Shown: piece after piece, positions 1 through 42,126 of the stretch
Layout of the letters: each line of letters opens with the position of its first letter
Position numbering within the stretch: the stretch's first letter is position 1
From: a virus
Length of the DNA stretch: 42,126 nucleotides
Strand: one strand, 5' to 3'
IMG/VR virus record: IMGVR_UViG_3300027712_000063
Span: 1 to 42,126 of that record
Made by a program: the position numbers and the translations under genes
Notes under the pieces: model-generated
Database searches by the model: none
Told to the model about the DNA's origin: nothing
What the model saw: only the letters and a program-made list of their open reading frames with translations

Positions 1-774
1 CTTCTCAGACGTGTTCTGAACAGTTTCAACTCTCCACTTTTCATCTCTACCAGGAACACTAGACCAGTGAACGTTCGATCTTACATAGTTATTTCTACCT
101 TCTTCACTATCGTGCCAAATCTTATAAAATAGGTTGAAACCATTTGGCGTTGATGTGATAATAACTTTTGTAGATTGACCAGATGAAATTGTAGGATAAA
201 CCGATGCGAAAAAGTTTTCTTGTACGTTTGTTGGTACGAAAGCAAACTCATCGAGATAAATCATGTTCATCGATTGACCACGAATAGCGGACGAAGACGT
301 AGCCGCACACATAACTTTAGAGCCATTTTCAAGAACAATACTTTTCTTGTTCCATTCTAGAACGCCCTGTTGCATCCACTGAGGAAGAAACTCGTAGGCA
401 TCTTTAATTCTGTTAAGAATTTCAATAGACTGTGATTCTTTGTTGGCTAGAATTGCAACACGATAGCTAGGACTAAATAAAATATGCCAAAGAATGGTTG
501 CTGCTGTAACTGTGGTCTTGCCGACCTGACGAGGCATTTTGGCAATAGAGAAACGATTGTGAACCATGTTCAACATCATTTCTTTTTGGAATGTCCACAT
601 TTCAAAGTTGATAAGTCCTTTATCAACACTTACAATCTTTACATAATTTTCACAAAAGTAAATTGGGTCTTGAGAGCACTTAGTAAATTCACTAAATGTT
701 TCTGCTGTCCAAGGGATGGCTACGCCAGCCGCTTTTAGATTTTGATTGCCTAGATAAACTTCTTTGATAGCCAT
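1..774 (-). CDS. gp17: Terminase large subunit gp17, N-terminal part (runs off left edge)
   Basis: This is the ATPase half of the packaging motor that pumps DNA into the prohead. The frame is open from an ATG at 774 to base 1, giving 258 codons, so the C-terminal nuclease domain lies outside the window. Visible motifs are a Walker A with the T4-type sequence MPRQVGKTT (about residues 80-88), a Walker B MIYLDEFAFV (about 171-180) with the catalytic Glu after Asp, and a coupling motif ITSTPNGFNLFY (about residue 200). The N-terminus is shorter than in T4 gp17. It follows gp16 with only three bases between the gp16 stop and this ATG, the T4 arrangement, so translational coupling is likely. No nearby promoter was seen; expression is presumably from the late promoter ahead of gp14. 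Confidence 0.96.
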   Translation of the reverse strand, partial: MAIKEVYLGNQNLKAAGVAIPWTAETFSEFTKCSQDPIYFCENYVKIVSVDKGLINFEMWTFQKEMMLNMVHNRFSIAKMPRQVGKTTVTAATILWHILFSPSYRVAILANKESQSIEILNRIKDAYEFLPQWMQQGVLEWNKKSIVLENGSKVMCAATSSSAIRGQSMNMIYLDEFAFVPTNVQENFFASVYPTISSGQSTKVIITSTPNGFNLFYKIWHDSEEGRNNYVRSNVHWSSVPGRDEKWRVETVQNTSEK

Positions 775-777
775 GAT

Positions 778-1182
778 TTATTCTTGATTTTTTTTCATTA
801 ATGTTAGAAGTTCAGATGTGGTAAGAACAAGGGTATTGTTTGTAATGTTATCGCCAACATCTTCTCTTTGTAATTCTTTGGCAGTTTTGTGCATAGCCAA
901 AAGTTCTTTGTTTACGTCTTTTAAAGTTCCCATTAAAGTTGCTAGAACTTCATATGACCTAGGAGATTGAGACTGACGAGCAACCTCAAGAGCATCTTCC
1001 AATGCTTCTGATCCCTTTAAGATTATGTTATAATAATTTTCTCTGACATGTGTAAAATCAAGAGATGCGAGAGATTCTATTTCGTTTGGTTGTTTTGCGA
1101 TTATTTCATTGCTTTTTGATGAAGAATCACTAGGAACCATCGGAGCGATGTTTAGTGCATTAGCTAGTGGATCATTTGTCAT
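778..1182 (-). CDS. gp16: Terminase small subunit gp16
   Basis: This is the regulatory, DNA-recognition subunit of the packaging terminase, which in T4 forms rings and stimulates gp17. The 134-aa product is somewhat shorter than T4 gp16 (about 164 aa). The central helical segment SPRSYEVLATLMGTLKDVNK followed by a helix containing LLAMHK closely resembles the T4 gp16 core (SPRHMEVFATLMG, then an LKLHKD helix). The acidic N-terminus and the order gp15-gp16-gp17 agree with this. The ATG at 1182 follows the gp15 stop by two bases; the ribosome site is weak, so coupling to gp15 translation is likely. Confidence 0.9.
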   Translation of the reverse strand: MTNDPLANALNIAPMVPSDSSSKSNEIIAKQPNEIESLASLDFTHVRENYYNIILKGSEALEDALEVARQSQSPRSYEVLATLMGTLKDVNKELLAMHKTAKELQREDVGDNITNNTLVLTTSELLTLMKKNQE

Positions 1183-1184
1183 AC

Positions 1185-1997
1185 TTAATAATTACTAAAA
1201 AACTCAGTTATAAATCCATAATCTGAATTGGCTGATATTTGGGATAGAGGTATAGAATTTGCTGCTATTGTAGTTGAATTGCCGTTAACATCCAATCCAG
1301 GTTTAACAGAAATGTACTCTGCATTTGATGTACTATTTATATTAACATCTACTGGTGTGTATAAATTAGCATTCACTTGTTTGATTATCTTTGGCTTAGT
1401 AATAGGTCCGTATAGATAACCTTTTAATGTAAAATTTAATGTCCAGATGATAAATTCTTTTGCTTCAAAATTATTTACGTATGAATCTTCTAAAGACACA
1501 CTTTTAAGAACAATAGGAATATCCATTTCTATGTTCATGTCAGGTATTAATTTTACTGCTATTGTCCATTCAGGAGTAAAGTAAGGTAGTATTTGTTCAA
1601 CAATACGAGTGGCATCGTCTGCATTTCTAGCAATAACAGAAAGAGTAATATCAAAATCATATGGTACTGGATTAAATTGGCTACTCAATGTTGCAGTATT
1701 AGCATTACTATAAACATTTCTGTTTATAGAATTTAATTTTCTCTCTGATGCGTATCTAATTGTATTAATTTCAAATGATATTCTTGGAAAAACCATTGAA
1801 ACTGAACGAAGCAAATCTGGATTTTGAACAGCACGAGCAAGATACCGCTCTTTAGGTCCATATGATATTGGAACGCTTATGGTCTGTACTACATTGTTTG
1901 ATGCATCTATTCTATCTATAGAAATATCGTTAAACAAAGTACCAAATAGAATTACGTACTTTCTAATAGAACTATGATAAAATTTACTTCCTAACAT
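1185..1997 (-). CDS. gp15: Tail terminator / proximal sheath stabiliser gp15
   Basis: In T4, gp15 caps the finished tail tube and sheath and forms the head-tail joining surface. The 270-aa length matches T4 gp15 (272 aa). The N-terminus MLGSKFYHSSIRKYVILFG aligns well with the T4 gp15 start, and the motif IVEQILPYF (about residues 137-145), a hallmark of the family, is present. The ATG at 1997 has an AAGGA ribosome site about 8 nt upstream. It lies between gp14 and gp16 as in T4. No odd features were seen. Confidence 0.93.
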   Translation of the reverse strand: MLGSKFYHSSIRKYVILFGTLFNDISIDRIDASNNVVQTISVPISYGPKERYLARAVQNPDLLRSVSMVFPRISFEINTIRYASERKLNSINRNVYSNANTATLSSQFNPVPYDFDITLSVIARNADDATRIVEQILPYFTPEWTIAVKLIPDMNIEMDIPIVLKSVSLEDSYVNNFEAKEFIIWTLNFTLKGYLYGPITKPKIIKQVNANLYTPVDVNINSTSNAEYISVKPGLDVNGNSTTIAANSIPLSQISANSDYGFITEFFSNY

Positions 1998-2007
1998 ATC
2001 GTGTTCC

Positions 2008-2661
2008 TTAGACTACGTTTTCAGAAAACGGATTTGTTACGCTAAAATCCACAAAGGTCAAAGCTGTATTTTCAAAATAATCATTTTGTGCAAGAGGATC
2101 AGCAGAGTATGTTCCGTTTGCCTGTACGGCTGAATACTTTGTTTCAATGGCATCAATCTCAGAAACCCCTGTATCCAGACGTTCGCTGTTATAATTAAAG
2201 CGTTCGCACTTCAAATCATAATACTGAAGCGATCCTGTCTGATAAAAATTAGATTCATGTTCGACAAATTTAACTTCAAACAAAGATTTGGTCATAGGAA
2301 TATAAATAAGGTCGCCTTCATTTGGGCGAATAAGATCATAAATAGAACCGATATCTTCTGTAAATCTAGTGCGTGATACAGAAAGAGTAATTTGGTCTGC
2401 CATAGTGATACCAAACTTTGAAAGCATATCACCTTCTCCCTGATAACCAGAAAAGTTTTTGATATACATTTCTAGTGGGATAGCATGTTCAAACTTTGAA
2501 AGCGGATCGCTCATGAATAAATAATCTATATTGACATGAGTACGATTCATATAATATGCTTCGATGCCATGAATACGGATCATCTCCACGCTAAGATCGT
2601 TTAGCAATCTTTGCTCAGAGGCAGACGAAAAGTTATTAAAGAAGAAAGAAGTCGTGGTCAT
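2008..2661 (-). CDS. gp14: Neck protein gp14 (head completion)
   Basis: gp14 and gp13 form the neck that seals the filled head and docks the tail. The 217-aa product is shorter than T4 gp14 (256 aa). Resemblance to T4 gp14 is clear in the order of motifs: MIRIHGIEAYYMNR (T4 IQMRGVECYYVPR), the FSGYQGEGDMLSKFGITMAD stretch (T4 FEGYEGQ...NFGMQVQD), and GDLIYIPMTKSLFEVKFVE (T4 GDLIYFPMDNSLFEINWVE). The ATG at 2661 follows an AGGA ribosome site. This gene is divergent from the plus-strand cassette starting at 2736. In T4, gene 13 would be immediately upstream; here gp13 is separated by that inserted cassette. Confidence 0.92.
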   Translation of the reverse strand: MTTTSFFFNNFSSASEQRLLNDLSVEMIRIHGIEAYYMNRTHVNIDYLFMSDPLSKFEHAIPLEMYIKNFSGYQGEGDMLSKFGITMADQITLSVSRTRFTEDIGSIYDLIRPNEGDLIYIPMTKSLFEVKFVEHESNFYQTGSLQYYDLKCERFNYNSERLDTGVSEIDAIETKYSAVQANGTYSADPLAQNDYFENTALTFVDFSVTNPFSENVV

Positions 2662-2683
2662 TCAAGAATCCTACTTTTATGGC

Positions 2684-2711
2684 TTGACTATTTAGATTTA
2701 TCTGTTATAAT
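2684..2711 (+). promoter_or_regulatory. Sigma70-type promoter for the plus-strand cassette
   Basis: A -35 box TTGACT (2684-2689) and a consensus -10 box TATAAT (2706-2711) are separated by 16 bp, with a TGn extended -10 immediately before the -10 box. Transcription would start near 2718, just ahead of a strong ribosome site AAGGAG (2723-2728) and the ATG at 2736. This is the layout expected of a phage early promoter read by unmodified host RNA polymerase. It is the only such strong match noticed in the window. Confidence 0.8.
2689..2696 (-). promoter_or_regulatory. Candidate T4-type late promoter ahead of gp14
   Basis: On the minus strand these bases read TCTAAATA, one mismatch from the T4 late consensus TATAAATA. 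The site sits 28 nt from the gp14 ATG (2661), about the same spacing as for the other candidate late promoters here. It would drive gp14-gp15-gp16-gp17. It overlaps the last base of the -35 box and the spacer of the opposing sigma70 promoter. Confidence 0.5.
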
Positions 2712-2735
2712 GGTTTTATGGTAAGGAGATAAAAC

Positions 2736-3104
2736 ATGAAAATTAATATGATCGCTGTTATCGCTTTGTTGTCCATATTTGCAACATCTGTATCGGCAAG
2801 AGAATATAGTGGAGAATGGGAACGAAACTATCGTGAACATTCTCGTGTAGACACTCGAAAAGATTTTGGAAAAAAGAACAACAATTCTGAAAAAATTGCT
2901 ATCGGTGTCGGAGCTTTAATTTTAGGAGCAGTTATTGCTGACGCCTATAATCATAGACAGAATAACACAAATATCCAAAGACAACCTTATTACGATGACT
3001 ATGAACAAGAAGCATATCAGCGTGGTCTTAGAGCAAGACTTGAAAGAGAAAGAATTGAACGTGAACAAAGAGCATATCAGTGTGGATACTATGGAAACTG
3101 CTAA
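2736..3104 (+). CDS. Small secreted protein with glycine-zipper-like hydrophobic segment
   Basis: This is an unrecognised 122-aa protein and the first gene of the plus-strand cassette. Residues 1-21 form a classical signal peptide: two Lys/Asn-flanked charges, a hydrophobic core IAVIALLSIFA and a VSA cleavage site before Arg22. A second hydrophobic, glycine-spaced stretch (IAIGVGALILGAVIADAY, about residues 54-71) may be a membrane segment. The C-terminus is rich in Arg, Glu, Gln and Tyr and ends with two Cys residues. The product should therefore act in the envelope or periplasm of a Gram-negative host. A role in superinfection exclusion or envelope modification is possible but is only inference from early-type expression and location. 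The start is fixed by AAGGAG seven bases upstream. Confidence 0.75.
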   Translation: MKINMIAVIALLSIFATSVSAREYSGEWERNYREHSRVDTRKDFGKKNNNSEKIAIGVGALILGAVIADAYNHRQNNTNIQRQPYYDDYEQEAYQRGLRARLERERIEREQRAYQCGYYGNC

Positions 3105-3558
3105 CTTATTTATGAATATTCCAAAGGACGGCTACCACTTTAATGCTGCTAGTCTAAAGACTATTGGCGAAAAGTACAAAGCTCAGTATATGGGTTATTG
3201 GTGTACTAAACGTAAGGATGGTAGCTGGAACGAACAACCAATAGATGTATTCTATGATGCAAATCCTAATCGTGATCTTGGACATTCACATTATATTGGT
3301 GTGTACATTCAAACTTCTGGACACGAAGAACATGGTCGTCATGTCTATGTCACTGATGCAAAGTCAGCTTTCTCTGAGCCTATGACTGGTTCTGTATGTG
3401 ATGATGGTGAGGTTATAGTGTCTCGTTATCGTCACGATTATGTTGAGAAGAAGGGTGCTATGATCGATGGTGGTCGTGACTATGCTAAGACCAATGGTTG
3501 TAAGACAGTCTCTGTGACTGTTGATGGTTCTAATTTTATTTTTGAGGAAACCGCATAA
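3091..3558 (+). CDS. Conserved phage-like protein of unknown function
   Basis: This 155-aa protein is of unknown function. It is polar, with clustered aromatic and His residues: GYWCTKRKDGSWNEQPIDVF near the N-terminus, then GHSHYIGVYI, then a C-terminal DGEVIVSRYRHDYV followed by MIDGGRDY. It appears to be a compact mostly-beta protein with no signal peptide. The ATG at 3091 overlaps the preceding gene by 14 bases and has only a weak ribosome site (GTGGA). An in-frame ATG at 3112, seven bases after the upstream stop, is an alternative start. The next gene begins in its stop codon (TAATG at 3556-3560), so the cassette is translationally coupled. Confidence 0.7.
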   Translation: METANLFMNIPKDGYHFNAASLKTIGEKYKAQYMGYWCTKRKDGSWNEQPIDVFYDANPNRDLGHSHYIGVYIQTSGHEEHGRHVYVTDAKSAFSEPMTGSVCDDGEVIVSRYRHDYVEKKGAMIDGGRDYAKTNGCKTVSVTVDGSNFIFEETA

Positions 3559-3809
3559 TGAGTTATTATTTTGTATATGGTAAGGAAAACTGCACATATT
3601 GTGATCGCGCAGTTTCCCTCTTGACAAGTCAGGAACAAGACTATACACTGTTCAAGTTAGGTGAGCATTTTTCTAAAGAAGAACTTCTAGAAAAGTTTCC
3701 TAACGCAAAAACCTTTCCACAGATTGTATATGTTAATAATATGATTGAAACATATATTGGTGGATTTGCTCAATTGAACATGCTATTGAAGGATGATAAT
3801 GATGAATGA
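3558..3809 (+). CDS. Glutaredoxin
   Basis: This is a small thiol-disulfide oxidoreductase of the glutaredoxin family, 83 aa, the usual length. The active site CTYC is at residues 12-15, the cis-proline loop TFPQI at 52-56 and the GG-F motif YIGGF at 66-70. In T4-like phages such proteins (compare NrdC) reduce phage ribonucleotide reductase; no reductase gene is visible in this window. The ATG at 3558 shares a base with the upstream stop and follows a GAGGAAA ribosome site. The 3' end overlaps the next gene. Confidence 0.92.
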   Translation: MSYYFVYGKENCTYCDRAVSLLTSQEQDYTLFKLGEHFSKEELLEKFPNAKTFPQIVYVNNMIETYIGGFAQLNMLLKDDNDE

Positions 3810-4083
3810 TGCACAAATGCTAGATATGATTAAGACTTTTCTGCGTACTAATATTCTTGAAATTACCTTTGAGAAGGTAGATGGTACTCTGCGTAAGATG
3901 CAGTGTACGCTCGATGCTAATTATATTAGTGAGCATTATACGGCTCCTGAAAAAAAGACAGAAACAGTACGAGAACCAAACCCCGATGTTCTAGCAGTAT
4001 TTGATACTGAAAACAAGGGTTGGCGTTCAATGCGAGTTGACAAGATTCAGGCATTTAGTATGCCCAAGGAACTGAACCCATGA
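3799..4083 (+). CDS. WYL_2 / Sm-like SH3-fold small protein (DUF2693 type)
   Basis: This roughly 94-aa protein resembles the family found in T4-like phages and annotated as DUF2693 / WYL_2, an Sm-like beta-barrel. Supporting features are the N-terminal helix LDMIKTFLRTNILEITFEK, the strand pair KVDGTLRKMQCTLDANYI, and the C-terminal LAVFDTENKGWRSMRVDKI, where the family has its conserved Trp/Arg/Ile signature. Its role is unknown; nucleic-acid or ligand binding is plausible. In-frame ATGs occur at 3793, 3799 and 3802; AAGGA at 3789-3793 favours 3799 or 3802. It overlaps glutaredoxin by 11 bases. Confidence 0.75.
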   Translation: MMNDAQMLDMIKTFLRTNILEITFEKVDGTLRKMQCTLDANYISEHYTAPEKKTETVREPNPDVLAVFDTENKGWRSMRVDKIQAFSMPKELNP

Positions 4084-4250
4084 AGCAAGAATTAAAAGGT
4101 TTCGAAAAGTTCAGGGCAATTATTGCACGATGGATCGTTATTAATATTGCTGCTCGTATTCATGCTGTAGCTGTTTTGTCTTTGTCACTTGAAATTGCAC
4201 GAGGCTATCAAGCAGATTTTCCCGATATTGAACTAGATTATGAGGACTAA
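4080..4250 (+). CDS. Small 56-aa protein of unknown function
   Basis: A short gene fills the interval between the WYL_2-like gene and the epimerase gene. It starts with an ATGA overlap on the upstream stop and ends at a TAA immediately before the next ATG at 4251. An AAGGA ribosome site lies in the upstream coding sequence. The product begins MKQELKGFEKFRAIIARW, continues with an amphipathic or hydrophobic helix rich in Ile, Ala, Val and Leu, and ends in an acidic tail (DFPDIELDYED). The middle could be a membrane-associated helix. No family was recognised. The end-to-end packing with both neighbours is the main argument that it is real. Confidence 0.6.
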   Translation: MKQELKGFEKFRAIIARWIVINIAARIHAVAVLSLSLEIARGYQADFPDIELDYED

Positions 4251-5177
4251 ATGAATATTGTTGTTACTGGGCATTTAGGTTATATCGGTTCTGTCCTAAC
4301 CGCAAAGCTACGAAATCTTGGACATACTGTTGACGGTATTGATTTGAAAGACAGCCCATCTAATGATTATGATGGTATTCGTCGATTGATTAAGTCAGTT
4401 GATTATCCTATTGAAGCTATCGTTCATCTTGGTGCAGATAGTTTATTGGGTCCATCTGTCAAGAACCCATTAAGCTATTATGATAATAATGTCACTAAGA
4501 ATATCAAGATGCTACAGTCTCTTGTTGATCTAAAATGGGGAGGTAAATTTATTTTTGCCTCTTCTGCTGCTGTTTATGGAAATACTGAAGTTTCTCCTAT
4601 TCCAGAATATATCCCAAAGATGCCCATTAATCCTTATGGAAACACCAAGAGGATGATGGAAATGATTTTGGAAGATTGCTTTAATGCATATAATTTCAAG
4701 TCCACTTCGTTTAGGTTCTTCAATGTTTGTGGTGCGGATGAGGAAACTGGTATGGGTCAAGCTAGTGATCAGCCACACATCATTACTTCTATGTGTCGAG
4801 CAGATGCTGAAAACAAAAACTTTGTTATCAATGGCGATACATTTTTGACAGAAGATGGTACATGTCTTCGTGACTATATCCACGTAAATGATGTTTGCTC
4901 TGCTATTATTGAAGAACTAAATATCGATAGAGATGGTGCAACAAGATTTAATCTTTGTACTGGAACTCCAACTTCAAATCTCCAGCTTTTCAATACATTT
5001 AAGAAAATTACCGATACAACTATTGATGTTGAATTTGGTGATTATCGACCTGGAGACCCATCTATCCTAGTTGGCGATAACTTTGCATATTGTCGATCCA
5101 GTAACTGGGAACCAAAAGAAACACTAAACAGCATGATCCAAAGTGCTTGGAATCATTATCAGAAAGGTTTACGATGA
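4251..5177 (+). CDS. GalE-like NAD-dependent sugar-nucleotide epimerase (extended SDR)
   Basis: This 308-aa member of the extended short-chain dehydrogenase family most resembles UDP-glucose 4-epimerase. The NAD-binding glycine motif GHLGYIG is at residues 7-13, a serine-containing SSAAVYG segment at 104-110, and the catalytic Tyr129/Lys133 pair in YGNTK. The GalE-type segment TEDGTCLRDYIHVNDV (about 200-215) is well preserved. It probably interconverts nucleotide sugars for surface glycan or phage glycosylation; exact substrate specificity cannot be read from sequence. The ATG abuts the upstream stop and follows GAGG. The next gene overlaps by four bases (ATGA). GalE usually has about 330-340 residues, so this is a slightly short version. 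Confidence 0.9.
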   Translation: MNIVVTGHLGYIGSVLTAKLRNLGHTVDGIDLKDSPSNDYDGIRRLIKSVDYPIEAIVHLGADSLLGPSVKNPLSYYDNNVTKNIKMLQSLVDLKWGGKFIFASSAAVYGNTEVSPIPEYIPKMPINPYGNTKRMMEMILEDCFNAYNFKSTSFRFFNVCGADEETGMGQASDQPHIITSMCRADAENKNFVINGDTFLTEDGTCLRDYIHVNDVCSAIIEELNIDRDGATRFNLCTGTPTSNLQLFNTFKKITDTTIDVEFGDYRPGDPSILVGDNFAYCRSSNWEPKETLNSMIQSAWNHYQKGLR

Positions 5178-6190
5178 CTATTAATACAGCGTGGCAACGC
5201 AATGAATTGAATAAAAACTCTATGGGTGGATCGGAACAAATGGCAGAGGGTCTTATGGCTCGTCTTGATCCTGAACTAGCAAATAAGTTTCAAATTATTA
5301 CTAGCCGAGTTAGAGAACTAAAGGAAGACAAGATTCGTATCTATTGGCTACATGATCTTCCAGGAGACCCTGAGACGAAACATCTTAAAGATAAAAAGAG
5401 CCGTGATCGTTTTCATAAGATTGTATATTGTGGCAACTGGCAACAAAATGCGTTTCAGATGGTTCATGATATTCCGTTGGACAATCATTCAACTGTTATT
5501 GAAACTGCCATTACTCCGTTTCCCGAAATCACAAAGCCAACAGATGGTGAAATTCGTCTAGTTTATACTTCTACTCCTCAACGTGGACTTGAACTTTTGG
5601 TTCCTGTTTTTATTGAACTTTGTAAGAAGCATGATAATATTACTCTTGACGTGTTTTCATCATTTAAGATTTATGGGTGGGAAGATGCTGACAGGCAATA
5701 TGAACCACTATATGAAATGTGTCGCCAACACCCAAAGATTAACTATCATGGATATGCTCCAAATGAAGTTGTTCGTGAAACAGTTGAAAAGGCTCATATC
5801 TTTGCATATCCTTCCATTTGGATGGAATGTAATTCCCGTTCGTTGATTGAAGCTATGTCTGCTGGCTGTCTAGCCGTACACCCAAATTATGCAGGTCTTG
5901 CTGATACTGCTGGTGGATTGACTGCTATGTATCAATGGGATAGAAATCCTAATGTACATGCTAGTGTATTCTATAGCTTGTTAGATGAGGCTATCGGTAC
6001 AGTCTCCGATGAAAATCTTCAAGGATATTTGAGGTTTGTTAAGATGTATGCAGACCAAAGGTATAATTGGGGACGGATTGTTCAACAATGGACAAACTTA
6101 TTGACTGGACTTGCAGCACAATACGAAGGTAAAGATTTAAGTTTACCTGATGCTGGAAAAGAAATTATTACTTTTAATACTACGAGGTAA
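5174..6190 (+). CDS. GT4-type glycosyltransferase
   Basis: This 338-aa protein belongs to the GT-B fold, family 4 glycosyltransferases. The strongest evidence is the C-terminal EX7E motif (ECNSRSLIE) followed by AMSAGC, the nucleotide-sugar binding region, preceded by a typical INYHGYAPNEVV acceptor-loop/Rossmann segment. The N-terminal SMGGSEQMAEGL resembles the glycine-rich donor/acceptor loop of this family. It likely transfers a sugar, perhaps the product of the neighbouring enzymes, to a surface glycan or virion component. The start at 5174 (ATGA overlap with the epimerase stop, AGAAAGG ribosome site) is preferred over an in-frame upstream ATG at 5147. Confidence 0.87.
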   Translation: MTINTAWQRNELNKNSMGGSEQMAEGLMARLDPELANKFQIITSRVRELKEDKIRIYWLHDLPGDPETKHLKDKKSRDRFHKIVYCGNWQQNAFQMVHDIPLDNHSTVIETAITPFPEITKPTDGEIRLVYTSTPQRGLELLVPVFIELCKKHDNITLDVFSSFKIYGWEDADRQYEPLYEMCRQHPKINYHGYAPNEVVRETVEKAHIFAYPSIWMECNSRSLIEAMSAGCLAVHPNYAGLADTAGGLTAMYQWDRNPNVHASVFYSLLDEAIGTVSDENLQGYLRFVKMYADQRYNWGRIVQQWTNLLTGLAAQYEGKDLSLPDAGKEIITFNTTR

Positions 6191-6192
6191 TT

Positions 6193-7176
6193 ATGATTGT
6201 TGTTAAAACCCCCCTCCGAATTAGTTTCTTTGGAGGGGGAAGCGATGTCCCTGCAATATATGAACAAATTGGTGGAGCAGTTCTGTCTACTGCCATTGAT
6301 AAGTATATGCATATTGTCGTAAACCCAACACCAAACCAGCATCTTAAGCTTACATATTCTAAAGTAGAAGTTGTTGAGAATGCTAAAGACCTAGATCATG
6401 AAATTGCTCGTGAAATATTAAATCATTTTGGTATCAAATCAAATATTGAGATTGGTTCTTTTGCTGATGTCCCTACAGTCGGTACTGGACTTGGATCGTC
6501 ATCTACGTATGCAGTAGGTTTAATAACAGCTTTGTCTGCATATAAAAATATTCCAATGAACCGATATGATATTGCAGAGTTGGCTTGTTCTATAGAGATT
6601 GATAAATGTAAAAGTCCTATTGGAAAACAAGATCAATACGCAGCTTGTTTCGGTGGATTGAATGTTATCGAGTTCAATAAACACTTGGTTAATGTTAAGC
6701 CATTAAATGTTTCACAAAATACTATCGATGCCTTGAATGATAATTTAGTAATGTTTTATACTAACCGTACACGCAAAGCATCAGACATATTAAAAATACA
6801 AAATGATAGTAAGAACTATACCGATATGTATTTGAAGAATATGAATAGTATGATAGATCAAGTTTATGCGGGTAGAGATTTACTATACAAAAATCAACTT
6901 GATGAGTTTGGTATGTTGTTAAATGAAGCATGGCTCAAAAAGAAAGAACTATCATATGGTATCAGTGATCCAGAGTTAGATGGTCTTTATACATTTGCAT
7001 TGATGAATGGTGCTATTGGTGGTAAGATTTTGGGTGCAGGTGGTGGTGGATATTTTCTTTTCTATTGTCCAAAACAAGATCAAAAGAAGCTAAAGAAAGA
7101 ACTTGAGAAGAAGGGACTAAAAGAGTTTCCCTTTAAATTTGTTGATAAAGGATCACACATTGTACATCAGTCCTAG
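6193..7176 (+). CDS. hddA: HddA-like GHMP kinase (D-glycero-D-manno-heptose 7-phosphate kinase)
   Basis: This 327-aa GHMP-family sugar kinase begins with the N-terminal signature KTPLRISFFGGGSDVP, typical of heptose 7-phosphate kinases of the HddA type. The ATP-binding motif PTVGTGLGSSS is at residues 94-104 and the C-terminal motif GGKILGAGGGGYF is present. HddA phosphorylates D-glycero-D-manno-heptose 7-phosphate at C1 in the GDP-heptose pathway. The adjacent GmhA-like isomerase makes that very substrate, which supports the assignment. The ATG at 6193 follows a GAGG ribosome site, two bases after the glycosyltransferase stop. A related fucose or galactose kinase activity is a less likely alternative. 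Confidence 0.85.
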   Translation: MIVVKTPLRISFFGGGSDVPAIYEQIGGAVLSTAIDKYMHIVVNPTPNQHLKLTYSKVEVVENAKDLDHEIAREILNHFGIKSNIEIGSFADVPTVGTGLGSSSTYAVGLITALSAYKNIPMNRYDIAELACSIEIDKCKSPIGKQDQYAACFGGLNVIEFNKHLVNVKPLNVSQNTIDALNDNLVMFYTNRTRKASDILKIQNDSKNYTDMYLKNMNSMIDQVYAGRDLLYKNQLDEFGMLLNEAWLKKKELSYGISDPELDGLYTFALMNGAIGGKILGAGGGGYFLFYCPKQDQKKLKKELEKKGLKEFPFKFVDKGSHIVHQS

Positions 7177-7750
7177 AGAATATGCAGATAGAATTCACAG
7201 TGCATTATTCGACAATCGTTTACACAAGAGCATAGAAGATGCTGCAAACTTAATTGAAGCAACTATCAAGAGTGATGGTATCATTTATGTTTGTGGTAAT
7301 GGCGGTTCTGCTGCTATTGCAAATCACTTGGTATGTGACTGTCAGAAGGGTATTTCAACTAATACCAACTTGATGCCAAGGATTGTTTCTTTGGCTTCTA
7401 ATGTTCCTATCATCACAGCTATTGCTAATGATATTGGATACGAAGATATATTTTCACATCAACTAAAAAACTTCATTCGTCCTAATGATATTTTGTTGAC
7501 TATATCTTCAAGTGGAAACTCTCCAAACATCAAGAATGCTATTGTTCTTGCACAGGAAAAAGAAAACAAAGTTATTTCCTTCTGTGGATTTGGTGGAGGA
7601 TATTCAAAAAAGGCAGATGTTTGTGTCCATGTTCAAGAAGACAATTATGGTATTGTAGAAGATTGTCATCAGTCTGTTATGCACATGATTGCTCAGAACA
7701 TAAGACACAGAAATCTGGTTAATGATGGCTCTAAGATTTATCCGTTTTAG
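7160..7750 (+). CDS. gmhA: GmhA-like phosphoheptose isomerase (SIS domain)
   Basis: This SIS-domain protein of about 196 aa resembles sedoheptulose 7-phosphate isomerase GmhA. The signature GNGGSAAIANH, the phosphate-binding SSSGNSPNI and the C-terminal VEDCHQSVMHMI helix (GmhA has VEDVH at this place) are visible. It would convert sedoheptulose 7-phosphate to D-glycero-D-manno-heptose 7-phosphate. There is no upstream ATG: the best start is a TTG at 7160 with AAAGGA seven bases ahead; another in-frame TTG lies at 7139. It overlaps hddA by 17 bases. Its stop TAG overlaps the gp13 stop on the opposite strand. DiaA-like DNA replication proteins share the fold but are less likely beside hddA. 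Confidence 0.87.
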   Translation: MYISPREYADRIHSALFDNRLHKSIEDAANLIEATIKSDGIIYVCGNGGSAAIANHLVCDCQKGISTNTNLMPRIVSLASNVPIITAIANDIGYEDIFSHQLKNFIRPNDILLTISSSGNSPNIKNAIVLAQEKENKVISFCGFGGGYSKKADVCVHVQEDNYGIVEDCHQSVMHMIAQNIRHRNLVNDGSKIYPF

Positions 7751-8490
7751 CCGATAAATATTTGTGGGGGCATTTGGTAAGAGTTGATCATTTCTGTTTC
7801 TAAGTCGTCAATTTCCTTAACAGCATCATCATAAATCTTTTGTCCATTAAATTGTGTTCCGCCTGGTAAGGCTACTCCGATATATTTTGTAAGATTAGAA
7901 CCCCACTGCCTTTTAACTAAGGCGGTGGCGTATCTTTGTAACCATCTATCTCCCCATACACCCGTGTAGGTATCTGGATCAACTACTTGATATGCTTCGA
8001 TTACGAGATATGAACCAATTGTTACTTTTGTCCAGTCCATATCAATATTAAGACGATTCATATGTCTTACAAAACGAATTGGTTGATCGCCAACTAACAA
8101 CTGCTCTAGCATTTGAATATGCTGCATAGCCATATAGTATGGAACCATTGTTGTAGATGTTAGATCGTACAAATCATTCAATGAAATTTGATATCTAATA
8201 TTGAAAAGATTGTTTGTTGAAAGAGATTGACCAACAGGAAAAATCTTAACTGCACCTATAATGTTTGCAGGAAGAGTAATATATCTATTATCAAAATCAG
8301 TTTGTGTTAGCGGACCATACTTATAATACTGTTTAGATGTAGCATCAAAATGATAATCAGCATAATACTGTAAGGCATCATTGATTCTATCATCGACCTG
8401 ATCAGAATCGACGTTGATTTCGATTACAGGCGCACCTAAACGACGAAGAATATAACCTTTTAGTTCGTCTCTTGAAGCAGGAATAGCCAA
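7747..8490 (-). CDS. gp13: Neck protein gp13 (head completion)
   Basis: This 247-aa protein matches the gp13 neck proteins of T4-like marine phages, which with gp14 form the connector seal. The N-terminus SRDELKGYILRRLGAPVIEI and the following DDRINDALQYYADYHFD are typical, as is the central DLYDLTSTTMVPYYMAMQHI. The C-terminal region ends with GQKIYDDAVKEIDDLETEM, also typical. T4 gp13 is about 309 aa, so this is the shorter form. The ATG at 8490 is preceded by AGGAG. It is convergent with gmhA with overlapping stop codons. A perfect late-promoter motif lies 31 nt upstream. Confidence 0.9.
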   Translation of the reverse strand: MAIPASRDELKGYILRRLGAPVIEINVDSDQVDDRINDALQYYADYHFDATSKQYYKYGPLTQTDFDNRYITLPANIIGAVKIFPVGQSLSTNNLFNIRYQISLNDLYDLTSTTMVPYYMAMQHIQMLEQLLVGDQPIRFVRHMNRLNIDMDWTKVTIGSYLVIEAYQVVDPDTYTGVWGDRWLQRYATALVKRQWGSNLTKYIGVALPGGTQFNGQKIYDDAVKEIDDLETEMINSYQMPPQIFIG

Positions 8491-8520
8491 TGTAATCTCC
8501 TAAAGTTTTAACATCTATAT

Positions 8521-8528
8521 TATTTATA
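8521..8528 (-). promoter_or_regulatory. T4-type late promoter ahead of gp13
   Basis: The minus strand reads TATAAATA, a perfect match to the T4 late consensus recognised by the gp55/gp33-type late sigma system. It is in the 42-bp gap between gp13 and the 856-aa fibre gene, 31 nt upstream of the gp13 ATG. Confidence 0.75.
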
Positions 8529-8532
8529 ATTA

Positions 8533-11103
8533 TTAACCTATACGCCAGTTTGTACCATCAGAATATACGGGAACTGAGTTAGCACCAGTTCCTGCAACTA
8601 TAGCTCCAAAGTTTCCAGATGCTGCAACAGTAGAATCAGTAACAAATGATCTTGCCCCAGCACCCGCAGTAGCTGCGGCAACTAATGATCCAACTACTGT
8701 CGCAGTAGTTTTAGAATAACTTGATGTAGTTAAGGCTCCAGTAATAGTAGTATTACCTGTCGCTAATGATCCAGCAGCGATTGTTAATGTAGCAGCACCT
8801 ACTGTGCCGTTACCTGCTCCTACTGAAATTCGAGCATCATAGTCAACAGCTGTTGCGCCACTATTAAAATCAATATATGGAGCTGAAGATGTACCATCAA
8901 TTCTTCCTAATGATAAAGAACCACCAGAATCAGTTCCGATTATAACTTTACTAGTAGCAGTCGTAACGGTAAGCTGACCTGCTGTTGTTAATGTACTTCC
9001 TAAAGTAACAGCACCAGATACGTTAGCAGTACCTGTAACAGCAAGAGTGGCGTTTGGAAGAGTATTGCCGATACCAGTATTACCAGCAAGATAATTTTTA
9101 GCAGTACCATCCATAAACAAATTATAAGCATTAGAAGAAGCTTGAGTATTTTGTACTCCCTGAAATCCATATATATTAGTAATTGTTTGATTAGTACCAT
9201 TAGCGGAATTGCCCGCTTTAAATCCTACTAAGGTTGTTATATTTGTTGTAGTTGATGCATTTAAAGCTGGACCAGCAGCAAAATATGAAATCATATTGGT
9301 AACAGTTCCGCCAGTAGCAAGAGCACTAAATTGCAATTGAGTCAACGTGCCATAATAGTTAGTTGGTGTTGTACTGCTGTTCAAAGTTGGTTGGTTGTTG
9401 ATACTGGCAAAGTTTGTCACAGTAGCGCCAGCAGCTAAAGTTGCTGATGGAACAAGACTAATACCGTAAACATTTGTCATTGCTGATGTGCCAGTCAATG
9501 TAGCATTGCAGTATATTGCTATAGGAGTTGTACCTGTAAACTGATTAGTACCACCAACATATAACTGAGAAGTTGTTACAGATTGTGTACCAGCAACTGC
9601 CAAATATCCATTCGTTATGTTTGCAGTACCAATAGTAACCTGTCCAGCAAAATAGTTAGGAGCAGTACCATTCATATATGCATTCCAACGACCAGTACTT
9701 ACTGTAGCGGAGCCAGTGTCAGCAGTAGAAGTAATATCTGCTAATACTAATGCATATGTGAAAGTTGTTGTCGAAGGGCAGGTAAGAATTGTAAACGAAC
9801 CATTAATGGAAGTAGTAGTGGTCGCTGCAACAACTATCGTTTGTCCTGGCCAAAATACATGTGCAGCAGAGGTAGTAACAGTAACAATATTACTGGTAAG
9901 AGATACGTTAGTAATTGTAAAAGTGGAGGATGCAGGTATACTGCCTATGAAACCATAATTGGCTACACCAGAAACTAGACTAGCATCTGCAAAATATCCA
10001 CCTAAAGTAGATATTGTAGTGTTTAGAGCTGTAGGTCTAGTATGCACAGTACCATAATTATAAAAATTAGTTGTAAAGGTAGTATTATTAGCAACATTAA
10101 ATGTACTATTAAATGATCTTGCTTGATTAGTCACGTCACTTTGAACTGCGCCGTTTTGATTGATACCATACGAAATTGTAGAACCAGTTAAAGTTTTAGT
10201 AAGTGTAATTGTTTGCCCTGCACTAATACCAGTACCAATACCTAGCGAACCAGAAGCAATAAGCGTATTTCCTACAACATGTAATGGTTGTGTTGGTGAA
10301 GCAGTGGCAATACCCATGTTACCATTAGCAACATGATACACAGCAGTACCGAAAGTAGCAGTATTTGTGCCGACTTGGAGAGATGTACTTACATTAGCAA
10401 ATCCAGTAATTGTAGTATTACCAGCAGCTAATGTAGTAATACCTGAAAGAGCACCAGCAATACTTAATGTGCTACCCAGAGCAACAGCGCCAGATATATT
10501 GGCTGTGCCTGTAACTTGTAATTTAGAATTAGGAGTTGATGTGCCTAGCCCAATATTACCATTAGCAACAAAATATGCAGCAGTGCCAAAGGTAGCAGTA
10601 TTTGTAAAAACTTGTAGAGTTGTATCAACTGTAACAAATCCAGTAATATTTGTATTTCCAACAATTAATGTAGTAATGCCTGAAACAGGACCAGTAAAGA
10701 CTGATCCTGTTAATGGCGCATAAAGACTAGCAGCTACAGCTATAGCATTAGAATAAGCAGTATCAGATTTAGCTATAGCATTAGAATAAGCAGCGGCAGA
10801 TTTGTTGCTAGCATCAGTAGCGGATATAGTTACAGCATTTGAATAAGCAATAGCAGCATTGCTAGTAATTTGGCTTTGTACTGTTCCTAATGATACTCCA
10901 CCAAAGTTAGTGGAATTATTAGACGTTAATGTTAAAACATTAGCAGATAAACCAGCAGTAGTCTGATATAGTGCAACTGCATTAGCAACAGCATTAGCAT
11001 ATGCAGTAGCAGCCGCATTTGCAATAGCGGTTGCGTCTACCGACTGATTTTTTAAATAAATTGGATTTGTATTGGATAGAGTGACATTAATATCCTGAGC
11101 CAT
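8533..11103 (-). CDS. Repetitive tail fibre protein (856 aa)
   Basis: This low-complexity, Ala/Thr/Asn/Gly-rich protein has the appearance of a trimeric beta-structured fibre. The N-terminus (about residues 20-130) contains Ala-rich repeats of the type AAAYSNAIAK, suggesting a coiled coil or shaft. The middle has repeated modules such as LQVTGTANISGAVALGSTL and GNTTITGF. The C-terminal tip contains RSFVTDSTVAASGNFGAIVA and VPVYSDGTNWRIG, a tip sequence seen on many phage fibres. It shares at least two modules with the 2395-aa fibre. The ATG at 11103 (AGGA ribosome site) overlaps the upstream gene by 17 bases. Host-surface recognition is likely; the receptor is unknown. Confidence 0.85.
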   Translation of the reverse strand: MAQDINVTLSNTNPIYLKNQSVDATAIANAAATAYANAVANAVALYQTTAGLSANVLTLTSNNSTNFGGVSLGTVQSQITSNAAIAYSNAVTISATDASNKSAAAYSNAIAKSDTAYSNAIAVAASLYAPLTGSVFTGPVSGITTLIVGNTNITGFVTVDTTLQVFTNTATFGTAAYFVANGNIGLGTSTPNSKLQVTGTANISGAVALGSTLSIAGALSGITTLAAGNTTITGFANVSTSLQVGTNTATFGTAVYHVANGNMGIATASPTQPLHVVGNTLIASGSLGIGTGISAGQTITLTKTLTGSTISYGINQNGAVQSDVTNQARSFNSTFNVANNTTFTTNFYNYGTVHTRPTALNTTISTLGGYFADASLVSGVANYGFIGSIPASSTFTITNVSLTSNIVTVTTSAAHVFWPGQTIVVAATTTTSINGSFTILTCPSTTTFTYALVLADITSTADTGSATVSTGRWNAYMNGTAPNYFAGQVTIGTANITNGYLAVAGTQSVTTSQLYVGGTNQFTGTTPIAIYCNATLTGTSAMTNVYGISLVPSATLAAGATVTNFASINNQPTLNSSTTPTNYYGTLTQLQFSALATGGTVTNMISYFAAGPALNASTTTNITTLVGFKAGNSANGTNQTITNIYGFQGVQNTQASSNAYNLFMDGTAKNYLAGNTGIGNTLPNATLAVTGTANVSGAVTLGSTLTTAGQLTVTTATSKVIIGTDSGGSLSLGRIDGTSSAPYIDFNSGATAVDYDARISVGAGNGTVGAATLTIAAGSLATGNTTITGALTTSSYSKTTATVVGSLVAAATAGAGARSFVTDSTVAASGNFGAIVAGTGANSVPVYSDGTNWRIG

Positions 11104-11452
11104 ATGTTATTCCTGACATTTGTGTTACTGTAGGCGTTACTGTCAATATGCCCTCTACTACTCGTGTAATAATTTGCGTATTATTATTAACGGTGTCTAT
11201 ATCATACACATATCTACCAGGAGACATAGATGCAGTTGTATTTGCATTCAACGAAACATATAAACTTCCAGAAGCTGTATTTGCGATAGCTATAGTAAAA
11301 TTAACAAACGCAGTTGAAGTATACCATTGTCTTATTTGACCTATAGCAGTGGTATTAGCCAAGTTAATATTGTTGCCTAAACTATCTGTTAGATTTATGT
11401 TTGTTGAAAACGTTGATCCTTGATCGACAACAATATTAGCTTTTGCGGACAT
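11087..11452 (-). CDS. Small Ig-like/beta-sandwich virion-associated protein
   Basis: This 121-aa protein is of a type common next to tail fibres in T4-like aquatic phages. It starts MSAKANIVVDQGSTFST and has regular beta-strand patterning, with PGRYVYDIDTV and RVVEGILTVTP near the C-terminus, resembling the N-terminal domain of baseplate upper proteins (BppU-like). It could be a fibre adaptor or baseplate component; the function is not established. A strong AAGGAG ribosome site precedes the ATG at 11452. The 3' end overlaps the fibre gene by 17 bases, so the two are co-translated. Confidence 0.7.
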   Translation of the reverse strand: MSAKANIVVDQGSTFSTNINLTDSLGNNINLANTTAIGQIRQWYTSTAFVNFTIAIANTASGSLYVSLNANTTASMSPGRYVYDIDTVNNNTQIITRVVEGILTVTPTVTQMSGITYGSGY

Positions 11453-11470
11453 TTAGTACTCCTTAGAAAG

Positions 11471-11490
11471 GCTATGTCTTACGACATAGC
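11471..11490 (-). other. Tetraloop hairpin enclosing the stop codon of the 635-aa gene
   Basis: A perfect 8-bp stem (GCTATGTC pairing with GACATAGC) encloses a four-base loop at 11479-11482. In the minus-strand RNA the loop is GUAA, a GNRA-type tetraloop closed by a C-G pair, and it contains the UAA stop of the 635-aa gene. Only CCUUUCU follows, so it is a poor intrinsic terminator. It may instead stabilise the mRNA 3' end or influence the ribosome site of the next gene, which begins about 10 nt downstream. Confidence 0.55.
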
Positions 11491-13386
11491 TTCCTGTGCA
11501 ACAATGTGAACCCCAATATTAGTTGTACCAGGAGTTGTTACTGCTACGGTAAGAACATCAGGAGTTCCTCCAGCTACTGTATTGTATAGTGGGAAGAAGT
11601 ATGACAGATCGATTTGTTGTAGTCCAGAGCCGCCAGAAGGAGACACGAACGCAAACACAACTTCTCCGCCACTCATACCAGTAGCACTAACGTCCCGTTC
11701 TGCGAATGAATAGTTAGAACCAAGTCCAGAATTATTTGATCCACTAATCAATGCCTGTTGTACGTTTGCGGCTGAACCGTTTGCTGTATTTAATGAATAT
11801 GCAGTATTTGCAAGGGACGCCCAAGTAGGACTGGTCAAAATAACTGGAGATGTTGGGCTACTACTAATAAGTTCCACAACAGCAGCGGCATTGGCAGAAA
11901 TAAACAAGGATTTTGGTAGAAGCTGACCACGATTTAATAGACCAACTTGATATGCTTGATTTGCGCCTGGAGTATTTGCAATAGCAAGTCCAGTAATAAC
12001 GTCAACAAATTGGAAAGCAGTAGTATTACTTGCAGTAATTCGTCCAGTAATTCCGCCAGTAACTCCAGCAGATGTTAGTCCAGGCAAATAGATGTGTCGT
12101 CCAACAAATTGATTTGTAGTCCAACTTGTATTTGCTGTATTAATAATAAGAGCAGTTGTGTTACTCTGAGAATTTGAAGGATTGAACGTGGCATTACCAC
12201 TTGCTTCAACTGTTGCCATTGGTCTAGGACGAACAGAAAGAACGGGGTAACGAGTATTTGCACCATTTACTGTTTTTTGCGGAGATGAAGTATTACTTCC
12301 ATAAGAATAAGTAAATCCTCTTTGTTCGTCTGATCCACCTTCAACAACAACTGAAACTCCATAATGGAACATGTCATTAATAGCAGCAGTTGTTCCTAGA
12401 TTTCTTTGTTCATAACGAACAGGAAGATTTCCAGTACGAGACCAAGGACCTTGTTGTGTTAGTGTTCCGACTGCTCTATTACCAGAACCAATCGAATGCA
12501 TTACTACCCATTCACCATTGATAACAACGCCCCAACGAGTTAGACCAGCACCATACCAAGCATACTCTATCCAAAGCATTTGAATACGCGACCAGTCAAT
12601 TTTTGCTATTGATGCGGCATCTCCGTTCCATGTTGAAACTGGATAACGAGTATCTGTTGGAAGACCGCCATTTACACCAATACTGGTTCCAAGAGCAGAT
12701 TGAGTGTCAGAACGAACAACAACAAACATACCATATGGATTGGCAGGAATATTGAATGATACTGTATTTGCTACAGAAGTTCCTGTTGCTGCTTGACTTA
12801 AAACAACGGCAGTACTATTAGCAACATGAGTTACAAATGTTGGAGTAGAAGTTGAAATATTATTTCCAGTTACTTGCATTCCATAATGGAAGCCGAAAGT
12901 ACTTGTTAGTCCAGTTAGAATATTATTTCCACTGGTTACTGATCCTGTTTGTGTATTTGTTGTTGCTGTTGCAATTGGATCGCCTTGTTCAAAGAAAACA
13001 CCGTTACCGTCATCAAAGAAACCAACACGTTGACGCTGATTAGTTTGGGCTGCTCCTAGATTAACAGCAGTTGACATAACCATTGTTTTACCTGGTTGAT
13101 ACCGATGATATGGACGAGTTTGACGAACACACAAATCATTGTTAGCAGTCGAAACTCTCATACGACAACCACCCTGACCAGGTTGGTGTGTAATAGATGC
13201 TCCAGTGCCAACAATAAAGTTTTCCCATCGCATAGGCTGTGTGCCATATTCGAAGTCAGCTTCATATATATTTTGGTGTCTTGATGTGCGAATTCTACCA
13301 AGATTGTCCATAGAACCAAAATTGGGACCAGTAGCAAGGGCAACTGGCTGAATTACTGCGGTATTTGATGGCGATTTAAATGGCAT
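11479..13386 (-). CDS. Virion structural protein, probably lectin-like tail/fibre component (635 aa)
   Basis: This protein is of a kind seen among structural genes of several phage groups. The N-terminal half has well-conserved-looking, non-repetitive sequence: IYEADFEYGTQPMRWENF, QPGQGGCRMRVST, RPYHRYQPGKTMVMSTAVN and RQRVGFFDDGNGVFFEQGD, followed by WGVVINGEWVVMHSIG, suggestive of a concanavalin-like beta-sandwich. Between about residues 140 and 200 a Thr/Asn/Ser-rich module of the 'TG..STF' kind, also found in the baseplate proteins here, interrupts it. The C-terminal third is Ala/Asn/Thr-rich. The ATG at 13386 has AAGGA upstream and a candidate late promoter 37 nt away. Role as fibre or receptor-binding component is inferred. 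Confidence 0.75.
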   Translation of the reverse strand: MPFKSPSNTAVIQPVALATGPNFGSMDNLGRIRTSRHQNIYEADFEYGTQPMRWENFIVGTGASITHQPGQGGCRMRVSTANNDLCVRQTRPYHRYQPGKTMVMSTAVNLGAAQTNQRQRVGFFDDGNGVFFEQGDPIATATTNTQTGSVTSGNNILTGLTSTFGFHYGMQVTGNNISTSTPTFVTHVANSTAVVLSQAATGTSVANTVSFNIPANPYGMFVVVRSDTQSALGTSIGVNGGLPTDTRYPVSTWNGDAASIAKIDWSRIQMLWIEYAWYGAGLTRWGVVINGEWVVMHSIGSGNRAVGTLTQQGPWSRTGNLPVRYEQRNLGTTAAINDMFHYGVSVVVEGGSDEQRGFTYSYGSNTSSPQKTVNGANTRYPVLSVRPRPMATVEASGNATFNPSNSQSNTTALIINTANTSWTTNQFVGRHIYLPGLTSAGVTGGITGRITASNTTAFQFVDVITGLAIANTPGANQAYQVGLLNRGQLLPKSLFISANAAAVVELISSSPTSPVILTSPTWASLANTAYSLNTANGSAANVQQALISGSNNSGLGSNYSFAERDVSATGMSGGEVVFAFVSPSGGSGLQQIDLSYFFPLYNTVAGGTPDVLTVAVTTPGTTNIGVHIVAQEAMS

Positions 13387-13417
13387 ATGTGTGGTCCTTG
13401 TGGTTATATCAAAATCT

Positions 13418-13456
13418 ACTCGTATTTAGATCGAAAAATACTTTGCAAATACGAGT
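13418..13456 (-). repeat. Perfect 10-bp inverted repeat between two structural genes
   Basis: ACTCGTATTT at 13418-13427 pairs exactly with AAATACGAGT at 13447-13456 across a 19-base loop. It fills most of the 74-base gap between the 195-aa gene and the 635-aa gene. One arm overlaps a late-promoter-like TCTAAATA. No U-tract follows on the minus strand, so it is not a standard terminator. Confidence 0.6.
13423..13430 (-). promoter_or_regulatory. Candidate late promoter ahead of the 635-aa gene
   Basis: The minus strand reads TCTAAATA, the same variant as ahead of gp14, 37 nt upstream of the ATG at 13386. It partly lies in the promoter-proximal arm of the inverted repeat at 13418-13456. Confidence 0.45.
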
Positions 13457-13460
13457 ATCA

Positions 13461-14048
13461 TTAGCTTTTTAAGATGTTAACGGTTACGGATATATCAGAA
13501 GTGGAATTAAAAGTTGGAGTTCCAGTTGCTACTAATACACCATATAAATTACTAGAAGTTAATACAATTGCCTTTGGAGAATTTCCATTTCCAAGTGTAG
13601 AACTCGATTGGTATAGTGTTATTGTTCCTAATCCGCTATCATCTGTTGCATCAAAGGAGTATACGCCAATAAGATAAGGAATATCAGAGGCATTAATTGC
13701 GGGTGTTATTTTGTCTGTCCAAGTAGAACTTGTTGGATTTGTTTTAAACAGATATAGATTAAATCCAGATGTTTGTATAGACTTGCTTTTGATAACAATA
13801 GAATCTATAACACCAGAATATGTGATTGAATTTACAGCACTAGAAAAGGTCATTAGACCACCAACTTGGTTTCCAGTTACATAAGGAATTATAGAAGTTA
13901 TTGCGGGAGATACTGTTACAGATGAAATACCGCCAACATCAGAAGCAGGAACAACAGAAACTGACCCAGCGGCTGATGTTTGTCCTAATGGAAGAACAGG
14001 AACTGTAACAAAATTACCACTACCGTCTTTTACTGAAATTGTTGCCAT
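13461..14048 (-). CDS. Conserved phage structural-region protein, unknown function (195 aa)
   Basis: This 195-aa protein is of a recognisable phage type of unknown role. The N-terminal third, after MATISVKDGSGNFVTVPVLP, is low complexity. The rest is a compact beta domain: GNQVGGLMTFSSA, IDSIVIKSKSIQTSGFNLYL, FKTNPTSSTWTDK, then IPYLIGVYSFD and SNLYGVLVATGTPTFNSTSD. This succession of motifs recurs in many phage virion loci. A minor capsid or tail role is possible. The ATG at 14048 has AAGGAA upstream. It is separated from the 89-aa gene by 11 bases. Confidence 0.7.
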   Translation of the reverse strand: MATISVKDGSGNFVTVPVLPLGQTSAAGSVSVVPASDVGGISSVTVSPAITSIIPYVTGNQVGGLMTFSSAVNSITYSGVIDSIVIKSKSIQTSGFNLYLFKTNPTSSTWTDKITPAINASDIPYLIGVYSFDATDDSGLGTITLYQSSSTLGNGNSPKAIVLTSSNLYGVLVATGTPTFNSTSDISVTVNILKS

Positions 14049-14059
14049 GTTATTGTTCC

Positions 14060-14329
14060 TTAATTAGAAATGGATGCGGCTATAGCCAACGGATCAATAT
14101 TTCCTTGAACTCCAATATAAGACTGCAAATCTGAATGGACAGACTTTTCTTTTTCCCATTGATCTTGTGGGGCAAAAAGATTAATGTGTACTTCAATTTC
14201 AACTGTTCTATCAGGAACAGGAATAGTAACAGTAGCAGTATTTAAAGAAGAATCTTCAGGGGAATACTCAACAACCATTTTTAGAGTTTGAGTATCAACA
14301 CTTTTTATTGTATAGTTGTATCTTTCCAT
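14060..14329 (-). CDS. Small FAPQDxWEK-family protein, copy 1 (89 aa)
   Basis: This 89-aa protein of unknown function is a paralogue of the 111-aa product at 16320-16655. Both begin with a short Met-Glu-x-Tyr segment, contain MVVEYSP near residue 20 and share FAPQD-Q/K-WEK at about residues 51-60. The DNA around that motif is also nearly identical (TCTTGTGGGGCAAA in both). Such small acidic proteins often sit beside fibre genes in T4-like phages, but chaperone or virion roles are unproven. The ATG at 14329 follows AGAGGA and is preceded by two late-promoter-like motifs. Confidence 0.75.
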   Translation of the reverse strand: MERYNYTIKSVDTQTLKMVVEYSPEDSSLNTATVTIPVPDRTVEIEVHINLFAPQDQWEKEKSVHSDLQSYIGVQGNIDPLAIAASISN

Positions 14330-14358
14330 AGTATCCTCTTTGCGTAAATGTCTTTAGT

Positions 14359-14382
14359 TATTTATCATTCGAGGTATTTATC
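14359..14382 (-). promoter_or_regulatory. Tandem candidate late promoters ahead of the 89-aa gene
   Basis: Two GATAAATA motifs lie on the minus strand at 14375-14382 and 14359-14366, 16 bases apart. Each has one mismatch from TATAAATA. The nearer is 30 nt from the ATG at 14329 and the further 46 nt. They mark the only clear break in the run of tightly packed genes from 18229 down to 14400. Confidence 0.55.
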
Positions 14383-14399
14383 AGAAGACAAACTGATGT

Positions 14400-14948
14400 T
14401 TAATTATAGCAAAGTGCTAATGTAAATCGATGTTGGGTAGCAATACTCGATTGTGGTCTTATTGTGTGTGGTATATCAGCGTCAAATACAATAACTCTTC
14501 CTGGTGTATATGGTGTAGAGAATTGAATGTTCTTTAAATTTTCAGAATAAAATTGAGTTTCTCCGTGCCAACCTTCTCTCCAATCTAAATTGGCATAGTA
14601 TAAAACTACTTTCTTTTCTGGATGAGTATGTACGTAGTTTACGTCAGAGGAAACAGATAGATTTAAAATACTCTTTTCTAACGTGAGACCTTCTGTTAAT
14701 TCTTTTACAGCACTGTTTTCTAGAAAAGGTAATATTCCAAGATTATTTAAATCATCACTAGAATATGTTGAATGTAAAAAGAAATCATTAGCCTTTCTTT
14801 CTGGTACAATAGAGTCGCTCCATCCTATTTTAAATAAAGAATTTCTACAAAAATCATATGCAGCAATCCTAAAAGACAAAGGAAATACTCCATCAAGTAC
14901 GTCTATTTGTTTGTTGTTTTCTAAAAAATATTTTTCATGTTCGATCAT
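14400..14948 (-). CDS. 2OG-Fe(II) oxygenase-like protein with HxH in place of HxD
   Basis: This 182-aa protein has the double-stranded beta-helix layout of 2-oxoglutarate/Fe(II) dioxygenases. The core reads YVHTHPEKKVVLYYANLDW, then GWHGETQFY, then PGRVIVFDADIPHTIRPQ and HRFTLALCY. Candidate iron and 2OG ligands are His107, His161 and Arg174. The usual Asp of HxD is replaced by His109 (HTH), which may be a family trait or a loss of normal iron chemistry. Its substrate is unknown: virion proteins, lipids and nucleotides are possible. It lies directly after the Coq4-like gene. The ATG at 14948 follows GAAGAGAAAC. Confidence 0.78.
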   Translation of the reverse strand: MIEHEKYFLENNKQIDVLDGVFPLSFRIAAYDFCRNSLFKIGWSDSIVPERKANDFFLHSTYSSDDLNNLGILPFLENSAVKELTEGLTLEKSILNLSVSSDVNYVHTHPEKKVVLYYANLDWREGWHGETQFYSENLKNIQFSTPYTPGRVIVFDADIPHTIRPQSSIATQHRFTLALCYN

Positions 14949-14966
14949 AATGTTTCTCTTCAGCTA

Positions 14967-15770
14967 TTAACAACAAACTTTCTTATAATATACATTATCT
15001 TTGATGTTATATCTTTTTTTAATTTCATCAACATCATCTTCTAAATGTTGAACCCAATCAACCATAAAGAGATTTGTATTGACTTGCTTTCCTATAAGAT
15101 ATGCTTCTTTAGCTATAAAAAATCCTTTTAGATTTAAACTTCTAATAGTTTCTGCTATTATACCAAAAAAAGATACCAATCTTACCGCAGGTATTTTTAA
15201 ATGATTGAAGTGGAAAACATGTATACCAAGTTCTCCTTTAGCATCAGTTTTATACCCCATTATAGAGTGCATAAGATCATGTTGTAATCCAAATTGTTCA
15301 GTAAATCTCATAGATGTTTTTCCATCATCCCGAACTTGTTGTCTGGTATGATATTGGTAAAGATTTTTAATTAATATTCTTTTCTTTTTTTCTCTTGGTG
15401 TTCGATAAAATGTCTTTTTTAATATGTGCATATTTACATAGGTAGGGTCGTCCCACTTATATCCAACTTCATTTTTTAAAAAATTGTAATAAGTTTTTCC
15501 TAACGTGTTATCAGGCAAGGACTTTATATATTCTACGTTAGCTAACTTTTTTTCTAATATACAAGAATTTTCAAAAAGCAATCGTCTTCCTGTAAAATCG
15601 TTAAGCATTTCTTTTTTAAATATCATACCAGTTGGCCACAAGGTTCCAGTATATAACATCAAAGCATGTCTTGCCGTAGATGTTTTAGGGTATACAACAG
15701 AATAGTATAATCCTATCAAACCATCCCACCAAGCTAATAGTAGACCATAATATCCTTTAATAAAATTCAT
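14967..15770 (-). CDS. Coq4-family protein (ubiquinone biosynthesis-like)
   Basis: This 267-aa protein carries the diagnostic Coq4 motif HDxxH-x11-E exactly: His164, Asp165, His168 and Glu180 in a helix beginning FGLQHDLMHSIMGYKTD. A second family trait, LPDNTLGKTYYNFLKN (about residues 85-100), corresponds to the LPxxTxGxxYxxFL segment of Coq4 proteins. The length is in the family range. Coq4 binds a metal at this motif and acts in coenzyme Q biosynthesis, where it has been implicated in oxidative decarboxylation at C1 of the ring. The N-terminus is hydrophobic and Trp-rich (about residues 8-27), compatible with membrane contact. It sits between a cupin-like protein and an oxygenase. Ubiquinone synthesis is inference; another metal-dependent role on a phage substrate is possible. 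Confidence 0.82.
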   Translation of the reverse strand: MNFIKGYYGLLLAWWDGLIGLYYSVVYPKTSTARHALMLYTGTLWPTGMIFKKEMLNDFTGRRLLFENSCILEKKLANVEYIKSLPDNTLGKTYYNFLKNEVGYKWDDPTYVNMHILKKTFYRTPREKKKRILIKNLYQYHTRQQVRDDGKTSMRFTEQFGLQHDLMHSIMGYKTDAKGELGIHVFHFNHLKIPAVRLVSFFGIIAETIRSLNLKGFFIAKEAYLIGKQVNTNLFMVDWVQHLEDDVDEIKKRYNIKDNVYYKKVCC

Positions 15771-15774
15771 AATA

Positions 15775-16320
15775 TTATTTCCAAATTTTTAATACGTAAC
15801 TATCTTCCATAGCTTGTATAGTTACAGGAATATTGGCTTCAACATTTATCATATTTGTTTGAGATTTTTCAACACCATTTATTAATATCTTACCACTAGC
15901 AACAAAATAATACACATTGGTATTTTGTGCTTCTAGTGTATACTCTTCATTGGCATTTAAATTGATAAGAGACCTATTGTAGATTATTTTATTTTTAGGC
16001 ATCATACAAACTATAGAGGTGTTGTCTTCCAAAGAAGACATTCTATATCTACCTGACATTCTAGAAGAAGACAAGCCTTGACCTTTAGTGAAGATATAAT
16101 CATCTAGTTTGCTAGTTTGAACTTTTACACTTCCTTGAGTTACCAAGAATATACCAGGCTGAAAGTATAAAAATTCATTAGGAGAATCTGTATATTTTGG
16201 AACCCACTCAGGCACAGGACCATCAAACCAAGTAGTATCTTTAATGATAGTTCCGTAGATTACGTTGAATGCTGGAAATTCCGTATTTTGAAAATTAGCA
16301 TAAAGTATTGGGTCTGCCAT
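15775..16320 (-). CDS. Cupin-like beta-barrel protein, unknown function (181 aa)
   Basis: This 181-aa protein was not recognised at family level. The pattern of short beta-strands, with FQPGIFLVTQGSVKVQT in the first half and YYFVASGKILINGVEK plus a C-terminal DSYVLKIWK in the second, resembles two degenerate cupin-like halves. No clear metal-binding His cluster is visible, so enzymatic activity is uncertain. It could instead be a small virion decoration or sugar-binding protein. The ATG at 16320 overlaps the upstream stop (TAATG), indicating coupled translation, and the Coq4-like gene begins four bases after its stop. Confidence 0.5.
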   Translation of the reverse strand: MADPILYANFQNTEFPAFNVIYGTIIKDTTWFDGPVPEWVPKYTDSPNEFLYFQPGIFLVTQGSVKVQTSKLDDYIFTKGQGLSSSRMSGRYRMSSLEDNTSIVCMMPKNKIIYNRSLINLNANEEYTLEAQNTNVYYFVASGKILINGVEKSQTNMINVEANIPVTIQAMEDSYVLKIWK

Positions 16321-16655
16321 TATAATATTCCTGTATTTTCTTGTTCTACATTAAATGCATTTTCAGATGCTTTCATCATTTCGTAATAAATATTAACAGT
16401 ATTAATTGAAACATCTCCAGACACAACCTCTCCTGTTTGTCCTACCAATGAAGATAGATCACTAGGATTTTTTTGTTTTTCCCATTTATCTTGTGGGGCA
16501 AATCGATCTACATATTCAGATATATTATCAAAATCTTCTGGAGCAGTTATATTTAATGAAATCCTATATAATCCTTCTGTAGTTGGAGAATATTCTACAA
16601 CCATTTGATGATTTATAGGGTCTACACTTAGTATCTTATAGATGTAATTTTCCAT
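16320..16655 (-). CDS. Small FAPQDxWEK-family protein, copy 2 (111 aa)
   Basis: This is the longer paralogue of the 89-aa product at 14060-14329. Shared features are the start MENYIYKILSVD, the segment MVVEYSP, and RFAPQDKWEKQ at about residues 51-61. Beyond that point the C-terminus is unique and about 20 residues longer. The ATG at 16655 has a strong GAGGAAA ribosome site. Function is unknown. The two copies bracket the 2OG/Coq4-like/cupin-like group, which suggests a segmental duplication or module exchange. Confidence 0.75.
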   Translation of the reverse strand: MENYIYKILSVDPINHQMVVEYSPTTEGLYRISLNITAPEDFDNISEYVDRFAPQDKWEKQKNPSDLSSLVGQTGEVVSGDVSINTVNIYYEMMKASENAFNVEQENTGIL

Positions 16656-16689
16656 GATTTCCTCTATTGGTATTTGTTTCTATATTTAG

Positions 16690-17295
16690 TTATTTAAATG
16701 CTGGTCCAGAAACCCATATAACTATTGTTTTTCTTATTCCAGAAGTTACTGGCGTTACTCTATGTAATCTAAAAGATGGAAATCCGCAAACTAATCCTCT
16801 AATTTTAGGAATAGAATCTGGAGAAGTTCCAGCTAGTATTTGTAATTCACCGCCAGTATATTGTGTAGAATCTGATAATTGTAAAACAATACTAAATTTT
16901 CTTGGAGAAATATCAGTTGGTCCACAATCTATATGATAATCATAGTGACCATTTTCTTCTCCATCATATACAGTATATTGAAAATCTTCAACAAAACCAT
17001 ATAAATCAAATTTATAAAACTGACTATTGAGTTTTCTAGTTATCCAAGCCATTCTATCATAAAACCAGCCAGTTTCTTCATTATTAACAATCCACGCTGT
17101 TTTCGACTTTCTTATTTTAGAAATATCTTCATCATTATTAGGATTTCCAACAGTAGCTTTATTTTGTTTAAGGTTTTCTTCACAGTATGCTTCTATAGTA
17201 TCAAGTTCTTTTTCAGTAAACCCATTTTCCCACGTAACGTAAGAATGGTGATCATCTATCGTAGGAGGCATTGGCGTAAAATTATATACAGACAT
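16690..17295 (-). CDS. 2OG-Fe(II) oxygenase, prolyl 4-hydroxylase-like (201 aa)
   Basis: This 201-aa protein has a complete P4H-type 2-oxoglutarate/Fe(II) active site. His121 and Asp123 in HYDYHIDCG supply HxD, GGEL follows at about 148-151, and His178 plus Arg188 in FRLHRVTPVTSGIRKTIVIW supply the distal His and the 2OG-binding Arg. Such enzymes hydroxylate protein side chains (Pro, Lys, Asp) or small molecules. The gene is downstream in the same tightly packed run as the collagen-like glycine-rich protein, which is an attractive but unproven substrate. The ATG at 17295 overlaps the upstream stop (TAATG). Confidence 0.9.
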   Translation of the reverse strand: MSVYNFTPMPPTIDDHHSYVTWENGFTEKELDTIEAYCEENLKQNKATVGNPNNDEDISKIRKSKTAWIVNNEETGWFYDRMAWITRKLNSQFYKFDLYGFVEDFQYTVYDGEENGHYDYHIDCGPTDISPRKFSIVLQLSDSTQYTGGELQILAGTSPDSIPKIRGLVCGFPSFRLHRVTPVTSGIRKTIVIWVSGPAFK

Positions 17296-18032
17296 TACTT
17301 TATCTTCTTGTGTAAATTATCTCTATAAAGAGATTCATGTACACTATTTCTAATTGTTCTTACTTTTCCTGTAGCAGAAATTTCTTTGTCGTTAAATTCT
17401 CTGCTTCTATGAGATGTCAACAAATTATCTTTTTTAATAGGAATGACTTGAACTAATGGAGTACCAGCTTCAATCAATCCAGAAAAATTTGGTTGATTGA
17501 ATGTGAAGGGAAAGTTTACATACTCTTCACCATAGTATGGATAATCTACTGTTCCTGACATACATGTAAATCTAGGATCATACCTATTCAAAGGAGGCAA
17601 GAAAATTAATGAATATTCTGGTGGAGTTTTAATCATCCAATAATTTAAAAATTTCATTGGAGGCTTAGGGTCCAAAGGATTTGGAGATTTTTCAGATGAA
17701 ATTTGTTCTTTGTTATGATTTTCTACCATTGGCTTATAGAATTTAGATTCATATGTTAAACCAGAACACTCCTCATTTACTACAAATTGAACGTCTGCTG
17801 CCAACGGAATTATATATCCCAGCAGCATAGAATCTAAGAATGGCATACATCTTTTGATAGTGCCTGTTTGGAAACCTTTATTACCAGTTTTTGGAGGCAA
17901 TGCCTTAAACCAATCTGGGATATGTTTTCCTGAAGGATATGGAGCAGGTATTACTCCAAAATCTTCTTTAGAACATAAAAATTCAATTTCATCATTTTTA
18001 AACACACTTTTAAACATATTATATTTTCTCAC
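17295..18032 (-). CDS. DUF6065-like protein (245 aa)
   Basis: This 245-aa soluble protein resembles the DUF6065 group found in aquatic phages and some bacteria. Recognisable parts are IPAPYPSGKHIPDWFKALPP near the N-terminus and KRCMPFLDSMLLGYIIPLAA at about residues 60-79, followed by WMIKTPPEYSLIFLPPLNR and GTPLVQVIPIKKD. Its biochemical role is not known. The assigned start is a GTG at 18032 overlapping the upstream stop (TAGTG); an in-frame ATG at 18017 is an equally reasonable start. It is followed by the P4H-like oxygenase with a TAATG overlap, and such genes often travel with oxygenases in phage genomes. Confidence 0.65.
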   Translation of the reverse strand: MRKYNMFKSVFKNDEIEFLCSKEDFGVIPAPYPSGKHIPDWFKALPPKTGNKGFQTGTIKRCMPFLDSMLLGYIIPLAADVQFVVNEECSGLTYESKFYKPMVENHNKEQISSEKSPNPLDPKPPMKFLNYWMIKTPPEYSLIFLPPLNRYDPRFTCMSGTVDYPYYGEEYVNFPFTFNQPNFSGLIEAGTPLVQVIPIKKDNLLTSHRSREFNDKEISATGKVRTIRNSVHESLYRDNLHKKIK

Positions 18033-18229
18033 TAATTTTGGTTATTGCCAGCCTTATAATATATATTGCCTTCATTTACCTCTTGTATGCAACGATCTAC
18101 TTCTTTTTTTCCTCGAAGTATATGATCATCGTGCAAATTCAATTGGGTATTATTATTTATCCAATCTCTCTGGTACTGTGGTAATTTGTCGAAACATGCC
18201 ATAACACATCGCAGTCTGACATAATCCAT
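18032..18229 (-). CDS. Small 65-aa protein of unknown function
   Basis: This 65-aa protein begins MDYVRLRCVMACFDKLPQYQ and is basic/polar towards its C-terminus; it was not recognised. The ATG at 18229 shares its A with the stop of the glycine-rich gene (TAATG), and its own stop overlaps the GTG start of the next gene. A longer TTG-initiated form from 18238 is possible but less likely. Tight overlap on both sides argues that it is real and co-translated. Confidence 0.6.
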   Translation of the reverse strand: MDYVRLRCVMACFDKLPQYQRDWINNNTQLNLHDDHILRGKKEVDRCIQEVNEGNIYYKAGNNQN

Positions 18230-19692
18230 TAAGACCAAGCAGCCGTAATTTGTCCTGCTGATCCTCCAGAGCCTATAGTAACTGCAATTATTTGATACGG
18301 ACGAACATCTACTGAAACGTTATTTGTTGGAGCAGTGCCACCAGTGCCTCCTGCTCCTCCAGGACCACCCGCTGCGCCAGGATTACCTGCTCCGCCAGCA
18401 TTAGCTACTGATGGGTTTCCTGCGCCACCAGGACCTCCCGCTGTACCAGCGTTTCCTGCGCCGCCAGGATTAGCTACTGAAGGATTAGCGGCAGTTGCTC
18501 CTGTACCATTTGCGCCAATATTACCCGCTGCACCCGTGTTACCAGCACCACCCGCAGTCGCTGCTGTAGTTGTACCGTTAGTAGAATTATAAAATCCTTT
18601 TACTCCAGCATTTCCTCCATTTCCACTATATGTAGTGCCAGCGGTTCCATTGATTCCGTCAACTGTATTGTTGAAACCTCCGCCACCGCCTCCGCCACCG
18701 CCGCCTTGTCCGCCAGCATTTCCAGCAGTCAATCCTACATTACCTGCTGATCCGCCTGTAGCGTTTGTTGCAGTACCAGCAGCGCCTCCAGTACCATTTG
18801 TACCAGTGGTTCCAGCAGTACCGCCATTACCATTTGTTGCAGTACCAGCAGCGCCACCGCCGCCATTATTGCCAATAGTTCCTGCGTTGCCTCCAGTTCC
18901 CCCTGTTCCTCCAGAAAAATTGGATGCTCCAAATACAGAAGCATTACCAGCATTACCAGCAGGACCAGCAGTTCCAACGGCAGCACCTGTACCTGCATTT
19001 CCTACGTTTCCATTAGCAGCACCTGTTCCTGGATTTCCAACAGTTCCATCAGCAGCGCCTGTTCCAGCATTTCCAGCAGTTCCAGAAGCAGCGCCAGTTC
19101 CTGGAGTACCATCAGTACCTGGTGTGGCAGCGCCTCCAGCATTTCCTGCTGTACCCGATCCGCCGCCACCACCGCCGCCACCATAAGAGGTTGGTCCTTT
19201 AAAGCTAAAAACACCGCCAGCACCTCCTGCGCCTCCTCCTGGACTTCCTCCTGCTCCACCTGTTCCTCCTCCAGCGTTTCCTTGACCTGCTGATCCTCCT
19301 GGATTACCAGCCGTGCCACCTGGAACGGCGGCACTAGTATATCCAGGACCAGCTCCGCCACCATTGCCTCCAGCACCACCAGTACCAGCATTGCCTCTAA
19401 CGCCATTATTACCAGCAGTTCCAGCATTACCGACAGTTCCTGGATTACCAGCGTTACCAGTACTTCTATTTCCAGGATTGCCAGAACCACCAATATTTCC
19501 AGCAGTTCCAGGATTTCCCGATCCACCAATATTTCCAGCAGTTCCTGGATTACCAGCAGTTCCTGCATTTCCTTGACCGCCTCTACCAGTTACAGATAAT
19601 CTATAAATGCCAGCAGGAACTGTAAAATTTCCTGAAGCATTTATTACTGTTGATCCTGGAGCGGGTTTAGATATAAAGTGGCCAAGAGGCAT
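18229..19692 (-). CDS. Glycine-rich collagen-like adhesin / fibre protein (487 aa)
   Basis: This is an extreme-composition protein: residues of about 36-460 are dominated by Gly, Ala, Asn and Thr in GXY-like triplets such as GNPGTAGNIGGS, with runs of seven or more Gly. The N-terminal VPAGIYRLSVTGRGGQG is the usual entry into phage glycine-rich domains, and the C-terminal PYQIIAVTIGSGGSAG is the usual exit. Such sequences fold as polyglycine type II helices in T4-superfamily gp38 adhesins, or as collagen-like triple helices. A receptor-binding tip or spacer role is likely. Many Pro residues sit immediately before Gly (NPG), the site used by prolyl hydroxylases. The ATG at 19692 follows AGGAAG. 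Confidence 0.82.
   Translation of the reverse strand: MPLGHFISKPAPGSTVINASGNFTVPAGIYRLSVTGRGGQGNAGTAGNPGTAGNIGGSGNPGTAGNIGGSGNPGNRSTGNAGNPGTVGNAGTAGNNGVRGNAGTGGAGGNGGGAGPGYTSAAVPGGTAGNPGGSAGQGNAGGGTGGAGGSPGGGAGGAGGVFSFKGPTSYGGGGGGGGSGTAGNAGGAATPGTDGTPGTGAASGTAGNAGTGAADGTVGNPGTGAANGNVGNAGTGAAVGTAGPAGNAGNASVFGASNFSGGTGGTGGNAGTIGNNGGGGAAGTATNGNGGTAGTTGTNGTGGAAGTATNATGGSAGNVGLTAGNAGGQGGGGGGGGGGFNNTVDGINGTAGTTYSGNGGNAGVKGFYNSTNGTTTAATAGGAGNTGAAGNIGANGTGATAANPSVANPGGAGNAGTAGGPGGAGNPSVANAGGAGNPGAAGGPGGAGGTGGTAPTNNVSVDVRPYQIIAVTIGSGGSAGQITAAWS
18330..19600 (-). repeat. Collagen-like / polyglycine coding repeats
   Basis: A long run of short DNA repeats encodes GNAGTAGNPG-like triplets and polyglycine tracts (densest around 18675-18715 and 19150-19185). 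The stretch is visibly richer in G and C than its neighbours because of glycine and alanine codons. It is a likely site of slippage and length variation. Confidence 0.8.
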
Positions 19693-19693
19693 A

Positions 19694-20035
19694 TTATCTT
19701 CCTAACGCATAAAGTTCTAGTAGATTGGAATCTTTAATTTCATTTAATCCATACAAAAGAACTCTTGGATAATAAGCAGGAGAAAGGTCGTCATGTATTT
19801 CAGTATAAATGACAAATGGAAATTTTTCAAATACATGTTGTCCATCAGCAAACACCCATGTTCCCAACGGAACAAAGTTTAAATGATGTTCTTCTGGTAT
19901 AGGATAATTTAAATTTGTATATTTTATGTCAAGACTGTTCATAAACGCTTTAGCATCTACACTTTCAGTCTGTTCGTTTTTTTCTTCTTGTATATCTGTA
20001 TACAAGTAAATGTCGTCAATTTTAATAATAGCCAT
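19694..20035 (-). CDS. Conserved phage-like protein of unknown function (113 aa)
   Basis: This 113-aa acidic protein was not recognised with certainty. The middle has an HLNFVPLGTWVFADGQHVFE segment followed by FPFVIYTEIHDDLSPAYYP and VLLYGLNEI, a pattern I associate with small proteins of T4-like aquatic phages, but no function is known. It has no signal peptide or membrane segment. A strong AAAGGAG ribosome site precedes the ATG at 20035, and it lies between the giant fibre and the glycine-rich protein, so an assembly role in fibre formation is conceivable. Confidence 0.65.
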   Translation of the reverse strand: MAIIKIDDIYLYTDIQEEKNEQTESVDAKAFMNSLDIKYTNLNYPIPEEHHLNFVPLGTWVFADGQHVFEKFPFVIYTEIHDDLSPAYYPRVLLYGLNEIKDSNLLELYALGR

Positions 20036-20053
20036 TTTGTCTCCTTTCTTTTA

Positions 20054-23000
20054 TTAACCAGTATTCGATAAAGCAACGCCAGCAAAATAATTTGTACCGC
20101 CATCGACCGTAAAGAATGATAATATATCAGTTTTATTTGCAGTAGTAGATAGAGTTGGTGTAACTGAATTTGGCCATTTTACGGATGCAGGGAAAGTTAT
20201 AACTCTAGAGCCAGTAGCATCCTGTTTAGCAAGAATTGTAAGCGTATAAGCATTTCCTGTTGCTGGAGGATTACTAAATGTTAACGTAATGGATGCATTT
20301 GCCAATGTTAGATTGTATATGTTTGTTGTAGACAAATCTAAAGTTTGAGTAGTTGTAGATATACTTAAAGTATTAACAAATTCTTTGTATGCTTTAAGTT
20401 TAGGACTTTCAACAACGTTATTTGACATAACAATATTAGCACTATGTGTCAACACGCCTGTAAGAGTAAATGCTCCAGAAGTATTTACCGTAGTAGAGGG
20501 TAATTGCGCTGCTGGTAATGTTCCAGTTGCAATATTGGTAGCGTTGGTATAATATGCACCGTTTTGACTGTTCAATAGAGCGGCATTAGCAGCGTTGGTA
20601 GCATTTGTAGCTGTACCATTAATTCCTAATCCGTTAGTAGAATTAGCAAATCCTAATGCTGGTAACTGTGCTGCTGGTAAAGTACCAGTTGCAATGTTTG
20701 TTGCATTGGTATAATATGCACCGTTTTGGCTGTTTAATAGAGCGGCATTAGCAGCATTTGTTGCAGTGGCTGCAAGACCACTAATTCCTAATCCGTTAGT
20801 AGAATTAGCAAATCCTAATGCTGGTAATTGTGTTTCTGGTAATGTTCCAGTTGCAATGTTTGTTGCATTGGTATAGAATGCTGGAAGGTTTCCGCCCAAC
20901 TGAGCAGCATTAGTTGCAGTAGCAGCAAGACCACTAATAGCAAGACCATTGGTAGCATTAGCAAATCCTAATGCTGGTAACTGGGCTGCTGGTAATGTTC
21001 CAGTTGCAATGTTTGTTGCATTTGTATAGTATGCGCCGTTTTGGCTGTTTAATAATGCGGCATTTGCAGCGTTAGTAGCATTTGTAGCTGTACCGTTGAT
21101 TCCTAATCCATTAGTTGAGTTTGCAAATGATAATGCTGGTAACTGGGCTGCTGGTAAAGTACCAGTTGCAATGTTTGTAGCGTTGGTATAATAAGACGCA
21201 GCTTGTCCGTTAAGATTTGTAGCATTACTAGAAGTACCACTATAAACAGTACTATTGACTGTTGCTGTTGCTGTAGTATTAACAAACGATATAGTTGTTG
21301 AGTTGGCAATTACGTTTGACGTTGTAGTATTACCAACCGATAGAACTGCTGTGGTGTTACCAACTAATACAACATTAGCAGCATATGTATGAACGCCAGT
21401 TAATGTAAATGTACCAGAGGTGTTTACTGTAGTAGAAGGTAGCTGGGCTGCTGGTAAAGTACCAGCCGTAATGTTTGTTGCATTAGTATAGTATGCTGGG
21501 AGGTTTCCGCCCAACTGAGCAGCATCAGTTGCAGTGGCCGCAAGACCACTAATACCTAATCCGTTAGTAGAGTTTGCGAAGGCTAATGCTGGCAATCGGG
21601 CTGCTGGTAAAGTACCAGTTGCAATGTTTGTTGCATTGGTATAATAAGCCGCAGCCTGTCCATTAAGATTTGTAGCATTACTAGAAGTACCAGAATAAAC
21701 AGTAGAGTTAACTGTTGCAGTTGCAGTAGCATTAACAAATGATATAGTTGTTGAGTTGGCAATTACGTTTGACGTTGTAGTATTACCAACCGATAGAACT
21801 GCTGTGGTGTTACCAACTAATACAACATTAGCAGCTATTGTATATCCGCCAGCCGTAACAAAGGCTGTCGCATTACTATATGCTGTGGCAGCTTTGGAAG
21901 TTGCATCAGAAGCAGCAACCGAAACAGCATTAGTATATGCGGTTGCGGCATTAGAAGCAGCATTTCCTTGAACAACAGCTAGAGATAATCCGCCAAAATT
22001 GGTTGAGTTATTTGATGTTCCAGAGAATGCTGTAGAGTTGATAGTGCCAGTAGCGCCAGTACCAGTAATGGTAATTGTTGGAGTAACAGTGTTGGCAGTT
22101 ATTGCAGTATTGACTGTTGCGTTTCCCACAGCGAAAGAAGTAGCAATATTGATTGATGCTGGAAGATATACAGTTCCCAAGGTTCCAGCAACAATATTTG
22201 TAGCGTTGGTATAGTATGAAGGAAGGTTTCCGCCTAACTGAGCAGAAGTTGTTGCACTAGCCGCAAGACCACTAAATGCTGTTGGAGTGAGTGTTGTAAA
22301 GATACTAGCATTACCAATAGTAATTGTGGATGAGTTTGATGTCACACCATTAGAAGTGGCGTTGATAGTACTGATATTAAATCCAGTTGCGACATTGATA
22401 GTAGCAGGAAGTCTTGCAGTTACTAATGTACCGCTGCTGATATTGTCGGCGTTGGTATAGTAAGCACCATTCTGTCCATTTAATAGTGTAGCATTAGCAG
22501 AAGTTCCGCTGAATGAAGTAGCATTGATAGTTGAAGAACCACCAGTACCATTAATAGTAATAGTTCCAGTGACAGAGTTGGAAGTTATTGTAGTATTGAC
22601 AGTAGCATTACCAACTGATACACTTCCATTTGCAGTAATAGCAGCAGCCAAAATTGTTCTACTGGAAGTTACGTCCCTTGAACTGACATCTCCACTAATA
22701 ACAGAAATACTACCAACATTTACAGTTAACGAAGCGCCATTTAGTGTAAATGCACTATTAACAGTAAGAGTATTCGATATCATTACTGTATTTGCAAAAG
22801 TAATTGTATTTGAAAACGTTGCTTGTGTTGTAGCAAAAATTGGTGTTGCGCCAAGAGCAGTAGTAACATCAGCAGAGGTTAAAGTTACTGCACCAGATCG
22901 AGTATTAAAGGTTGTTACACCAGTGACAGCAGCGGCAATATTAGCGGCAGCAGTTACCCGTCCTTTGGCATCAACTGTTACTGATGCATAGTGAGACGCA

Positions 23001-26000
23001 TTACCATATGTTCCCGCCCCAACACCAGTTGAGGCAAGAGTAAGAGGAACAGCGACATCCGCAGAGCCATCGAAAGGAATAGTGCCTGTAGCATCTCCAG
23101 AAACGGCAATGCCTCTAGCAGTAGCAAGAATTGTTGCCTTACTTGCTGTGCCAGTAACAGCACCAGTTAGAGGACCACTAAATGCAGCAGCATAAATTGT
23201 TCCTGTTGCGTTGGCAGAACCAAGGATTTGAACATTTGCTGTTGATTGTAATGTAATGTTTGCAGAGTTTGCAATAATGCTTCCAGTTGTGGTATTGCCA
23301 TTAACAGCTAGTTGATAGTTAATAGCTCCGTTTCCACCAATTTGAGCGGTGTTGGCAATAACAATTGTGTTTGAGTTTAAAGCAGCAGAAAGAGCGCCAG
23401 GATTTGAAGCAACCCACTTTGAACTAGATGAGTTATATGCTAATACATAGCCATCTGTTGGTGAAGGAACGTTTAAGTTTGAAAGATCGTTTAATGCAAT
23501 AGTAACAAAGCTAGCTACGTTAGAAGCAGAAATTTTCAAGAAGGTACTTGGAGTAGAGCCAGTAAAGAATATGTTAGCTATAGCAGGAAGAGTTGCAGTA
23601 TTAGCTACTGTTAATGTAGTTGAGTTTAAAGAAGCAACGTTAACAGAAGCTAAGTTCGCTAATCCAGTAGTGTTTAATGTAGCAGTATTGACCGAGCCAG
23701 TGACAACTACATTGTTTGCGATGCTAACAAGACCAGCAATGTTTGTTGCGCCAGCAATATTGGCTGAAGCTAAGTTCGCTAGTCCTGTTGTGTTTAATGT
23801 AGCAGTATTGACCGAGCCAGAAACAACCAAGTTGTTTGAAACAGTAGTTAATCCACTAAATGTTGCAGCAGGAGAAACAATAAAATTATTCCCACCAATA
23901 TTAACGTTGGCGGTAGTTCCATTAGAAATAATTCCAATTGCTGTAGTTGTAGCATTAGTTGAAAGAGTTATGCTTGGTGTAGTTGCTACTATGTTAGCAT
24001 TAAACGTTGTGATACCATTATGGACAGTTGATGGAGTAATGAATAAATTATTCCCACCAATAGTTGTATTTGTTGTAGTATTATTGCCAACAATCCCAAT
24101 GATACTGGCTGTTGCGTTGGTAGAAAGAGTAAGACCAAGACCAGTTACTGAAACATTGTTTGTGATTGTAGTAATACCAGAAATATTTGTTGCTCCAGTA
24201 ATATTGACTGAAGCTAAGTTCGCTAGTCCTGTTGTGTTTAATGTAGCAGTATTGACCGAGCCAGAAACAACTAGGTTGTTTGAAACTGTTGTAAGACCAG
24301 CAAGATTTGTAGCACCAATAATGTTAGCTGATGCTAAGTTCGCTAATCCTGTTGTATTGATAGTTGCAGTATTAGTTGATCCAGTGACAACTACATTGTT
24401 TGCGATGCTAACAAGACCAGCAAGGTTTGTAGCGCCAGAAACGTTGGCTGATGTAAGATTAGCTAATCCTGTGGTGTTTAATGTAGCAGTATTAGTTGAT
24501 CCAGAAACAACTAGATTGTTTGAAACTGTTGTTAATCCGCTAAATGTAGTGGCAGGAGTAACAGAAAAATTGTTTCCGCCAATGGTTGTATTTGTTGTAG
24601 TATTATTGCCAACGATAGTAATAACATTGGCAGTAGCATTAGCTGAAAATGCTATTCCTAAACCTGTTACTGTAACGTTTCCACTAATACCAACAGTATT
24701 TGCAATAGTAACAAGCCCATTAATATTTGTTGCACCATTAAGATTAGTAGTACCAACAACGTTAGCTGATGCAAGATTAGCTAGTCCTGTTGTATTAATA
24801 GTGGCTGTATTGACAGAACCAGTTAATACGATGTTGTTTGCGATGCTAACAAGACCAGCAATATTGGTTGCGCCAACAACGTTAGCCGATGCAAGATTAG
24901 CTAGTCCAGTAGTGTTTAATGTAGCAGTATTAACTGATCCAGTGACAATCAAGTTGTTTGAAACTGTTGTAAGACCATTATGAACAGTTGGTGGAGTAAT
25001 GAATAAATTGCTTCCGCCAATGGTTGTGTTTGTTGTGGTGTTATTACCAACAATAGTAATAACATTAGCAGTGGCATTGGCAGAAAAATTGATACCTAAT
25101 CCAGTTACATTAGTATTTCCTGTAATGCCAACAGTATTTGCAATAGTAACAAGCCCAGCAAGGTTTGTAGTACCAACAACGTTAGCCGATGCAAGATTAG
25201 CTAGTCCTGTTGTGTTTAATGTAGCAGTGTTAACTGATCCAGTGACAACCAAGTTGTTGGCAACACTAACAAGACCAGCAATATTTGTTGCGCCAACAAT
25301 GTTAGCAGAAGCTAAGTTCGCTAATCCTGTTGTGTTTAGTGTGGCAGTATTGACTGATCCAGTGACAACCAAGTTATTTGAAACAGTAACAAGACCAGCA
25401 AGATTTGTAGCACCAATAATGTTAGCCGATGCAAGATTAGCTAGTCCTGTTGTGTTTAATGTAGCAGTATTGACCGAGCCAGAAACAACTAGGTTGTTTG
25501 AAACTGTTGTAAGACCAGCAAGATTTGTAGCACCAATAATGTTAGCTGATGCTAAGTTCGCTAATCCTGTTGTATTGATAGTTGCAGTATTAACTGATCC
25601 AGTAACAACCAAGTTATTTGAAACTGTTATGAGACCAGCAATATTTGTTGCGCCATTAAGATTAGTAGTACCAACAACGTTAGCCGATGCAAGATTAGCT
25701 AGTCCTGTGGTGTTTAATGTAGCAGTATTAACTGATCCAGTGACAACTACGTTATTCGCAACGCTAATGAGACCAGCAATGTTTGTTGCACCAGCAATAT
25801 TGGCTGAAGCTAAGTTCGCTAGTCCTGTGGTGTTTAATGTAGCAGTATTAACTGATCCAGTGACAACCAAGTTGTTTGAAACTGTTGTAAGACCATTGTG
25901 TACAGTTGATGGAGTAATAAATAAATTATTACCGCCAATAGTTGTATTTGTGGTAGTATTGTTGCCGACAATAGTAATAACATTAGCAGTGGCATTGGCA

Positions 26001-27241
26001 GAAAAATTAATACCCAATCCAGTTACATTAGTATTTCCTGTAATGTTAACAGTATTTGCAATAGTAACAAGACCAGCAATATTTGTAGCACCAACGATGT
26101 TAGCAGAAGCTAAGTTCGCTAGTCCAGTAGTGTTTAATGTAGCAGTATTAACTGATCCAGTGACAACCAAGTTATTTGAAACTGTTGTAAGACCTAAAAG
26201 AGTTGCTGCACCAGATACACCCATTGTTGACAATAGATTTGCGGCTCCACCAACTCCAAGTGTTGAAACTGTGTTTGCTGCTCCTGTAATATTAACAGTG
26301 TTTGAGAATGTAGCAGCACCAGTAATACCGACAGTGTTTGAGAAGGTAGCAGCGCCAGTATGTGAACTATTTCCAGCAATAGCTAGATTAGCACCAACTG
26401 CAAGAGACGCTACGACATTAGCCGAAGCAAGATTGGCAAGACCAGCAGTAGTTAATGTGCTAGAAAGAGTAACAGCACCAATAACATTTGCAGTACTTCC
26501 AAATCGAACTGCCCCAGAAATATTAGCAGTTCCAGTTACGGCTAGTGTAGCGTCTGGAGCAGTATTAGCAATACCAACATTACCAGCAGATGTAATACGC
26601 ATACGTTCGTTGGCGGCTAATGTGCCACCAGTAAAGAAGTTTAGATATGCAGAAGAATTTGCAGTACCAACAGACATATTACTGTTACCAGCATAGATAT
26701 ATCCATCATTAGGACCATTAATTGTCCATGCGGTATTTGACCACGTAGAACTGTTGATACCCATATCAACATAAACAAGTTGTGATGCTATTGAACCAAC
26801 ATCATTATAAACAACAAAGTCAGCAGATGCATGTTGCCCAGTATTTGCATTCAATAGAGCAATCTGCATATAGTTATTAATAGAAGCTTGGTTCCATTGT
26901 GAGGAAAGAGAAGTGTTTAAATATCCAAGTTGATTATATTGACTTGTGTTTCCAACAGTAAGAATAGAGCTATTTGTAACGGCAACATTACTATTAATTG
27001 TAAGAACACCAAATGTTGTTGTGTTGCCTCCACGCAAATAATCTCCAGCAATCAGAGTGTTTGCAGAAAAGAAACCATTTACATAAGCATTACCTGTAGT
27101 CGTACCGCCATTGATGGTGGTATCTACAGTTACTACTGTTGTACCCATATCGTACATTACAGTATTGAACTTGGAAATCCAAGAAGCAAAAGTATCGTAA
27201 GTTGGACTTACATTTGATGATAAGTAATAAACTTTTGCCAT
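20054..27241 (-). CDS. Giant repetitive tail fibre (2395 aa)
   Basis: This very long fibre protein is built from repeats. The N-terminal region (about residues 1-220) is unique, starts MAKVYYLSSNVSPTYDTFAS and probably attaches to the baseplate. Residues of about 350-1210 contain 14 copies of a module of roughly 40 residues with the core NTATLNTTGLANLASAN, interspersed with four copies of an ANVITIVGNNTTTNTTIGG-type module. The C-terminal half has nine copies of a YYTNATNIATGTLPAAQLP type unit. The tip (last 110 residues) holds TITFPASVKWP-like and DGGTNYFAGVALS sequence typical of fibre ends. Trimeric beta-helical architecture and host binding are inferred. The start has an AGGAA ribosome site. 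Confidence 0.88.
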   Translation of the reverse strand: MAKVYYLSSNVSPTYDTFASWISKFNTVMYDMGTTVVTVDTTINGGTTTGNAYVNGFFSANTLIAGDYLRGGNTTTFGVLTINSNVAVTNSSILTVGNTSQYNQLGYLNTSLSSQWNQASINNYMQIALLNANTGQHASADFVVYNDVGSIASQLVYVDMGINSSTWSNTAWTINGPNDGYIYAGNSNMSVGTANSSAYLNFFTGGTLAANERMRITSAGNVGIANTAPDATLAVTGTANISGAVRFGSTANVIGAVTLSSTLTTAGLANLASANVVASLAVGANLAIAGNSSHTGAATFSNTVGITGAATFSNTVNITGAANTVSTLGVGGAANLLSTMGVSGAATLLGLTTVSNNLVVTGSVNTATLNTTGLANLASANIVGATNIAGLVTIANTVNITGNTNVTGLGINFSANATANVITIVGNNTTTNTTIGGNNLFITPSTVHNGLTTVSNNLVVTGSVNTATLNTTGLANLASANIAGATNIAGLISVANNVVVTGSVNTATLNTTGLANLASANVVGTTNLNGATNIAGLITVSNNLVVTGSVNTATINTTGLANLASANIIGATNLAGLTTVSNNLVVSGSVNTATLNTTGLANLASANIIGATNLAGLVTVSNNLVVTGSVNTATLNTTGLANLASANIVGATNIAGLVSVANNLVVTGSVNTATLNTTGLANLASANVVGTTNLAGLVTIANTVGITGNTNVTGLGINFSANATANVITIVGNNTTTNTTIGGSNLFITPPTVHNGLTTVSNNLIVTGSVNTATLNTTGLANLASANVVGATNIAGLVSIANNIVLTGSVNTATINTTGLANLASANVVGTTNLNGATNINGLVTIANTVGISGNVTVTGLGIAFSANATANVITIVGNNTTTNTTIGGNNFSVTPATTFSGLTTVSNNLVVSGSTNTATLNTTGLANLTSANVSGATNLAGLVSIANNVVVTGSTNTATINTTGLANLASANIIGATNLAGLTTVSNNLVVSGSVNTATLNTTGLANLASVNITGATNISGITTITNNVSVTGLGLTLSTNATASIIGIVGNNTTTNTTIGGNNLFITPSTVHNGITTFNANIVATTPSITLSTNATTTAIGIISNGTTANVNIGGNNFIVSPAATFSGLTTVSNNLVVSGSVNTATLNTTGLANLASANIAGATNIAGLVSIANNVVVTGSVNTATLNTTGLANLASVNVASLNSTTLTVANTATLPAIANIFFTGSTPSTFLKISASNVASFVTIALNDLSNLNVPSPTDGYVLAYNSSSSKWVASNPGALSAALNSNTIVIANTAQIGGNGAINYQLAVNGNTTTGSIIANSANITLQSTANVQILGSANATGTIYAAAFSGPLTGAVTGTASKATILATARGIAVSGDATGTIPFDGSADVAVPLTLASTGVGAGTYGNASHYASVTVDAKGRVTAAANIAAAVTGVTTFNTRSGAVTLTSADVTTALGATPIFATTQATFSNTITFANTVMISNTLTVNSAFTLNGASLTVNVGSISVISGDVSSRDVTSSRTILAAAITANGSVSVGNATVNTTITSNSVTGTITINGTGGSSTINATSFSGTSANATLLNGQNGAYYTNADNISSGTLVTARLPATINVATGFNISTINATSNGVTSNSSTITIGNASIFTTLTPTAFSGLAASATTSAQLGGNLPSYYTNATNIVAGTLGTVYLPASINIATSFAVGNATVNTAITANTVTPTITITGTGATGTINSTAFSGTSNNSTNFGGLSLAVVQGNAASNAATAYTNAVSVAASDATSKAATAYSNATAFVTAGGYTIAANVVLVGNTTAVLSVGNTTTSNVIANSTTISFVNATATATVNSTVYSGTSSNATNLNGQAAAYYTNATNIATGTLPAARLPALAFANSTNGLGISGLAATATDAAQLGGNLPAYYTNATNITAGTLPAAQLPSTTVNTSGTFTLTGVHTYAANVVLVGNTTAVLSVGNTTTSNVIANSTTISFVNTTATATVNSTVYSGTSSNATNLNGQAASYYTNATNIATGTLPAAQLPALSFANSTNGLGINGTATNATNAANAALLNSQNGAYYTNATNIATGTLPAAQLPALGFANATNGLAISGLAATATNAAQLGGNLPAFYTNATNIATGTLPETQLPALGFANSTNGLGISGLAATATNAANAALLNSQNGAYYTNATNIATGTLPAAQLPALGFANSTNGLGINGTATNATNAANAALLNSQNGAYYTNATNIATGTLPAAQLPSTTVNTSGAFTLTGVLTHSANIVMSNNVVESPKLKAYKEFVNTLSISTTTQTLDLSTTNIYNLTLANASITLTFSNPPATGNAYTLTILAKQDATGSRVITFPASVKWPNSVTPTLSTTANKTDILSFFTVDGGTNYFAGVALSNTG
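20500..22480 (-). repeat. Fibre C-terminal repeats, nine YTNATNI units
   Basis: Nine copies encode units related to YYTNATNIATGTLPAAQLP. The last five are close to identical at DNA level, alternating with NSQNGA or GGNLPA lead-ins. The layout suggests recent tandem duplication within the fibre gene. Confidence 0.75.
23630..26190 (-). repeat. Fibre shaft repeats, fourteen ~120-bp units
   Basis: Fourteen copies of a unit with the core NTTGLANLASAN recur about every 120 bp or multiples of it. On the plus strand they are seen as GCTAAGTTCGCTAGTCCTG or GCAAGATTAGCTAGTCCTG variants. The two alternative sub-types alternate, implying duplication followed by shuffling. Confidence 0.85.
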
Positions 27242-27242
27242 A

Positions 27243-27455
27243 TTAGTTCCTGTTTAGCAATTGTGAAAGCATTGACTTTATTTCAGATATTTCTTGTTTC
27301 AGTTCTTCAACTTCATCAAATACTTTGTCTGTTTTTAAAAGTCTTTCTCTTTGTTTCTTATAAGCATTTAAAGCATCTACGTTTGTATTTATAACAGCAG
27401 TTGATGATGGGTCTCTAAAAAAAGAATCATGATTTGTTGGTATCAAGTTTGTCAT
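27243..27455 (-). CDS. Small coiled-coil protein (70 aa)
   Basis: This 70-aa protein has a short N-terminal segment (FFRDPSSTAVINTNVDALNA) followed by a heptad-patterned helix, FDEVEELKQEISEIKSMLSQ, predicted to form a coiled coil. Proteins of this design are frequent among tail genes of T4-like marine phages; a structural or assembly role is likely but not established. The ATG at 27455 shares its A with the stop of the 922-aa gene (TAATG). Confidence 0.75.
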   Translation of the reverse strand: MTNLIPTNHDSFFRDPSSTAVINTNVDALNAYKKQRERLLKTDKVFDEVEELKQEISEIKSMLSQLLNRN

Positions 27456-30223
27456 TATATTGATGCCGCAATCGCTCTTAGGTTGATAATACGAGGAACT
27501 CTATATGAGAAGTCAGAAGACATTTCAATTTTAACAGCAAAAGTAATATAAGAATCATATGGTGTTCCGCTCAAACTATAATAACGAATAAGTCCACTGT
27601 TTTGATCATTTAAGAATGCGGTTCTTGGCAATAGTACTTTTTCATATAAACCATTTACTGTAGTAAACGTAGAAACATTATCAATTGTTAGTGAAATATT
27701 GTTGGCAATAGCAGTAACTTTTACTACTTGTGCTGTTGTTTTAGAGGAGTCAGAATAAATTTTAATCAAGTCATTTACAGCTAAATCTGTTGTAAATGTT
27801 GTACTGACACCAGTTACGGTATTTGAAGCTGTTGAAGTAGTCAAAACTCCAGATTTAGCAACAGATGGCGGAGAGGTTGGGATAGTATATTGATATTCTT
27901 TTAGATCATTAAGATCAACGGGGTCTGAATATAATGTTGCATCTGTCACCTGTGGTAGATATGTCCAATCCTTGGAATCAAAAGTTTCAGGATCAGTAGA
28001 GCTTAAGAACTTACCATAAACATGAAGATATGTATTTGCTGGCTTATAAGCAGTCAAATATACCACTAAGTCTTCAGAATCTAGTTCTGGAGCCAAGGTA
28101 ACAGTCTGAGTGACATGCTTATTTGTGATAAGACCATTTCTTGAATTTCCTCCAGTAAGAAGAGGAGTTTGATTTGCAGTTGCCGTAGATAATGTAATGC
28201 CTGTATTTACAATACCTGGAATTTTATTGAAGGTGGCAGTATTAGCAAAGAAAGGCGTAATACTATTGACAATATTTTTATGAAGAAGAAGACCACTCTT
28301 AGAAATATCAATTCTAGGAGACAGTTTAGAACTTACACTGGTAAATCCAATATTAGCATTAATAGATTTTCTGCCAGACATGTATAATTGCTCATTTGTT
28401 TTAGAAGCAACTACTATTTCGTTTCCTGTAACTATACTTTTATTATACATAGGATATTTTTTATTAGACGTATTGGCATAATTACCTCGATTGGTATGAA
28501 CCATATCAAGAGTAAAAGAAGTTCCTGGAACAGTTTCATAATGAAAATGTGGATCAAAGTGATTATAAACAAAGTCATATACTGCTGCAATACGAGTGTT
28601 TGCTTTTGATCTTACGCCGATTAGTTTAGAATTTGCAGAGAAATAAACAGTACTTGTTGCAGTAGATTCATTTAAAATTAAACCATAAGCTAATGGATCA
28701 AATTGTACAGCTTTACCAATAGGACCAAGTTGCATACTTGTACTTGTATTTGAGAACGTTGGTAAGTTTTTAATAGTTAATGATGTGTTACTTGAAATTG
28801 TATTAATAAACAAAATATCATGGTTTGTTCCATCAGTTACAACAACACTGGAAACAGTAGACAAGCTGGAGAAACCAGGCGTTGTATTTGTTCCACCTAG
28901 AGTAACAGTTCTAGTATTACTATTAATAGTAATAACATTGGCTACAGTAGACGATGCATTTGAAAATAAATTAGAAGATACTTGATATACATATTCGCCT
29001 TGTTGCATAGAACCTGTAGTATTTGATAATAATAAAAATTCATAATCATCATTTACAACTCTAGCAGAACCAAAATTAGAGACAACGCTAGCAACAGTGG
29101 TTGTAGTATATTCTGCTTTTTTCATCCTCATGCCTAAAGTCTCATTAGCAATTGGAGTCCAAGTTCCGCTATTTGTTGATATAAACATTGAACTCAATCC
29201 TTGAGTCTTGGCTGATCTTCCTAGAGCACTCCACTGTAGTATGATATTATAAAATGATGATGCTCCCGTCGCACATGTGGCGATACTATAATCTGGGTTT
29301 CCGCCTTCTGGGGTGACACAAAGAGCATAATATTCTCCAGCTTTTAAGAATACAGGACTTGGAAAAGTAAATAAGTCTAGAGAAATATTATTTATTTGAG
29401 ATGCTGGTTTGTGTACAGTAGAAAATGGAACAATTGTTGATGTTGGCTTTCCATTTTCTACTGTACGAATATCAACCATTACTCCTTGATCGTTAGTAGC
29501 CGTTTCGGCTCTAATAAGGCTAACTTCAACAGAAGTTAGATAAATTCCAGAAGCGTCTTGAAGTCCGTCTTTTCCTACGTAAAAAACTTGTGCTAATGGA
29601 TTAATAACTGAAGAATGCATTTTTGATTTAATTGAATCAGATAACCAAGTAGCAGCCAAAGAATCTGCCTTTGATCTTTTTAATTCTTCTGTTAGCTCAT
29701 AATTCATTGCAGTTGATTCTGTAGGATATGTATAATTACCCTGTCCTTTAAGTCCTGTAGCTGGATCATAAGACATAGCAGTAATATAAGAAAATCCACC
29801 AGTAGTTGCTGTAGACAAAAGACTTAAGTCGTTTACATCAGTAACAAATATAACTCTTGATCCAGCAGCAAAAAATGTATTTGGAGCAATATGCAATAAA
29901 ATAGCGGCACGCCCAGAACTATCAGAAGTTACCGTTGCTCCTCTTACTCCAGCAGCATAAAAATCTGTAACTGCTGGATTTGTTAACGTATAATCTATTG
30001 TTGCAGGAGCAGCAAATGCAGATACTAATATAGAATCTAGAAAAACATATAATTTTGTATTTGGTTTTAAGCCAGTAAAAATTACTCCAACATCTTGTTC
30101 TCTGATGTAATATATTTTTGAAGCGTCTACAGCATACGAACTGACCGTAGTTGTTGGTGTAGCCGCAGAAGACGTGGCATATATAGCTGATCCGCGAGTA
30201 TCAATTACATCATTCATAGGCAT
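27455..30223 (-). CDS. Large baseplate/tail structural protein, companion of the DUF4815 protein (922 aa)
   Basis: This 922-aa virion protein resembles the C-terminal parts of gp10-like structural proteins of T4-like aquatic phages. A YIREQDVGVIFTGLKPNTKL segment (about residues 38-57) is followed by a KLYVFLDSILVSAF strand. A long middle domain starts with NPLAQVFYVGKDGLQDASGI and continues to FPSPVFLKAGEYYALCV, a recognisable jelly-roll-like unit. A 'TVTG.STTF' module occurs near residue 810. The C-terminus is beta-rich and ends YRVPRIINLRAIA. The ATG at 30223 has AAGGA upstream, and a late-promoter motif is 28 nt away. Exact position in the baseplate is unknown. Confidence 0.75.
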   Translation of the reverse strand: MPMNDVIDTRGSAIYATSSAATPTTTVSSYAVDASKIYYIREQDVGVIFTGLKPNTKLYVFLDSILVSAFAAPATIDYTLTNPAVTDFYAAGVRGATVTSDSSGRAAILLHIAPNTFFAAGSRVIFVTDVNDLSLLSTATTGGFSYITAMSYDPATGLKGQGNYTYPTESTAMNYELTEELKRSKADSLAATWLSDSIKSKMHSSVINPLAQVFYVGKDGLQDASGIYLTSVEVSLIRAETATNDQGVMVDIRTVENGKPTSTIVPFSTVHKPASQINNISLDLFTFPSPVFLKAGEYYALCVTPEGGNPDYSIATCATGASSFYNIILQWSALGRSAKTQGLSSMFISTNSGTWTPIANETLGMRMKKAEYTTTTVASVVSNFGSARVVNDDYEFLLLSNTTGSMQQGEYVYQVSSNLFSNASSTVANVITINSNTRTVTLGGTNTTPGFSSLSTVSSVVVTDGTNHDILFINTISSNTSLTIKNLPTFSNTSTSMQLGPIGKAVQFDPLAYGLILNESTATSTVYFSANSKLIGVRSKANTRIAAVYDFVYNHFDPHFHYETVPGTSFTLDMVHTNRGNYANTSNKKYPMYNKSIVTGNEIVVASKTNEQLYMSGRKSINANIGFTSVSSKLSPRIDISKSGLLLHKNIVNSITPFFANTATFNKIPGIVNTGITLSTATANQTPLLTGGNSRNGLITNKHVTQTVTLAPELDSEDLVVYLTAYKPANTYLHVYGKFLSSTDPETFDSKDWTYLPQVTDATLYSDPVDLNDLKEYQYTIPTSPPSVAKSGVLTTSTASNTVTGVSTTFTTDLAVNDLIKIYSDSSKTTAQVVKVTAIANNISLTIDNVSTFTTVNGLYEKVLLPRTAFLNDQNSGLIRYYSLSGTPYDSYITFAVKIEMSSDFSYRVPRIINLRAIAASI

Positions 30224-30250
30224 TAAAAATATTCCTTATTTGTTTTCTAT

Positions 30251-30258
30251 TATTTATC
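30251..30258 (-). promoter_or_regulatory. Candidate late promoter ahead of the 922-aa gene
   Basis: The minus strand reads GATAAATA, one mismatch from the T4 late consensus, in the 60-bp gap between the DUF4815 gene and the 922-aa gene, 28 nt before the ATG at 30223. Confidence 0.6.
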
Positions 30259-30283
30259 TAAGCTTAATGATTGCCATAATTAT

Positions 30284-33200
30284 CTAGCCTTGATGACTCT
30301 CAGGGTCTCGACCAAATTTTTTCGTTACACCACTAGAAGCTACTACTGCTGGAGTTGTAGATACTTGCTTATTATTTATGTCTACTTTAAGCACTGGGTT
30401 TGAATTATTTTGATTAAGTGAAATAGAATTTAAAATTGTATCCACAGAAACATTTCCAGAAGGTCCTTGATAAATCAACGGACCAACAGTAAATCCAGAA
30501 CTTGGATTATCGAAACCTGGGAACATATCAATCTTTATGTTAATTGGAGGAATTGTTACAGTGCTTGTGGTAACTGGAGTAATAGCAACTTGTGTATTTG
30601 ATACTGTTGTTACTGGTAAAGTAACAGGAGATGTATTTGAAGCAACAACTATATTACTTCCAATTCCTTCCCATCTGTCTCCAACAGTTACTGGACTTCC
30701 TACTGGTTTATTCACTATTGGATTGAAGCGAGAATCGATATAAGTAAGATAATCTGGCACTGCTCTAATATTAGCATTCCAAAAATTGTAAGAAACTTCT
30801 GATATTTTTCTATGTTTTGTGGCTACTATGTTAGTAATAAAGTCAACTTCTGTCTTTGATATAGTAACAACATCTCCAGTTTTTTCAATTTTATCATTTC
30901 CAATATTTGCATTTGTATCATATTTAAAATGCATAAAGAAAGAAAGTGTATATGGTTTTTTAGATGTTTCGTCTGGATCACTTCCAGTTCCACCTTCGTT
31001 AGTATTTGTTCCACTATCGTCATCAAAATTATCTACGAAAATTCCATTCTTAAATCTTTCAAGACCAGTTACGCTGTTCTTAATGCTCAAATCTTTTGTT
31101 GCAGTTTCTAACAATGATAATGAAGAATAGTATTCCATACTCGTGATTCTCTTATTGAGTTTATCAATATCTTTCATGGTATATCGACGAGTTTGATTAA
31201 TAGTTATAGAAACAGGATTATATCCAGAATATGGTCTAGCTGCAACCTCAGAAGGCAATAATGTTGGATATGGAGGAATATTAATAACGCCAATAGTCAT
31301 AGCAGTTGTTTGATCTGCTGGTTCTGTTGGTGATTCTGCTGGAATTCCATCAATAACAGAGAAACGTCCAGTATCACTTACGGTAACTTTTGACTTTCTA
31401 CCGAGATAATATTGAACATCGTATGAAAATAATTGATTTGGTGACACAAAGGCTGTTGTAGAAAAATTATTATTTCCTAAAGGATTAACATATGATAACA
31501 TTGTTGTAGTAGTAGCAGTTCCTGAAAGAGGAATAGTATTAGCTACATATGCTCTAAAATCAATAGAATCTTTCAATGATACAGTATTTCCGCTGGTATT
31601 CTTATAATAAGGAATGTCAAAGGTCTGAATAGCAGAAGTGTTTGCAGTATTTGCATCATCGATAGGATATGAATCTACAGAGAAGAACCCGACAGTAGTT
31701 GCTGGGATTGTAAACACATCAAATACTACAGTTAACTTATCACCATTATTAATAAGTATGTTTGCATTTGGTTTTATGACAAGTTGAGAAATATTATATG
31801 TTGTATCTGTTTGATTTGTTTGGATGGCGAATTGACTGGTAACATCATAATCAGAAGAAGATGCCCAAGTATTAGAAGAAGAAATTTTATAAACATTTCT
31901 TAGTTTATATACATCTGGGAAACCTAATGACCAAGGACCAGCAGGACCAGAAGAAGAATTGGCAGAATAACTTATTGTATTTGTTGTATAATTATTTGTT
32001 GGGAAACCATTCAAGGTCAGTGAAGTGTCTGAAGCTACCGAAGCAACGGTTCCAATATATGCTGAGTTTGCAGTAGAGTTGGCAATGTATAAATTATAAC
32101 CAGGAAGAATATTAGTTGTGAAGAAAGTAGATGTTCCTGTTACTGTTGTGCTTCCTGTAGAACAAGTTATAGTTCCTGCTAGGTTTGCATATAGAGCAGT
32201 ATCGATAGCAACATATCGACTTTGATTTGATGTTTTTACAATCTTTGCTGTATTTGAGCTAGTAGTGTCATAATAAACAGTAAGATTATTATTTGACATA
32301 GCTAAATTGCCCTCAACAACACCAGAGTTGTTGATGAGGGTTAATTTTAGGGTGCTAGTGTTAGACAAAGAAATTGTAGAATTGCGATCAGAGAAGTTTA
32401 TTGGAATATTTGCGGGGTATGATTTAGCATGAGCATTACCAGCAGTAACAGTTGCTGCTCTATCGATAGTCATGCTAATGTTATTAGCAATGTTAGTAAT
32501 TCTACGAATGTTTGCGTTAGATACGATATAATCATTAATTTGATATTGAGATAGGAAGGTTGTTCCTGATCCTGTTACTGTTGTAGAAGAAATACCAACA
32601 GTTCCTGTGGCAACATTACAAGTAATGTTTGAAGAAGGGATAGCAATAACAGCTAATTCTTGTAGACCGTTTAAAGTTCCTGTTCCATAAGGAAAAGTTA
32701 AACTTCCAGTCAATTGAAGTGCGTTTGTTACGCCGTTCGCATTTAAAACTACGCTATTGTTGCTTTGTCTATATGTAAAGCTAGTAGTAACATCATTATT
32801 TGGATATAAAGTTTTAACAAAAGATTTTCCAGTCGGGAAAATAGTAGTGCTATAGGTTGGGCTTTTTAAGGTAGCCACGTTAGCAGCTAAAGTTACATTT
32901 TTTTCTAGAACAAGGTCAGCTACGGCAGTAGTAGACGCAACTGCCTTTACTGCTGTAAATAATTTTCCGCTGTTCATAATAATGTTTGTTAAATATAGAT
33001 CATAAATTGCTGTTGGTGTATCGGTTGTTCCTGATTCATATGCAAAGGATAATACTGTTGCTTTTCCAATTATAGTTCCAGAAGGAGAAATGGTAGAATT
33101 ATTTCCAAGTGTTAATGCAGTTGTTGCTGTGTCATATAGATTAACGCTAGCACCAATACTAAAAACACCAGCAAATTCTTGAACTCGAATATAGTTTCCG

Positions 33201-34354
33201 TAATTTGTAGCAATAGATTGAGCGGTTACGGTTTTTGTGTCCGTTCCTTTTCTTATGGAACTACGAGTTGTGCTTAGTTGCTCAACTCTTTGCCCATGAA
33301 CATATCCTAAACCAGAACCAATAACCAAATTAAAATAACTAGTGTTTGCTGGTTTTACTTCAGACGCTAAATTGAAAGACTTAACAACAAAGTTTCCAGA
33401 TGACTCATATTCACGACGAGCCATCTCATTGCCAATAGCATTATATTGTGTTTGTTGGTTTGCTCGAATTACGTTTCCGTTTTCCCATTGAACTAACGAG
33501 AAGAAATTATTTGAAGGTAAGGCATCTGTATTGGCTACAGTAAGCGTTGGAATTAGTTGTAGTCTGTAAGCTCCAGGAGCGTTTAGATTTGTTGATCCTT
33601 GTGAATTGTCTAGAAGAGATGTATCTTGCAGTTCAGTTACAATATTTTCAGTTGTGCTGAAACCAACAGAAACATTATTTGGATATGGTGAATATTTTGA
33701 AACAATTGTACTAATATTGTTTGCAACTCTGATAAAGTTTCCTTTTTGGAAAATGATACCTTCATTTACACTAAACGAATACCCAACACCAACAGGATTT
33801 GCGTCTACACCGTTAATAGTAGATGGCGCAACCTTTACATCCAGATTAGTCTGATAATTGGTGACATTTGCAACGCCAGCAGCGTCAGTTGCGCTTCCAG
33901 CATAGAAAGTCAATACAGTACCAGGAGTATATACTTGCTTATTGCTACTTCCACTATTTGTATACTTCAAATAGATGGTTTTTAGGTCTGGATTTTGAGA
34001 TTCATATCCATCAACACTATTAACAACAAGAGCCTGTAGGTTTGAAGTTGCATCATACGCAATAAGACCTAGATATTGAGATGGTTGTGTTGGTTGTCCA
34101 TCATTTCGTAAGTCAGGAAGCTTTATATAATCATATCTTGTATCATATATAAAGTTACATCCTTGAATAATAGTACCTTCGACAAAAATGTTATCGCCAA
34201 AACGTTCAATCTGATTTTGAAGAATACTCTGAAGTTGAGTTAATTCACGAGCCTGAATAGGCACAGAAGGACGAAACAGAATTCTATGAAAATTCTTTGT
34301 TGTATCAAAATCATCATAGAACGGAGAAACATTTAAGTCAGTTTCGATAGACAT
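30284..34354 (-). CDS. DUF4815 / gp10-like baseplate structural protein (1356 aa)
   Basis: This 1356-aa protein has the DUF4815 N-terminus common to T4-like marine phages: SPFYDDFDTTKNFHRILFRP and PSVPIQARELTQLQSILQNQ (residues of about 10-50), then IERFGDNIFVEGTIIQGCNF. Towards the C-terminus TMKDIDKLNKRITSMEYYSS and GLERFKNGIFVDNFDD are also typical of this family, which is annotated as a baseplate wedge or gp10-like component. Two 'TTVTG.STFF' Ig-like modules occur in the middle (about residues 580 and 750). It follows the gp8-like gene with a 15-bp gap and no separate late promoter was seen, so it is probably co-transcribed with it. Confidence 0.85.
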   Translation of the reverse strand: MSIETDLNVSPFYDDFDTTKNFHRILFRPSVPIQARELTQLQSILQNQIERFGDNIFVEGTIIQGCNFIYDTRYDYIKLPDLRNDGQPTQPSQYLGLIAYDATSNLQALVVNSVDGYESQNPDLKTIYLKYTNSGSSNKQVYTPGTVLTFYAGSATDAAGVANVTNYQTNLDVKVAPSTINGVDANPVGVGYSFSVNEGIIFQKGNFIRVANNISTIVSKYSPYPNNVSVGFSTTENIVTELQDTSLLDNSQGSTNLNAPGAYRLQLIPTLTVANTDALPSNNFFSLVQWENGNVIRANQQTQYNAIGNEMARREYESSGNFVVKSFNLASEVKPANTSYFNLVIGSGLGYVHGQRVEQLSTTRSSIRKGTDTKTVTAQSIATNYGNYIRVQEFAGVFSIGASVNLYDTATTALTLGNNSTISPSGTIIGKATVLSFAYESGTTDTPTAIYDLYLTNIIMNSGKLFTAVKAVASTTAVADLVLEKNVTLAANVATLKSPTYSTTIFPTGKSFVKTLYPNNDVTTSFTYRQSNNSVVLNANGVTNALQLTGSLTFPYGTGTLNGLQELAVIAIPSSNITCNVATGTVGISSTTVTGSGTTFLSQYQINDYIVSNANIRRITNIANNISMTIDRAATVTAGNAHAKSYPANIPINFSDRNSTISLSNTSTLKLTLINNSGVVEGNLAMSNNNLTVYYDTTSSNTAKIVKTSNQSRYVAIDTALYANLAGTITCSTGSTTVTGTSTFFTTNILPGYNLYIANSTANSAYIGTVASVASDTSLTLNGFPTNNYTTNTISYSANSSSGPAGPWSLGFPDVYKLRNVYKISSSNTWASSSDYDVTSQFAIQTNQTDTTYNISQLVIKPNANILINNGDKLTVVFDVFTIPATTVGFFSVDSYPIDDANTANTSAIQTFDIPYYKNTSGNTVSLKDSIDFRAYVANTIPLSGTATTTTMLSYVNPLGNNNFSTTAFVSPNQLFSYDVQYYLGRKSKVTVSDTGRFSVIDGIPAESPTEPADQTTAMTIGVINIPPYPTLLPSEVAARPYSGYNPVSITINQTRRYTMKDIDKLNKRITSMEYYSSLSLLETATKDLSIKNSVTGLERFKNGIFVDNFDDDSGTNTNEGGTGSDPDETSKKPYTLSFFMHFKYDTNANIGNDKIEKTGDVVTISKTEVDFITNIVATKHRKISEVSYNFWNANIRAVPDYLTYIDSRFNPIVNKPVGSPVTVGDRWEGIGSNIVVASNTSPVTLPVTTVSNTQVAITPVTTSTVTIPPINIKIDMFPGFDNPSSGFTVGPLIYQGPSGNVSVDTILNSISLNQNNSNPVLKVDINNKQVSTTPAVVASSGVTKKFGRDPESHQG

Positions 34355-34369
34355 TCGGAATTAGTCCTT

Positions 34370-37300
34370 TTAATAAAATTTTAGCACAATTTTGATAGTT
34401 TCAGATTGATTTATTGCTCTAGCAACTGGTGCAATATTTTCAGCGTATATAATATTTCCTGTATATGGAACTAACTGTGGTTTAATAATTCCATCTACTT
34501 TCATCTTTTTAGTTTGATCTGCTGATTGTATATATTTATATAGACCAGCAGTAAGATCAGAAGATTGGAAAATTCCCTTTGATCCAGTCAATGCAACAGT
34601 AAAGTTTCCTAAAGATGATGCATATTCATATGATGAACCTATAGCTAAAGTATACAAACTATTTGAGAATAGTGTTAGTGATGTTGAATTTGTTACAGAA
34701 GATACAGTTCCAAGATAAGCATTGTTACTGGCTACATATAATATATAACCAGAAGAAAGAATAGAATTAAAGTTTGTTCCAACTCCAGTTATAATCTTAG
34801 TAGAAGAGCTAGAAGAAATTGTTCCAATACCAGCATTGATGGGTATAGGATCAATCGCTTGAATATATCCATATGCGCCATCTAATCCTAAGAAGCCTTG
34901 TTGAACGTATTCATTTTGATTGAATAATTGTGATCCACTTTCATATGTACAAGCTAGTCTGGTTCTTTGATCGAATGTTGCAGAAGGTTGTCCATATATA
35001 GAAGTTACGTTTGCAGTAACAAAAGAGTTTGCTCCAGTAATTGTACTTCCAGTAACAAAGAAGTTGTTTACATAACTTAATGTTATATATGAACTATTGG
35101 AAGCTGTTACAATTCCTGTTGCTTTTACGTATGAGTTTGTAGAAATTGTAGAAGTCTGAGCATATGTGTTAACAACGACAATATCACTAGCTAGTAATGT
35201 GTGATTATAGAAAGTAATAGCAGAAGAATTGATTGAATATGCTGGTTGTGTTGTATTTTTAATAGAAGCGTTGATGCTATTTGTAGTAAATGTATATGGT
35301 GAATAATTGGTCAAGGTAACAGTATTGGCATCAGGAACAGATGCAACTTCGCCAATTAATGCTCCATTTGAATTGAAGTAAATATTATATCCAACTAAAG
35401 CATTTGAGAAAAGACCAGTATTTGCGACAATATTGGCGCTTGCTGTGGTTCCGCTAAAGCTTGCTGCATATGTTACAGTCGAAAGAGGAAGTGTTCCTAT
35501 ATTTGGAATAGGATAATTATTAAGATGAACATCAGCAGAATAAAAACTATTAGGCACAAGACCAAACGTATTATTTGATGAATCTAGTCCGCTAATAATA
35601 TTACTGAATCCATTTGCAACTTTAGTAATAGTATAAGATAGAGTAGTTAATGTACCAACACTAGTAATCGATGCAGTTGCAGCAGAGCCTGATCCTATGA
35701 CATTACTACTAACAACAAACGTTCCATTCATTTCTTTTAGAGATAAAGTAGTGGTATTAGAAAATGTTACTATTCCCGTTGCGTTAGAAGATGGCTGCCT
35801 TACAGTTTCCCCCGTAACAAATGCTCCAACATTTGAAGAGAATGTCAGATTTCCGCTAGGATTTCCTGAAATCATTGAGCCATTAGAAAAATTACCAACA
35901 TCTGCTCTTACTACGACATATTGGAAACCAGCATTAGAAACAACAACTCCATTTGCTACACTTGGGGAGGTCTGATATACAAGGTCTCCATTCTGGAATG
36001 AATGAGAGGTACTAAGGTTTAGTGCTGTGTAATTTAATAAGTTATAAGTATATGTTTTAAGTCTACTTAAATATACTGAAGATACAGAATTGGTAGACAC
36101 AGTTTGTACAACAGTTTCTCCAACTTGATATGATCCAGTAGCACCAGAAATATTCAACTGGACGTTGGCAAATAAAGGATTTGCTAAAATTCCAATTCTA
36201 CGATATTCATTTTCAACAGGAATCGTACCGTATTCACTATTCGAGAATGAAACGGATACGCCAATCTTGTTTGCATTAAGTTCAAATGCTGGATTTGCTC
36301 CATGTCCACCAAAAGGAGAAATAATTGATTGAACATTTGCAGAACTTGACGCTACGGCTGTAACCTTGGCACTGCTAAAGGTGCTTTGTCCTATGATAGT
36401 AGAGTCAGTCGTAAAATTAGAATTACTAGAAGCTGTTGTGGTTCCAGACAACACCCCATTAATATTTGTTAATTGAATAATAGTAGAGTTGACTGTAACA
36501 ACTTGTCCGCTTGCTCCAGTTGTTGTCTCTAAAACTGTTTCCCCAATACTAAATGTACCAACAGTATTTGAAATTCCAATATTTAAATACTGTGATGTAC
36601 TTCCAGTATTTCCGATAACAATAGCATTAGCATAACTATAATTTTTTCCTCTGTTGATAATTTTAACACTAGAAATAGATTGGCTAATAGTATTGACAAT
36701 TGAAATAGCCTCTGCTCCAGAACCATCTCCAGTGATAATAACACGAGGAGCGATCACATAGTGTGATGTCAAGTCTGGTTGTGGATTGAATGCGCTTTCA
36801 ACCAATACTCTATGCTGAGTTCCAGTTACAATGTAACGAACAATACGTCTTGCTTGACCAAATCCTGTTCCGCCGTCAATATAGATAGAAGAATCTGTAT
36901 AAAAATCTGTATTTGGAGATATGGAATTTGTCGTAACACCAGTTGGTATTGCGTTTGCAGTAGATGTTCCCCCTACTATTTTTGTTGTGGTGTTAAAAGC
37001 GCCATTGATGTCTGATACAACAAGAACTGTAGAGTTTGCAGATAATACTTTTGCAGTAGAAGTTATATATGTTGTTGTTTGTGTTCCACCAATAGAAACA
37101 GCTACGTTTGCTATATTGTTTTGTTGACTAATTGTTTCTCCATTCTGAAAAAATGGACTGCTTATAGCTGGAATAGTAATTGTCAATAAATCTGTTGACT
37201 GTAAAGAATGTAAAAGAGGATTGCTAGAAATTGTTACGGCAGTAAAATAACCATTAGTATATGCAATATAATTTGATCCACCGTCGATTACTCTTACTGT

Positions 37301-37867
37301 TTCAATTCCACCATTTGAGGCATATAAAGCAACGTCAGAGTTTGGATATAAAGGAGCATAATCAACAGTAGCAAACTTATTGTACAAAGATTGTTCAATG
37401 CCATACATATACTTCCACTGATACCCATCAGCAGTTGTGTAATATTCATCGTCGGCAGAAGTTTCTACTAATTTTGGTTGATATATAGATTCTGCGCCAT
37501 TGTTGTTATCTAAACACTTAAAAACATTATAATATCCATTTTCATGTGTGATAACAAAAAACTCTTTATTAAACAAAATTGGATCGTGGTCATCATATTG
37601 AGTATATACAGTTCCTGTCGTCCATGTATTATTATCTATCATTTGAACATAATCGGTAGAGGTAACAATTTTACCAAAAACCATTTCATCAAACATTTGA
37701 TATTGATTCAACAATACAGAACCATTCATACTGTCTGGAACCAAGTCATTTGACCAAGGCAAATTCTTAGATGCAAACACATAGAGAGCGCCATTTGCCG
37801 CAGTCTTGAACGTATCAAAGACTTGGTTTACAGTATTGAATATTCTAGTATTTGCAACAATTGTCAT
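34370..37867 (-). CDS. gp8: gp8-like baseplate wedge protein with long modular extension (1165 aa)
   Basis: The N-terminal 200 residues resemble T4 gp8: LYVFASKNLPWSNDLVPDS, a Tyr/Asp-rich middle, YNVFKCLDNNNGAESIYQP and DGYQWKYMYGIEQSLYNKFA. T4 gp8 is only about 334 aa, so the other 950 residues are an addition made of beta-rich modules: several 'FxxGETVxQ' units, such as FVTGETVRQPSSNATGIVTF, and one 'ITGVGTNFNSILSSGYILY' unit near the C-terminus, which ends IVLKFY. Position between the gp7-like and gp10-like genes agrees with T4 order. A late-promoter motif lies 29 nt upstream of the ATG at 37867. Confidence 0.8.
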   Translation of the reverse strand: MTIVANTRIFNTVNQVFDTFKTAANGALYVFASKNLPWSNDLVPDSMNGSVLLNQYQMFDEMVFGKIVTSTDYVQMIDNNTWTTGTVYTQYDDHDPILFNKEFFVITHENGYYNVFKCLDNNNGAESIYQPKLVETSADDEYYTTADGYQWKYMYGIEQSLYNKFATVDYAPLYPNSDVALYASNGGIETVRVIDGGSNYIAYTNGYFTAVTISSNPLLHSLQSTDLLTITIPAISSPFFQNGETISQQNNIANVAVSIGGTQTTTYITSTAKVLSANSTVLVVSDINGAFNTTTKIVGGTSTANAIPTGVTTNSISPNTDFYTDSSIYIDGGTGFGQARRIVRYIVTGTQHRVLVESAFNPQPDLTSHYVIAPRVIITGDGSGAEAISIVNTISQSISSVKIINRGKNYSYANAIVIGNTGSTSQYLNIGISNTVGTFSIGETVLETTTGASGQVVTVNSTIIQLTNINGVLSGTTTASSNSNFTTDSTIIGQSTFSSAKVTAVASSSANVQSIISPFGGHGANPAFELNANKIGVSVSFSNSEYGTIPVENEYRRIGILANPLFANVQLNISGATGSYQVGETVVQTVSTNSVSSVYLSRLKTYTYNLLNYTALNLSTSHSFQNGDLVYQTSPSVANGVVVSNAGFQYVVVRADVGNFSNGSMISGNPSGNLTFSSNVGAFVTGETVRQPSSNATGIVTFSNTTTLSLKEMNGTFVVSSNVIGSGSAATASITSVGTLTTLSYTITKVANGFSNIISGLDSSNNTFGLVPNSFYSADVHLNNYPIPNIGTLPLSTVTYAASFSGTTASANIVANTGLFSNALVGYNIYFNSNGALIGEVASVPDANTVTLTNYSPYTFTTNSINASIKNTTQPAYSINSSAITFYNHTLLASDIVVVNTYAQTSTISTNSYVKATGIVTASNSSYITLSYVNNFFVTGSTITGANSFVTANVTSIYGQPSATFDQRTRLACTYESGSQLFNQNEYVQQGFLGLDGAYGYIQAIDPIPINAGIGTISSSSSTKIITGVGTNFNSILSSGYILYVASNNAYLGTVSSVTNSTSLTLFSNSLYTLAIGSSYEYASSLGNFTVALTGSKGIFQSSDLTAGLYKYIQSADQTKKMKVDGIIKPQLVPYTGNIIYAENIAPVARAINQSETIKIVLKFY

Positions 37868-37895
37868 ATTTGATTAAACCTACGTTATTATTGAT

Positions 37896-37903
37896 TATTT
37901 ATC
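37896..37903 (-). promoter_or_regulatory. Candidate late promoter ahead of the gp8-like gene
   Basis: The minus strand reads GATAAATA, immediately after the stop codon of the gp7-like gene and 29 nt before the ATG at 37867. Confidence 0.6.
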
Positions 37904-40900
37904 TTACAAGACAAGAAGAGGAATGTACATACTATTATCAGTATAAGAGAAGTCTAGGGTTGGGTTGGAATCAGTCTTTATTGTTATCGTACTAGAAGGA
38001 ACATACACTGGAACATCTAAATTAGACGATTTGATAACTCTACCAAACATTTGCGTTCCGCTAACATGAAGTAGTTGTTGTAAAATGTCGCTGTATTTAT
38101 CAATAGACCTACCAGCCTGAACTTCATATGAGAACTCTTGATAATAATAATTATCGTGGATATATTTGTCTGAGTTCAACTTTCCTTTATTATTCTTCCA
38201 ATAACCAGTTCCTTTACCTTGTTTTTCAATCAAGGCATTACCTGCTATTACATATGGATTATTTCCCGTGCTTACTAGTTCAACATCGGTATATGATGTC
38301 CAATAAGAAGGAGCAGCAGAAGGAGCGCCAGCAGTCAATGGAACATTTTGTGTAGCAACATAATACAAGCCATCACCAGAATAGTAAACTTTCGCTCCAG
38401 CATTATATGAAATATTAGTTTCCCAAGTTTGTGTAGTTTGATCATATCCGTAGCCAGATGCTATAACTTCTAGTGCTGTAGCGATACCAATGGCAGTTTT
38501 AACTTTTGCTGTTACTAATGCATTTGTTCCCATTGCAGCAGACAAATTATCTTGTGTAGCAGAAACTATGTTTGCACTGGCAGCAGAATTAGCATCATAA
38601 ATGGCAACTCCAGGAGAGAAGGATGTATTAAATGACCCTCTTTTAATATAAAGATTTGTAGTATTAGAAGAAATGACAGTTCCTTTTTGATAAGAAGTAG
38701 CTGCTGTAGTTGTAATAGCAGTTGAGATATTTGCACGTAATTTACTAGCAAGACCAATAATAGTTTGACCAGTAGAGAATGTTCCAATTATATTAGTTAG
38801 TTGCATTGAACCAGCGTTATATGCAGATACTGTACCTAGAGCATTTGTAGATGGCTGATAAATTCCTTCGGATGTAATGAATGAAGTATTGGACGCATAT
38901 GTAAATCCATTAGATACGGCATTAGTAACAGAACTACCAGAAAGAATTAATAGAGTATTATTAGTTACTGAAGCAACAGTTCCAGCAAATACACCATTAG
39001 CATAAATTGCATATCCATTTGATACTAAGGCAGTAAAGGTTGTTCCTACGCCAGTTACATTTGCCGTAGCAGTATTACAAGTAATTGTACCATTTGCGTA
39101 AGTTCCCGAAGTTGTACCAACACTAAATGATACTCCGCTCTGAGATAGCTGTTGAGTAATTGTATCTCCAGCATTAAATGATCCACTTAAATTATTAATA
39201 CCAATATTAAAGTTCTTACGATTAAATCCAGCAATTACATTATCTCTTACTAGAACAAATGGATCAGCATTATAATCGATACCAGGATTAATAGCAGTTA
39301 GTGATGCAATTGTTCCTAATGTAAATGTATTAACTGCTAATACGTCTGATAATAGATTATATAATCCAGCCTGTGGGCTTTTTGGAAATCCATATCCGCC
39401 ATAACTGTATTGATAAACACCAGAAACTAAATTAGCAGAAGCATTAGCAGTTAATGTCAATGCAGTAGCAGATGTAACTGTATTAACTGTTCCCAAATAA
39501 TATCCATTACTTGCATAGATAGAAATAGGAACAATATTTCCCTTAGAGAAAGTCATATTAACTGATGTCGCAGTATAGGGAGCAGCAGTAGTTAATTTGA
39601 GTGAAGTTGCACTAGTAATAGAAGATACAGTTCCGATAATTGTAGAGTTGGCTGTATAATATAAAATATATCCAGGAAGTAATTGTGTATTAAATGAAGT
39701 TCCCGATCCAGTAACAGTAGTATTGGAGAATGTAGAGATTACTCCACCGTTAGAAAAATTAACAGCAGATAGATCAGCTAAGAATGAAGAACCAATTCCC
39801 GTAACAGCATTTGTAGCAGTATTACAAGTGATCGTTCCAGTACCTGTAGCAACGAGAACGCCGCTGTTGGACCCATCAAGCTTAATCGAAGAAAAAGGAA
39901 CATTGGCACTGTTGTTTGCGCCGACTAAATCGGTAAATAGAGTTAAAGTTTCTGACCCAGAAATAGTTCCTACTGAAAACTTAGCTAAAGTTCCTGTTGA
40001 TTTGCTTACGGTATTAGAAAATGTGTTTGATGATACGCCATAAAGGATAGCACCATTTGCATAAAGTGTTTTATTAATACTAACTAATCCAGATGCGCCA
40101 TTAACTCTACTTGTTGCTGTATTAGAACCAATTACAACGCCAGTAGCAGAAATATCTAGTGTATTTCCAGATGCCTGTGCATTAACTAGAGTATTAGACG
40201 AAACAGCAATACTAGTAGCAGTTAAGAATGCTCCATTGACTACAGAAATAACAACAGTACCTGCCGTACTAGATGTATTACTATAAGCAACTACGAAACC
40301 ATTAGCGGCTTGTGAATTATTAGCATAATAACCTGTTAAAGCAGCACCAACTTTAAACAACGCAGTATTACCGACACCGCTAAAGTATTGGAATGATGTT
40401 AATGGTTGTTTTACAGTTTCTAATATTTCAAAATCGGGAGTTGTATTACCAGAATAAAAAACAGCATTACCAGAATAAGCTATAGTTGAATTACTATCAA
40501 GAGTTAGATAGGTAGAATTAGTAATAGAATTAATATAACCAATATTAAATCCATTGCTGAAATAAAATCCACCGCCAACTGCTAGAGATGTATCAAAAGT
40601 AGTAACGTTTCCAGTAACATAAGGAGAAATATTACTAAAAGATATTGTAAACCAAGGAGATGATGCCGAGGTAGGAATTGTACCTAATGTGACAAGTCTA
40701 GTATCTGTAACACCAGCAGGATACACTACAAAATTCTTAACGTAACCATTAAGAAATGCAGAACCACCAGTGGGTGCTCCAAGATATCCAATTAACAAAT
40801 TATTTGTACTATAGGGCGGCGTAGTCCAAGTTCCAATAGATTTAGCTGCATTAGCAGTAGCAGATGCTCTTATCGCTGTTGAATTCTTTGTTACTGCGAC

Positions 40901-42126
40901 TTGTGTTTTATTGTTGGCAATAACTACAGTTGAAGTTGAAGCATTAAAAATACCAGCTCCATTAATAAGTTGTTGAAAGTTAGCTGTGCTATTTCCCGAA
41001 GCAATGACTAAATTAATAGCATTTGCATTTCCTACTCCATCATTAATAGAGAAGAGAGTAGCAGAAGTTCCGATTTGATTGTCGGTGATATTAGTAGCAG
41101 AAGATTGAATTGTCCAATCTCCAGAGCCAAGAACATCGATACCATTAAAATATAATCTATCTGCTACTCTGGCTACTGGTACTGTTGTAGTTGAAATATA
41201 TGAACCTGGATAAGCAACATTTTCAACTTGTGTTCCCCAAATATAAACACCAGAAGTTGAATCTCCAACATAAGTAGTAGCAGATGTATGATTTCCGTTT
41301 AAAATATATATAACAGCCTGTGCTGATGTAGTAGTTGAACTTACAACTCCAGTAACCGAAACTCTCCACCAATTATTAGGAAGAGATTTCATGGTCATTG
41401 GACCTAAACTACTTGTAATTCCGCCTGTCGCACCAGAAAAGATTCCAGTAGAGGTATCAAAAGAAGCAAAAAACAGATTAGCACCATTAATGCTATCATT
41501 AAGTTTTAATCTAATTGAAGTTTTTTCTGCTCCTTTAACAAAGGTACTAAATGTTACGTTTGCTCCTGCGGTCAATCCTGTTACGGTTTGAAGAATATAG
41601 TGTTCTACGGCTGCACCAGATTGAGTATTTGCGACAATCTTATCTGCTGTCATAGTAAGGTCTGGAGCAATACTTGTGTCCATCAAAGTACTATTAGAGA
41701 CTACGGCTCCTTTAGTCCAAGAAGTACTTGTAGTATTTTGAGACTGTGATAATCTATTTTGAGCACTTCCCTCCATCAAAATGCCTAGATCAGTAATACG
41801 AGGAATGTTATTTGCAAAGGAGGTTAGAATACCATTAGCATATGATGCATAGGACATCCCTGCCCCGCCAATAGTTCTTGTAAAGTTATAACCAGCAACA
41901 GCATTAACACTTGATACGGCAGCATTTGTTGCGCCATATTGATAATAATTGTTAATGAAGTCAAGCACATAGCTAGCGCCAGCATAGATCGAAGAACCAA
42001 GTGTAACATACGTAGAGGAGTTCTTCTTATTCTCTAGAAACACAACAGTATTAGAGACATAGACGTTTGCACTAGAAGTATAGCCTGTACCGCCATCAAC
42101 AAGGGTAAACGAAACCTTACCAGTAC
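37904..42126 (-). CDS. gp7-like baseplate wedge protein with inserted carbohydrate-binding modules, partial at its N-terminus
   Basis: The frame is open through to the right edge: upstream of an internal GTG at 42043 the sequence reads KVSFTLVDGGTGYTSSANVY, so the true start is beyond the window. About 1406 residues are visible. About residues 110-330 of the visible part contain NWWRVSVTGV and GVYIWGTQVENVAYPGSYIS, a carbohydrate-binding-like beta-sandwich common in phage tail proteins, followed by a LamG-like unit ending FLNGYVKNFVVYPAG. Then come 'FxxGETxxQ' and 'VTGxGTxFxxxL' modules. The C-terminal domain (YIHDNYYYQEFSYEVQAG, then LLHVSGTQMFGRVI) matches the C-terminal domain of T4-like baseplate wedge proteins. 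It is assigned gp7-like mainly from gene order. Confidence 0.7.
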   Translation of the reverse strand, partial: TGKVSFTLVDGGTGYTSSANVYVSNTVVFLENKKNSSTYVTLGSSIYAGASYVLDFINNYYQYGATNAAVSSVNAVAGYNFTRTIGGAGMSYASYANGILTSFANNIPRITDLGILMEGSAQNRLSQSQNTTSTSWTKGAVVSNSTLMDTSIAPDLTMTADKIVANTQSGAAVEHYILQTVTGLTAGANVTFSTFVKGAEKTSIRLKLNDSINGANLFFASFDTSTGIFSGATGGITSSLGPMTMKSLPNNWWRVSVTGVVSSTTTSAQAVIYILNGNHTSATTYVGDSTSGVYIWGTQVENVAYPGSYISTTTVPVARVADRLYFNGIDVLGSGDWTIQSSATNITDNQIGTSATLFSINDGVGNANAINLVIASGNSTANFQQLINGAGIFNASTSTVVIANNKTQVAVTKNSTAIRASATANAAKSIGTWTTPPYSTNNLLIGYLGAPTGGSAFLNGYVKNFVVYPAGVTDTRLVTLGTIPTSASSPWFTISFSNISPYVTGNVTTFDTSLAVGGGFYFSNGFNIGYINSITNSTYLTLDSNSTIAYSGNAVFYSGNTTPDFEILETVKQPLTSFQYFSGVGNTALFKVGAALTGYYANNSQAANGFVVAYSNTSSTAGTVVISVVNGAFLTATSIAVSSNTLVNAQASGNTLDISATGVVIGSNTATSRVNGASGLVSINKTLYANGAILYGVSSNTFSNTVSKSTGTLAKFSVGTISGSETLTLFTDLVGANNSANVPFSSIKLDGSNSGVLVATGTGTITCNTATNAVTGIGSSFLADLSAVNFSNGGVISTFSNTTVTGSGTSFNTQLLPGYILYYTANSTIIGTVSSITSATSLKLTTAAPYTATSVNMTFSKGNIVPISIYASNGYYLGTVNTVTSATALTLTANASANLVSGVYQYSYGGYGFPKSPQAGLYNLLSDVLAVNTFTLGTIASLTAINPGIDYNADPFVLVRDNVIAGFNRKNFNIGINNLSGSFNAGDTITQQLSQSGVSFSVGTTSGTYANGTITCNTATANVTGVGTTFTALVSNGYAIYANGVFAGTVASVTNNTLLILSGSSVTNAVSNGFTYASNTSFITSEGIYQPSTNALGTVSAYNAGSMQLTNIIGTFSTGQTIIGLASKLRANISTAITTTAATSYQKGTVISSNTTNLYIKRGSFNTSFSPGVAIYDANSAASANIVSATQDNLSAAMGTNALVTAKVKTAIGIATALEVIASGYGYDQTTQTWETNISYNAGAKVYYSGDGLYYVATQNVPLTAGAPSAAPSYWTSYTDVELVSTGNNPYVIAGNALIEKQGKGTGYWKNNKGKLNSDKYIHDNYYYQEFSYEVQAGRSIDKYSDILQQLLHVSGTQMFGRVIKSSNLDVPVYVPSSTITIKTDSNPTLDFSYTDNSMYIPLLVL

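Follow-up and report, generated by a model that had tools for sequence, protein, structure and literature searches.

A Coq4-family metalloprotein paired with a cupin-like protein in tail-fibre gene cassettes of uncultivated phages

Human COQ4, a member of the ubiquinone-linked Coq4 family (PF05019), has been reported to act as a C1 oxidative decarboxylase of the quinone ring (PMC11495197), and the crystal of the Nostoc family member Alr8543 contains bound magnesium together with a ligand for which geranylgeranyl monophosphate was modelled at first and oleic acid later (PMC9774615). Oxidative chemistry and the binding of a hydrophobic ligand are thus both within reach of the Coq4 fold. The literature searched has nothing relevant on Coq4 in phages or viral metagenomes, in agreement with an earlier note on the DNA described here, which reported a Coq4 homologue in a phage tail-fibre locus and knew of no established phage role for it.

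The stretch analysed (the window) is the 42,126-nt viral record IMGVR_UViG_3300027712_000063, positions 1 to 42,126. It is a fragment of a T4-like myovirus, encoding terminase subunits, a tail sheath stabiliser, a head closure protein, a baseplate wedge and tail fibre; its terminase is nearest to those of cyanophages, and its baseplate protein is nearest to those of phages of alphaproteobacteria. The features discussed here are collected in Table 1.

The Coq4 protein of the window matches the Pfam profile PF05019 with an E-value of 8.5e-21 and 74.7 bits, against a gathering threshold of 22.9, the match falling into two stretches because about 30 extra residues separate LGxxY and HDxxH. A sequence search of the PDB matches it to a Nostoc Coq4 (3msq, 1.5e-6). 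The metal ligands H164, D165, H168 and E180 constitute an exact HDxxH-x11-E motif, and the LPDNTLGKTYYNFL segment lies at about residues 85–98; the earlier note had pointed out both the motif and the segment. Besides the insert of about 30 residues, the protein has an extra N-terminal helix, no clear N-terminal transmembrane anchor (the best 19-residue hydropathy there is 1.18), and no match in PHROGs. An AlphaFold2 model, based on an alignment of 40 viral and cellular sequences with cellular Coq4s included, has a mean pLDDT of 80.9, with about 94 around the metal site and 51–57 in the insert. The comparison with solved structures, which the note had put forward as a check, returned only chains of 3msq and 6e12 from Foldseek at E ≤ 0.001 (E 9e-6 to 3e-5, TMt 0.72–0.77). 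HDxxH-x11-E is invariant in the 40 aligned sequences, although most of the viral ones were found by that motif, so this is partly circular and is not counted as evidence. The homology that the note had claimed thus stands, and we have almost no doubt that the window protein is a genuine Coq4-family metalloprotein.

Table 1. Features of the window, with the evidence for each assignment
Feature	Position	Strand	Basis
Opposite-strand island: epimerase, glycosyltransferase, two PHROG proteins without assigned function	4251..7750	plus	
Epimerase and glycosyltransferase genes of this island	4251..6190	plus	
Second copy of small F20 protein	14060..14329	minus	BLAST family of 16320–16655
Probable 2OG oxygenase-like protein, directly downstream of Coq4	14400..14948	minus	NF052475, PF13640, both below cut-off
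Coq4-family protein, 267 aa, ATG start	14967..15770	minus	PF05019; PDB sequence match; fold match
Cupin-like protein, divergent F3 member	15775..16320	minus	PF17954, 23.9 bits; iterated HMM
Small F20 protein, 111 aa, in the cassette position of the small F19-type protein	16320..16655	minus	Family common to L223 and window 14060–14329
2OG-Fe(II) oxygenase	16690..17295	minus	PF13640, 2.3e-11; phrog_61, 3.5e-27
phrog_7084 protein, function not assigned, same gene run	17295..18032	minus	7.9e-53
Gly-rich collagen-like repeat protein, 487 aa, probable fibre or adhesin	18229..19692	minus	GNxGTAGN-type repeats in translation
Large tail-fibre protein, 2395 aa, upstream end of run	20054..27241	minus	phrog_9017 tail fiber protein, 2.3e-19 at C-terminus

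The placement of the gene in a tail-fibre locus is confirmed by the large tail-fibre protein at the upstream end of the run. Neighbours described previously as two 2OG-oxygenase-like genes and a cupin-like gene fare unequally: the oxygenase upstream is solid, and the cupin-like protein lies narrowly above the PF17954 cut-off of 22.9 bits, whereas the second oxygenase-like protein falls under the curated cut-off of NF052475 (FlmC family, 3.3e-16) and under that of PF13640 (0.0016). The cupin-like gene is directly upstream of Coq4, with 4 nt to the Coq4 start. The two F20 copies flank the cupin–Coq4 pair, one on each side, which suggests a duplicated unit. The collagen-like protein has no match in Pfam and, being encoded near the 2OG oxygenase, is a possible hydroxylation substrate.

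Similar gene arrangements recur elsewhere, and the largest class among the viral Coq4 clusters listed is a tail-fibre cassette, window included. Its typical order is F2 (a tail fibre by PHROGs), F1, sometimes a 2OG oxygenase, a small protein, the cupin-like F3, and Coq4. F3 lies within two genes of Coq4 in 27 of 66 viral clusters (among the matches listed, and counting the window), and F2 or F1 is found within five genes in 24 of these 27 F3-bearing clusters, again among the matches listed. The commonest gap from F3 to Coq4 is −4 nt, and most of 50 pairs have gaps of at most 10 nt. Among the matches listed, the remaining Coq4 clusters comprise seven beside a gp17 terminase or gp18 sheath gene, ten with F41 or a glycosyltransferase-like gene as neighbour, and 22 in other settings; the last include a T4-like group with a different partner, in which Coq4 is a few genes behind a tail-fibre gene. 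The nearest relative of the window protein among the matches listed (L107/L223) has 47% identity over 196 residues, and the L223 locus repeats the window's order of small protein, cupin and Coq4 and also contains an F1 gene. The window has no F1 gene in its cassette—the collagen-like protein and the 2395-aa tail-fibre protein are upstream instead—and its cupin-like protein enters the F3 family only via iterated profiles; since the order is shared with L223, we regard the window as a divergent member of the class.

Because all of these loci had been picked by Coq4, IMG/VR was also searched with an F1 motif, F1 being used as independent bait since F3 alignments are too divergent for scanning and a single F3 recovered near copies only. 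Among the 48 F1-chosen cassettes with at least four downstream genes, Coq4 is present in all five that have F3 and in none of the 43 that do not; after removal of F1s more than 70% alike the counts are 3/3 and 0/39 (Fisher p 8.7e-5). Small as these numbers are, they show that F3 co-occurs with Coq4 and that only a minority of F1 cassettes contain the two. Although none of the six Coq4 matches of this sample was selected by the metal-site motif, all six retain the four ligands (H, D, H, E). An oxygenase-like gene is nearby in 18 of the 48 cassettes. In the tail-fibre class, the tail-fibre operon ends with Coq4 and its partner, the cupin-like F3; in the window that partner is a divergent F3.

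When IMG/VR was scanned with one sequence at a time, neither the window protein nor a Nostoc Coq4 gave a match, as exact peptide seeds do not reach relatives this distant. Relatives did emerge from a motif scan and from one guided by a profile: at least 114 viral Coq4 ORFs score at E ≤ 1e-10 with a profile of the window protein and bacterial Coq4s, in at least 65 clusters at 90% identity; a profile search of metagenomes had been proposed in the earlier note. Of 39 records checked with Pfam itself, 37 passed the PF05019 cut-off. Searching 50,697 deposited phage records by tblastn, at a pairwise sensitivity that very divergent copies could escape, gave no match for five phage Coq4s, the Nostoc Coq4 or two F3 cupins, and the F3–Coq4 pair was not found in PHROGs, in these deposited phages or in the papers searched. 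The Coq4 genes are a fairly widespread, previously undescribed branch in uncultivated phages.

To trace the ancestry of these genes, 38 viral Coq4 sequences were placed in a tree with 63 cellular ones, in which several of the tail-cassette or fibre-linked branches are long. A single origin of all viral Coq4s is rejected (AU p 0.0027), and the group linked to gp17/gp18 or glycosyltransferase genes nests beside Coq4s of Sphingomonas and Caulobacteraceae (SH-aLRT 99), so that, from the sequence comparisons, phages have likely acquired Coq4 at least twice. The tail-cassette and T4-like fibre-linked Coq4s could form a single clade (AU p 0.535, the likelihood being slightly higher when they are held together), a compatibility that falls short of proof. 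Values of dN/dS in viral Coq4 pairs are about 0.06–0.21, a sign of purifying selection, and the viral genes are therefore functional. Near the metal site, most cellular Coq4s have R159, R161, T171 and Q190 (window numbering), where the window has Q159, G161, M171 and H190 and so departs from the cellular signature. These residues are kept at 71–100% in the gp17/glycosyltransferase group vs 15–40% in the tail-cassette group, and the assignment of the window protein to a phage clade distinct from the quinone-making Coq4s is supported.

The other viral loci are varied. In T4-like phages such as L101 (9653–10360), and also L120, L118, L156 and L190, a separately acquired Coq4 that keeps most of the cellular signature lies between the gp17 terminase and the gp18 tail sheath genes. 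Large phages (L102; L235–L237) have a run of a glycosyltransferase-like gene, Coq4 and F41, with QueC-like and B12-type radical SAM genes in addition in L235, and a radical SAM/SPASM gene is directly upstream of Coq4 in L183 (1459–2280) and L199 (8013–8720). One viral record (L238; G038, 129.6 kb) has two Coq4-like genes in different contexts, and Kordiimonas genomes (L031, L023, L042) have two Coq4 genes close together.

We propose that a Coq4-fold metalloprotein has been recruited, with its cupin partner F3, for the modification or maturation of the tail fibre, a reading that rests on how constantly the two genes are paired, on their place in the fibre operon and on the oxygenases encoded nearby. 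The most likely target of the F3–Coq4 pair would be the tail fibre just after its synthesis, or the protein at its tip; the step could be an oxidative modification of residues that depends on metal and accompanies the 2OG oxygenases encoded nearby, or one of maturation. A tail-fibre-linked role of one kind or another is the best-supported reading and is probable for the window Coq4, its live rivals being a lipid-carrier, a chaperone and a quinone role; that this protein specifically modifies the fibre as an enzyme is a credible prospect that we put at slightly under even. Still more tentative, and rather doubtful, is the suggestion that in marine-type phages the Coq4 fold, paired with the cupin, serves as an enzyme that chemically modifies tail-fibre proteins, and hence an undescribed viral system of post-translational modification. 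Several observations count against fibre modification. Other phage Coq4s are located away from fibre genes; unrelated cargo genes can also accumulate where tail fibres are encoded; the window lacks F1, and its cupin is joined to F3 by iterated profiles only; and the F3 alignment contains no conserved metal-binding histidines, while the best Foldseek matches of an F3 model (pLDDT 90.8) are bicupins at E-values of 6e-5 to 9e-4 with TM-scores of only 0.25–0.4.

The Coq4 fold might instead bind an isoprenoid or other lipid and serve phage enzymes in modifying glycans or the envelope rather than the fibre protein. The ligands modelled in the Alr8543 crystal (PMC9774615), the glycosyltransferase-like and radical SAM genes adjoining phage Coq4s in other contexts, and the epimerase and glycosyltransferase genes of the window all speak for this, yet it is with tail-fibre genes and F3, and not with glycosyltransferases, that the main Coq4 class is associated, and we consider the lipid reading unlikely. 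The earlier note had offered reuse of the fold for a lipid or quinone-like ligand at the membrane as one of two suggestions; reuse is the better of the two, with the evidence favouring a tail-fibre module over a membrane ligand in particular.

Less probable again is a non-enzymatic function of F3 and Coq4, as a pair of fibre chaperones or as virion components in which the metal site is kept for folding. Fibre chaperones are encoded after fibre genes, a position that F3 and Coq4 resemble, and the missing histidines of F3 and the loss of residues around the Coq4 metal site, ligands excepted, also fit; against this, the four ligands are intact, including in the six Coq4 matches that were not chosen by motif.

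The other suggestion of the note, that the phage supports host quinone and respiratory metabolism, would make Coq4 an auxiliary metabolic gene acting in host ubiquinone synthesis at the C1 oxidative decarboxylation, with respiration supported during infection. Alphaproteobacteria generally use ubiquinone, and the affinity of the window baseplate protein to phages of these bacteria, the retained metal site and the activity reported for human COQ4 are in its favour; it is more plausible for the gp17/gp18- and glycosyltransferase-linked group, given its alphaproteobacterial nesting and the cellular signature that it mostly keeps. For the window's clade it is unlikely, and as an account of the phage Coq4 we hold it to be improbable, in view of the tail-fibre linkage and dedicated cupin partner, the lost signature residues and the 22 Coq4-bearing viral records in which COQ7 and UbiE gave no match and UbiA none above its cut-off, although an auxiliary gene needs no such companions and many of these records are fragments.

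The evidence as a whole suggests that the phage Coq4 is reused for processing or modifying host-binding fibres rather than for making quinones. In this undescribed viral branch of a ubiquinone-linked family, the genetic partner is constant and the gene is tied to the phage structure by which the host is chosen, and the family name alone is no ground for calling phage Coq4s respiratory auxiliary genes. If the pair does modify fibres, adsorption would be tuned by a new route, and what the Coq4 metal site does chemically beyond quinone synthesis could be tested in a simple setting.

Compared with the known Coq4/COQ4 family (PF05019; human and yeast Coq4, Nostoc Alr8543 in 6e12, and 3msq), the window protein has the same Pfam profile, helix-bundle fold and HDxxH-x11-E motif, but it is only about 20–26% identical to bacterial Coq4s, has the additional insert, has replaced the favoured R, R, T and Q near the metal site, and is encoded in a tail-fibre context with a cupin partner. 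The cyanobacterial Coq4 paralogues on plasmids offer a parallel for a Coq4 outside the classical ubiquinone setting—cyanobacteria are not known to make ubiquinone—but no F3, F1 or tail-fibre genes were found with these profiles around the bacterial Coq4 loci searched. F3 resembles the bicupins AerE, BacB, HutD and pirin in the Foldseek comparison, but at low TM-scores and with the metal histidines not conserved. Phage fibre regions also encode 2OG-Fe(II) oxygenases (phrog_61, phrog_81), which are likewise oxygenase-like neighbours of fibre genes but have a different fold.
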